The notes under the pieces: generated by a model
What the model was told of the DNA's origin: nothing
The model's input: only the letters and a program-made list of their open reading frames with translations
Databases searched by the model: none
Part shown: positions 1-64,000 of the stretch, in pieces
Layout: the number at the start of each line of letters is the position of its first letter
How positions within the stretch are numbered: position 1 is the stretch's first letter
Position numbers and translations under genes: made by a program
NCBI GenBank assembly: GCA_026874595.1
Contig: CM049307.1
Span: 79,894,643 to 79,958,642, forward strand
Source: Sipunculus nudus
Taxonomy: Eukaryota; Annelida; Sipuncula; Golfingiida; Sipunculidae
Reading direction: 5' to 3'
DNA length: 64,000 bases

Positions 1-227
1 ACACCACTCCACCGCACCCCACCCGACGCATGTTCCTGAAATTGGGACCTTGAATTAGGTTTTGTCATTAATCCTCCTGGGTTGATCTCTCCATTTCATA
101 AAGCGAGAAACATGTGTTTTTCTCTTTCACTGACCACGCACGTCGGTCAAATCCCTCATTGAAAGCATGCGCTATTCATATGAACAATAGTCCTTAGTAT
201 TAGGGGTAAAGTGACAACGATGCACGC
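1..227. other. No gene seen; flank of tandem duplication
   Basis: Unremarkable AT-rich sequence to the left of the tandem duplication. No coding or structural signal is visible. Confidence 0.5.
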
Positions 228-1304
228 ATTCCGGTAATTGCCGAAGACAGTTCGGTTGTGCTCGGTTAAAAAAAATGGAAAAATCACTCAAAATTATATG
301 TATATTAAAAATTATTTATTTTCATATCGCCTATGTCACTGCGGGGATAATAACCTTTAAAATGATGTATGGCACAATATTGTACACAGCGCGGTTTTAG
401 AGAACATTGCGCACAAACATGAACTGAATTCCTTTTATAAGTATTAGATATTATTTTTATTATACTATAACTGCAAACAAGTCTTAATAGCACTCTTGAG
501 TTTGGAGGATGTGCCGCCCTTCCTTCGGTTATATATTTCATACTTCTAAACCTGTTCATACTGATTGACTATTGAATCGATTGATAAATGTCAACCAGAA
601 TGAAAAATCATTGCATAACTTAAAAATTAAATTCCAACTGATTCCCATCACTATAGTATTCACAGTAGTATTTAAGAGTCATCTGCATGCCAGTGGTGGA
701 TTAAGCCTTACTGGTCACAGTAACCTGGACCTGGGTGTTTATAGCTCAGGGTGGCCTGCCATTGCTGATCAACTACAAAATTAAAATAGTACATTGGCAT
801 ATGTGAAAATATTTTCCCCATTGATACTTAAAATGTAAAAACAAACAAACAAACAAAAAACAGTGGTTACAACACACAAACTAGGCCACTACCTATTAGT
901 AATATAAAGATTGAACGGTATTTATATCAAGTTCTGCCATAAATATGTTTACGTCATGATCATCGTGACTATAATACTATCTTTGTGTTTATCATTTAAA
1001 TCACCGCCATCAACCTGTGTGGCATTTATGTGCTTTCTGGAGACATGAGTTTGGAATGCTAGAGGCGGATCCGGGGGGGGGGGGGGGGGTGTACGGAGCT
1101 GTCATTCCACCTGGACGACTTCGGGATTGAAGACTCTGGGATTGACGACATTCTGAATGGAAGACATTCCGAAGACGACAATATAATTTGATACGTCAGA
1201 AGGAGTTCAAGGAGGGTAATTGGGGAATTACTACTGTAGTTGGGGCTAGGGTTAGGTTTTAGTAAGGGTTAAAGGTTAGGTTTTTAGTTTTGGGTTGGGT
1301 GGTA
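228..1304. repeat. Tandem duplication, copy 1 (about 1.08 kb)
   Basis: This stretch starts with ATTCCGGTAATTGCCGAAG and recurs almost letter for letter from 1305, a period of 1077 bases. Copy 1 carries about 60 extra bases near 485-545 that copy 2 lacks, flanked by short CTT-type repeats, and has a shorter poly(dG) tract (1073-1089). It ends in GGTTAGG-rich sequence. No credible protein is encoded; the small reading frames are repeated by chance in both copies. It may be a true segmental duplication or two haplotypes placed in tandem by the assembler. Confidence 0.9.
1090..1190 (+). repeat. Short interspersed block, also at 2125-2220 and inverted at 7808-7880
   Basis: The block after the poly(dG) tract contains spaced CATTC, CGTC and GGGATT words. 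A diverged reverse-complement version occurs at 7808-7880, outside the duplication, where CAGAAT, ATTCGGAAT, ATCGTCCATCC and AAGTCGTC appear in matching order. It is therefore a dispersed repeat rather than unique sequence. The superfamily is unknown. Confidence 0.5.
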
Positions 1305-2325
1305 ATTCCGGTAATTGCCGAAGACAGTTCGGTTGTGCTCGGTTAAAAAAAATGGAAAAATCACTCAAAATTATATGTATATTAAAAATTATTTATTTTC
1401 ATATCGCCTATGTCACTGCGGAGATAATAACCTTTAAAATGATGTATGGCACAATATTGTACACAGCGCGGTTTTAGAGAACATTGCGCACAAACGTGAA
1501 CTTAATTCCTTTTATAAGTATTAGATAGTATTTTTATTATACTATAACTGCAAACAAGTCTTCTAAACCTGTTCATACTGATTGTCTATTGAATCGATTG
1601 ATAAATGTCAACCAGAGTGAAAAATCATTGCATAACTTAAAAATAAAATTCCAACTGATTCCCATCACTAGTATTCACAGTAGTATTTAAGAGTCATCTG
1701 CATGCCAGTGGTGGATTAAGCCTTACTGGTCACAGTAACCTGGACCTGGGTGTTAATAGCTCAGGGTGGCCTGCCATTGCTGATCAACTACAAAATTAAA
1801 ATAGTACATTGGCATATGTGAAAATATTTTCCCATTGATACTTAAAATGTAAAAACAAACAAACAAACAAAAAAACAGTGGTTACAACACACAAACTATA
1901 GGCCATTACCTATTAGTAATATAAAGATTGAACGGTATTTATATCAAGTTCTGCCATAAATATGTTTACGTCATGATCATCGTGACTATAATACTATCTT
2001 TGTGTTTATCATTTAAATCACCGCCATCAACCTGTGTGGCATTTATGTGCCTTCTGGAGACATGAGTTTGGAATGCTAGAGGCGGATCCGGGGGGGGGGG
2101 GGGGGGGGGGGGGGGTGTACGGAGCTGTCATTCCACCTGGACGACTTCGGGATTGAAGACTCTGGGATTGACGACATTCTGAATGGAAGACATTCCGAAG
2201 ACGACAATATAATTTGATACGTCAGAAGGAGTTAAGGAGGGTAATTGGGGAATTACTACTGTAGTTGGGGCTAGGGTTAGGTTTTAGTAAGGGTTAAAGG
2301 TTAGGTTTTTAGTTTTGGGTTGGGT
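1305..2325. repeat. Tandem duplication, copy 2
   Basis: Near-identical second copy of 228-1304, with only scattered substitutions, a deletion of about 60 bases and a longer poly(dG) tract (about 2091-2115). The strong identity outside homopolymers implies a recent duplication or an assembly effect. Confidence 0.9.
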
Positions 2326-2367
2326 GAGGGTTATAGGGTTCTGTTAGGTTTTTTTGGTTAAGTTAGA

Positions 2368-2381
2368 TAAGTTGGTTTTAG
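2368..2381 (+). repeat. Target-site duplication, left copy
   Basis: TAAGTTGGTTTTAG here is repeated exactly at 7259-7272. The two copies bracket the LINE insertion. Removing 2382-7272 leaves a continuous GTTAGG-rich host sequence. Confidence 0.9.
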
Positions 2382-2587
2382 AAGAAGAAGAAGAAGAAAT
2401 TTATTTGTAGAAAAAGGCCTTGTGGCCCATGGTACAAATATAAACATAAATAAATGCAATTGAACAATAAACATGTAACATGATAACATGCAGTTAATAC
2501 ATACATATAAACATGGTTGTGTTACCTGCTGTTGTGTTGTTTCATAATCATAAAGTTTCTGTCACATCAAGTTCTTTCTTTAATTTG
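2382..2587 (-). mobile_element. Inverted 3' segment: ORF2 C-terminus, 3' UTR and TTC tail
   Basis: Read on the minus strand, the segment starts with CAAATTAAAG, encodes the residues KLKKELDVTETL and a TGA stop, then gives about 150 bases of 3' UTR. A GGGCCACAAGGCC near-palindrome (complement of about 2416-2430) precedes the end, which is a TTC microsatellite tail (2381-2398). Its first codons continue ORF2 exactly where the plus-strand copy is cut at 7260, so this is the missing end of the same RNA and not an unrelated insertion. Confidence 0.88.
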
Positions 2588-2724
2588 AGAAGAGCGCCAC
2601 CTGCTGGGGTGACTGAAATACGTGCTTCACATCGGCTCCCAGAAAATATTCTGATATTTGGATAGAATACAGAGCTGGTCATATATAGTGACTTATTAAA
2701 TGTTTGTGAGCACTCAAGTACGAA
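2588..2724 (+). other. Probable 5' UTR of the LINE
   Basis: About 140 bases lie between the inversion junction and the first candidate start codon. The sequence is richer in GC than the host (GAGCGCCACCTGCTGGGG near 2591). In APE-type LINEs an internal promoter is expected here, but no specific promoter motif is recognised. Confidence 0.5.
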
Positions 2725-3712
2725 ATGGGAGTTGGCATTACGGTCTGGAGGGCCAGGATAGGCTGCTACGCTCAACCGGGAATCCGAGAAAAGTTTCGGC
2801 CAGGGACCATAACACTGACAGGTATGTCCTTGACCTTGCGTCTTGTTGTATCCATGACGATACTGCTAACAATGTCTGGAGACGTTGAGTTGAACCCCGG
2901 TCCCCCAAAACAAACAGGCAATAAGGCAAAAAGTTCCAGTGTACAAAGCACAATACTGGAACACACGCGTGTTCTGAGAAGCAGCACGACAGACGGCTCA
3001 CAGGAACCTGATTGCATGGTGACAGAACAGGTGAGCGATAATGGGTCTATCGACCAACTGGCTGCCACCGGGGACAGTGTCACCGGTAGTACTTGTAGTT
3101 CAACACAAAACCTAGGCCCCAAAGATACTGATAGCATTTTGATCAGACTTGAGAAACAAGTACTTGAGCTACAAGGACAGGTAAAGTCACTGACTAAAGA
3201 AAACAAAAACCTCAAATAAAATTAGTAGGATAGAGGATCAAATGAGAAGGGACAATTTAGTAGTACATGGAATACCAGAAGATTCTAAAGAATCATGGGA
3301 TATGTCTGAAAACAAAGTGAGGAAGGTGATGAAAGACAAATTAAAAATTGAAAATTCAGAGGAAATTGAAATTGAAAGAGCGCATAGAATAGGGCCAAAA
3401 CGGAGTTCTAAAACTAGACCTATAATCGTTAAATTCAGTAAATTTAAGTGTAAACAAACAGTTCTGGTTGCAGCAAGGAAAGAACTAAAGGGATCTGGCA
3501 GTGACATAAAGTTTACAGAAGATTTCAGTGATCGTGTGCGGCAGATTAGAAAGGTTCTTGGCAATGAATTAGAGAATGCGCGGAAAGCTGGAAATACTGC
3601 ATACTTGTCCTATGACAAACTGATCATAAACGGTAAAACGTACAAGTGGGATGAAGACACAAGCTCAGTCGTTGATATTCTCGAGATGAGGTCACGTGTG
3701 AATGATGAATAG
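2725..3712 (+). pseudogene. LINE ORF1: 2A leader, coiled coil and RRM-like domain (one frameshift)
   Basis: Frame 1 from ATG 2725 (or the better ATG at 2824) gives a hydrophobic leader ending in GDVELNPGP, a polar Ser/Thr-rich linker and a coiled coil (LEKQVLELQGQVKSLTKEN), and stops at 3217-3219. The protein continues in another frame from about 3215: NKISRIEDQMRRDNLVVHGI, then ERAHRIGPKR and DKLIINGKTY. This order, coiled coil followed by an RRM-like fold with the RRDNLVVHGIPE block, matches L1-type ORF1 nucleic-acid-binding proteins. A single-base change around 3214-3220 explains the break. The C-terminus ends at TAG 3710-3712, in the same frame as ORF2. The likely role is RNA binding and chaperoning of the retrotransposon RNP. 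Confidence in the domain order is high; whether this copy makes protein is doubtful. Confidence 0.85.
2824..2904 (+). other. 2A-like ribosome-skipping peptide with signal-like leader
   Basis: From ATG 2824 the product begins MSLTLRLVVSMTILL, a basic then hydrophobic stretch like a signal peptide, and runs directly into SGDVELNPGP. The core fits the 2A consensus D-V/I-E-x-N-P-G-P in full. Skipping would fall between Gly and the final Pro (codon 2902-2904). 2A motifs of this type are known in APE-type LINEs, and signal-sequence/2A combinations are known in sea urchin. Here it would release the leader from ORF1. All consensus residues are intact. Confidence 0.9.
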
Positions 3713-6700
3713 GGTTTGGGCCGTGGCCCAGGAGAATATGTGAACAATTTAATACAATATGAGAATAACAGATATACATTACCTACAAAAGAAACGGATA
3801 ATACAGATAATCTTAGAAATAATGTAAATACAGACAGAAACTTTAAAATTGTATCCTGGAATTGTCAAGGACTTAAATACAAACAACAAAGTAATGAAAT
3901 GAAAAACTTACTGATAAATTATGACATCATTAGTTTGTGTGAAACTTGGGGTGCATATGATTCAGAATTTGATGATATGATGATGGGATTTACATGCTTT
4001 TCTAAAACACGCAAAAAGGCAGATAAAGGAAGAAATTCTGGTGGTGTATCTGTGTTTGTAAAAGATATATTTTGTACTTATGTTCATCGCATATATGATC
4101 ATTTTCAAGACATGGTTGTACTCCTAATGAATGGTAGAATTATTGATATTGATAATAATATTATTATGATATTTACATATATATCACCAGATGGCTCACC
4201 AATATACTTAGAACAAACAGATGGTATCAGTATTCTAGAAGAAAAATTATATATATTGAAAGCTAAATATCCAGATGCAAATGTATTTATAGCTGGAGAT
4301 CTTAATGCCAGAACTGGGAATATACAAGATTATATAAATCCATGTAAGGCAGATTCAGATATGATAAATGATCTTATTACAATTGAAAAAGATTCCATAA
4401 AAGAGCGTTGTTCTAAAGACAAAATAGTCAATAAATATGGAAGAATGTTACTTGATTTTTGTATAAGTAATAATCTCTGTATATTAAATGGTAGAACCAT
4501 AAATGATACTGAAGGTCAGTTCACATGTGTATCCTATAATGGTGCTAGCATTGTTGATTATATGGTATTATCAGTAGATATTATGCATTGTTTATCTGAT
4601 TTTGAAATATTAGATTTTGACTTGTCTGACCATTTTCCAATATGTTGTAGGTTCACTTGCACCAAACTGCACACATCATTGTATTCCTCTATGCACCTGC
4701 ACCCTTATCAGAGAATCCAGTGGAAACCTGAACTAGCACATTCCTTGTCCCAGAATGTTTTGGATCAGACAGGTAATGTTACAGTTGCAGACTTTAAGCA
4801 TAATATTTTATATTCAGAAGTTAATCATCAAGAAATTGATCAATCAGTAAGTATTTTAGAAAATATTTTGTTAATTGCATGTGCTCACATGTCCAAACCA
4901 GCACAAAATAAATCATTAAGACAACCAGCCTGGTGGGACACTCAGTGTGAAACCCTGAAAAAGATTAAATATTCAGTATTAAACAAATTTAGGAATTCAA
5001 AAAATTTATTACATTTGGAAGAATACAAAAATAAAAAACAGCAGTTCAAAAGAATTTGTAGGCAAAAATTGTTGAAATATAAACACAAGTTACAATGTTC
5101 CTTAATTGATAAAATAAATAAACCAGATAAATTTTGGAAAGAAGTAAAATTATTAACAAGAGTACAAAGGAAAAATGTAAACATTAATCCAGAAGAATGG
5201 TATACTTATTTTAATGACCTTCTCAATGTTAAGGTAGAGATAAATTCTTCATTTGAGAAGAATGTTGATAATTATTTAGAAAACCATGATTTATGTTGTG
5301 AAATGTGTTCTCAAAATTCCCCATCTATTCTTAATTCTGCTATTTTGGAAAGTGAGATTACGTGGAGTATTGAAAACACAAATGTAAATAAGGCACCTGG
5401 AACTGATGGACTCATTATAGAAGTATTTAAATGTACCAAAAATATCATAATTCCTTATTTATCTATCCTATTTAATCAAATAATGGTAACTGGACATTTT
5501 CCTAAGAGGTGGACAGAAGCAATACTTCACCCTTTACATAAATCAGGAAATCATAATAATGTGAATAATTATAGAGGGATTGCCTTGTTAAATACTACAG
5601 GAAAGATATTTACTAAAATTCTCTGTTCAAGAATAACAAGATGGGCCATAGAAAACCAAAAATTATATGAATGTCAAGCTGGATATAGACAAGGTTATTC
5701 CATTCCAGACCAAATTTTTACATTACAAGCAATAATACAGAAATATTTAAGCAAGAAAAAAGGGAGGGTTTATTGTGTTTTTGTCGATTTTAGCAAAGCT
5801 TTTGATAGAATTTCACATAAGTTACTTTTATACAGATTAATTAAAATAGGGATTCATGGAAACATAATTAAGGTATATTAAAATCCATGTTTGAAAAGTT
5901 AACTTGTTGTGTCAAGGTAGACAGTGGTTTAACGGAAGAATTTAAATGTTTTAATGGTACAAGACAAGGTTGCTTATTAAGCCCAATATTATTTATTTTA
6001 TATCTTAACACATTCTTTGAAATGGTTCATGAAACACAGCTTCCTGGTATTCAGATGTCATTACAACACAGAGATATAAATATTTTGGCCTTTGCAGATG
6101 ACATTTGTCTCATTGGAGACTCAGTTGGAAGACTTCAAAGCTTATTGAACATTTTAGAAAAATTCTGTGACAGATGGGGTGTGCAAGTCAATATTGATAA
6201 AACTAAATCTATGGTATTTAGAAGGGGAGGAACGGTAAAGCATAATGAGAAATGGTATTTCAAGGGTAAAAAGCTTTTAAATGTTAATAGTTATACATAT
6301 TTAGGAGTTATGTTCTCTTCATCACTGAAATGGAACCAATATTTAAATATACTTATGTTGAAAACAAGTAAAGGTTTAAATATTATAAAGAGTTGTGAAT
6401 CAAAATGTGGTAAAATGTCGTTATCAGTCATTTTGACTATTTTTGAGAAAGTTATAGTCCCTTCACTACTTTATGGTTCAGAAATATGGGGGTCCATTCC
6501 AAGACCAAAAATAGAATGTATGCAATCACGTGTTTGCAAGCAACTCCTTGGTGTGAGTAAAAAAACAGTAAATACTGCTGCCATATTAGAATGTGGAAGG
6601 TACCCTCTACACTGTATATATTTTAAAAGATGTATAAGTTATTGGTTAAAAATTATCTCAATGGAAAATTCTAGATACCCAAGATTATGTTATAACACTC

Positions 6701-7258
6701 TCAAACAATTAGATGATATAGGAAGAAGCACATGGGTGACAGATATAAAACTGCTGTTAAACAGATATGGTTTTAGTTTTGTATGGCTTGAGCAAAGTGT
6801 AGGTGACAGAAAAATGTTTGTGAATATGTTTGTACAAAGGGTTAAAGACAATAGCCAGCAAGAAATGTTAGCAGAAATCCAAAGTAAATCTAAGCTTAGT
6901 ATATATAGTGAAATTAAATCAGCAATAGAACCAGAAAAATATTTATATAATATGGCATTTGTATACAGACAAGCTTTATCAAAATTTAGATTAAGTGACC
7001 ATTGCTATGAAATTGAAATTGGAAGGAGATATAATGTACCCAGAGAAATGAGGATCTGTAAAATGTGTGACCAAGATGAGGTTGAAGATGAGATACATGT
7101 TTTATTTTATTGCTCTAGATATGAAAATATCAGAAAAGAATTTTTTACATCTTTTAAGGAAATTCCAAAAAATATATATGGTTTAATTAAGCTATTAAAA
7201 ACTCAGTCTTTTAATGTCCTTTTGAATGTAGCTAAATATTTATTTCAGGTTAACAAAT
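3713..7258 (+). pseudogene. LINE ORF2: APE endonuclease, reverse transcriptase and C-terminal CCHC finger (one frameshift)
   Basis: The frame opens straight after TAG 3710-3712 with no ATG before the endonuclease. APE endonuclease motifs: FKIVSWNCQGL (about 3842), SLCETWG (about 3930), AGDLNARTG (about 4294) and LSDHFPI (about 4624). Reverse transcriptase motifs: NKAPGTDG (about 5387), NNYRGIALLNTTGKIF, FVDFSKAFD (about 5777), GTRQGCLLSPILF (about 5956) and the catalytic FADD (6091-6102). A C-terminal finger CKMC...H...YC spans about 7057-7113. The frame stops at TAA 5879-5881 and resumes in another frame with KSMFEKL, so one or two bases have been lost or gained there. The last codons before the stop at 7270-7272 lie in the target-site duplication; the native end is in the inverted segment 2382-2587. 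The protein would nick DNA and reverse-transcribe the element RNA, but this copy needs its frameshift bypassed. Confidence 0.93.
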
Positions 7259-7272
7259 TAAGTTGGTTTTAG
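7259..7272 (+). repeat. Target-site duplication, right copy
   Basis: Exact repeat of 2368-2381. Its first bases (TAA) overlap a matching word in the LINE, a likely microhomology used for second priming. Confidence 0.9.
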
Positions 7273-7334
7273 GTTAGGGTTAGATTATGGTTTTTAGTAT
7301 TAGGATAAGGGTACGAAGACAAATTGCTAAGAGG

Positions 7335-7466
7335 AAAAATACTTGGCCGTTCCGGGATTCGAACATATGTCGGTGGCGCACAAGTCCGGCGCACCAACCG
7401 CTTCCCAGGAAAAACAAGCTTGGCTAGCGAGAATGTTCGGTCCGATTTTATGTTACCCCATAACAA
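7335..7466 (-). mobile_element. tRNA-derived SINE, copy 1
   Basis: Read on the minus strand there is a pol III B box GTTCGAATCCC (7354-7364), preceded by a weaker A-box-like TGGGAAGCGGT (7397-7407) and the shared block GCCGGACTTGTGCGCCACCG. The sequence is clearly related to the copy at 7607-7738. The spacing of the A and B boxes fits a tRNA head. No intact tRNA cloverleaf is claimed because the acceptor and anticodon arms are degenerate. The SINE family is not identified. Confidence 0.65.
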
Positions 7467-7606
7467 AAGCCCTCTTAAGAGCGTGCTGCAATCAAAACAA
7501 GATCTATTATCCCAGGATTCACAATTTGGTGAGCTTATTCCCTGGGCCACAAAGTTTACCGTCACGTTCGACGAACCCCCATTTGTTACAGAGACAAATT
7601 ACATAG

Positions 7607-7738
7607 GGGAAAACATAAGGCCGATCTGGGATTCGAACCCATGTCGGTGGCGCACAAGTCCGGCGTTCACCCGCTTCGCTAGAAAAGCAAGCTTCACTAG
7701 CGAGACAGTTCGGTCCGCTTTTATGTCACTCCGTAACT
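7607..7738 (-). mobile_element. tRNA-derived SINE, copy 2
   Basis: On the minus strand it has a perfect A box TAGCGAAGCGGG (7670-7681) and a B box GGGTTCGAATCCC (7628-7640), about 30 bases apart as in a tRNA gene. The flanking GCCGGACTTGTGCGCCACCG block and the downstream ACCGAACTGTCTCGCTAGTG segment recur in copy 1. It is therefore a tRNA-headed SINE, better preserved than its neighbour. Confidence 0.7.
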
Positions 7739-7739
7739 T

Positions 7740-9690
7740 TTATGTATAACTTAAACGCTGTATCAAATACATCTACTTTAACTACTTATTACGTATTATG
7801 TTATATTGTTGTCCATTCAGAATTTCATCCATTCGGAATATCGTCCATCCCAAAGTCGTCTAGCTGGAATGTAAGCTGTATATATGGGGGTAGGGGTCTA
7901 GGGATCCGACCCCTGGTTCCGCTGCTTGTGGCATTCAAAACTCAACTTTTTTTAAAGGGTTTTAGCTAAGTTTTGCCTTGACCTCATCTTTTGCTTACAA
8001 GGGGACCTTTTTCAGGCCTTGTCATTAGTCCACCTGGTTTGGACTCGAATTTTCCTAAATCCTGGATCCGCCCCTTAATACATTCCAGCTTTTAGTAGAA
8101 TACTGACATGTTCCTACAGAGCATAAAACTAGGAAGTTGCGGTCATATTTGTTATATCTACTGGGTAACTTTCTAAAGCTAGCTGTGTGAAAAAAAAATA
8201 CACAGGGCAATGCAAGACCCTGTCCATATAATTTTCCTGAGTTATGACCAATTATGTAGAAAATATAATTGGCTGCAATAGGAACAGAGGTATCGCTTCT
8301 TTATGTGTGTACTTGTATATAAATGTTTGTCTGAAGACGTAACTGTATTTAAAAAAAATGTTCTTAATTATCAAGAGAATCCATACAAAACAAGATCTTC
8401 TGCTAACCCCAATCTAACCTTTCCTATGCCCAGAAGTGAATGATAGTCCAGTTTTTGTTACACTGATCCCTGTCTTTGGAATCACCTGCCATTTAGTTTA
8501 AAGACCGCCTCAGATAGCTATTATTTAAAGTACTTGTACAAAAAGTTCGATACAGAACATTTTATAATCATATGTATTCTTACCTGATATTCGCCAATTT
8601 ATTAGATCTCTCGTAATTTACATATGTGCTGTCTTATTTTAGTTTATAGCAAATGAGTTCACCATTATCATGATTTGTACTTTCGTTCATGTGTTAATGT
8701 CTAGTTTTTATTATTCATATCCGTCTTGTTTATCAGCTTATTTTCAAGTCAGCCTCGGAGAGTGAACACTTTATCGACGCCAACTAGCATTTTTTAAATT
8801 AGATGTATACTTATACATATATCTGTCACATATTATGCTTGTCCTTTTCTTAGGGATCAATTGCCACTTAGTTGGATTACTAACTTTTACAAAGACTTTT
8901 TAGGCCCTTATACAGTTTAATGTAGCAGAACATTTTATAATTTATATATACTTACTTTATGTTTTACATTCTCATATTCTCGTTTGCATATTGTTTTATA
9001 TGTTTTAGTTAATATCCTAGAGTGTACAATTGTCTTAGACTTCCAAGTGGGTATTCGCGTACTATTCATGTATTTATCTTCATGCTATATATTTAGCATA
9101 TTTAGTTATACATTTAGTTAGCATTTAGTTATACTAAGGTTAACCCTTTTTTATATGTAAATGCGGGTTTGTGTAAATACAATAATGTACAACACTCACG
9201 TACTACTGCACAAGCGCGTGCTACATCGTTTATAGACGGTGATTTTTTTGTAAAAGGACATTATAAAACAGTACGATGGCGATTACAGATAAAGGGATTT
9301 TTGCATGTGCCTCTATATGCTTGAATATCGTTAATACATGAATTTGTAACTGGGGTGTTTTCATGTGAGTCAGAATATGTGTGTGTGTATCTGTGTTTAT
9401 TAGCCACGGGAGCGATTTTCACGCATATAGGGTCTGCATGAACTCAGGGATTTAGGGTAAAATGACGTCACTTAGCCATATTCTTCTTGGAGGCCTGCTT
9501 GATCCACTTTACACATATATTAGCCTGCCAATTCACGAATATACGTGGACATGGAACGAACCTTTATAATAAGTTAATACCTATCTAGGCATGTTTTGTG
9601 ATACCACGCATCACAAGTGTCACAGCCCAGCCAGTCCTCGTCACCGCCATCATGTAACGAACAGTATATATCTGCAGGCAGTGGTGTCTA
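7740..9690. other. No gene seen
   Basis: AT-rich non-coding sequence. It contains the inverted diverged block 7808-7880 already noted. No open frame of credible composition and no element termini were recognised. Confidence 0.5.
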
Positions 9691-9696
9691 GCTATA

Positions 9697-9865
9697 ATAA
9701 TTATAATAATAATAATAATAATAATAATAACATTAATAATTATATATATATGTCCAATTATTAAATAACTCACTTAAATTTTACACCTACAGTTTTTGAG
9801 GGCACATGTGTTGTAACTTTTTCCTGTGTTTTATCAATATATATATATATGATATATAAATATAT
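9697..9865. repeat. ATA/TAA and TA microsatellites
   Basis: An (AAT)n tract at about 9697-9731 and TA-rich tracts at about 9738-9751 and 9836-9865. Confidence 0.85.
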
Positions 9866-9993
9866 CAAAATGTTGTACAAGTACAATGATAGAACGGGTC
9901 TCACAACAAACACCCTCTTAATTTTGTGATCAAGTGGTAAACCACCGTTTGTGAATTTGTTTTTCGCTTCTGCTAAAGGCTCCTGTGCGGTAT

Positions 9994-10095
9994 CTATCTT
10001 CCCGTGGCGTTATGGGCGGCCACGTACTTCTTCACTGACGCCCAGCATAGCTCAATGGGATTGAGGTTGGCATGGTACGGAGGTAGCCTTAGCAC
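9994..10095 (-). pseudogene. Tc1/IS630-type DDE transposase, 3' exon
   Basis: The minus strand reads LRLPPYHANLNPIELCWASV then KKYVAAHNATG before a TAG at 9994-9996. LPPYH.xLNPIE.xW is the C-terminal DDE signature of Tc1/IS630-like (DDE_3) transposases and includes the third catalytic acidic residue (E of NPIE). The exon starts at a good acceptor, TTTATGCAG before GTG (10093-10095). The protein stops earlier than the family usually does, so this is a fragment or degenerate. Confidence 0.85.
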
Positions 10096-10226
10096 CTGCA
10101 TAAACGTATTGAATAAAAGAACATATATCTATATAATTAAAACAATTACAACTACAAATATCGGGACAATAATCTTACAAAATACCACATACACAAGCAT
10201 GCAGGATTGATATTTTATTTTTTTAC

Positions 10227-10336
10227 CGTGTGGCCGCTCTCCTCTGCAATCGTATCTGTGATGTACCGCTCCGGCTGGTTGCTCTTCGCCAACTCTTTCA
10301 GATCAACGAGAAGCGTGCCCTCCCTGAATGGAACAT
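10227..10336 (-). pseudogene. Tc1/IS630-type DDE transposase, upstream exon
   Basis: The minus strand gives PFREGTLLVDLKELAKSNQ and then YITDTIAEESGHT. This is the segment that precedes LPPYH in DDE_3 proteins (the family reads Gh.V-lrLPPYH). The exon ends at GGCCACACG followed by GTAAAA, and begins after ATGCAG (10337-10342). A GT-AG intron of about 131 bases (10096-10226) joins GHT to V-LRLPPYH in phase 0. Exons with the first two catalytic Asp residues were not found upstream. Confidence 0.75.
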
Positions 10337-10611
10337 CTGCATGGAGGACATGTTACATATTATCAGTATTAAAAATAATGGAAATACACACTTGCAGTTA
10401 TTTACCTTATTTAAATCATATTGTAAACTCATGGCGAAATAATTTGGTATTAACGCGTACCTTATATATGAATATAAATTAATATAACATTTATTCTATA
10501 AAATTGCAGTATTTATAAATAGCACCACATATGCATTGAAATTTTTCTTTTAGAAGTAACATATGATGTATCATATATATTTATTGATCACTTTGTCATG
10601 TTTTTTGTATA

Positions 10612-10672
10612 TATGTGTGTGTGTGTGTGTGTGTGTGAGGGTGTGTGTGTGTGTGTCAGTGTGTGTGTGTGT
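10612..10672. repeat. GT microsatellite
   Basis: Interrupted (GT)n tract. The Cys/Val-rich reading frame across it is an artefact. Confidence 0.9.
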
Positions 10673-11336
10673 CACGCGCTATCGGTCGACCTGGCCCATC
10701 GGCCGAAGAGGTTTGCGCCAACGATGGATCGACCGATCATGTATTATTCTTAATTCTTCCTCAGTCGCAACACCTGATACCGTGAGCAGAAAAGTTAATC
10801 ATGTGTAACCTTGTATTTATTTTGTAACTTTATGGCTCGAGTCAAACATAGTGCACCAATGGAGACCCTAGATGTAATAAAACAGTTAACAAAAGATAAT
10901 TATACAAAGATACACAACATTTATACGCACAACCAAGAATATTAAATAAATACAGTTGCATAAAAGATTAGGCAAGTTGGGCAAAATGAGGATCAGGACT
11001 TCGTGGTTATACGCAAATACCATACGTACAATTTATTTATACAACCAGGCTGTTCACACTTTTATTAACAATAAGACAATACATTGGGTATCATGTCAAC
11101 AAAATAAGGTCGACTTGGCCGATATCTCGATGTCATGCAGAATACTTGTGAATTTTATTTCAGGCAGATACCATGATTTCAAAAACTGTCCTTATTATAC
11201 CTCATTATTGTACATCTTATATTTTTTAAATATTTTTTGAGAATCATAAACATTATAAGACAGATTTCATGCCATGAAAGGTTTTAACTCATGTGGGATA
11301 ATGTCACATTTTTTTCTTGTAAACCACAAATAAAAG
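10673..11336. other. No gene seen
   Basis: AT-rich non-coding sequence without recognised features. Confidence 0.5.
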
Positions 11337-11485
11337 ATTTTAACAGATTTCCCTTTTCCTCCTCAGAATTTCCAGGTTTTCAAGGAGATTTTTCATAGAC
11401 CTCTCTGGATGGAAACTTAGAAGATTCCAGGTCCAGTGGATACGAATTGTACCTTGTTAACGGATAGACGGCCGGATGGCCGGAC
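11337..11485 (-). repeat. Antisense copy of the CTAGAATCTTC / GGAAACC repeat core
   Basis: GATTTTTCATAGACCTCTC, GAAGATTCCAGGTCCAG and TTAACGGATAGACGG are the reverse complements of words found in order in the arrays at 22.0, 24.2 and 57.2 kb. This is a diverged solo unit of that family. Confidence 0.7.
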
Positions 11486-11564
11486 GAATGTTATATGATC
11501 AGCGAAAAGCATAAAAATCAGTTTTTTTTTGCTAAACAGGTAAAAGTACTACATATCAAGGGAA

Positions 11565-12075
11565 ATCTTCCTCGAGAGTCCCAGCTGAGATTATCTCTGT
11601 TCGGTATGTTGGTTACGATGGAAGCAATAACATTCCCATCGGCACAAAGCATGAGAGATTGTCGGCCATGGCCATTTCAGGGTTTTTCTCTGCCTTGTGG
11701 ATCACGTTGAAGGTAAAATCCTGGAGATATTCTACCGAACGTGCTCGACGACCCTCTTGATCATTTATATCAAGGCTATTAAGCCAGCCATGTGCACGGT
11801 GACCTGTTATAGGGTCAGAATGTTAACTCAAACATATCCTGAACGTTCTTACAGCAAAAAGTACGGCTAACAGTTTCTTCTTGGTTGTCGTATACCGCCG
11901 CTGTTCATCGTTTGATGAAAAAAGCAACTGGTGCTAATGTTGGGGACCCGTCATCCGAAACAATACTTTTGGCAAACACTGCCCCAACACCATCGTCGCT
12001 GGCATCCGTAACGAGCACAATTTTAGGTTAAAAGTCTATAAGTTTAAAAGCAATTGCATTTCCGACTTGATTTTA
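11565..12075 (-). pseudogene. Ty3/gypsy-type RNase H relic
   Basis: On the minus strand the frame reads IVLVTDASDDGVGAVFAKS (about 11970-12035), the first block of retroelement RNase H (TDASd.GvGAvl). After a frame change comes RRARSVEYLQDFTFNVIHKA and MAMADNLS (11610-11725), matching the R.aRW...L..f.f.i...ADaLSR end of the domain. Stops and frame changes separate the blocks. Only decayed pieces remain. Confidence 0.85.
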
Positions 12076-12079
12076 CAGT

Positions 12080-12790
12080 GTAGTGAAAGCGGTTTCCATT
12101 ACCCGCGTCTAAACTAGTTTCCGCTTTCTGTACTTTTCCGATGCGTTGTACAGCGGATTTGCAACATCTGCCATACCTGGCAACCATCGTTGAACGCAAA
12201 TGCTCCTAATGCCTTGCGGAGTTCATGAACATCTTTAGGCCGAGGAAGTTCCTTTAGCTGTTTGACTCGTGCTTCATGAATTGACAAACATCCATTGAAA
12301 ACGCTTGTCCGAGATACTCGACCTTGTCAGTGACACATGTAAAATTCTGAAGGGCAAGCAATAAGCCGGCGACCTTAAACTTTTGTAACACCTCCATAGT
12401 GTTAATTCAAATCGCCGCTCCACACCAGAATGTTATCCAGGTAACACAAAGCGTCTCTGTACTTGCATTCGCCCAGAACTACGTACATAAATCTTTATAA
12501 GCTCTCATGAGGTCGAACAGATACCCCTGCTTTTACCAAAACTGTCCCCATGGCACTACGAAACTTGTCAAGGGGCGGTCTTGCTCCTGCATGGCATTTA
12601 ATGACAGCCAGATTCAGATCTATGGTTGAAAAATATCTGGTTCCACCCAGACGATCTGGTAATCCTCAATCCCCGGTTTTGGGGTGCATTGAATGAGGAA
12701 CGGATCTTATTTCGCATGGCGCTACCCCGGGTTTTAAGGGTATCGCGTGCATTACCCCTACATCGACAACAGGAATTTTCGACTTCGGTT
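12080..12790 (-). pseudogene. Ty3/gypsy-type reverse transcriptase relic
   Basis: In minus-strand order: HAIPLKPGVAPCEI (about 12720-12770), then an apparent internal deletion, then LGGTRYFSTIDLNLAV (about 12610-12660), CYLDNILVWSGD (12407-12460), EYLGQAFSMDV, and HEARVKQLKELPRPKDVHEL (about 12200-12290). These are the ordered landmarks of gypsy RT, with YLDD altered to YLDN. The catalytic change, stops and deletion mark it as dead. Confidence 0.87.
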
Positions 12791-13289
12791 CCAAAACAAG
12801 TCGGCATACTGATTGATCAGTTCAGTCATTTCTTATCTTTCGTGGTCATTTAAATTGTCCCCCAGATTTGGAGTTACCTCCGCTCCTGTCACCTTTGATT
12901 CCAAGTACTGATGGTTGGGAAAGAATAAATATATCAGGATACAATGTAGCAGTTTATTCTTCGGTATTCAGGGTTTCGAGTGTACTGTTAGTATTAGCCA
13001 CACGTAACCAGACCTCACTTGTTGCCCCGGATTACTGAACTGGCTGGGCGGATCGTCGCCTTGAGCTCCCGGGGAGGCTCCACTTAATAATCAAAGTTAC
13101 TGGTCTTATTAATTTGATGAGGTCAGTCCGTAATTTCATTATTACCACAGTCAACGAACAACAAGAAAACGATGCTGTCTCACTCGTTACTGCGCCAAAT
13201 AAACATACTGTATAAGTTCAACCATAACAGCCACAGATTCGCCACTAACGCCTTTACATGATATTGGGACTTCTGATGACTGTACTTAT

Positions 13290-13367
13290 AGATCAGACGA
13301 GTTCTTCCGCCACAAAACTAAAGTCTGCTCCAGTGTCTATCAGAGCATCTTGCACGACAGAACCACA
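13290..13367 (-). pseudogene. Ty3/gypsy-type aspartic protease relic
   Basis: Minus strand: VVQDALIDTGADFSFVAEEL. LIDTGAD.S is the active-site motif of retroelement aspartic proteases. It lies upstream of the RT relic on the same strand, as expected for a gag-PR-RT-RNaseH order. No integrase, LTR or primer-binding site was recognised. Confidence 0.8.
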
Positions 13368-13369
13368 GT

Positions 13370-14399
13370 TAAAAAAGCAATGAAGATATAGTTACACTAA
13401 TGGTTGGCAGATAGCAGCACAGGACGGAGTGATAAACTGAAAAGAGAAAAGGCTAAGTAATAGTTGCATAAAACGCAGGGAGGTGGCAGCACGTCATGGA
13501 CCACAACAAGTATGAACAAAGGCCTAAAATCCCATGAAAATCGGTACAGAACTGAAATCTAGCACAAAATGTCCCCTCAATGCAAGCAATAATCACCAAT
13601 AATACTGAACAAATGTTAAAATAATCTCTTCATCAGATGCAAACTGATGAACAACTTCGCCAAAAAAGCAAGACACTAGGTGGGCCAAAGTGGGGATAGG
13701 TGGGAAAAAAATCCGAGAGCAGCTAAATACCCTAAAACTACCGGGAAAATACAATAATATAGCTCCAAAACGGGAATTAGTGACCAAATATCGGGGGGTC
13801 AACAAGCGAACAAGAGACCGACCGGGGCCGAGCTACTGACAAATCGCAGGTGCAGACGGCCGCCGGGCGAAGTTGACAACAAAGTTTCAGAATTAACAGA
13901 AAATCGCTCATCGAAAAGGAAAATGCCCTCACCTACTAGATTTGTTGCAGTTGTAGCAGATGGTCAGGAACTCAACGGACACGCGAAAGACTCGAATCCA
14001 CCAAAATTTCTGTTCAACACCAATTCCTGTGATATTTAGAGACATCCTGTGTATATATTGAAACTACAAATCATTAGGACTCGGGGAGTACAGTTAATGC
14101 TATATTACCATTTTCATTCCAGTTTGATGACCCTTTTAATTTGAATAAAGACATAACGTATAAATCATTTAGTGTACAAAAGATGAACAGGTTCTGCATT
14201 TCCAATAATTGCTTAGGTAAGGGAGTTTGAAGACCTCTTTCTTAACTGAGAGGCAGGTCTGACGGAACCAGCCTGGGCAGGTGCAACATTGAATCATTCT
14301 TTCTTCTCCATTGTCGGGCTACCTTCATGTACAGTAAACGGGGACTGTTAAAGAACGTCTTTTTGTGCTGCCTCTTGTGTTAGAGGAAATGGTATTACT
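13370..14399. other. No gene recognised; possibly decayed gag or LTR
   Basis: Moderately GC-rich compared with its surroundings. By position it could hold the gag end of the Ty3/gypsy relic, but no zinc knuckle or LTR was identified. Confidence 0.4.
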
Positions 14400-14915
14400 T
14401 ATTTAAGGAAAAAGGTTTAATTCTTGTTTTTCAAAGCTTTCCAATTTATTGCTTCTCATCAATTTTTGATCATATACAATGACTGCTGGATCTTTGCCAC
14501 AATATATCGATGTGACAGTGATATGACAAAGAGTCCACAGTCCCACCCTCCTTCTGCTTCTGAAATTCTTGATGTGTATTTTCATCATCTTTTCATTTGT
14601 ATTCACCAAGGTTGCTGCCAGCATTTTCGTCCTAGGTGTTACTGTGTCATAAAGGCTGTCATACACAGATATGCATGGGCTGGTTATGTCGTCCAAATCT
14701 TGATTCACATTGGTCACAGTCGGCTAATGACCAGCTGCGTTGTGCAGGATTTGACCAAAAATTTCCCCTTTGGTGGAGCTACACATTAGTTTCCTGATAA
14801 TCACTGGATCTTGAAGAACCTGAATTTCTGGAAATGGCTTCTTGAGTTGATTGGTAGCGACTGTTATGGTTCTGGCTTTTTTTTATCAGATCATCGATTA
14901 GCATTTAATCTAAGG
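14400..14915 (-). pseudogene. Ulp1-like cysteine peptidase domain relic
   Basis: On the minus strand: ITVATNQLKKPFPEIQVLQD, then GEIFGQILHNAAGH (with a stop where Trp of HW is expected), ISVYDSLYDTV, and GKDPAVIVYDQKLMRS near the end (14403-14717). This follows the Ulp1-type pattern FP...GLQd, ..ilh...HW, ..vyDSl, and G.dP....y.Q..MR seen in many transposon-borne or transposon-derived peptidases. The Q-x5-C active-site block (DCG) is not intact. Similarity is by eye, so the call is moderate. Confidence 0.6.
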
Positions 14916-14962
14916 TTGTAATAGACTGTTTGTCTAATGGATTTCGTTTACTGTTCTGGATG

Positions 14963-15214
14963 TCATTGTTTCAATGTTATTTCCTTTTTTGTGTTGACCT
15001 TTATTTTTATGTGACCCCTAACAGGAGGAGTTACTAGAAGCCTGAAATAAGGGAGCTTTTTGAAATCTTTTGACTCACATTGACTTGTCAGTTTTGTCAG
15101 GCGAGTATTGGCTTTATTGTCAATTAAGCGGTTTAGGAGATGTTTATCAATAATGTTATGAATTTTTAGGTGATCGTTGCATTGTTGTGACAGATCGATC
15201 ATGTTTTGTCGCAA
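14963..15214 (-). CDS. Unrecognised 83-codon reading frame upstream of the Ulp1-like relic
   Basis: Opens on the same strand just upstream of the Ulp1-like relic, with Lys/Leu/Asn-rich composition and no known motif. It might be an N-terminal piece of the same decayed gene or a chance frame. Nothing supports a function. Confidence 0.2.
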   Translation of the reverse strand: MRQNMIDLSQQCNDHLKIHNIIDKHLLNRLIDNKANTRLTKLTSQCESKDFKKLPYFRLLVTPPVRGHIKIKVNTKKEITLKQ

Positions 15215-15379
15215 GTAGTACTACAGTACTCGCAGTAGTGGTACCAATACTCACAGTAATATGTATTATAATGCAGGGAATAAAAACAAATTCAATTTAA
15301 CAAATTATAAATGAGGTTACCAGGACTCAAATGGTATACAAGAGAAAATTATAATAGAGTGCATGTTCAACTTTACTCA

Positions 15380-16203
15380 TTGGGCCTAGAATGTTATAAC
15401 GTAAAACTCAAGGAAGTTCTAGGCAAATGTCCTTAGAAATATGGAATAAGGTCATCATAATCTATATTATGCAACTTATAGGAAAAAGAGGTCATATAAG
15501 CACATCTTGTAGCGCCACATCCATGGAGGTTCTGGGCAGATCTCCTTGGAAACTTAAAATTAGGTAATAGTGACCTATATTCTGCAAACTACAGGCCGAA
15601 ATCATCATTTTGAGCATCAAAACTGTCAAACGAGGCCAAAATGATATCAATTAGGCCAAGAATATTTTGACGACATTCTGGGAGGTCCTGGGGAAATGTC
15701 CTTGGAAAACAGGATTTTGGTTCACTGTGACCTATATTATGAGACTACAGGAAAAAAGTCATATGGGCACCCTATATGTCAGATGAGCACAGATCGTATC
15801 TGTTTGGCCTAGAATCTTCTAACACAACATACAGAAGTGTCCTTGAGTGACCTATATTATGCAACTTAGGGCCGAAAACACAATTTTGAGCACCCAGACA
15901 GTCAGTCGGGACCCAAATTGTATCAATTAGGCGTTTAATCTTCTAACGTAACATTCTAGAAGGTCCTGGGCAAATGTTCTTGGAAACATGATAATAGGGT
16001 CTATGACTTGTTTATAATTAGAAATTGCGGCTGACCAGGTGTTAACAAGGCACAAATCATTAAATGTTTTACTTTATATCTAGGGTTGGTCAAAAGGTAA
16101 GTCACTGTGACTTATATTATGTTAGTAAAGACCGTTTTAATTGTTTTCAACATTACAGACCGTTAAAGTCAGCTGAGCGTCATAACCCGTGGGTCACTTG
16201 ATA
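15380..16203 (+). repeat. Array of about 153-bp repeat units ending in the family's 3' terminus
   Basis: Successive units share GGCCTAGAATCTTCTAAC, GGAGGTCC, TCCTTGGAAAC, GTGACCTATATTATG and GAGCACC words (examples at 15382, 15651, 15808 and 15929). The array ends with GTCAGCTGAGCGTCATAACC then CGTGGGTCACTTG (16168-16200), a terminal motif also found at 25253-25290 and 62881-62920. No protein is encoded. Confidence 0.8.
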
Positions 16204-16875
16204 TTTTTATGCGTAATGTGTTATAGACTGGCTCAGTCATTGAAATAGTTCTGACTTAATTGTTGCTTTTGATAGAGAAATCAAACGTTCCCGCAATGTA
16301 TCGCACTTAATATTGGTACCGCCATCTTGCGGCAACTCATATAACTAATTTACCCTTATCTAACCCTCTTATTTCATGGACTGGTAATCTTGGCCGGTTC
16401 CCGAACGGTCAGCGCCACAACACCGCCTCGCTGAACTAAGGTCATTTCCAGTGACGTCAGCAATGGTCTTTCCCAGAATCTTTTTCAAAACCAACATGGT
16501 TCATTCAAACTATAGTCATCGCCTATTCAGGGCTTCCAATCGGCTACTCATATTCCCATTTTATTTGTCCTAATATTTAAGGCCGTCGCTTATGTTGAGT
16601 TCGGCGAGACTTTAGAAACTATAACCCTCAGCCTCAGTGTTAATGTTTATCGGACCATCCTTTTTGACAGTAGGCCTTACAAATTCTGGCTCAGCCAATC
16701 AGCGCGATATATTCAGGTGCACGACTAGTGCAATTTGACAGTTAATACACGGGTTCAAGAAAAAGCTGCCAGCCGCTCCTTTCATCTCGACAAAAGGAAT
16801 TTTACTGGACCTGTCGGTACAAAATTGTTGCGATAGTGTCTACAATATTCACTAACATTTGGCCCACAGACGGTA
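16204..16875. other. No gene seen
   Basis: Mixed-composition sequence with no recognised coding, RNA or mobile signal. Confidence 0.45.
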
Positions 16876-17235
16876 ATATTCGCTCAGCAGAGATATATCG
16901 TAGGACACGAAGGTCCATGTTTGGAATACCTGAAATCATGATTTCAGTGCGAATGTTACCAAGCGGGTCGAGCTGTGGGACCGCTGTTGGCGTTCTCATA
17001 GCAACGATGCCACTCACATGAGGTGTAACGGCCTGATATGCAAATACGGGGAAATCGTCAGGTCCTCAAAGAGCCTTGTGACGCCTTAATATGCAAATTT
17101 CAGGGATTCACCATACGGACTTTACAGGGCTTTAGTGATAAGAGCTGGCACTGAGTAAAGTCTATCGGTAAATGGAATCATGTTTTATTTTAAGTATTTT
17201 ATTAGTAAACGCAAATACTAAAGCCCAGGCAGGGC
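16876..17235 (+). repeat. Dispersed repeat, copy 1 (inverted partner at 41297-41645)
   Basis: Shared words in the same order: CAGCAGAGATATATC, GTTACCAAGCGGGTCGAGC, GCCACTCACATGAGG, CCTTGTGACGCCTTAATATG, CATACGGACTTTACAGGGCT and CTAAAGCCCAGGCAGG. The partner is in the opposite orientation 24 kb away. The right boundary, GCCCAGGCAGG, is the same in both. The element type is unknown and no protein is encoded. Confidence 0.85.
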
Positions 17236-18120
17236 TACCTTTTCGGTTCTTCTGATGAGATAGAGAATGAAGCTCAACTCGCAGACGATTGTCTGTTAAA
17301 CCTTTTTGAACTGGTCACATAACATTTCATCAAGGTCACATTGTTAAATGCACTTGGACAGTTCACAGAACAAATCCCAAGAAAAAAAAACAGCAAGCAC
17401 TGAAGGCTCGGATAGAAGGCAAAACCACAAGCGGGTCTGAATGTAAGCCACAACGGAGGAGAGGAAAGAAAAGAACATTAAAGAACACAAAATCTAATTA
17501 TTTATTTTCCACGGCACAGGACATGGGGCAAATTATTTTAATATAAGGTCAAGACCTCTCGAGTTTTACACTGAAGCATCATTCTATGCATCGATTGCAA
17601 AATTTCTGGACAAGATTTTTTACTGAGTAACTCCATTTAGGAAACTAGAGCTATAATCAAAAGTGTGACCATGAAAATATATTTGACATTCAGAGGAGAT
17701 AAAATATTCAGGGTCAGTATTATTTCTCCTTGGGGGCTTTCGCTAATATTATCAATAGACCCCAAGTGCCTTCACGTAGTACTTGAAAGGGACTAAGATC
17801 CAGTATCAGACAGTGTTTGTATAACCTTTGATTTTCATTTAAAGATATGTATATGTTATATGTTACCAAATGTGACATCAACTTATCTAAAAGTGACATT
17901 TGTATGTCTAAACACGGTTTTTGGTGATACTAAACCTTTGCTGTAAAGTGTTATTTCAAATAAGCTCTGAACTGGTCCAGCATCTACGTAAGGATTAGAA
18001 TTTTTCTTTGTAGAAATCAGTATGGAGGGGAATTTTTTTTTGAAAATATGCATTTTAGAAGGTTTTTCAATGGCTTATCTATAATGCCTTATTTCCAGAA
18101 TTTTTTTTCAATCTGTAATA
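17236..18120. other. No gene seen
   Basis: AT-rich non-coding sequence. Nothing recognised. Confidence 0.5.
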
Positions 18121-18130
18121 AGTAGATATG

Positions 18131-18265
18131 CAGTGGCGTCAATTTATCTTCCGGGGTGGGGGGATGACTCACAGACAAACATACACACACCTTCTCACAC
18201 ACACACACGCACAAGCACACCCTCTCACACACACACACACACACACACATATATTGACGCCCCTG
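18131..18265. mobile_element. hAT-type MITE, 135 bp, with 8-bp target duplication
   Basis: The ends are inverted: CAGTGGCGTCAATTTAT at the left and ATATATTGACGCCCCTG at the right. They are flanked by perfect TAGATATG duplications (18123-18130 and 18266-18273). An 8-bp duplication with CAG-type termini is typical of the hAT superfamily. The interior is mostly a CA microsatellite plus a G-rich segment, with no coding capacity, so it would need a transposase in trans. Confidence 0.82.
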
Positions 18266-19440
18266 TAGATATGTAAACTTGGGCTTATGTCATTGGATAA
18301 CCAATATAAATGATATAATGACCATAAACGATCAAATTTAGCGTTTCCAATGCAAAAATTACTAGTTGACTTCAAAGTTAATCTTGAATAATGTTATTGC
18401 GGAAGATCAAAATTTGAGCCAATCAATTCAACTTTATAGGAAACACAATTACTCTCAAACAGCACCACCTTTCATTATAGAATCATTATTATTTTAAAAG
18501 TACACCTCATCTATACACCAGAAAGTTCAGAATATTACCTTTGTTTATGATTTGCGCAAAATATTGTAAAATAGGGTTTTGAAAAAAAAAAACTCTAAAA
18601 TACACATTAACCAACATGATCACTGAATTGCTTTGCAAAACATTATAACAAGACTAACATTCTCATTTTATTTATTTTTCTTGATACATAAGATAAGGAT
18701 TTTGTAAAGCTGAGTATGGGTTTTGACATAATTTTACCCCCCCCCCCCCCCCCCCCCCCGTCCTTTGCCAAACATTCACCTGAAAATATTGGCAGAATCA
18801 TCATACATTTCTCTGTAAGAGTCACAAAAAAAAAGATGTATTTTAAAGGGAGTAGGGGTTTTGACATGATTCCCCCCCCCCCCAGTCTTCTAAAAATATT
18901 AGCTTTACCCACCCCCCCCCCCACCCCCCCCCCCACCCCCTATCTCCCTATACAGTCTACTGAAAAGATTGACAAGAAATTTCACACATTTCTCTGTACT
19001 GTCTAAAAGAATACATAAAAGTAATGTATTAAATATGAGTAATTTATTCTGCCTGACAGATCTCCAGAGAGTAAGTTCATATAATATGATCTCATGCAGT
19101 TTTATTCTATTTTTAATTTTTTTTTTTCAATACTAAAATCATCTGGTCACTCACGCATTTTTTAAAGTTTATTTATCAAGTCCTAGACAATTTAATTCGT
19201 ATCCTTAAATTTTGTGCCAATGTAACTTAACAAGTGACCTCTTTCGTGTGATTTAAAGCTGTTCTTCAAATTGCCTGCATCGGTCAACCATCGAACGCTC
19301 ACGGTGGCATGGCACAAACATGGTCTTATTTATACCTGGGGTCAGGGCTTGAAATTAAGTAGTGAATGGTCCGGTTTTCTCTGGTTGGCTCTAGCTATCA
19401 TGTGATGTAGCTTCAAAGACACCCCTTTGTTTGATATTTA
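18266..19440. other. No gene; poly(dC) tracts
   Basis: Non-coding. Contains long C runs at about 18737-18759, 18872-18883 and 18910-18938. The proline-rich and glycine-rich frames across them are artefacts. Confidence 0.6.
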
Positions 19441-19449
19441 AGTATGTTA

Positions 19450-20050
19450 AGCATACACTGTAAATAACCGAGACATGTCTCAACCTAGTTTGGTGTCTTT
19501 AGGTAAGACACTGGCGACTTAAACTGGGCATCAAGTGTCTTCAGAGGACTTGTGTAAGACGCCAACAAAGACACATATGTCTTACAGTATGTGTCTTGGT
19601 GTCTTTCAGTATGTGTCTTGGCGTCTTACAGTATGTGTCTTGGTGTCTTTCCACAGGTGTCTTAAACTATTATAGTTTAAGAAATGGTTCATAAATACAT
19701 TTATCTCCAGTGCTTCTTATACTTGCTTTTGCTATAAACACAATCTAAGAATAATATACCATATTAAATTTGCTCTATTTTTGCAGGACTCTCATGACTA
19801 AATGCACGATTGAGCTGTTTTAAGTGTCCCAGTTCTGTAAAACTCGAGATAATAATTAAAGGTAATATTCACATAATATGAAACATAAGATTTGTAAAAT
19901 AATGTATATTAGTAATTAATTATGTCTATTCACGAACGATATAGAAGTCTGTTGTCACGAAGAGCGAATGAAAGACACTAGTGTCTTCGAACCATGTCCC
20001 GTAAAGACACATGAGAAGCAGGCTAAATTTAAGACACCAGCGTCTATAAG
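19450..20050 (+). repeat. AAGACAC/GTGTCTT motif cluster A
   Basis: More than a dozen GTGTCTT or AAGAC(A/G)C words, many as inverted pairs (AGACACTAGTGTCT near 19974; GACATGTC near 19472). They include short tandem units built on TATGTGTCTTGGTGTCTT (19585-19650). The left edge, TACACTGTAAATAA (19454-19467), matches the inverted right edge of cluster B (25894-25907). This is probably a dispersed repeat family rather than a gene. Confidence 0.7.
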
Positions 20051-20852
20051 TTGTCTGCTTCGCGCGCTTTTAATCCACGTGATGTCAGCATCAACTCCTG
20101 ATTCGTCTGCGCATTACCATGCCTCGCCAGGTCGTGCAGCAAGGAGGCAGTAGACCATACCAGAACGCTGACATAGTTTTATCCTAAGAGAAGTGACGTA
20201 AGTAGACCTATTTGTTATTTTTTATATATATTCTGTAGAAAGTAAAACGGTCAATCGCCTTATTTGAAGCATAGATGAATACAATTTTTATTAAATCTGT
20301 TCTACAGTATCCATATTTTTATGTACATGAAAACCGGTCACTCCAGACCGGCCATATTGTCTTTATTGATTGTTCAAAAGTCAGTCAGTACTGATCATGA
20401 AATATTGAAAATGAAACATATGTACATGTATACAAAGAAATAATTTATACTCGGAGAGTATCCTTAACATTTGACTGCATGAAATAAGACTGCATGAAAC
20501 TATAGACCCATATTTATGCATATGTAATTTACAAATGCAATGGATTATGTGTACATGATTTGCGTTGGGGGGCGGGGGGGGGGGGGGGGGGGGGGAGGAT
20601 GGGGATGGCAGCCTATAAGCTAGGCAGATCGGTTTTCCTAGTCGGTCAACCATGGGCCTACTGTCTATAAATATAATAACTTAAGAGCTGTTGGCCGTAC
20701 TTTCACTTGTAAAATGTATTAAAAGGATGTACAGTATGCAAGATTGTGTTCAATGGCTCAGCTCAACGAGACAAGGAGTGAGGGACACGGGTCATATGCA
20801 TTGGCGGCGAAACCAAATTTTCATGGGGGGGGGGGGGGGGGGAAATAGAAGA

Positions 20853-20892
<40 letters not shown>

Positions 20893-21640
20893 GTAGACAT
20901 ATATGTACCGTGTATATGTACCGTATATATACATATATATGTGTATTATATAAATATATATATATATATATATGGTACTCCAAGTATATATGAGAGTGGA
21001 AATACTAAAAAAATAGTTGATGTTTTTATAAACATCATTCTGTTGGGGGGGGGGGGGGGGGCTCTGCCCCACAATAATTTCATTGGCCCGTTATCATAAA
21101 TATGCTTTAATACGGTCGAGCCAAATGTTAAATAACACGTATAAAAGTTATCCCAGATATCTTTCAAAGTTACAGATTTTCAATCTGTTTTCTTTCATCT
21201 CTTCGTAATAAAATCACAAGACGATTAGAAACGACCAACGGGTAGGACATGGCTGGCCCAATTTGACCCAGCCATATATTATTGTATTTATACTATTATT
21301 GAGTCCACATTGACAAATGAGTTTCAGCAAGTCAAAAAACGCAGTCTAGATATTATCCTATACTCTATTTGTTGATAAACATTGGCTCGTAACCAGTGCT
21401 AAAAAGTGTTACATTTACCCCGCACCAGCGCGTTACTCTTGAGAGTTGATTGGTTTAGACAAAGTGTAACAATCTTGGTCAGCGCGTCTCCCAGACAAGA
21501 TAATGTGTTCATGTGTACGTGCAGGGTCCTTGATATTGCCGCGTAAATGCGGTTAGTGCATGTGACGATATGCTCTCTCCTGTCACTGCTAATAGGCTAT
21601 AGTTGATACATCTTCGGTGAAATGTCTAAAGTAAAATGTC
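20051..21640. other. No gene; poly(dG) and TA microsatellites
   Basis: G runs at about 20574-20595, 20825-20842 and 21045-21061, and TA tracts at about 20857-20889 and 20956-20973. Isoleucine/tyrosine-rich frames here are artefacts. Nothing else is recognised. Confidence 0.6.
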
Positions 21641-21644
21641 ACTT

Positions 21645-21647
<3 letters not shown>

Positions 21648-21693
<46 letters not shown>

Positions 21694-21755
21694 TTATACT
21701 AGTATATATATTTGAAATTGTTTGAATACTCGCATTAAATGGCACTACTGCAATT

Positions 21756-21786
<31 letters not shown>

Positions 21787-21815
21787 TTATCATCATTATT
21801 ATTATTATTATTAAC
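21648..21815. repeat. TA and ATT microsatellites
   Basis: (TA)n at about 21648-21692 and interrupted (ATT)n at about 21755-21812. Confidence 0.9.
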
Positions 21816-21956
21816 TTTCATTACTAACGGCATTAGTTATAAAAAATCTGCTTGAGCAATATATATTTACAAGACTTCCTTTGATGTTTAAAAAAGTTAA
21901 TTGGTGACCTTGAACTTGATTTTCAAGGTCAGATTTACGGAAATACAGTATTTTTT

Positions 21957-22640
21957 AGTTCAGCTGACTGAAAGTCATCTGAGCTATAGCGATCACTCTT
22001 TGTTAGGCGTCCGTCTGTCCGCCCGTCTGTCTGTCTGTCCGTCTGTCCTTCCGTTAACCAGGCACAAATCGTAACCGCTGGACCTGGAATCTTCTAACTT
22101 GACATCCAGGTAGGCCCAGAAATCAGGTCTGTGTTACTCATAACCTCCGAGCTATGGGGCTCCGAAGTACTCCCCCCCCCCCCCAGAAAAATGGAAAATT
22201 TGATACAAAAGCTCCAGTAGCATTGATCAGCAAGATTCTTTAAAGAGACCTTTAAATAAGCGGACCTAGAATCTTCTAACTTGAAATCCAGAGAGGTCCA
22301 TGAAACCAGAAATCAGGTCTCTGTTACTTATAACCTCCAAGCAATTGGCACCGAAGTACCCCCCAGAATATTGAAAATTTGATACCACAGCTCAACTATC
22401 CGGACAACTAATGCATTGATCACCATGATTCTTTGCTTGCTTATTGATCATGGGGTGTTTCATCAGGTTCTGCAGACTGGTTTCACCACCTGTATCTTTT
22501 CGATTTTTACGCATTTCTTTTCTCTATTTTTGAGACCTTCAAATATGTGGTCATCTGTTACAAGGCACAAATCATATAACTGCTATGATTATATATATGA
22601 TGATGATCATATATATGCCTCTTCTGCATATTTTGGTTGA
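21957..22640 (+). repeat. Hairpin-headed repeat element, copy A
   Basis: Begins with the hairpin AGTTCAGCTGACT GAA AGTCATCTGAGCT (21957-21985). GTCCGTCTGTC-type repeats and about two units of the 340-bp core follow (GGCACAAATCGTAACCGCTG, TAGAATCTTCTAACTTGA, TACCCCCCAGAA, TTGATCA). It lacks the 3' terminal motif. Confidence 0.75.
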
Positions 22641-22827
22641 GTCATCTGCTCTCAACCTTGTGTCCCCTTGTCAGTGGGTCTGTCTTATTGTCAGTTGTCC
22701 TCAATTTTGCCTGCTTGCTGGTGCTTGCTTCTTACATGTAGGAATCTACAAGCCACAGTTTTGCATGAATCCTTTTGAAACTGGTACATCTTATGTCTTG
22801 CACTAATATCTAGAAAGTCATTTTTTT
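22641..22827. other. No gene seen
   Basis: Short unique spacer between two copies of the hairpin-headed repeat. Confidence 0.4.
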
Positions 22828-23010
22828 GCTCAGCTGACTATTAGTCATCAGAGCTTTAGTCATGATCCATTGTCCGTCGGTTGTCCGTCCGTCCGTTAGA
22901 CTGGCACGTTTTGAAACCATTAGACCTACGAATCCAAAATTCGCCATAATGTTAGATGTCCCAAGGATCTCCTACCAAGCCAAAAACTAGGTCTCTGTGA
23001 CTTCGTTCCT
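22828..23010 (+). repeat. Hairpin-headed repeat element, copy B (truncated)
   Basis: Hairpin GCTCAGCTGACTATTAGTCA followed by TCAGAGC (22828-22856), then a GTCCGTCCGTCCG run and one diverged partial unit up to the GGTCTCTGTGACTT word. Confidence 0.65.
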
Positions 23011-23336
23011 TTGAGAAATTAATCTTTGCAATTTAAACATAAGTGTCATCGTCCCCTTGCCATGTGAGTATGTATTAGGAAAATATTTGCTTGTTAGTCC
23101 CAGAACCTAGAAGTTCTGTAACATATATTGAGTATTCCAATGTGTATATTAGGAAAAATGGGAAACTTTTATTGGGAGGTGAAGTCAGTAGAATTTTATT
23201 CTCGGAATCAATATGTACATTAGTATTTCTGTAAAATAAACTGTTGAATGATTACCAGCGATCTCTACCACAAACTTGGTCAGATAATGGTTAAACCATA
23301 TGGTTAAACTTCAGATTTGCCCTTTTTTCATTACAG

Positions 23337-23675
23337 GGAATCGCAGAAACTGACATTGACAGACATCTGGTTTCAAGCCCTGGACCTGCTCCAAGAGCAG
23401 CCCTGTTTGTGGATGACTCAAACAATCTGATGGAGGCCGCCCTGCTAGCCGATGGAATCTCTATTTTTACAAAGACCAGTTCAGTCATCCAGACACTCCA
23501 CTCCCTTATTATGTTTTATTACATTTCTGATATAAATTACCCTCGCATTTACTCCCAGTTATTAGGTATCTTTCAACATTATGTTCTACAGGACAAGGTA
23601 GATTTTAAGGGTTATGGCAATAAATTTAGAAAGTTTCCATTGAGCTTAGAAGCCACCGGAAAATTTGATAAATAA
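23337..23675 (+). CDS. Candidate terminal exon of an unidentified gene
   Basis: A strong acceptor (TTTTTTCATTACAG, ending 23336) precedes an open frame of 112 codons ending at TAA 23673-23675. The peptide starts GIAETDIDRHLVSSPG, contains FVDDSNNLMEAALLADGISI and TLHSLIMFYYISDINYPRIY, and ends in KFDK. Balanced composition and Ser/Asp/Leu content look like real protein rather than random AT-rich translation. The pattern loosely recalls the C-terminus of SAMD3-like multi-copy proteins of aquatic animals, but I cannot assign the family. No upstream exon was recognised; hairpin repeat copies sit on both sides. Confidence 0.45.
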   Translation, partial: GIAETDIDRHLVSSPGPAPRAALFVDDSNNLMEAALLADGISIFTKTSSVIQTLHSLIMFYYISDINYPRIYSQLLGIFQHYVLQDKVDFKGYGNKFRKFPLSLEATGKFDK

Positions 23676-23715
23676 TAATTCATCATGGCTAAGTCATGAT
23701 GCAAAGTTACATTTT

Positions 23716-23870
23716 AGCTCAGATGACTGAAAGTCTTCTGAGCTATAGCAATGGGTCTTTGTCCTCTGTCATCTGTCTGTCCTTCACTCTGTCCATCCGT
23801 TAACTAAAGGGCACAAATCGCAATAGCAAGACCCAGAGAGTCCAAACTTCACATGCAGACAGTGCAAATT
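23716..23870 (+). repeat. Hairpin-headed repeat element, copy C (truncated)
   Basis: Hairpin AGCTCAGATGACT GAA AGTCTTCTGAGCT (23716-23744), then GTCTGTCC-type repeats, GTTAACTAAAGGGCACAAAT and a partial unit. Confidence 0.65.
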
Positions 23871-24240
23871 CTGGGTGTCTAGATTACTGAACTGTTTTTT
23901 TGTATAAACTATATTGTAACTGTGCTCTGAGAAATACTATGATATAAATTTCTGTCAAAAGCCTAATGTATATACTCTTTATATCAAGCTAATAGTAACA
24001 CAATGAAGTGGCCTGAAAGTGTTTGAATTATATATTGGCCTCGACATATCAGTTAAATACCAGGGTTAGTTAAGGATGAACACATTTTGTATACTTATAA
24101 CGCTTGCAGTAACTAAAAAGGTGGCTATAGATTGGGTTTGAATTTAATGTGGGCCTCAACATACAGTTAACATACAGATTTGAGTTGAATACCATTGTTT
24201 ATCCCTACATATAATCAGGAAATGTTTACATACAATTTTT
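23871..24240. other. No gene seen
   Basis: AT-rich spacer. Nothing recognised. Confidence 0.4.
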
Positions 24241-25290
24241 AGCTCAGCTGACTTAAAGTCATCTGAGCTATAGTGATCACTCTTTGTCCGGTGTCCGTCT
24301 GTCTGTCTGTCTGTCCGTCCGTTAACCAGGCACAAATCGTAATCGCTGGTTCTGGAATCTTTTAATTTCAGATCTTGGGAGGTCCATGAAAAATCTCCTT
24401 GGAAACCAAAAATCAGGTCTCTGTTACACATGACTTCTCAGTTGTGGGGCTCCGAAGTACCCCCCAGAATAATGCAAAATCTGATACAAAAGCTCAAGTA
24501 TCTAAACAACTAATGCATTGATCACCATGATTCTTTGCATGTATATTGATCATGGAGTGTTTCATCAGTTCCTGCAGACTAGTGGCGCCACCTGTATTTT
24601 TTTACTTTTTACGATTTTTTCCCCTCTTTTTGAGACCTTGAAAGATTTGGTCATCTGTTAACAGGACACAAATCATAACGACTAGACCTAGAATCTTCTT
24701 TCTTGACATGCAGGGAGGCCCACGAAAAGTCTTCTGGGAAACCTGAGATTAGGTCTCTGTTATCTATGTCCTTCAAGCAATGGGGCTCCGAAGTATCACC
24801 CAGAATAATGCTAAATTTGATATAAAAGCTCAAGTATCAGAACAACTAATGCATTGATCACCATGATTCTTTGCATGGATATTGATCATGGAATGTGTCA
24901 TATGTTTCTGCAGACTGGTGGCGCCACCTATATTTTTTTATTTTTTCGATTTTTTTCTCTATTTATAAGACCTTTAATTAAAGATGCAGTCTTCCGTTAC
25001 CAGGGCACAAACCACTGGATCTGTAATCTTCTAACTTGACATTCAGGGTGATCCATGAAAAGTCCCCTTTGAATCCTGAAATTTGGTCTCTGTTACCCGG
25101 CCATACCAAATTGATATATTTCTCAGGAATGGCTGGATGGATTGTTATCAATGTGTGCTTATGGGTCTTAATGAACTTTAGCTAATATGCATGAATGATA
25201 ATGGAACCCTCATAATCTTAATTATTCGCCTGTGCAAGGACATTGTCAACATGTCAGTCGGCTTAGCGTCATGACTCAAGGGTCACTTGT
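24241..25290 (+). repeat. Hairpin-headed repeat element, copy D, apparently complete
   Basis: 5' hairpin AGCTCAGCTGACT TAA AGTCATCTGAGCT (24241-24269), a GTCTGTCTGTCC run, three units of the 340-bp core (GGCACAAAT, AGAATCTT, GGAGGTCC-like, TACCCCCCAGAATAATG, AGTGGCGCCACC/GGTGGCGCCACC), and the 3' terminal motif GGCTTAGCGTCATGACTC then AAGGGTCACTTGT (25261-25290). This copy has both ends and suggests that an element of about 1.05 kb is one mobile form of the family. No coding capacity. Confidence 0.7.
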
Positions 25291-25609
25291 TACAAGTTTG
25301 TTTTTTTTTCGTAATTTCTCAAGTAATCCTGGAAAATCTTTGTTATCTTGTATTGTCATTCATTATAGTCAGCAGTATTGAACAGTTTATAAGACACCTG
25401 TATGGGTCTCTTGTTTTGTGAGATTAAAATTACATTTAAGAAAAACTCGTTTTTAAGTTTTATATTACCGTGTATGTGATAGATATATGAATGTTGAATA
25501 TTAATGGCACTGAAGTTGTGGTCACCAGAGAGACATTCAGGATTTTTATTGTGTCATGCATACTGATCATATGCTCTCCAAGCTGCTGCATGGACAATTC
25601 GGACGATGA
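25291..25609. other. No gene seen
   Basis: AT-rich non-coding spacer. Confidence 0.4.
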
Positions 25610-25907
25610 GTCTGTAGACACCCGGCATGAAGTCGCGAAATGCTTTCCGTTGAAGACGCCTTCCAGAAAGACCCTAGGCGCTTCCTGCTAAAGACGCTAG
25701 ACGCCTTCTGTAAAGACACCTCCCTAAAGACACTAGAGACATGTCTTACTAAAGGCGCCACAGAGAGCTCCCACAAAGACGCTAGACACGTCCCGTCCAA
25801 AGACGCTGGACACCTCTTGTCCAAAGACACTAGACGCGTCTTAAAAGTGTCACAGGCTATGTGTCTTTATATAAGACGTGTCTAAGCCTAAAATTATTTA
25901 GAGTGTA
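25610..25907 (-). repeat. AAGACAC motif cluster B (inverted relative to cluster A)
   Basis: Roughly every 15-25 bases a word of the type AAAGACGCTAGAC or AAGACACTAGA recurs (25648-25835), and the cluster ends in TTATTTAGAGTGTA. This is the complement of the left edge of cluster A. Lys/Thr-rich frames across it only reflect the repeat. Confidence 0.7.
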
Positions 25908-26689
25908 ATATCAAACAAAATTGACAATACTGGTATTTTTTTTAATCTGTGGCCAATCAAAGACATGTTGTCCTATTGCTTCTTGAGGACTGCTTGGAGG
26001 GTTATTTTAGGCTTCATTGTCTTCGGGCCAGGGTGGTTAAAAAAGGAGATACACAAGGAAAGCCCCCATTTTCTTGGTCTAGTTTGACTGAATAAACAAC
26101 AAACTAAGATAATAAAGTTTAATATCAGAATTTATTTTCAAAGTTTTCTAAAAAAGGCCCAGACTTCAGGTGTTTTATTTATGTTATATAGGAAAATTAA
26201 ATACAGCTACGTGTCCTTCACAAAAACATTGATGTTTTGCATTGCTTTGCAACCACATGACGTGTCACATGACGAGTGCACCTGAACTCATCAGCCCGGC
26301 GAGATAAGCTGTTAGAGGTAATATTCAACATTTTCGGTCATGACTAACGAAAAACATCTTACAAAATAGCTTTAAAACGCAGTATACCGGTTGGGCCACA
26401 TGGCTTTACCCTGGGGGTGGGGGGGGGGGGGGGGGGAGATGCCCATAAGGCCGTGTAAAAACCCCTTCCCTGGGCGACCGGTCATATTGCATGTCCAAAA
26501 ATTGGTATATTTTTAAAACTATTCGCGAAATTCCTGGGAATATGCCCAACCATGATGATGACGACGGGCAATTTGAAATAAGCCACTTGTGCCACCACTC
26601 TCTATGCACAAACCCCTAGCATCTGGTCAGAGAGACACGTGCTGTAAACCGGAGTAGGCTGCACTGCAAAAATCAGGGACAATACAGCC
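25908..26689. other. No gene; poly(dG) tract
   Basis: Non-coding sequence with a G run at about 26419-26436. Nothing else is recognised. Confidence 0.5.
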
Positions 26690-26795
26690 AGTGACTGAAC
26701 CTAGAATCTATTTTGTTGACATGACGGGAGTCCCATGGTAAGTCTCCTTGGAACCCAGAAATTAGGTCTCTGTTACCCATATCCTTCAAGCTAGA
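26690..26795 (+). repeat. Solo unit of the 340-bp repeat core
   Basis: GACTGAACCTAGAATCTA, GTCTCCTTGGAACCCAGAAA and TTAGGTCTCTGTTACCCATA follow one another as in the arrays at 24.2 and 57.2 kb. Confidence 0.7.
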
Positions 26796-27693
26796 AATGT
26801 CATTTTTTAATTGAAGAAACAACAATAGACACTGATCATTTTATTAATCATGTTGGATGCCGGTAATGAAAGCCTTAGACGACTAGACGCTGATGCGGCC
26901 GAGCGACGGTACCTCTGCATGCATGGTTTCGGGCAAAAGTACTGTGTGATGTTCGGAACAAACGGATAACTGCATCCTGTTAACAAGGCAAATCAATCAT
27001 ATAACTGTATCCCGTTAATGGCGGACCAAACATTAAGAGCTTAACCGTGCGACAGAGTCAACCTAGTGAGACATCGGGCATGGTGATCAGACACGGTCAG
27101 CTGAGCACAATTTGAGCGGGCACCCAGTTACTGTGGCCTCGTTATGGAGATGCACTGGTCCCAGCTGGAGTGGAAACGGGGTTTCTTCTGAACAAACGAT
27201 ATATCGATCTCTAGAGCCGGCACTTGCTCTAATAACCTAGTAATGCATGACTTCATTTGATGGACCCAGGTTGAATTATCCCGAAGAAATCTATCGAGAT
27301 TTATCTAAATATTTTCACCCACGATTCAGATAAGTCAAACGATATTTTAGTTGTTGTGTCATTGAGCCAAGACTATTTTTTTATTGAATGAGTCTTAAGG
27401 ATATTAAATTCCATCGAATGTTTCCCGAACAATCTTTGGCTTATTTTCAGATCTGTTCACAAATGAGTTCTGATAAAATGCATAAACAGGAACGATTAAT
27501 CCACGAAAGTTTTAACCGAATGAATAGTGTTTAAGGCCAAAACCACGAAAGGTAAAACCTGAATCCAAAGTATATTTAATAAGACTGCCAAATCTTTATA
27601 CTAATAGTAATAGTTATAGTAATAACTGCAGCACTTAATTGCCTTTAGTTATAAATTATTATTTTTATATCATTTTATTATTTTTATACCCTC
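26796..27693. other. No gene seen
   Basis: Mixed sequence without a recognised coding region or element terminus. Confidence 0.45.
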
Positions 27694-27704
27694 TGCGCAT
27701 GCGC
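27694..27704. promoter_or_regulatory. NRF1-type palindrome
   Basis: TGCGCATGCGC is a perfect match to the core NRF1 binding site and is rare in AT-rich DNA. It lies about 500 bases upstream of the ATG at 28202. Function is inferred from the motif only. Confidence 0.45.
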
Positions 27705-27907
27705 TACTGTGATGACTGCTTTTTATTTCTGCTCTGCATTTTGCCGATGTTTTAGTTGATTAAACCTAAAACAGCCCAGGTTTTACTCCATACATGGACT
27801 TTACAATACCGGGACAATATACACTTATTACCGGGTGAGTTTTATATGATTATTTAAAATCACAGAGATATAGTTCAAGTCAGATCGCACCAAAAACAGA
27901 GAAAACC

Positions 27908-27915
27908 AAGATGGC
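27908..27915 (+). promoter_or_regulatory. YY1-like motif overlapping a short ATG frame
   Basis: AAGATGGC followed by AAC matches the YY1 motif often found just downstream of transcription starts. The ATG inside it opens only a three-codon frame (stop at 27923), or could precede a GTAAAT donor at 27922. Weak but consistent with the nearby NRF1-type site. Confidence 0.3.
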
Positions 27916-29107
27916 AACCAAGTAAATAAACTGGTCAGTGTATTCTGATATCAAGATATTTATTATTTATGACTTATGATATCAGATACATCAGTTAAAA
28001 CATCAACCAAATGTTATCCATGAGTGTATAACTCGTGTATTTTAGACTTTAATCAGATATAAGGATATTTGTAGGCTATCAGCATTTGTTATACACATCA
28101 CAAAGGAACTATTGCGTCGTCTATTCAAGCCTGTTGACAACACCTGTGACGCCTAATCCCGCATATTCACCTCCACGACGTCATTCACGGCGTCAATCAC
28201 AATGAGGGTTGGCTCGTCAGAGCCTGAACAGGGGATCATGAACGACTCCCTCATTCGCGCTGCAAGACTCAAAAGGGACTCCGTGGAGCCTTCACTATTA
28301 AAAGCCCATGGCGATCTTTGTGAGCAAAATAAAGCTGAGTGGATGAAAAAAGTAAAGAAAATGACTTTACATGAAACCTTCATAATTACCAAAAACAAAT
28401 GTCTACGAGATATCCGTGGAAACTTTCAAAATTAAATAATGCTCCGGATGAGATTAAAAATTGCGATAGTTGGCCCATGGCAAAAGGAATAACCAATACC
28501 GTGAATGAACGGAAGCAGGCATTAACAAAGTCTAGAGCAAATGATGATTCTTCTGCAGCCAGTCGACGTAAGTCAAAGAATACTCGGGAGAATACTGGGG
28601 AGTGGTAGGAGGAGAGGCAGAGAGGAGGCCAAACGGGAGACGGATGTTGGCCGGTCTGCGGTGGACAGACGACACACAAAACCAGGACCGCGCCACCCCC
28701 GGCTCCCGTTCAAGATCAAGATCAAGATCCCTGCTGGCTACCAACAACAGTGGAAGACCTACTCTTGAAAGAGATGAGGAAAGTTGAAGAAGAGGATTGG
28801 CCAGGGCCATTTTCTGAGAAACTTGGAATATCAAGAAATTTGATAAGTTGTCTTTGTGATGGGGGGGGGGGGGGTTCTTCTGTGTGTGAGTGAGAATGAA
28901 TTGACGAATGGGTTTGTGATGGAGGTGTACGGGTGTGTGATGGAATGTAGGAGTGAGTTGCATGTTGTGAGGTGCCTTGGCAGGTTGATGGGATATGAGA
29001 ATGTGGATGACTGGATGAGTGTGCGTGCGTTTCATTACTGGTATGGGAAATGTAAGTCTGAGTTGAAAGGTATGAGGCATGAGTTTCTGAATGGTGTGTT
29101 TCATTTG

Positions 29108-29270
29108 CCGGGGAGTGGAATGTGGGGGGGGGGGGGGGGGAGTGGGGATTGTCTGTGTGTGCAGAGTGGAATGGAGGGGAGTGGGGATAGAGTGTGTGTG
29201 CAGAGAGGAATGGAGGGGAGTGAGGATAGTGTGTGTGCGGAGTGGAATGGGGGGGGGGGGGGGGGGAGGG
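29108..29270 (+). repeat. Intragenic minisatellite, about 47-bp unit
   Basis: Three diverged units built on GAGTGGGGATAGTGTGTGTG and GAATGGAGGGG, bounded by poly(dG) tracts at about 29125-29140 and 29249-29266. It lies between the FHLPGSG block and the coiled coil and has probably expanded inside a linker. Confidence 0.75.
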
Positions 29271-30485
29271 AGTGAGCTTGAGGGTCGGGTGGGGACAGTG
29301 TCAGGTCGTGAGAGCGGTGTGAAGGTTATGTACGAGCGGGAGAAGGAGCTGGTTGAGATGGTGAGAAAGTTGAAGATGGATGTAAGTATGAAAGAAAGGA
29401 GAGTGTTTGATGTGAGAAACTTTAGAAAGAAACTTGCGAGAGGAGATAGTATGATTGCAGAGTTGAATGAGAGGGATGGCCGAATTTTTAAATTGAGGCC
29501 AGGTTGAGTGAATGTGAGGGTGAGCGTGTGAGACTAGAGAGTGAGCTTGATGACCTGTATGTGGATGCATGTGTGGAAGTGAATGAACAGTGTGAAAGGT
29601 ACGCATGTCTAAGAAGTAAGTATGACGCTGCAAGAAAGGCACTCTGTTATAGGAGTGCCTGTGAAAGTGTACAGTGTGTGAATGACAAGCTGGTTTGCCT
29701 GAGTGAGAGAGTGCGTGATTTGGAGAATGAGAAATGTATGTTGGAAGAGAGGTTGGAAGATTTTGTGCGGAGTGACTGTGTGCGTTTTTTTTTCATGGAG
29801 GAAAGTATACGAGTGAGATCAGAGGAGTGTATATGGAGCTGATTGGTATGGGTGTGAGTGCGAGCAAGTGTGAGTCGATTGTGACATGTGTGATTGAAGG
29901 TCTGGGAAAGAGTGTGGATAGATTGCCGAGAGAGACGTGTGCTGAGAGAATGGTGTATGAATGTAGAGCGCTGGCATGGATGCAGTTGAGTGAATGTTTA
30001 GAGAGTGGGAATGTGACTTTGATGAGTGATGGAACGACAAAGTATGGCAGACATTATGAAAGTTTGGGTGTAAGAACAGCGGCTGATGAAAGTCTGACTC
30101 TGGGTGTGAGAGATGTTGCGAGTGAGGATGCTGAAAGCCTGTTGTGTGTGCTGCGTGAGATTTTGATGGATGTGGCTAGCATGAAAGGAGGAGATGTGGG
30201 TAAGCGTGTGCAGGGCATGATTGTTAGCATGAAGAAAACTAAGAGTGATAGGGCTGCTGCAGGTAAGAAGTTTTGTGAGTTTTTGTATGACTACAGGAGA
30301 GATGTGTTGCCGCATGTGTTGAATGAATGGAATGGGATGAGTGACAGTGAGCGTGAGAGATTTGTAAGTATGAATAATTTTTTTGTGGCCTCCACTACCT
30401 TGTTGGTTTAGCTGATCAGGCCGGTGTGCATGTGGGAGAGTTTGATATTTGGTGAGAGTGCGGTGGGTGCTGTTGCGAAATGATG

Positions 30486-31154
30486 TAAAGGTGGTTTTCC
30501 ATAAGTGCGTAGTGCGTATCCGTAGTCCGCATGCGTAGTCCGTATGCGTAGTCCGTATCCGCAGAGTTCGTTTTCCATAAGTACGTATATGCGTAGTGCG
30601 TACTCCGTATTGATATGTGCTCGATAGCTGAAGTTTATCTTTTTTTGCAAGCCATTTCACCATATATTTATTATACATTTGTATATATTAGCATCAAAAG
30701 TTAAACAATAAAATAAAAATAATAACATTTTTAAAAGATCTTAATAAATAATATTTATACGCGACTGCGATGTGTACGCTTCAATCATCTAAAAACATGT
30801 CTGTGATAAAGAAAGGAAAACATAATTCAGCCATTTGCCAATATGTTGGGTTTATGGAAAACTAATGCCAGAAATGACATTCATACCAGTTGAAAATAGA
30901 GACTGTGCATACAGCACGGCCTGAATGGGGAAAACTCTTTGCTAAACCTGAAATCTACACGATGATTGGTATGCGTAGTGCGCAAAAATCGATCCCAGCA
31001 GCGTGGGGATACGGACTACGCATACGTACTACGCATGCGGATGAATGGAAACGGCCCAGTTAAAAAGTCTACAAAGCGATTTTTGCGGACTACGCAGCGG
31101 ACAACGCATAAGGACTACGGATACGGACTACGCACTTATGGAAAAGCACCTTAA
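30486..31154. mobile_element. PIF/Harbinger-type MITE (663 bp) with TAA target duplications
   Basis: The termini are inverted: AGGTGGTTTTCCATAAGTGC (from 30489) and the complement of AGGTGCTTTTCCATAAGTGC (to 31151). The homology extends about 45 bases inward. The flanking TAA at 30486-30488 and 31152-31154 is the 3-bp target preference of PIF/Harbinger. Subterminal regions carry iterated GTAGTCCGTATGC-type words in both arms, plausible transposase-binding sites. The interior is AT-rich and non-coding; the repetitive Arg/Thr/His frames come from the iterated words. It splits the coding sequence of the surrounding gene. Confidence 0.88.
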
Positions 31155-32984
31155 GAGTGAGAAGAGCGGGAGTGGAACTGTACGTATGGTCAGAAAGGTA
31201 TGCAAGGCTGTGCAAGATAGAGGGCGTGAGAAGAGTGGAAAGCCTGTGTGGTTTCGTGAGTTTGGACGTGTGAGAGATGGGAAGGGGCATATACCCCTTG
31301 CACCATTCAGAGGGAACAGATTTAATATACTGTTCCATAATGGTGCAGGGGTATAAGCTCTTTACCCCTTGTTGTGCGAATGTTTTGAGTGCGTGAAAGA
31401 TGAGAACCTGTTGATAAAAGCGGAGCATGCTGACCTGGGTGTGGAGCAGTTTGTGTGTGGAGTGCGTTCTTTGGGGCTGATTGACAAGTTGCTGACTGGG
31501 TCGTTGTGGAGAGTGAGTGAGAGTGAGACGAACATGAGTGGACTGAATGCTAGGTTTGAAAGGTTACTGGTGTGTTTACACAAATGGGCTCAGGATGCAA
31601 GTAGTTTGATGAAAGGATCAGAGTGTTTGTATGAGGATGTCAGTGTCAGAAAGGACTGGGGGTATGATGCTTTGGCGAAAGAGTGTGAGAATGATCGTAT
31701 GACTGGCATCTTTCTTCAGTAAGACCCAGAAGTTGCTTCAAGATCAGTTACGAGGTGGAGTGAATGCTTATCTGAGTGAGAGAATGAGTGAGACTGCCAG
31801 TGTGCCCATGACGAATGTAGGGTGTAAAAGAGATTTTGGTATGCTAGATGACCTGATGCGTGAAAGACCGAATAAATGTACGTGTGCAATGGAGGGTGTC
31901 ATTATGTTTCGAAGGAATGACACCCGGAGTTGGCTGAGGAGTATGGGTGATGATCAGTTGAGAGAGCAAGTAGAGCGAGCGAGGCGTAGTGTGAAAGAGC
32001 AGGTGAGTGAGTTTCGGAAGAGTAGAGCGGTTGTGGGTGCAAGAAGAGCGGAGAAAATGAGGGAGAAACGGTATGTGCAGGAGAGAAAGGAGTTACGTGA
32101 CATAGTGAAAGCAGAGGATTTTAATGTGGAGTTGAATGAGTTCGGGGGTTGGTTGATAAGTGAGAGAGAGGTGGATGAAAGGTTGTGTGAATGCAGGGTT
32201 GACAGAAGGAATCTTGCGGTTGAGGTGCAAATGTGTTTTCGAAAACGTGTTGAAGTGTGTGAATGTGGATGGATGTCTGAATTTCAGAACGGGAGGTCGT
32301 ATGTATACGTATGATAAGCTTGTGGTGAATTTGAAGAAGGTTGTGAGCATGAGTAGTGAGGACCGCGAGAATGTGAAGTGTGCAGATGTTTCGTTTACTG
32401 GTGTGTGTGTGTGTGCCTGATTGTGAGCTTGATGATGAGAAAGAGAAGTTTTTGACAGTTGCTGAGAATGAGTGTGTGAATGAAGGTAGGAGAATGTGTA
32501 AGCTAGATTTGCCTTTTATTCACTGTGTGGATGATTTTCTGGGGAAGGTGATCGAAAGATGAGTCTGAGTGGGAGAGATGTTGTGTGAATGAGGTGAAAG
32601 AATGTGTTGTTGGGAGTGAGCGGTTGTTTGTTGGGGTTTTGAGGATTATTGGTGGTGAATCGTATGAATGTGATTTAGTGAATGGTTTGAAATGTGGTGT
32701 TTTACGTTTGGCGAGTTTGGCGAGTTCAGATTTAGTTGGAATGAATGTTGAGCAGAGGTTTGTGGATGATGGGTGTGAAAGCTGGTGGAAGGGCAGAGTG
32801 CTGGATGTTGTTGGTAAGAAAGGTGGTAAGAGTCCCGAGTTTGTTGTTTTATATGAGGAGAGTGAGGCTGAGGATGGGGATGGGGAGTGGAGGTTTAGTT
32901 TGTTTGATGATTATATGTCTGGTGATTTGCGTGTGTTTTGGTAGTGGTTGTGTGCGTGTCTCTTATCAAGGGGGGGGGGGGTTG

Positions 32985-33095
32985 AGGAGAGAGAGGATGA
33001 AGATGAGGAGTAGAGGTTAGTTTGTGGTGATTATATGTCTGGCGATTTGGGTGTGTTTTGGTAATGGTTGTGTGTGTCTGTTGTCCCACCTGGGG
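32985..33095 (+). repeat. Partial duplication of the gene's last codons
   Basis: GATTATATGTCTGG, then GATTTG and GTGTGTTTTGGTA recur at 33026-33064 as at 32908-32943, separated by a poly(dG) tract (32971-32982) and followed by another (33091-33107). The duplicated piece keeps the Tudor-like domain's tail (DYMSGDL) but is not attached to a gene. Confidence 0.75.
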
Positions 33096-33107
33096 GGGGG
33101 GGGGGGG

Positions 33108-33356
33108 AATTGGGAAGGGAACTGTTTCATTTTTATGTAATAATATTTTGTAATCTTTTATGTGTACATGCTATTTTATATTCAATGATATTCTGTAAAA
33201 CAAAAACCATAATGTCTGTATAACAATAGTCTGATAGATAGTTTTTTACAATTATTTACTGCATTCCAGCATTCGATCTTTTAATTATATACAATTATAT
33301 GTGTCTTTTGCTCAAAACACCAGTATTAATATGTATATTTCCCTAAGACTTTGTTA

Positions 33357-33402
<46 letters not shown>

Positions 33403-34080
33403 AATTTTGTATGGAACATTTAGATAATGGATCTCATTTTTAAAGTTGCATGATCATTGTTCTGTAAATGTAATAAATACAAGTAATTTAGTACATCTAT
33501 AAAGCCTCCATGTATAAATAGTTTAACTAAAAAGCTTGGTTCTCTTTATCATTTACATGAATAATTGGAACAGTTTTTGTAAAGCAGTGCATCTTCATTT
33601 TTCAAGTTTGTAGGTTGTTTACGGTATATATATGTTTATTTACACATCTTTGTACTTTATAGAATATTTTGATTGGGTGATGCCTTTTCCTACATGTAGG
33701 TTTTGTAAATTTAACAAGTATTCTTCACTGTTTATATCTTTCCTGTGTCAGGAAATGTTTCATTGCTTTGTATACATTTATTATTATTAAGTCATTCCAA
33801 AATTCATCTGAAATGTTAATAAGACAAGCTTAATGTTAAGAATTTTGTTTAAAGAATGCGGACTTCACTTTTAAATATATTATATAATCTGATTGTAACT
33901 TTGTCAATAGCCTGAAATTAATTTATTAACAATATGTTGGCCCCATTATATTATGAAAGGCTTTTGTGTTGTTACCCTGATAGTCCTGTCATCATGTAAT
34001 CATTTTTAATTCTTTATGCAGTGATGCTTATTTCCAAATGATTTTGATGTACAGATCATTTGTTTTATTTTATTTTTTTG
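33108..34080. other. No gene; AT-rich with TA microsatellite
   Basis: Composition switches abruptly from GT-rich to AT-rich here. (TA)n lies at about 33361-33400. Confidence 0.6.
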
Positions 34081-34083
34081 TTT

Positions 34084-34640
34084 TATGTTGACATTTGGGA
34101 AAGACACTATGGTGGTGCTAAGTACCAAATCATTTAAGTAATTATTGTTTTTTTTTTTTGTTGACATTTGGGAAAGACACTGTGGTGGTGCAAGTACCAA
34201 ATCATTTAAGTAATTATGACTGTTTTGTTTCTTGTTGACATTTGGGAAAGACACTGTGGTGGTGCTAAGTACCAAATCATTTAAGTCAGTATGATTTTTT
34301 TTTGGTTCTTTATGTTGACAATGGGGAAAGACACTGTGGTGGTGCTAAGTACCGAATCATTAAAGTAATTATTATTGTTTTGTTTTTTCTTGACATTTGG
34401 GAAAGACACTGTGGTGGTGCAAGTACCAAATCATTTAAGTAATTATGACTGTTTTGTTTCTTGTTGACATTTGGGAAAGTCACTGTGGTGGTGCTAAGTA
34501 CCAAATGATTTAAGTCAGTATGATTTTTTTTTTGGTTCTTTATGCTGACATTTGGGAAAGTCACTGTGGTGGTGCTAAGTACCAAATCATTTATGTCAGT
34601 ATTTTTTTTTTTTTTTTGTTCTTTATGTTGATCCGTCATA
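34084..34640 (+). repeat. 75-bp tandem repeat, about seven units
   Basis: Each unit carries TTGACATTTGGGAAAGACAC, GTGGTGGTGC and AAGTACCAAATCATTTAAGT, separated by T-rich stretches of variable length (units begin near 34088, 34160, 34233, 34313, 34389, 34463 and 34543). The predicted Asn/Thr/Val-rich minus-strand frames are products of the repeat. No function is evident. Confidence 0.9.
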
Positions 34641-34840
34641 AACGGGCGTATAAAAAGTGTGGAGAAAAATATCGTTTATTGCGAAAAGTTGCAAGTTTGA
34701 ACGATTGTTATCTTCGATTAATGTGAAGTCAATGTCAGGTTTAAAGTCGGGGACAAATATTGAGAGAAAAAAGGTTGAGAGAAAAAATTGTGTATTCAAA
34801 CACTTAGTGTTGTGTAGATTAATAGACTGATGTGTTGTGC

Positions 34841-34963
34841 AGATTCAGTCTCACGTGGTTCATTTGAACGATCTCGCCGCGGCACAGGTCATTAGGTGTA
34901 CTATCCAGGGCACTGAAATTAACATCTGCGCACTCGGTTTGTATATTTCAGTGTCACAGCTTG
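34841..34963 (-). repeat. Dispersed repeat R1, copy 1
   Basis: The complement contains TGTGACACTGAAAT, ACAAACCGAGT, AATTTCAGTGCCCTGG, GATCGTTCAAATGA and CCACGTGAGAC in the same order as 38385-38510, and more weakly 47233-47330. Unknown family. Confidence 0.8.
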
Positions 34964-35942
34964 TTTACTGATCCTGCTTTGAAGGTTTACATAGAATTTT
35001 AATTTAAAAGTTATTAGAGGAGACATCTCCTGCAAGCTTTCCAGAATATAGTAGACGTTTTAATTTTTTCATTGTTCATATTCTGTTTGGGCTCTGAATA
35101 GCAACAAATTCACTTGAAAATCATTTGTCTCTTCTATATTATTAGTATATATTGTGTTTGTATTCTCTATGAAAAAGGCCAGAAAGGACCACCGGTATAC
35201 AAATATTCCCAAGACCAGCATGCAAAGTAACGTTCTGTCAGGCAGCCAGTATTGGTCCCGGGTTGACTAATACTAAAAAAACCTGACCCAGTGATAATCA
35301 AACTAATAACCATGATCTTGATATACATGTCCCTAATCTTAGTACTTACAAGTATAAAATCTTTGTTAATGTACCATCAATGGTACGAATATTTTTCTTA
35401 TCCTATGAGTTATGACTGGCCAACACATCGACAAAAATGATCACATGACATACCCCATCAAATGACCACCGAAGCAGATCATTGAAAATTACTGTACTAA
35501 TTGATTTCTCTAAAGCGTTTGCAGCATAAAACCACTGTTACTAGTCCCCAAAGTTCATTGTATGGAACTAATGAATCAGTACTTAAATAGTTAAAGCTGC
35601 AGTCCAATTATTTGATGACACGTCTACAAAAATACAGAAATAGTACTGCCAAAGGCAATATGTAGGACTAAAAAAAAAGAGCCTGCTTTTGAAAAAAAAA
35701 AAAAAACATTTAGGATTAATAATGGATAAACGTTTTAAATACTTTCGTGACACTAAAAAACGGGGAAGTGCCGAATTCTTGAACTTATTGTCTGCACAAC
35801 AGCAAAATACAGGGTAAATTGCCAAATAAGTTGTTTTCAATATATCATAAAATTTAAAGCTTAAGACAATATACAGGTAAAATACCTTTTATTAAATATT
35901 AATTTACAACTTTTCAATGAGCTATTCTTTTTTTTTGTTACA
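34964..35942. other. No gene seen
   Basis: AT-rich with several A/T homopolymers. Nothing recognised. Confidence 0.5.
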
Positions 35943-36341
35943 TTGACCAACATAAAACTATTGCAAGGCTTTGACAACAAGTTTGATGCATTTATCCTTT
36001 TTATTGATATTAACCACAAATATACGTCCATTGTTCTGCTTTATATCCAATTTGACCAATGGGTTGTATTTAAACATGATGCACTAGATAAACCGAATTA
36101 TATGGCAATCAGGAATCACGCAGGTTTGTATAAAGCCCTGCAGAAATTTGAAACATTACGAGGGACCTGGTGGGTCTTCAGTTGCAAAAGACAATTCGAC
36201 GGATCCGTAGAACGTTATTATTATATGGATGGCTTGAACTATAATGATAGACAGTATCAAATGCCTTGGAAAAATCCAAAACGTAAAAACGCTTCGCAGA
36301 AGACCACCTTCATGTGTTCCAATGTAGCAAAAGTTAAATAG
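35943..36341 (+). CDS. Unrecognised 132-codon reading frame (doubtful)
   Basis: The longest frame of its neighbourhood, with an ordinary but Phe/Tyr/Asn-rich composition and no motif I recognise. Its 3' third overlaps an antisense LINE relic (36250-36276), which argues against it being a real gene. Alternative: chance frame in AT-rich DNA. Confidence 0.2.
   Translation: MTNIKLLQGFDNKFDAFILFIDINHKYTSIVLLYIQFDQWVVFKHDALDKPNYMAIRNHAGLYKALQKFETLRGTWWVFSCKRQFDGSVERYYYMDGLNYNDRQYQMPWKNPKRKNASQKTTFMCSNVAKVK
36160..36330 (-). pseudogene. LINE reverse transcriptase relic (DFSKAFDTV)
   Basis: The complement of 36250-36276 reads DFSKAFDTV, RT motif A of non-LTR elements. Frames on either side are broken. 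A nearly identical word occurs at 55157-55183. Confidence 0.6.
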
Positions 36342-36769
36342 TGCCATCTAAAATTAAATAACTAATCATGTTATACTTTTTCTAATTTTCAATTAAATTT
36401 GACTATATTGTACATTTGACGTTTTTTCTAGACTGCAATAAACGAAAACCATTTGTTTGCCATGTAAAGACTGTCATGAGAGAACTGACGTGCTCTTAAT
36501 GGGAGAGGGGTGGTTGGATTTTTAAGAGGGGGGGGGGGGGGGGTGATAATTTTCCGCCACGCGAACAAGAAAGGATTTACCGCATTTTCATATTATAAAG
36601 TGTATATGCTTACGCTTTCACAGAACAACGCCATTGAACTAATCCAATGAATTGCGTACATACACGTGTTCTAGGCGGACTGGTGCGATCGGATTACTGT
36701 CACGGAGGCGGTCACACTTCGCATTTTGGTGTGTCGATTGGATAATGCATTTTATTCATGAGAGCAACC

Positions 36770-36975
36770 ATTGACGAATGTCATTTTTGGACTTTTCCAA
36801 GGCTTTCGACCTTTCCTATCGATTATGTTTTACCTTTTGTTTCTTCGATCGCTTTGACATTGCATCATCCATACAAAATGCTGTGCAGACCCACACGAGC
36901 ACGACTCTGCTGTTTAGGGATTATGGGCGTCATGGTCTGAACACCACAAGGCGCTGCGGCTTCTACATACACTAG
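36770..36975 (+). pseudogene. LINE reverse transcriptase relic (LDFSKAFD)
   Basis: Plus strand reads SFLDFSKAFDLSYRL from 36781. The motif lacks its usual context beyond about 15 residues, so only a stub remains. Confidence 0.5.
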
Positions 36976-37249
36976 ACGCGTATGGAAAAAATGTAGTCGG
37001 GTCCAATATGTTGTATTAGAACTGTGTCCAGGAAAATAACACAAAACATACTATTACTGTAAAAGTAATATTATGAAAATATACTCGTGTGAAATACAAA
37101 CAAAATATTTCCCGCAAATGTAACCACAACAAAAAATGATTTCGAAGTTTGAGAGTTGAGAGAAACAGTCCTAGCCGTCCCACAGTGCCTACTTGGAACA
37201 GATTCGAAACGACATCTAGCGGAAGGGTAGGGTATCGGGAAGGGTATCA

Positions 37250-37350
37250 GGGATATCATGACGGTGACCGTTTTTATTTCTTGGACTTTTTCAAGGCCTT
37301 TGACTTTGTCCAATATAGTAAACTCTTCGTGTCTATGGACGAAAAATATT
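37250..37350 (+). pseudogene. LINE reverse transcriptase relic (LDFFKAFD)
   Basis: Plus strand reads FYFLDFFKAFDFVQYSKLF (about 37272-37328), motif A with one Ser to Phe change. Third stub of the same motif within about 1.1 kb. Confidence 0.5.
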
Positions 37351-37855
37351 AGTAAAATATTACTATTCATTTAAACTGTGTCATTTAAACTGTTAGAGTT
37401 ATCACAAAGAGTGATATATATGTGTGTGTGTTACATATTTCAGGCAACATTCATGGGTTTATTTTTCATATTATTAAATTTGTCTTTAACCAGTTGGGTC
37501 AATAACTTATTATTGACCGCTAGTTTTGCATTTTTAATATAATTGTTTCATATTGAATACAGTTAAATTAACATTGATGTGTATAAAATATAAATTAAGC
37601 CTTGAGCTTTTCAGCACCCCATTGGTTTCCGTGTTTTTCTTTATGCTGCAATCAACTCGACATAGTAACATAAGATGTGATCCTACAATTGAAAACGACA
37701 CTTTTTTTCAAAAAGGGAACACACTGGCATTGGCAAACCTGCAGGAGCTGTCTTTTTTTTTAATTTTTAGCAGACGTGTCATCGACAGCTTGGACACTTC
37801 TGTTAAGTTTTAACATTTGTAGTGGTAATAAATTTATTAGTATCATATAATTGTG
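37351..37855. other. No gene seen
   Basis: AT-rich spacer. Confidence 0.4.
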
Positions 37856-38023
37856 TTTTCCTGTGTCTACTGCTGCTAAATCGATAGTGGAAATGGTGTT
37901 GTCCTAGCGGTTCCTGTTGTTCCGTCTAACATGAATTACAGGTATTATGTCATACCTTCATGTGATCAAATTATCGGCATCACTTTTAGAGCAATAAATG
38001 TTTTTAATAACAATAACATATAC

Positions 38024-38094
<71 letters not shown>

Positions 38095-38380
38095 GTGGAC
38101 AAATATTCTTATTTAAAAAAATGAAACCAAATGCTCATTTCAAGGTTTTATCCAAACAAGTTTGTGTTAAAATATTAGGAGGGACCATTTGGAGCGTTTT
38201 TCCTGTGTCTACTGCTGCTAAATCGATAGTGGAAATGGTGTTGTCCTAGCGGTTCCTGTTGTTCCGTCTAACATGAATTACAGGTATTATGTCATATTCA
38301 TTTGATCAAATTATCGGCATCACTTTTAGAGCAATAAATGTTTTTAATAACAATAAGACATTCAATTATATATATATAGA
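37856..38380. repeat. 342-bp tandem duplication around a TA microsatellite
   Basis: The block starting TTTTCCTGTGTCTACTGC (37856) recurs at 38198 with almost no change, up to TTTTTAATAACAATAA. A long (TA)n tract (about 38028-38090) ends the first copy and a short one ends the second. Confidence 0.9.
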
Positions 38381-38382
38381 CC

Positions 38383-38515
38383 AGATGTGACACTGAAATG
38401 TACAAGCCGAGTCCGATGAGTATTGTTAATTTCACTGCCCTGGAGGGAAAGTACATGTATTCGTACTGGTGTGTGATCGTTCATATGAGCCACGTGACAC
38501 TAATTCTACACTTCA
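38383..38515 (+). repeat. Dispersed repeat R1, copy 2
   Basis: ACCAGATGTGACACTGAAAT, ACAAGCCGAGT, TTAATTTCACTGCCCTGG and GAGCCACGTGACAC, in the same order as the complement of 34841-34963. Confidence 0.8.
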
Positions 38516-38757
38516 CTAGTTCATGCACACAAACAAATCCCAGAATCATTTTGTCATCGTGCGTATCTCGATAAAAGCTATGATAGCTAATGTACGGAGT
38601 GCGGAATGAGCGTTGAGAAATTTCATGTCCCGTCACGTCAGTATGTGTTTCTCATAGATATCATGCGGAACCGGCGAAATCGCTATATCATCATCTTTAC
38701 CATTGTATTTGTAAAAAAATTAAGTATAAATTTGCGAGGAATGCCAGTAACATGGAT

Positions 38758-38839
38758 ACAATAAGATAAGATAAGATAAGATAAGATAACATTTATTAGC
38801 CTTCAGTTCCAGGAATTTGTTGTTGACTTGCAATTCATT

Positions 38840-38878
<39 letters not shown>

Positions 38879-39640
38879 AAGCAATCATAAGCCAATATTT
38901 CTGCCGTACGGTAATTACAGCACCAGATCTTGCAAGTTGTTGATGTGTCCCTTTCACTTACAATCATTAACTCAGTTTTATTTGTGTTTAATTTCAACGT
39001 GCTGATTCATCCAGCATTTGACGATGTAAACAGCCCCTTGCTGTAGTTAACTTCAATGTAGTTAACAGCCCCTCTCCACGTCAAATGACAGTTACAACTG
39101 GGTGTCCTCTGCGTAGAGATGGTATTGAGTGTTTTGTTGGCGCAGTATATATACATCACCAAGTGGACAGGTATACAATGTGAATAAAAGTTACCCTTAA
39201 ACAGAGCCCTGTGGTTCCCCACGGTTAATCAATGAAGCACTAGATTTTTGACCATTCACACACACACAATCTGCTTCCTGTGTGACATGTTAGAGATGAC
39301 CCGTGATGCCAAACACCTCCACATCTTTTGTTCAGATCGCTTGGTCTATCGTATCAAATGCGGCGCTGTGATCTAAAAGCAGTGTTACTGCTTTTTTCTG
39401 GTCAAGGGCTTACGCCAATTTATTGTGAACCTTCACCAGCGCGGTCTCGCAGCTGTGGATTTACGATACGCAGACTAGTGGTTCTAGAAGGTTACAGGCA
39501 GAAAGATGGTCCTTGAGTCTGCTAGCAACTACCTTTTCAAGGACCTTTGCAAGCAAAAGCAGATTGGACACGGGTCTTCAGTTGCACATGCTGTTGTTCA
39601 AAATCCAAATATGTTTTAACACGGGGGTTACTGCAGCTTC
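38758..39640 (-). pseudogene. L2-like LINE, 5'-truncated, with TTATC tail
   Basis: On the minus strand, in order: FKEAAVTPVLK, RPVSNLLLLAKVLEKVVASR, HLSACNLLEP, HSCETALVKVHNKLA, VTLLLDHSAAFDTID, RGEPQGSV, YHLYAEDTQL (YADD box as YAED) and LNTNKTELMIVSERD. These are the consecutive landmarks of CR1/L2-type reverse transcriptases. The 3' UTR contains a poly(T) run (A run on plus at about 38837-38875). The element ends in a (TTATC)n microsatellite (plus 38758-38793), a typical L2-like tail. Several frameshifts and stops and the altered YADD make it dead. Confidence 0.9.
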
Positions 39641-41296
39641 TTTGAAGAATGAATATATATATATTTATATATATATAAGAAAAGTTTACTAACCTTTATA
39701 TACATATTATGATGATGATTTTATGATTTGTTATTTAATTATGTATAATTAATATCTTATAGTCATTATGAATTTAAACTGAAGTCATTATATTAAAATA
39801 ATATATATATATATATATATGCCTTAGCTTATATAAGTTAATATAAATAAATATATATATATATGTATTAGCAAGTTTTATTAAATATACACTTTATTAA
39901 TTATTATGACTATACAAATAAATAAATTTTACCTTATTAATAAATTATATATTCAGGCCGCTTATTCTCTTTCTGAAATTAGCTGGTGACATTTTCATCG
40001 AACCTATAGTCCGTCCCTGTACCCGTGTCCGCATGTTTTTCCGGGATAATTTTTTTATAAGTAAAGCAATGTAAATCTTTCTTGTCCAAAGGTTGCAGGA
40101 GCTATTTCGCCGACTACGTGCGTAAAAAATGATTCCTTACCTTGCTTTGCCTATCGTTTTGAATGAGACAAATCATCCAAAATATGAAGAAACAGGCTAC
40201 AGCGTTTTCGACTTATTCCTTGACTTAGATCTGATAATAAACATGCCGGTCAAACTAATGTCAGTTAAGTGAAGGTGATGCGCGACCGATCGCTGTGATG
40301 TCTTTGTGACGTCACTGTTGTCTAACAAACAACAAACGCAGCCATAGACATGGAACGTATAACAGAGGAATGTACTATCGAGCAGTGCCGGGAAGACGCC
40401 ATCAACGTTATTTCAGCATAAATAACGCAAAAGAGTCGTAAAGTAAATACTTTTTTTCATTAAATATATTTCATGACTACTTTACACAAAATCGGCGGAA
40501 TATCTCTTTATCTACATCAGGCAAAGGGCATTTAAAAAGAATATTCATAAAATAATTATCGCGAAAAACTTGCGGAAAGGGTTTTGGGACGGAAAATACC
40601 TATAACAGGTGTTGTCTTCTTAATGTTGCTTTCCTCAGGTATAAATGGGAGGTGTTGCCACAATGTAGTGAAACGTGTACCCAGCATGGCACAGACGCGT
40701 TCTTGAACTCTGAGAATGCATATTTCAAACACCCTGTGTTGGCCTCTTCGGAACAAAAAGTATACATGCGATGGACAAAATCAGCCATCGTGAAGCTACC
40801 TCAGTCTGTTATGAACACGCAGTTGACCCATGTCACAGACTTTTGCATAGACGCGACACCATTGACGTGATGGGTCACGTCATTTCATTATGACGCGTAC
40901 TGGTATCGCATTACACAGTTTCAGTTTTGTTGGGTTAGCAAAGTACTTCTCAAGAAAAAAAACTCCAGCGTCGTTTAGTAAGTTTAGTTTATTACATTTT
41001 TGCCAACGTCATAAAGATTTAGGTCGTTTTCTCGGCATTCATTGTATCGCAGGGAACACACATTCGAAATAATGCTATAGAAATGATCGCAAAAAAACCC
41101 CAAAAAAACAAGGGTTTCGCGGTTGTTTGAACGGATTACATATACAAATATAAAGTAAAATGGTACATCATTTGCCTCTCAGTATATTTGTCTTGTGGTT
41201 CAAACAATGCTTGCACACCTATGGTTCTGAGTAGAATTAAAAACCCAGTAATGTATTTATAACAAACCGAATTGGCTTTATTTTTTGGCTTAACCT
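39641..41296. other. No gene recognised
   Basis: TA-rich to about 39950, then mixed. Frames overlap on both strands at 40556-40870, but neither has a recognisable motif, so no gene is called. Confidence 0.45.
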
Positions 41297-41645
41297 GCCT
41301 GGGCTTTAGTATTTTCGTTTACTAATAAAATAATTAAAATAAAACGTGATTCCACGTACCGATAGACTTAACTCAGTGCAAGCTCTTACCACAAAAGCCC
41401 TGTAAAGTCCGTATGGTGAATCCCTGATACTTGCATATTAAGGCGTCACAAGGCTCTTGAGGACCTGACGATTCCTCCGTATTTGCATATCAGGCCGTCA
41501 ATCCTCATGTGAGTGGCATTGTTGCTATGTGAACGCCAACAGCGGTCCCAAAGCTCGACCCGCTTGGTAACATTCATCATGTATTAAGGCAGTCCACACA
41601 TGGACCTCGTGTCCTATGATATATCTCTGCTGAACGAATATTACG
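41297..41645 (-). repeat. Dispersed repeat, copy 2 (inverted partner of 16876-17235)
   Basis: Starts with CCTGCCTGGGCTTTAGTATT and ends at AGCAGAGATATATC in the complement. The whole 350-base stretch pairs with 16876-17235 in reverse orientation with modest divergence. Confidence 0.85.
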
Positions 41646-44600
41646 GGCCATGGGCAATGGTCAATGACAATTAGGTCATAAATATTTCATGGACTGGGCC
41701 AGTCTACTTTTTGGCTGAAATAAAAAAATATGGGAAACATCAACCAGAACCCACAATAGATAAGTGATGTTTTGCATTTTTATCCCATTTTTCTTGTACA
41801 TTGCTGCATGGGATAAATTAAATTCTGCAATTTTTCGACATTTACTTTATAAATAGTACTCCATATTATTAAACAATCTATGTGAAATTTTCTCTGTTTG
41901 TTAAATTTGTAAATTATTTTTGTTAAGTATCAATAAATCATTAAAAAAAAATGTTAGTGTTTATCAATGTTTATAATTTCAGTAAACATTGATATTTCTT
42001 TTTAGTGCAAAATTTGGTCTTTCCGAATTAATGTATTTAAATATTTTTTTTCAACTTTTTTTTAAAGAATAGAATGTCCTTATGTCTCCTCATAACTTCT
42101 TCTGGAGTAAACTTTGAATTTATTATTAAAGTGTGAAGGTGTGTTATATTTGCGCTAACCCATGATTTCAAACGAAGATGTTTTCATTTATAGAGGTATT
42201 TATTTCCCCCAAAACTGGCTAAATATTTTGCCTGATGTCATTTAACTCAATGTGAGTACATTGTTATGTTTTGCAGTTATTAGAACTTAAAATCATCTGT
42301 CTATAAAACAGTGGTATATATGATATACAGTGCATAGGATATACAACAGTGGCCGGCAGTTGCGATCTGATTAACTCATCTTGATTCCACTCACTGCACT
42401 GTTTGAACGACTTTTTTTTGCATTTGCAGCTCTGTCCGACATAATAAATGCCAATATCTCTTGAAGGACCAAATGAATGTTTTTTTCGCGATTATTTTTT
42501 TGCCAAGTTAAAGGCGCTTGATTCGAAATGGTACCTACCTTATTCAATTTTCCTATAAACAATTTGGAACGATTTTATGAGAAACAAATCTATTTTGTAG
42601 CGACATCTTGCAACCAACTGTATATGAAAAAACATATACATATAAAAAAATAGAACCATGATGACGTCATTCTAACGAAGAAACTAGGATCAAAAGACAT
42701 CTGGCGGGGGAAATATAAATCTATATATATAAATATAAATATATATCTACAAATAATAAAGCAATAAAGTAACAAAGTGATCGTTATTTTTATGCCAAAA
42801 AAAAGGTTCGGTGAACAGTGTAATAACCTTAATAAATTTATAAACAAAATTAATTAAAAAGGATAATAAAAGGTAACGTGAATTTTACGGGCATGAGTAG
42901 GTTTCTCAAAACCCCAACTTTCCTCCTTTTCCCGTGCTTAGGACCGGCAGGGAACCGTTATGGTCACCAGGCGGAATTAAGAAAGGGGGAAGGGATCGCA
43001 GATGAGGGATGCAAAGGTGCCATATATATATATATATGGATTTATATACAGTATTGGCTGTAATATGCTTTATTAATATATTCTTGTAGCAAATATAATA
43101 AAATTTACATGTAAACATAAATATATGTAAAAGGCAACGTTCGAAATTAATGCGACTGCTATAGAATCCTAACCATGTGACACGTTGGTTTTAGCCTGTC
43201 TGAACTACTGGATCACGTGACCCCGCTTACCGGTCTTGTTATTTGACGCTACCTAACCTTTAATGTGTCCCCAGCACTATTGTCTTGATTCTATAGATTC
43301 AGTTATTTTATTAATATATACATATAACTGCATTTTATACATCATTAAATTACATGCATGTTCAGAGATTTATATAATTTGAAATAAATATTAGATCATT
43401 AAAATATAATAATTGCCAGCTACCTTTGCAACACAGTTTCCTTCACACAGCACGCTGTGGTACGCTGCATTGTCCATCACAATATTTGGTACAAGTTGTT
43501 CCTTGCAAAGCGTATTTTAAAATTCTCATTTTAAAATGAGATTTTTGGCAAATTTCAAGGCAGAAGGACAAACAGAAAGAACAAACCACTGCACCCTTAC
43601 AGGCATCTTACTCAAAGGTAAAAAAAAATTTGACTCTGCACAATTATTCTTTAGTTCAAGGAAAGAACAATAAAATACGGAGCATTATATCTTGTAAGAA
43701 AAAAATATGTTCTTTGAAATGTTTATGATATTCGTGGAACTTTGTCAGGCACCTTGGAGTGAATCTCAGCAAACCCTGCTATAGAAAATAGGCGATATAG
43801 CGATTATAAAAAGTATCATATGACCAATCTGTAAAGATTGGATACAGTGTGGTCAATATATTCATACACAACTCTATGAAAAAGCTACATAATATAACAT
43901 TCAAACCCACTAACAATATTATTACTTGCTAGTGGTGCTTATTTAGTTATTGCAGTTTAATATATTATAAATTCGAAAACCGTTCTAAATATCTCTTTTC
44001 CGCTATGAATTCACATCTCAAGGGTTTCTGAGTGAATCGTGAACTGTTCTTCTAACCACTGAATCTAGTCTCTAAAAATACAAAATATAGAAAAAAAATT
44101 CTTAGACAAAGATTCTTAATGCTTTCTGTAAAACTCAAATAAGGCAGTAAATTCTCAATTGAAAAAAAAAAATGATCAAATAAGACATTACTTGTTTGTA
44201 GTACAAATATTGTGCTGAAAAGTTATTTCCTTTTAGATCGAGAAGTTGGCGATTTCAGACTTTTTATTATAATAAAATTATAGTCTAAATCAGAAAAATT
44301 TACAGACTTTGTTATACGTATGACTGAAATATCTATATGAAAAAGAATTACTTTATTCACTGCGCATACTTTGACAGTTTCAGTGTTTATTTTAATTGTG
44401 ATGAGTTTGCATTGATAGTTCTAGACAAAGCCTTGGTTTTACGTTCTTACTTTAATTGGAAAGATAGATGAAGACAGGAAAGCAAACCAGAAAACAAATG
44501 CATGTATATTGTTAAAGTAGCGCCTGTAATATTATGTTAAATAATTGTACTGCAGAGGACATTTTTTAAACACACGGTAAATATGTCAAATATTAAACTA

Positions 44601-45529
44601 TAATCTATCTTACGTGTTATATGATAAACAGCCTTGATATTTGACCTAGAGATAGAAGCGGTCTGAAGGTTTCTAAAAAAATATTGTTTGAGGATTGGCC
44701 TATTTAGTATGTTTTCGAACGCTGTAATTGTAAATAATCCGCGGCTTCCGACTTCCGAGTTTCACACACAGCCTTGAACGTGACAAGCGTGAGAAACTTG
44801 ACGAAACCGTTCTGGATATGGGCTGGTGTAAACAATATTTTATTTTTAATGTCAGAATACTAATTTGTGCAACTTTGTTTAAATAAATATTCATGATGCT
44901 GCTAACATGCGGAGAATGATGTTTTTAAGAATTGTTTAATACATATACGTATATGCTCATTCTCAACGGACCATAATTTTTCTGATCTTGCGGCGTATGC
45001 AGACTAACTGACAATTAAAGGTTTTCATTGTCTGTGATATATAATTTTAAAATTTCCTATTTAAAATATAGAAAATTTGACAATATGATTATAATACAAA
45101 TATGAAGAAAAGTATTATCATTGCAAACAGAAACTGCACTGATTTTGCAGTGCTGTAATCAAAGTGTGCCATAAGGCAAAAAATGATTTATGATTTGTGT
45201 TTATTAAGAATTTCTGCCTTTTGGTACTAAAATATGTTAATATAACACATAAATATTATAAATATCAATATATGCATGATTTTACAGCATTTTCTTGGGG
45301 ATGTGGACCAACAGAAGAAAACCATGATCCACTGCCAGCATCAACGTGCTGGTCAAAAAAGAAGTTGGAACTCAGGGTAATTTGATAAATTTTTTTTAAA
45401 ATTTAATTTATTATTTTAATTACAAAATAACAGCGGGTGGTAATAAACTTTTATGAGATGCAAACGATATAGTAGGTGGTTTTAATCATCGTTAATGTTA
45501 ATAGGTCGTATTTCTAATAATAACTCATA

Positions 45530-45603
<74 letters not shown>

Positions 45604-46279
45604 AGGAAAGATGAAATAACAGTATATATTGAACAGTAATGGTTCTATACTATAGCATATAGGTTTTTTATCTTTAAAATTAAAGGGTGCTATATATATG
45701 AATGTTGCAGTTCCAATGCCAACTTGTAATTGAATTAACAGTGGACCATAAACTGTGCAAGTTTATCTTGTGAAATTAAAAAGGAAGGACTATAAATGAC
45801 TGGACTACTGTATGCAAGGGCTCTAGAGTAATATACAGCTGTATAAAAGTAGAACAACCTTCAAATTAACAATGAACAAGGAACTCTATTACTGTTCATC
45901 ATTTTTTTTACAGACAAGAGAAAAAATGACTTCGGATAAAAAAAAATGATTGAGTAATTAATATCGAGGAAATAAGTATATATGATATACATTGATATGC
46001 AAGAGGGAATAATGATTTATATGGTTTTTGTTGGTCACAAAAAGTCACATGATAAAACTTTATGAAATATCAGTGCAAGTTTTAAATATCGTGCCTTGAC
46101 AGCTGAAGATGCATTGGTATGTCTTAGATATACATGCATTATCATATCTTTAACTCAACATTGTTTCAGTTGTCACATATATTCGTGTATATAATGATAA
46201 TACTCAAGGAAATAATTCCTTGATCATACTTTATTAAATATTAATTTTCATATATAACAGTATATTATCTCCATCTGTA
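41646..46279. other. No gene seen; AT-rich, TA and GA microsatellites
   Basis: A long AT-rich stretch. (TA)n at about 45546-45577 runs into (GA)n at about 45578-45602. Short frames have no credible motif. A 100-bp open stretch at about 45280-45380 between AG and GT is noted but not called. Confidence 0.5.
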
Positions 46280-46282
46280 AAA

Positions 46283-47048
46283 TCAACAATTTTTTCTTAT
46301 ATGCTTAATATGTAACAAATGTTTATTGACTCCATCATATTTTATTTCCATGATTTTCAGCCAAGTTGCACATTCTGATTTCTTAACAGATACAACGCAA
46401 CCCTGGCTCTGCCACCTCAGTATCTGTGGCAGCACAGACGGAAGGACCACATTATTGTAAATGAAACCATATTGTTTATAAAATGATGCTGATGTCAAGA
46501 GAAAATTTATCATAAAATGCTAAAGCTCAGCTTGATCTTGAATATAGTAAGGATGATTTTCATTAAATCTGGTTTCACCAATCTCATAAATAATCAGACA
46601 GATTCTCTTGATTGATAATACATGCTTCAGGCTCATATCTGTAGAGGTAAAAGGACATTGAACTTCTACGACTCCACACATCTCATGATCATACTTTGTG
46701 TTGCACCCAAGAAGGGAATGGTTGGTATAACAACGAACCCCACTTTATGAATATGGACATTCTTTTCAGTGCTGCAGCTTATTTTTTTACCATAAACCAC
46801 TTGTTCTGCTTGACAGGTGTTTCATTTAACATGCTTTTAACTTTTTTTTGTTGTCTGTTAATGAGTCTGTGTAGTTTTGATGCTGTCAACCGGGGTCTCC
46901 TCGCTGATTGGCTTTGATCTGTTTTTTGCACTTCTTCCAGTCTTGCAACATCTTCCTGTGTGAGTGTAAGGTTACCGCAATCAAATGATATTTCCACCGG
47001 CATTGGGATAGTGCACATTTGTGGATATACAGTATTTCCACAGGTCAT
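46283..47048 (-). pseudogene. YqaJ-type (lambda exonuclease fold) nuclease relic
   Basis: Minus strand, in order: RRPRLTASKLHRLINR (near 46900), VGFVVIPTIPFLGAT (near 46720), VVEVQCPFTSTDMSLKHVL (near 46650) and NHPYYIQDQAEL (near 46540), then a stretch ending EIKYDG. This follows YqaJ proteins: RLTAS..., G.vi.p..p.LGaSPDg, g.vEiKCP, and hpYY.QvQ.qL. The aspartate after LGA and the Lys of EIKCP are altered and the blocks lie in different frames, so it is not functional. It would be a 5'-3' exonuclease-fold domain. Confidence 0.75.
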
Positions 47049-47232
47049 AACTGTATTATTATTGTTGAGCCGTCATGATGTAGTTAATATGGTGCCTGCA
47101 GAATAAACAAATCTATAACTAATACATTTACATTGATAAAACATTATACAAAGTTAAAGGTGCCACTTATATGTTTTAATTTTTGTATTTACTTCTTGGT
47201 GCAGTACAGGTTTTATGTTAAAAATAAAACAA

Positions 47233-47330
47233 CTACAGACCAGCTGTGACTTTGAAATGTAGAAGCTTGACCCTGAGGTTGTAAATTTCAGTGCTCCGGA
47301 ATCAAAGTACACCTGTACTAAACGCGAACA
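47233..47330 (+). repeat. Dispersed repeat R1, copy 3
   Basis: ACCAGCTGTGACTTTGAAAT, GTAGAAGCTTGA and AAATTTCAGTGCTCCGGAAT follow the R1 order. It sits between the SWIM and YqaJ relics and may have inserted there. Confidence 0.65.
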
Positions 47331-47365
47331 TGCACCTTGATAACTCCGGGGGTTTTTGTCCCAGT

Positions 47366-47797
47366 TTACGCATCATGTTCAGCGCGTATAAACTTTATTT
47401 TTTTTTTATTTATTGAATATAATGCCTCTTCCCCGGATGTTTTTGTTATAAGTTTTGGGTGGTTTGACTGATACGAGTGACGCCATCGCTCTCCAGCATC
47501 TTTTTCATGGAACCGGTCCTCTTTCCTTTGCAGACGGCTAGCGTAAATATGTCTGCAAGGAAGTAAAATTTCCTCTGATTTAATTCTGGAACACCTAATT
47601 GCGTCTAAAATAATATTGGCTGCAGGATTTAATGTTTTGTTTTTATCATTGTCTCCTAGTCTGTATGGTATTTTCATCTCCTGATTAAAGCCTTCATGTT
47701 TGGCAGCCACAGATTTGTGAAGTAACATTAAACCTTTAATGGCTTCAGAAAGTAACATATTTCTTGACAGGATGTCGGATGTCTTTGATCGTTTCAT
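47366..47797 (-). pseudogene. SWIM-type zinc-finger segment
   Basis: The 143-codon frame contains RCSRIKSEEILLPCRHIYAS and ends its core with DRFHEKDAGERW (about 47485-47595). LPCRHI.a.R...F....eRW is the SWIM-finger region of ZSWIM1/3-like and MULE proteins. The CxC pair is degenerate (CSR). It lies between the transposase core upstream and the YqaJ relic downstream, on the same strand. Confidence 0.7.
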
Positions 47798-47839
47798 AGT
47801 GAGATTCTATTCTGTTTTTTTTTTTTTGTTGTTTTTTTT

Positions 47840-48530
47840 TATTGTGGTGTAACCTAGATTAGCATATTCATATGTGAGCTATGCAGCCCATAGCTCTCTG
47901 ATTGAGTGCCAGTTTTTGTTATAAAATGCCATTAATTTTGCTGTGGCTTGTCTTGTCAGGTTTGCAAGCTTTTAAAGCTTCTTCTGTATTTGCATAGTGC
48001 ATACACGAGTTGTCTGAAGGCACATATTATGTTTGACGCACATATTCTGGTGCGTGGTTTTTCTTTATTTCTCAGAAATGAAGCCTGACATGGAATTTTT
48101 CAAATTGAACTGAGGCATTTGGCATACATGACTTGATGCAGGCAATTTCTTTCAGATCTTTATCAACAGTTACTACCTGAACTCTTTGTAGGTTTAAAAT
48201 GTTTTGCAGTTCAGACAGAAGCATTGTATCGGATGACTTTCTTTCGTCAGCCAAAAAACATAAGCAATAGGCTGACCATGACCATGACCATAATCATAGC
48301 CCCTTGTCCATGTAACGAGCCATCGACGGATCATCAAGTTGTTTGGCTATCTTAAAAGGTTGACCATGACTATTACCATTTTCAACGATAACGGTAAATA
48401 AAGGAAGTCACATCTTGTTCGTGCAATAAGTTCAGCCTATAAACATCAGTTCAGGAAACTTGGAAAAAGTTTGCTTCATAATACCTGTTGCGAACTGCAG
48501 GGCCTGAAAATGGTCTTGTTCATCTGTCAT
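47840..48530 (-). pseudogene. MULE/ZSWIM-type DDE transposase core relic
   Basis: Minus strand: DEQDHFQALQFATGIMKQTF and KFPELMFIG then TY.TNK (the D of DaTYKTN replaced by a stop context), LPLFTVIVENGNSHGQP, VVTVDKDLKEIACIKSCMPN, ASVQFEKFHVRLHF, YNKNWHSIRELWAA and YANLGYTT. This matches the MULE-like core of ZSWIM-type proteins: PE.l..DaTYktN...PL.....e...g.gqpV, tDkD..E...i...fP.A....C.FHv, W, and N.lGnnTNN. Stops and frame changes mark decay. MULE transposases cut and paste DNA. Confidence 0.78.
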
Positions 48531-50488
48531 GATGGTTGCTGATGCTTCTTAATCATTGCTCATTGAAAAGAAACCCCCTTATGATACCTACTATCCTGGT
48601 AGGTTATTGTTTAAGTTATTTATCATACCAGTTTTCAGCCAATACTGTTTTCCCATTTCGAGGAAACATCTTCTATTAAATATCACAAAATATTACTAAT
48701 TTCGTAAAGTCCTTACCGCAAGAATACCCATGCATGTTTATATGTTATTCATCTGTAACATCATGTAACAGGTGTGCCGGGGCGCCAAGGAGGGGGTGGG
48801 GGATACATTTTATTTTAGAAATCCCAATAGGGCTCAATAAATGCGGTTTGCCATCTGTTTTTTTTTGTACGTGTGATAGTTAGTCCTGATGTGGCGTACT
48901 TGAAGTCCTCAATGGCTTATTATTAGGCGTACCAGGCCAGGGGCGCATGTTATCATTTAACAATGTGTTTTCAAAACGTGCGCTCCACAGGGAGGGTTTC
49001 GGTAGTGGGTGTCCCTATCCTTATGTATGGGAAATTTATTACATTTCTAGTACATTTATTAGCCTTAAATTCATAACAGATGCTATCAATTATATTAATT
49101 AAGTGAACCACTAATCGACACTACCTAATTAGTACTACCTTGTATCAAGGAGTCCGTTATAGTTAATTACAAGAGTATAAAGCGCATGAACTTCATTGAA
49201 GGCTGACATGCTTGTGTGTCTGTTATGGGGGTATGTAAAAATATAGGTTTGATCAATCAGTTCCTATACTTTAAAAAAATATATAATTGCCAGACCTTGC
49301 ATTTACAACAATTGTAAGTTTCCGTGACGAAGCATGGTTTAATCAGTCAAGCCCCCAAGCGCTAGCAAACTGATGATAACATTACGAAATTATTCGCTCA
49401 GATTTCATCGATATATACCACTGTACGACTCTTCCATAGTTTTAACATACCCATAACGTATCTTGAGCATTTTGAGACGAATTTTTGGTTAAGGTATTCA
49501 ATTTAAATCGTCAATTTGAATTTATTTGTTTACTTTAATTTTATATTACAAATAAAAAACATGTTCGTGGTCAAGATTTTCTGAACACTTTCTGTCTAAA
49601 ACGCACATTTGACATAATTTGGAAGCATTTACTCGGTTGTATTCTATGTTTTGAGCTTCAATTTATCCCTGGCATATTCTGTTAAAATGAGGTCATGAAC
49701 TACATATAATTTTTATGTGTTAAAGTCCTTATCAATGGTCAACAAACTGTTTTTTCATTTTACAAATGTATGATTTTAAAATTTGAATTAATAATAAAAT
49801 GTTAAATATTTGCCTACTTTTGCCATTTAAGTCGTTTCAAACAGATGAAATATACCAAGTTCAACATAAGTTTAAATTGCTGGATTTCGCTTTTTAGCTA
49901 AATAACTACTTTTTATCTTTTAATTTCATCATAAAACGATGAAAATAAAAATGTAATTTTACAAACCTATTTGCAGGCGTTTATGCTGAGTGTAAGAAAA
50001 AAGAATATACACAAATCAGTAAATATATGATTTACCCTGTAAACACATTTCCTCTTGTCAATCAGCTGTTGGAATGCTGAATGTATTAAAGGTGTGAAGT
50101 CCTGATTTTTTCTAGAAGTGACTCAATATTGACAAGGTCATAAATGTATTACAATTTTAACAGTTCTTAATATACATTAAATATATATTGGGTTTCATTT
50201 GTACGCTTAAGTATCATATTTATATTAGTCGGTGGTCCCATAGCATTTTCTCACAGATCCCTTCTGTTGCCACACTTCTGATATGCGCGTTTTCAGTCTT
50301 GAACTGTCATGAATAATGCCAAATGAGGCGGTTACAGCGCCCTCTAGCCCTCTATCACACCACACCAACTTATTCAAGTGTTTTAGTAAACTATATTATC
50401 ACTAGGGGACAATACACGTCATATATTTCTTGAAATTTAACACTGTTGATTTGTTGAGATTATACCAAAAAAAAAACATAAAAACAGA
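48531..50488. other. No gene seen
   Basis: AT-rich non-coding sequence. Nothing recognised. Confidence 0.5.
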
Positions 50489-50887
50489 GTGCAGATGAGC
50501 AGCCGTGATATATCTCTCTCAATATACAAACCAAAGGAGAGATTTCTCACGCAGTTCCCCATCAGACCACAGCGAGTTCCACAAAAGCGGTCCACCCTGA
50601 TTGCAAAAATCATAAGGAGAGGTAAAGACAATGGTAAATACTTTGTATACTTCACATATCCATCAGGTGTGAGAAAGAAGAGTTGGGTGTCCATAGAAAA
50701 TTTAACCAGCATAACACGGGAGAAGGAGAAATTAAGAAAAGAACAGCCTAAATCCATATTTCTAGAGAAAAGAGGAAGAGAAGAAGACCGTCCGAAGTAT
50801 TATATACGACTGAACTCCTCGACTGGTGTTGCAGGACCTTCCTCCGACCTTGAATCTGGAGAAAGTGACCCAAATGAGACACGATAA
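50489..50887 (+). CDS. Unrecognised basic protein frame upstream of OTU-like segment
   Basis: 132 codons, Lys/Arg-rich, with GKYFVYFTYPSGVRKKSW and a Ser/Glu-rich tail ending SDPNETR. The composition looks like genuine coding sequence. It stops at TAA 50885-50887 and the same frame then continues with OTU-like residues, so the stop may be a nonsense mutation. No family is assigned to this part. Confidence 0.45.
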   Translation: MQMSSRDISLSIYKPKERFLTQFPIRPQRVPQKRSTLIAKIIRRGKDNGKYFVYFTYPSGVRKKSWVSIENLTSITREKEKLRKEQPKSIFLEKRGREEDRPKYYIRLNSSTGVAGPSSDLESGESDPNETR

Positions 50888-51300
50888 TCAACTGAACAGT
50901 TTATTACTGGTGTTGAAATTATTATGGATACCAACAAATACGGGGACTGTCAGTTAGATGCAGTAGCTCATCAACTTACCACCTGAAGCAGAAAATTCAA
51001 GGAAATTCTTTCTTCAGATCCTTGTGATCCTTGTGTGGGGAACCATAGGATTGTCTCAGATATTGTGTCTGATCTAGATTTATCAATTATCACTGTCGGC
51101 CATTATCCGGAGGGACTTGGTGATCATTTTGTAAACCTCAGCCAGTGATGGCATGGAAACTAAGCTAAGTAGTGTGTGTATTTGATTCCCATAGAGTCGT
51201 GTGCTGGGATATATTTTGGTGTGGTCGACTTCCCGGCTTTCATGTCGTGTACATCGCATTCCTGTCATAGTGTGCCACAAGGAGAGGCACGTCTGTATCA
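50888..51300 (+). pseudogene. OTU-like cysteine peptidase relic
   Basis: In frame after the TAA: STEQFITGVEIIMDTNKYGD then CQLDAVAHQLTT. GDCQLDAVAHQL resembles the OTU active-site block D-G-x-C-x-f-x-A-v-a-x-Q-L. In another frame GLGDHFVNLSQ (about 51117-51150) resembles the WGDh.vl..l block. Several stops follow. The match is short and made by eye. Confidence 0.4.
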
Positions 51301-51479
51301 ACGTATAAAATGCTAAGAAACGTCACGAAACATCAACAATCCCATACCAACCCCTAAGGACATGATATTTAAATTCTGTAAAAAAACACATACATACTAA
51401 GGAATTATCGAAGCCTCGCAAAAAAGACCTCGTCGTACCCTAAATAAAAACGACCTTTGTCCTAGACTGTATAGCTGGT

Positions 51480-52020
51480 AATGCTTGTAAGAGCACAGGC
51501 GCTTGAATTGCAATTAGTGTAGAATTCGGTTGATTTTTTTTATTTTTCTAGGTCATTTCCTTATAACTATTATTTATCTGACATTTTCCTAGCTTTTTTC
51601 GCTCTGTATGGTCTTTCTCTTAATTATTTACTTATTATATGTGATAGGCAGGCAAGAAGCCCCCATCGTCAGGTCCGACAGCAATGGCATAACAACTGAG
51701 GACGCGCCTTATGATTGGTTATGTCTACTACAGGAGTCTTCAGATGGTGACACCGCTGACGTAACAATGGTTCAGCCAATCACGCATGTACTTCAAATTT
51801 AGCCTGAAACCGATGTGCCAATGGCTGTCGGGCCTAACAACGGGGATTTCTTGCCTGCCTATCCAAAAATTAAAGTAAATAATAAAGAGATGGACCATAT
51901 GGTGTGAAAACGCTAGAAAATGTCAGATAAGTAATAGTTATTAGGAAATGTAACAAATTTAATCGAAATCTACACTAATAGCAATTCAAGAGCCTGTGTT
52001 AAGAGTTGCCGGGAAGCCGA
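51480..52020. mobile_element. Fold-back element with long inverted arms
   Basis: The left arm contains AGGCGCTTGAATTGCAATTA, ATAACTATTATTTATCTGAC and GATAGGCAGGCAAGAAGCCC. The right arm's complement has AGGCTCTTGAATTGCTATTA, ATAACTATTACTTATCTGAC and GATAGGCAGGCAAGAAATCC in the same order. The arms are about 220 bases each (51480-51700 and 51800-52020) with only about 100 bases between them. No coding capacity. It could be a fold-back/MITE-like transposon or an inverted duplication. Terminal target duplications were not resolved. Confidence 0.8.
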
Positions 52021-53490
52021 TTTTGTTCACATGACTATTATGCTACACCTGTTACAGGTACTTCCACTTGCTAGTAAACTAAAGTATGGCTCTTTGACCA
52101 TCGCACATTACCAGTGAGGGCCCAGCGCTCTATACGCCTATCAAGGCATGGATTAATATCATATTTTACACACTGTATAGTGACGGCATGCCAAGTCTAC
52201 CTTTGTCGAGTAACATGGCCGTTTCTTTAACAGATCATGGCGAACATCATTTTGCTCAAACGCACTAAGCTGACCTTTAACGCCGCACTGGCGACACCTG
52301 CTGATGTTTCTTCGGGTCCACTGATTCTATATGAATGCTGATCACTAAAAAAATTACAAAATTCAGATGTTATTTTGGGTATTCAATTGAATCTTGATTA
52401 TATAAATTTATATACATGAAAAAAGTCTGCAACATGCATATAAATATGCATTTAAACATAAAGGAAATTCATGTGAATGGTTTATTGTATCATCTTACTG
52501 AGAAGTCGGGGATAATATTGTTCGGATACATCATTGAAGACACACTTTGTGAGCCATGATCTTTACCATGAGAGACCTTGACCTTGAATAGGTTCATTCT
52601 GTCTGTCTGTCTGTATGTCAGTTCATTTTTAACTAAGGAGTTCTTTCATGATTTTCACTACACTCACTATAACTTTTTATCAATATATTGGCTGTCTCGA
52701 CAAAATGTTGAGCAAGTATGTATGGCAAGGATCAACATAGTCTTATTACATTATTTATTTGGGTACAACACTTGTTTCAATAGTCAGGGTCATGATGTTT
52801 TGTTATTTATTCTATCACGATTGTGTCAGAGTTCCTGGGTAAATGAATGTTTACAAAAGTCGGTACATTTAGCTGAAAGTCTTATAAATATGTCATAATG
52901 TCATAAAACCATTCAAAATCTAGATAATATTATTTGTTTATCAGATTTCTTTATCATCGGCAATACCTGTATTATACCTTGGTAAGCTGCAAAATCATAA
53001 GCCATAAGTTGAATAGATAACAGCATAATACTGGTTTATATTCTTGTGCACAAAGCAAACTCTACAAGTGGCTATTGTCTGAACCTCTGATAGGCAGTTG
53101 ATCAATGCAAAGCAAACGTTTGATAATGTCAACTCTTCTTAAGTGAGTTTGAGGTCCATTTCAGGTGTAAATTAAAGTTAATGCACATACAAAGTAAAAC
53201 TTGAGTGATATAACTTTTACATGTATTTACATTAGATTTGAAAGAAATGTTAACATTTTTGTATAGAGATATATATTAAAACTCAATCTTAGTGACAGTA
53301 AAGGCATCGAGATGGATTTGTAGAGTTAGTTGCTGGTAAAGTAAATCATGTTCTCAGTCTAAAATGTCTCTTAATGTACATGTATTTACATTTACTGGTG
53401 AAATTAATGAGGATATCATATAAATCATTTCTCTGCCATCGTCTGATACCCTCATAATTTTGATTTACTCAAGTGACTGGTAAAGCCCAA
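52021..53490. other. No gene seen
   Basis: AT-rich non-coding sequence. Confidence 0.5.
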
Positions 53491-53496
53491 ACCAGA

Positions 53497-54092
53497 CTAA
53501 AGCCCAAAACACACTAACGCGCGCGCGCGGGTCAAGCGTCAAATTCGGAAAAAGTCGCTCCATTCTATTTTTCAATGACAAATCAGACTAACGCGCGGGT
53601 CAAGCGTCAGCTATCGCCCCTGGAGCGATTTTTTATGCGTGACGCGCCTTGCCGCGTGGGGATCCCTCATAATAATACCCATAATTAAATAGAGGGTTTC
53701 CCTCCCCAGCATTCACATCCTATATTAAACTGCGGGTGAAACATTTGTTATAATTTATTGAACTATTATGATTGATTTGTATCTGGAGAGAAAACGTGCA
53801 ACAAAGCAACGCAGATATATAAATATCATTGAGAATAGTGATCGAGGTCTGTCATATTAAGAACATGTTTGGTCACAAACAACAGATACATATATATATA
53901 TATACAATTAATCCAATGCTGATTATAAAAATTAATATTTTTACAAAGATTAAAAAAAATACATTAGATGCTTGGTTAATACCATCCAATCTGACGCGTG
54001 TCGCGCGCGTTGTAGCCGCGTTAGTATGTTTTGAATTAGTCGCGACTTGACGCGCAATAGACTGTGTTGGCTTAACGCGGGCGTCACGCGTT
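53497..54092. repeat. Paired CG-rich islands in inverted orientation (possible MITE)
   Basis: The left part holds two direct units of CTAACGCG...GGGTCAAGCGTC (53513-53550 and 53587-53610). The right part, inverted, has AAAACATACTAACGCGGC and CGCGTCAAG words (complement of 54010-54055). CpG-dense ends around an AT-rich middle resemble subterminal repeats of a non-autonomous DNA transposon. Boundaries and target duplications are not defined. Confidence 0.5.
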
Positions 54093-54875
54093 GTTATAAT
54101 CAAATTATAACATAAGATGTCAAGGCAAGCCTTAATTACATTCCAGGGACCTTTCATGATGGACATCCCTCACTGGGTGAGCATATCAAGGTCTGTGTCT
54201 TCCAAGCTTTTAAGAACATTTTCCACATTTGTGCTGGATTGCACAATTGCCTCATCTTTAATGTAATGAATGCTTAACCTTGTTTTTTCAATAATAGGTT
54301 TACACATTGAAAATGTTCATATGCTATGAGAGTGAGTTAATGAAAATACCTGGACATGTATACACAGATGGATGAAGGACATTGCACAAAAATTTAGGTT
54401 AAAGTCCACCCTCCTCTCCCTAAACATTAATTAGTGCATCATTTAATTTATATCATTACAGCTACCCTTTCCATAACGGAAAAAAATCACCTGAGGTCTG
54501 ATACACCTCTGCCTTGCTACAGTCCTCAAAATTCATTACCACTTATTATTATAAATATTGTTGTGTGAAGTATATAGGCATAATATAAAAAAAATGCTTA
54601 TTGGTATAGTTAACCATGAATAAAAGCATACATTAATATAATTTATTTTAATACAAAAAAATAGGATGTGTGTAAGATAAAAAAGTTTAAATCTTTATCT
54701 GTGTGTAGGGTAAATTGAAAACAAAATTTTAATTCACACATAATTAAGCATTCATATACGGTGCCGTATACGGCGATTTCAGAATGTCCAGCGCCGTAAC
54801 CCTCCCCCCCCCCCCCCACCTTCACGGATTTCACCCATGTTATGTAATATTTCAAGAAAAGCTTACAGCCATGTG

Positions 54876-54940
<65 letters not shown>

Positions 54941-55050
54941 ATGAAGAATGAATTTACAAATTATATAAGACCATTTATTTATATACATAACAATACACAT
55001 ATTCAAAGCAGGAAACAAAGAGGTGCATGATATTCATCCTATACTTGCGC

Positions 55051-55091
<41 letters not shown>

Positions 55092-55150
55092 AAACATACG
55101 ATTATATTTGATGGTATATCTTAAATCAATCCTATTATCCTTGTTTTTAT
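54093..55150. other. No gene; TA microsatellites and poly(dC)
   Basis: C run at about 54806-54818; long (TA)n tracts at about 54883-54942 and 55056-55088. Confidence 0.6.
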
Positions 55151-55156
55151 CCTTGA

Positions 55157-55183
55157 CAGTATCAAATGCCTTGGAAAAATCCT
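55157..55183 (-). pseudogene. LINE reverse transcriptase stub (DFSKAFDTV)
   Basis: The complement reads GIQDFSKAFDTVKDK, with the same nucleotide core as 36250-36276. Too short to classify. Confidence 0.5.
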
Positions 55184-55324
55184 GTATTCCTTTATCCGTG
55201 AGGCACATGTGGAAGATCGAAGTTTTGTGAGCTAAAAAAATTAAATGCTAAATGTCACTGTGGAACCATAGACATAGAAAGAGATGGACTGCCAACTTGC
55301 CCGTTACGTCACACATGTTGCGTC

Positions 55325-55363
55325 GCGCATGCGCGAATCAAAAGAGGGGATGTTCACTTCCGG
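55325..55363. promoter_or_regulatory. CpG-rich candidate promoter: NRF1 and ETS motifs
   Basis: GCGCATGCGC (55325-55334) fits NRF1 and CACTTCCGG (55355-55363) fits ETS/GABP, 20 bases apart, in a locally CpG-rich 55290-55400 stretch within AT-rich DNA. This pairing is typical of housekeeping promoters. GGCAGGTAGG near 55390 could be the donor of a 5' non-coding exon. Confidence 0.45.
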
Positions 55364-55536
55364 CGGGACGACTTGTCAGTGGGAACCGGCAGGTAGGCGA
55401 ATATTCGCGAATTTTCTTAGAAAACATACTTATCAGAACTTTCATACAAATCATTTAAAAAACTTAGGTCTTAGCTTTTGTATAAGAAAACATTACATAG
55501 ATAATCCGAATTTGACCTGTATATTATTTTACACAG

Positions 55537-55637
55537 GCATTAGCAAGTCAATCTGTCGTCCGTCGCGTGAACGCCTGACAGTTGGCACGATGTCAGCTGG
55601 ACAGGAGAGAAATGTAGACATAATCGCGAAAAATCAG
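55537..55637 (+). CDS. Candidate first coding exon (low confidence)
   Basis: After acceptor TTTTACACAG (ending 55536) lies ATG 55590 with the frame MSAGQERNVDIIAKNQ, ending in phase 0 at a weak donor CAG/GTGGAC. If not spliced, the frame stops after 32 codons at 55683-55685. It lies about 230 bases downstream of the NRF1/ETS motifs. No family is recognised. Confidence 0.3.
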
Positions 55638-55829
55638 GTGGACAGGGGTACAGAAAACACTTGTATTTACCTGCATTTAACTTGAATTGGCCATTTATTG
55701 TTTTATGCATGTGACATCTTCATTACATAAAGTATAATCATCATGTCATCCATCCATATACACACATACCTTGTCAAGACAGTTGGTGAGAGATTCTATT
55801 GTTGCTCATTTATTTATTAACATTTACAG

Positions 55830-55970
55830 AAAAAAATACCCAGAATGGTTTCCTGGTGTGAAGCAAACATAGCTGGTGGCGAGTCATGCAGTGTGTCGAC
55901 TGCCTATATTTGCTCAAGACACTTGAGGACAACTACTTTGTTACAAGTAATTATGATGTCTGTGTCATGG
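55830..55970 (+). CDS. Candidate internal exon, possibly THAP-related (low confidence)
   Basis: Flanked by TTTACAG and a strong donor GTAAGC, 141 bases, fully open in phase 0, so compatible with the preceding candidate exon. The peptide contains VSWCEANIAGG and STAYICSRHL. The C-x2-H of ICSRHL recalls the C-terminal part of THAP fingers (vCS.HF), but the rest does not match well. Confidence 0.3.
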
Positions 55971-57187
55971 GTAAGCAAAATATAAACACTACATACAAGG
56001 AAAACATATAAAACCTCAGCGTTCCCTGAAGAAGGTAATTTTTGGAGTTACATTATTTTCAGGGGAAATGATAATTTTCCAGTACAATGAGCATGTGCAA
56101 GGTTTTCTATTCAGACATTACTTAGTACTGCAGAAACCAGCATAATGACCATACAGTACATAATAAGCATATATTCAACTTCAGGACTGTAGTTTGTTGA
56201 TGCAACATCATGTGAACAGATACTTGTCAGCTACATAACGCACAAACATGGGCGTCAATATAGGGGTTTGGGGGTAAATATGCCCCCTCCCCATTTTTTT
56301 GGCAATAGGGATGGTCAATGTAATTATAAAGTAATCATGCAGATTATCAGATATTTCAGTAAGCAATCCATATCCAGGAACTTTCCAGGAATACAAGGCA
56401 TGATCCTAGTCATATGGAGACTGCACTGTCCTGGCCATCCATCCTATTGCCTCAATATTGCTGCTCAACACATCTATGCAATCTCAACATTAAGCTATGA
56501 GTGAGGCATTTACAACAAAGAATACATGTTGAAATAAAAAGTATTAATTACATCCCTGTGGGTTATGTCATCATTTCCACTTCTTTGAACAACAATATTA
56601 GCATACACTGTTCACGAGTGCATGTAAGTCCATAACATTTCAAACATTTTTCACAAAAGCCTCCCATATAATCACAAATTTGTATTAAAACCAATACAAT
56701 GCAAAAAAAAAAAAAACAATAAATATAAAAAATATTTAAAGAATACACACATATATATTCCAGGTTTAATTAAAATGATAAATAGAATTTAAATTTGACA
56801 GAAACACGACAACGTCCTGGAAATGTTTCTAAAGGTTGTTTCGATCAAATGTTTTATGTTTCATGTTTAAATTGACCAACTTTTACATGTTCCATTGATA
56901 AAAAATTTCATCTGGATTATGTATCTCTTAGACTTACAAAATTTATTATGTAATATATTTAATTGATTCCAACATTTATTTTATATTTCATGACCAGAAT
57001 GAACATTTTACAAATTGAAATTTTTCCCCGATATGTTCATGCTGTAAAATGAAACCCATTTCAATTCAAGTTTTAAAATGTTATTTCTGTAATTTCTTAA
57101 CCTGTGTTTTGTTACAGAATGTAAATGTTGTGTTGTTAGAGGTTCTGAGGAGATTGCTGCTTTTTCGTGACGTTTCTTAGCATTTTT
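55971..57187. other. No gene seen
   Basis: AT-rich sequence. If the exons upstream are real this would be intron, but no further exon is recognised. Confidence 0.4.
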
Positions 57188-59515
57188 AGCTCAGCTGACT
57201 TTCAGTCATGCTAAGCTATAGCGATCACTCTTTGTCCGTCGTCCGTCTGTCCGTCCGTTAACCTGGCACAAATCGTAACCGCTGGACTTAGAATCTTGTA
57301 ACTTTACATTCTGAGAGGTCAATGAAAAATCTCCTTGGAAACCAGAAATTAGGTCTCTCTTACCCATATCCTTCGAGCTATGGGACCCCTAAAGTACCCC
57401 CCAGAAAAGTAAAAAATTTCATACAAAAACTTCAATATCTCATTAACTACTTGACTGATGGTCATGATTTTTGGCACACATATTGATCATGAGATGTTCC
57501 ATCAGTTCCTGAGGACTGGTGGCGCCACCTGTATTTTTCGATTTTTTACGAATTTTTTCTCTATTTTTTATACCTTTAAAAATGTGAACATCTGTTAACA
57601 AGGCACAAATCGTAACGACTGGACCTAGAATCTTCATTATCGACACACTGAGAGACCTATGAAAAGTCTCCATGGAAACCAGAAATTAGGTCTCTGTTAC
57701 CCATATTCTTTGAGCTATGGGGCCCCAAAGTAACCCCCAGAAAAGTAAAAAATTTCATGCAAAAACTTCAATATCTCATAAAATACTTGACTGATGGTAA
57801 TGATTTTTGGCGTACATATTGATCATGAGATGTTCCATCACTTCCTGCAGACTGGTGGCGCCACCTATATCGTTTAATTTTTTACTAATTTTTTTCTCTA
57901 TTTTTGAGACCTTTCAAAATGTGAACATCTGTTAACAAGGCACAAATCGTAAAGACTGGACCTAGAATCTTAATTCTTGACACACTGAGAAGTCCATGAA
58001 AAATATCCTTGGAAACCAGAAATTAGGTCTCTGTTAACCATATCCTTCCAGCTATGGGGCCCCAAAGTACCCCCCAGAGTAGTAAAAAATTTCATACAAA
58101 AACTTCAATATCTCAATAACTACATCACTGATGGTCATGATTTTTGGCATACATATTGATTATGAGATGTTCCATCAGTTCCTGCAGACTGGTGGCGCCA
58201 CCTGTATTGTTCGATTTTTCACGATTTTTTCCTCTATTTTTGAGACCTTTAAGGATGCTGTCATCTGTTAACGTGGCACAAATCGTAACGACTAGACCTA
58301 GAATCTTCATTCTTGAAACACTGAGAGACCTATGGAAAGTCTCCATGGAAACCAGAAATTAGGTCTCTGTTTCCCATATCTATCGAGATATGGGGCCCAA
58401 AGTACCCCCCAGAGTAGTAAAAAAATTCATACAAAAACTCCAATATCTCAATAACTACATCACTGACGGTCATGATTATTGGCATAAATATTGATCAAGG
58501 GGTGTTTCATCAGTTCTTGCAGACTGGTGGCACAACCTGTATTTGTTCGGGGTTTTTTTTACGATTTTTTTCCTCTATTTTTGAGACCTTTAAGGATGCT
58601 GTCATCTGTTAACGTCGCATAAATCGTAACGACTGCACCTAGAATCTTCTTACTTTACATCCAGAGAGGTCCATGAAAAATGTCCTTGGAAACCAGAAAT
58701 TAGGTCTCTGTTACCCATATCCTTCGAGCTATGGGGCCCCAAAGTACCCCCCAGAGTAGTCAAAAATTTCATACAAAATCTTCATCAGTTCTTGCAGACT
58801 GGTGGCACAACCTGTATTTGTTCGGGTTTTTTTTAATGATTTTTTCCCTCTATTTTTGAGACCTTTAAGGATGCTGTCATCTGTTAACGTGGCACAAATC
58901 GTAACGACTCGACCTAGAATCTTCATTCTCGATACACTGAGAGACCTATGAAAAGTCTCCATGAAAACCAGAAATTAGGTCTCTGTTACCCATATCCTTC
59001 GAGCAATGGGGCCCCAAAGTACCCCCCAGAGTAGTAAAAAATTTCATACAAAATCTTCAATATCTCAATAACTACAACACTGATGGTCATGATATTTGGC
59101 ATACATATTGATCATGAGCTGTTCCATCAGTTTCTGCAGACTGGGAGCGCCACCTCTATTTTTTTTCAATTTTTTACGAATTTTTTTTTCTCTTTTTTGA
59201 GACCTTTAAAGATGTGGTTATCTGTCAACAGGGTACAAATTGCAACAACTGGACCTAGAAACTTCATTCTTGTCATGCAAGGAGGCCCATGAAGAGTGCC
59301 TGTGGAAACTTGAAATTAGATCTCTGTTACCCATATCCTTCAAGCTATAAGGACTCTGAAGTATCCCTTAGAATAATGCACAATTTGATACAAAAGCTGA
59401 AGTATCTGAACAACTTATGCGGAGATCACCATGATTCTTTGCATGGATATTGACCATTAAGTGTTTTTATTAGTTTCTGCAGATTGGTGGAGCCACCTGT
59501 ATATTTGTATCCTCC
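57188..59515 (+). repeat. Hairpin-headed array of about seven 340-bp units
   Basis: Starts with hairpin AGCTCAGCTGACTTTCAGTC (57188-57217, imperfect) and a GTCCGTCTGTCCGTCC run. GGCACAAATCGTAAC or close variants recur near 57265, 57602, 57941, 58276, 58617, 58893 and 59235. Each unit also has TAGAATCTT, GGAAACCAGAAATTAGGTC, TACCCCCCAGA, CTGATGGTCATGATTTTTGG and GGTGGCGCCACC or a variant. One unit (58617-58892) has a deletion of about 65 bases. The frames starting METFHRSLS repeat with the unit and are not genes. Confidence 0.92.
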
Positions 59516-59539
59516 AAAACGAAGTTTTACAGATACTAT

Positions 59540-60480
59540 GTTTTTGACCGGGTTCCTCCGCCGCCGACACGTTTGTTTCCAGAGAGCTCCTCTGAGAAAA
59601 ATGGACCGATTTTTCCGAAACTGACACCAGTTATCTAGTCACATGTGAACTAGTGCCTAACCAATTTGTGTTGACTTCTAACCTTTCCCCTCTATCCAGC
59701 GTCCATTTGTGCGTCTGTTTCCACACATAAACCCTCATATCTCGGGAACCGATTGACCAATCAGGAAATAAAATTTATACAAATGTAGCACTTGGATTGC
59801 TTTATAACATACACAAAAATGGTGGCGCCACCGGTAACTATGTTTGCACAGTGTTCATCTGTTCATCTGCTTTGGGTTAAAATCACTCATATCTCTGCAG
59901 TGAATTGACTAATTCACCTGAAATTCGGCATGCATATACATCCAGGATAGCTTTTTGATTTTATGACCGATGGCACAACCTACATTCACGTTCAAGCTGA
60001 TCACATCCAAGCTCATATCTCAGGAACCGTTTGACCGATTGGGCCAAAATTTTGCATGTGTATAGATATCACATAGCTCTTTATCATACGCAAAACTGTT
60101 TTTGCACAGTGTCTGTCTGTTTTCTGCCGTGGGATAATGTCACTCATATCTCGGCAGTGGTTTGACATATCTGCCTAAAATTTTGCAGTTTTATACATCC
60201 TGGATAGCTTTCTTGATTTTATGACAGGTGACGCCACCTACTTTCTAGTTTATAGATCTCACATAGCTCTTTAACATACACAAAGCTGTGGCGCCAACAG
60301 CAACCATTTCTGCACAGGGTCCGTCTGTTTTTCTGCCGTGGGATAAAATCACTCACATCTCGGCAGTGGTTAGATATATCTGCCTAAAATTTTGGATATG
60401 TATACAGCTTGGATAGCTTTCTTGATTAGGTGGCAGGTGGCGCCACCTACTTACACATTTCGGCTGCAAACATCCATGCT
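59540..60480 (+). repeat. Tandem array of a second unit type (about 220-300 bp)
   Basis: Repeated blocks: CTCATATCTC(G/A)G, GCACAGTGT or GCACAGGGTCC, TCTGCCGTGGGATAA, TGCCTAAAATTTTG, GGATAGCTTTCTTGATT and a closing GGTGGCGCCACC-type palindrome (59821-59832, 60436-60447, diverged at 60232-60243). It directly follows the 340-bp array and shares its palindrome. Confidence 0.8.
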
Positions 60481-61184
60481 AATATGCAACACACCTCACT
60501 TTTTTTCCCATGCCACTCAATCCATGCCTCACTTCACCCGTTCTACTCTGTTTGGCCGATTTACGTAGTTGCTTACCGACTACCCAAATTCTAGTCGTTA
60601 TATGAACTTGCTTTCATTGATTTTATTTAGATCTTTTGTAGAACTGAACGTTACTGTCGGAGTCATACAAGTACTGTCATCTAAATCATTTTTGATCTAT
60701 TAGATGCTGCTCGGAAAAATTACGCGTATTGTTAGTTAAGCAGTCAAGTAAATCACAATTGTGTGGTGAAAACTGTGTGCTGTGAAAACGCCTATATTTG
60801 TCTTATATTTAGAAATGTTGATATACCGATCAAATCCTATATTTCTTTTTCATCTCAAATGCACCAATAAAATGACGATATGTCTTCTGGAACCTTTTTT
60901 TGGAGTGTTGGGACTGTTTTTCACAAGAATAGGTTTTAAGCCCGTAAAAATGTCTTGAAAAGAAAATGATCGTTTGAATTCACCAAGCAAGATGTCACTT
61001 GTACCCTGATGCTGTAAATAACATAATACACCTTTTCAATAGAAATTAATTGTCCTCTTCTCCTCTGCTGTATTCCGATCAGACGGGCCAGCATAGCAGG
61101 GTTTGTCGAATAAAACAATATACAAACCGGAGGCTTCAAAAGGGACACAAATGTTAAATGGGTGGATGTCATCATAGTATCCCA
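60481..61184. other. No gene seen
   Basis: Unique AT-rich sequence between two repeat arrays. Confidence 0.45.
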
Positions 61185-62922
61185 GTTCGAATAATGCTCA
61201 GCACTAACCTGACATTTTTGGGGAGATCCTAGGCAAATCTCCTCGGAAACCCGATATTAGGTCAAGGTGACCTATATTTTGTGACTTACAGACCGAAAAC
61301 ATGATTTCGAGCGCCCTGAATGTCAGACGGGGACAAATCCTATATGCGAGGCCTAGAATCTTCCAACTCGTTATCCTGGGAATTTCTAAGCAAATCTCCT
61401 TGGAAACCTGAAATTAGGTCAAGGTGACCAATATTTTGCGACATACGGGCCGAAAACATGATTTTGAGCACCCAGAGAGTCAGACTGGGCACAAATCGTA
61501 TCCATTAGACTTAGAAACCTCTAACCTGGCAGTTTGGGAGATCCTAGGCAAATCTCATTGGAAACCCGAACTGAGGTCATGGTGACCAATATTTTGTGAC
61601 CTTCAGGCCAAATACATGATTTCAAGCACCCTGACTGTCTGATGGAGACAAATCGTTTAGGTGAGGCCTAGAATCTTCTTACTTAGCATCCTTGGAGTTT
61701 CTAGACAAATCTCCTTGGAAACTTTAGATTAGGTCAAGGTGATCTACATTTTGTGACCTATGGGTTGAAAACATGAGTTTGAGCATCTAGACAGTCAGAT
61801 AGGGCACAGTTAGTATCCATTAGGCCTATAATCCTCTATCATTACATTTAGAAAAGTCCTAGGAAAATATCTTTGGAAACCTGAAATAAGGTCACTGTGA
61901 CCTATATTTTGCAACCTACAGGAAAACTATGTCATATGAACACCCTGATTGTCAGAGGGTATCTGTTAGGAATCTTCTCTTTCCCGAGAGGTTCTAGACA
62001 AATCTCCTTGGAAACCTGAAATTAGATCATGGTGACCTACATTGTGTAACCTACGAGACCAATAACCAGATTTTGAGCACCCTGAATGCCAGATGGGCAC
62101 AAATCGTATCTGTTAGGCCTAGAATCTTCTAATGCAACATCCTGGGAGGTCCTTGGCCAATCTCCTTTGAAACCTGTAATTAGGACACGGTGACTTACAT
62201 GTTGTGACATACAGGCCGAAAACAGGATTTTGATCAACCAGAAAGTCAGTCAGGGCACACACTGTTTGTTAGGCCTAGAATCTTCTGATGTAACATTCTG
62301 AGAAGTCCTTGGCAAATTTCTGTGGAAAACTGAAATTAGGTCACCATGACCTATATTTTGCAACCTTTAAGAAAAAGAAGTCATATAAGCACCCAGACAA
62401 GGCACAAATTGAATCCATGAGGCCTAAAATCTTTTAACAAAAAATCAGGGAGGTCCAAGTCAAGTGTACTTGGAAACCTGAAATCAGGTCATGGTGACCT
62501 ATATTCAGTAACTTGTGGGCTGAAAAATTGTTTTTCAGCACCCAGACAATCAGACGGGGCATAAATTGTAGCAATAAGCCCTAGACTCTTCTAACATGAC
62601 ATTCATGCCAATTCTCCTTGGAAACCTGAAATTGGATCACGGTGACCTATATTCTGCCAGCTATGGACCAGAAAAATGATTTTGAGCACCCAGACAGACA
62701 GGGTACAAATTGTATCCATTTTTCCTTGGAACCCTCTATTGTGAAATCCAGGGGGGTCCTGGCCAGGTCTCATATGAATCCTGAAATTTTTATTTTCTGT
62801 CCCTCTTTTCAACACTGTAACTTTAGCCATAGGCTATTCTCACAAACAATATATAACATTAATAAAAAATGAGCACCCAGTCAAAATTAGTTGAGCGTCA
62901 CAGCCCATGGGCCACTTGTTTT
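61185..62922 (+). repeat. Array of about eleven 153-bp units ending in the 3' terminal motif
   Basis: Units carry GAGGCCTAGAATCTTC, TAGGCAAATCTCCTTGGAAA, CCTGAAATTAGGTCA, GGTGACCTATATTTTG, GGCCGAAAACATGATTTTGA and GCACCC. Repeat starts fall near 61351, 61507, 61668, 61825, 61970, 62121, 62272, 62426 and 62579. The array closes with TTGAGCGTCACAGCCCATGG then GCCACTTGTT (62891-62920), the same end as at 16168-16200. Confidence 0.9.
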
Positions 62923-64000
62923 ATACTTGTTCTCTATCCCTAACCGGTAATGGTTGAACACTTTAGCGAACATACATACTCGTTTGGGATCAAGTATGCA
63001 AAATGCACCAAATGTAAACGGTTGTAAGAGATTTATTATATACTTTATCTCCAGCTAACTCTTGGTAAGTTTCTTGCATACCAGAAATAAGTTCATTGTG
63101 ATTTATGTTCTTCGGATAACGTAATTTGTTGGATATTTTTGCAAACTTATATTAGTGTTCTATGCCTCTTCTATGCCTTTGCAAATGACTAAAAACTATT
63201 GCACAACATACATCATCTGCATAATTAACATTATAACATCTTAACTCGGACCCTATTGGTCTCAACGCCCTGTTGAATTGGTCTGTAAGGATATTTGTAT
63301 GAGATTTTTCAGAACATGGGTCCTGTGACCTTAACCTTGTGACTAAAAGGTCTGAGAACTATCCTTGAACTTACAGCATTTTGATTTTGTGTCCAGCGAC
63401 CTTGACCTCTGAGCAGGTAATCTCAAAAGCTGCAGATTCATTTCATTTTTGGAGGTAAAGCCATATGTGAAAGATGGAAGGTTTGAGATGAAACGTTTGA
63501 TTTACAATGCATCCACGATCGTTTTAGAGATGTGGATCTTGAAACCTTTACCTTCGGCCTCTGAACCCCGAAATAAATATGATCCTTACTTTAGTGGCGA
63601 TTCCGTAACAAATCAAGTTTGAAGCCAATCTGTATTTTCAAAACCTGTTTAGCGACAATATATTGATTTGTGAATGGATGGTCTCTGTGACCTTGACCTT
63701 TGATCCTGTGTCCGAAATATCGAAGGGAATCTTTCCTTATTGCCAGGTGAGCGATAACTTAAAGATAGAAGGTTTGTGATTAAAATAGGTAGAAGAGAAA
63801 AATTCAAATTCTGACTCTCGTTCCAGCAAGCCGGACAATACGGTTTACTGCCTAAGAACTTAAGGTAAGCAGATATCTAGTAAAAAAGCCAGACTGCTTA
63901 GTCTAAGGGAAATCCCTCCAAAACAGAATCAAAGTAGGGCTGCAAATTAAATGAAGAGGTAAAATACGCTATGATGAAGTTATTCCAAATAGAGGATATC
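62923..64000. repeat. No gene; diffuse TGACCTTGACCTTTGA repeats
   Basis: Diverged blocks with TGTGACCTTAACCTTGTGAC (63319), GCGACCTTGACCTCTGAG (63404) and TGTGACCTTGACCTTTGATC (63688) recur about every 100-150 bases. They belong to a low-copy tandem family. No coding capacity is seen to the window end. Confidence 0.5.

Follow-up and report, generated by a model that had tools for sequence, protein, structure and literature searches.

An inverted LINE copy in Sipunculus nudus with the structure of a twin-priming product

How did a LINE copy in the genome of Sipunculus nudus come to carry its 3′ end in one orientation and the rest of its body in the other, with both pieces between a single pair of target-site duplications (TSDs)? 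We analysed a window of 64,000 nucleotides (C2:79894643-79958642) and searched the 1.43-Gb genome for related copies. The locus almost certainly arose when an APE-type LINE inserted once by twin priming, a mechanism already known from human L1, and as such it is a typical product and a well-documented new example. In the usual terminology, it is the 5′ segment of 4.67 kb that counts as inverted, not the 206-base antisense piece. The features, with the natural copy L032 as reference, are as follows:

2368..2381, plus strand: left TSD, TAAGTTGGTTTTAG, an exact match to 7259-7272
2382..2587, minus strand: non-inverted 3′ segment with the last ORF2 codons, the 3′ UTR and, at the left, the (TTC)n tail; putative first cDNA
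2588..2591, no strand: inversion junction, three to four bases without a match in L032 (AGA and possibly a native A)
2592..7258, plus strand: inverted 5′ segment of 4.67 kb with the complete 5′ end, ORF1 and most of ORF2; putative second cDNA
2881..2904, plus strand: DVELNPGP, a 2A-like motif early in ORF1, from the translation
3194..3709, plus strand: part of the frameshifted ORF1 with a weak L1 RBD-like domain match (PF02994, 23.2 bits against a cut-off of 22.4)
3713..5878, plus strand: ORF2, AP endonuclease and start of the reverse transcriptase (PF03372, PF14529, PF00078)
5872..7258, plus strand: ORF2 continued in another frame, remaining reverse transcriptase, cut at the putative second priming site (PF00078; phmmer)
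7254..7258, plus strand, and 2583-2587, antisense: CAAAT, present in both cDNAs
7259..7272, plus strand: right TSD, whose first three bases, TAA, match the RNA too (second-primer microhomology)

The insertion (2382-7258) is enclosed by one 14-bp direct repeat around both LINE segments, exact over its length, with zero extra matching bases on either side; a first-pass annotation of this DNA had placed it correctly to the base. The repeat is far above chance expectation, which by base composition is 5e-7. Among 20,000 random pairs of sites drawn from the window with matching spacing (three bases of slack), three gave a 14-bp match and the remainder 10 bp at most.

Both segments can be followed on L032. 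The 3′ segment is 99.5% identical to positions 4663-4866 and the 5′ segment is 99.2% identical to positions 1-4670, the latter match extending three bases into the right TSD (7259-7261), so that the second target end shares a 3-nt microhomology, TTA, with the RNA at the internal priming site. The bases AGAA at 2588-2591 are absent from L032; the last A precedes GAGCG in L028 and in the older copies L043 and L046, and the extra bases at the inversion junction probably number three. Microhomology was looked for at this junction in the window, and the three to four unmatched bases found in its place count against twin priming.

The predicted proteins place the element among APE-type LINEs and include a 2A-like motif; its tail consists of TTC repeats. 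Matches to PF03372 and PF00078 are above cut-off in the window and within one open frame of L032, and a phmmer search with the second part of ORF2 matched reverse transcriptase chains of solved structures, including L1 ORF2 and R2. ORF1 and ORF2 are both frameshifted in the window copy; other copies keep both frames open. APE-type non-LTR retrotransposons with 2A-like sequences were reportedly described by Odon in 2013, and the AP endonuclease, the reverse transcriptase and the position of DVELNPGP near the start of ORF1 resemble such elements, ribosome skipping at the motif being putative. The form of the motif is given as D[V/I]ExNPGP in an excerpt of PMC4981915. The TTC tail and the 2A-like motif are the two features that would set the element apart from L1, and the weak match of ORF1 to the L1 RBD-like domain (17.8 bits for the open ORF1 of L032, under the cut-off of 22.4) would be compatible with an L1-like clade. 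An Rfam search of the window gave zero matches. At 2594-2607 on the minus strand, the 5′ end of the LINE carries CCAGCAGGTGGCGC, which is found in L032 and L029 and is absent from L028, L039, L041 and L042; we read it as an instance of the core motif of CTCF, the sole one within the 64-kb window.

We then asked what the arrangement is in related copies. A 3′-end probe gave 97 candidates, 40 of which were scored: 18 copies, the window included, had at least 97% identity and 22 had 82-90%. The 17 other young copies bear out the annotation of the left 206 antisense bases as the 3′ end of this family. Only in the window copy, among the 40 scored, did the 3′-end probe read past the inversion junction. 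When the body side was fetched for all 17 other young copies, the body segment ran into the 3′ segment on the same strand with a 5-nt overlap in 16, each with CAAAT once, where the window has it twice; the exception, L041, is inverted at that point. These collinear copies are one of two checks proposed in advance by the first-pass annotation, which had expected full-length copies to join the two pieces without a gap.

Four of the 18 young copies are non-inverted with a 5′ end: L028, which has an internal duplication, L032, and L039 and L042, which lack the first 5 and 7 bases, respectively, compared with L032. Eleven are 5′-truncated (L036 additionally has an internal deletion), and three, namely the window copy, L029 and L041, are inverted (17%, 95% interval 4-41%). 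A 5′-end probe, for which all 23 candidates were scored, recovered the same four non-inverted and the same three inverted copies as its seven matches at 98% identity or more, giving an inverted share of 3/7 among young copies with a 5′ end. A common source for the inverted copies was considered and rejected, since the seven differ over their first 2.1 kb mostly by private variants, with no subgroup evident.

The second check, an empty site with a single copy of the 14-mer, came out in the same direction. The target is a tandem unit of approximately 1.44 kb that makes up both flanks. On C2, six further units align with the joined flanks over their full length (95-98% identity) and run uninterrupted across the site, and each has the 14-mer once (five exact, one with a single substitution); a seventh, partial match (91%, query 73-387) spans the site as well, as judged from the alignment. 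These empty sites are paralogous and not allelic, and the structure was read from an assembly and not from reads, both of which weigh against twin priming. An assembly error that wrongly joined two haplotypes or two copies would draw on the same dependence on the assembly. We consider it barely credible, since the TSD, the cDNA overlap and the microhomology all fit a single event and the interrupted target unit was read empty six times.

Several other repeats were observed around the insertion and elsewhere in the window. Upstream tandem units occupy 228-2326 (543-1301 against 1560-2326, 97%; 228-485 against 1305-1562, 98%), and the same contig has arrays of units, likewise about 1.44 kb apart, at distances of about 250 kb and 3 Mb. 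At 7317-7737, a repeat occurs as two copies that share 81% identity and are separated by about 275 bp; the beginning of this repeat has many genomic matches at 87-90%, and it carries the word GGGATTCGAAC, presumably tRNA-like. Imperfect inverted-repeat arms (2078-2235 and 7778-8075) flank the insertion, as if the LINE had landed in a foldback or MITE-like element. At 28532-32944, open frames cluster with 13-bp tandem repeats; one of the three scanned gave a weak Agenet Pfam match below cut-off.

The three young inverted copies can be compared in L032 coordinates:

Window copy: first cDNA 4663-4866, second cDNA 1-4670; TSD 14 bp; second-primer homology TTA; CAAAT present in both cDNAs
L029: first cDNA 3142-4866, second cDNA 1-2097; TSD 12 bp (13 if a base common to TSD and tail is included); second-primer homology GA; junction filled by about 14 AT-rich bases
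L041: first cDNA 4667-4865, second cDNA 8-3285; TSD 13 bp (two of them common to TSD and tail); second-primer homology AC; 1-nt junction homology

Each has its own TSD (12-14 bp) and a second-primer homology of 2-3 nt. In the window, the cDNA ends meet at one point on the RNA; in the other two, approximately 1.0 and 1.4 kb of RNA lie uncopied between them.

These copies bear on the possibility that the LINE first inserted normally at full length and that staggered breaks or recombination afterwards turned its 5′ 4.67 kb around. The flanks are rich in repeats, and staggered breaks could leave an overlap as short as CAAAT. However, one break would have to hit the border between the TSD and the 5′ end of the element and leave the TSD intact, the same arrangement recurs at two other loci with different TSDs, and microhomology at the boundary between target and RNA is found in all three young inverted copies. 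We regard a later inversion as very improbable. Nested insertions are common in repeats, which would speak for two separate insertions side by side, one of a short 3′ fragment and one of a piece without its head. The two pieces have a single common TSD, the 5′ piece has no tail, and they overlap by 5-8 nt on the RNA; the junction sequence at 2587-2592 contains neither a second TSD nor a tail. Such a double event has next to nothing in its favour.

Twin priming, the reading already given by the first-pass annotation, is favoured by the exact TSD, the 16 collinear copies of 17, the six empty units of six, the 5-nt cDNA overlap and the 3-nt microhomology. It is further favoured by L029 and L041, which are also inverted and have their own TSDs and 2-nt microhomologies. 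We infer the order of the nicks, the priming events and the joining as follows. The endonuclease would nick the target after TAAGTTGGTTTTAG, and the nicked 3′ end would prime reverse transcription at the UUC tail, yielding a first cDNA of 206 bases. The opposite strand would be cut 14 bp away, and this second 3′ end (...CCAACTTA) would anneal to the same RNA at a UAA close to the ORF2 terminus, through its last three bases or, with a bulge, maybe four. A second cDNA would be primed there and run to the RNA 5′ end, and joining of the cDNA ends with three to four extra bases would leave, in order, TSD, antisense 3′ end, sense 5′ part and TSD. The annealing differs from that annotated at first, a TTAAG/AAATTAAAG duplex: the target 3′ end pairs with UAA over 3 nt, or 4 nt with a bulged A.

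Twin priming would account for every feature but one, a shared stop of the first cDNA, which falls at 4663 in the window and at 4667 in L041, 4 nt apart in two independent insertions. The chance of two of three ends lying within 4 nt is 0.5-2.7% by the range assumed, a post hoc figure. A stable RNA fold was rejected as its cause (z of -0.2 against shuffles). The three inverted cDNAs measure 2.1, 3.3 and 4.7 kb and all reach within 7 bases of the RNA 5′ end, so the nearly complete 5′ end described at first as unusual was the rule among young inverted copies (3/3), with 0/2 for older ones. A link between inversion and 5′ completeness was not retained: inverted young copies were complete in 3/3 cases against 4/15 for non-inverted ones (Fisher p 0.043), and adding the older inverted copies gave 3/5 (p 0.29). 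We put forward only as a tentative suggestion, with the odds against it, that an internally primed second cDNA tends to reach the RNA 5′ end, giving long 5′-complete inverted copies, and that the first cDNA prefers to end after some 200 nt, counted from the RNA 3′ end.

TSD lengths were read by eye with tail-shared bases excluded (the 13 of L041 includes two), and the numbers are small. The inverted copies have 12, 13 and 14 bp and three full-length copies 12-13 bp. Among 5′-truncated copies, five have 11-15 bp (L026, L027, L033, L034, L040), three have 7-8 bp (L031, L036, L038) and L035 is ambiguous at about 7 bp; L028, L030 and L037, situated in repeats, were left outside the counts. An excerpt of PMC2912911 describes the same pattern for human L1, with short TSDs confined to truncated copies.

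Human L1 is the natural comparison, since Ostertag and Kazazian reportedly attributed its 5′ inversions to twin priming in 2001. As in human L1, the tail-bearing 3′ segment is non-inverted and the 5′ segment inverted, and TSDs of 12-14 bp fall inside the 10-20 bp that an excerpt of PMC4245944 gives for most inverted human L1 inserts, which again favours twin priming. Excerpts of two further papers give inversion rates of 18.4% for the human germline (PMC12016303) and 30.9% for human and chimp (PMC2912911); against this range of 18-31%, our 3/18 (17%) is close to the human germline. The short second-primer homology is also shared, approximately 70% of human cases having 2-5 bp in excerpts of the same papers (PMC12016303, PMC2912911). 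Human cDNA ends are often close or overlapping, and those in the window overlap; ends meeting at one RNA point are the kind of event seen in 46% of human cases (132/287, ends within 20 bp; PMC12016303, in excerpt). Unlike human L1, the element has a TTC tail where L1 has poly-A, its ORF1 carries a 2A-like motif, and its young inverted cDNAs of 2.1-4.7 kb compare with a human germline median of 751 bp in the excerpted source.

Zebrafish ZfL2-1 and Nimb-2_DR, studied in cultured cells, are other non-human-L1 LINEs that use target-primed reverse transcription (PMC4245944, in excerpt). In that excerpt, ZfL2-1 gave 5-bp TSDs and zero inversions, 5′ inversions in cell culture were confined to human L1 in human cells save for one Nimb-2_DR insert in DT40 cells, and long target duplications were suggested as a requirement for inversion. 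Unlike ZfL2-1, the young copies here have TSDs of mostly 11-15 bp and frequent inversions, as that idea, so far as the excerpt sets it out, would predict. A young TTC-tailed LINE with 3/18 copies inverted fits the TSD-length idea in a natural genome and, if the element is truly not L1, offers a second system for testing it. Judged by titles and the beginnings of abstracts, none of the papers found on twin priming with mention of invertebrates concerns an invertebrate LINE, which does not imply absence from print; the mentions of twin priming in PMC2718515 and PMC5389967 are reference-list entries, and the words inversion, inverted and twin are absent from PMC13295347, on reptile Bov-B LINEs.

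The older copies (82-90%) include inversions as well. With about 1.1 kb of body side fetched for 19 of the 22, at least two were inverted (L059 and L070), a lower bound, since longer first cDNAs escape and 57 of the 97 candidates lay outside scoring; the remaining three, on C17, lie about 4.8 kb from their 5′ ends, whose strand is that of a non-inverted copy. In L059, the first cDNA starts from 4065 and the inverted part covers 3256 to about 3492, with TA repeats on both sides that mask the TSD; in L070, the first cDNA starts from 4286, the inverted part covers 3210-3946 and there is no clean TSD. Both inverted parts are 5′-truncated, and the state of the two TSDs counts against twin priming. 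The 5′-end probe gave 16 older matches; among the seven fetched with 400 bases upstream, none had antisense element sequence there and four keep the 5′ end within 7 bases. At C9:44873649-44875366, the 5′ end of the LINE occurs as three older copies in tandem with a spacing of about 730 bp.
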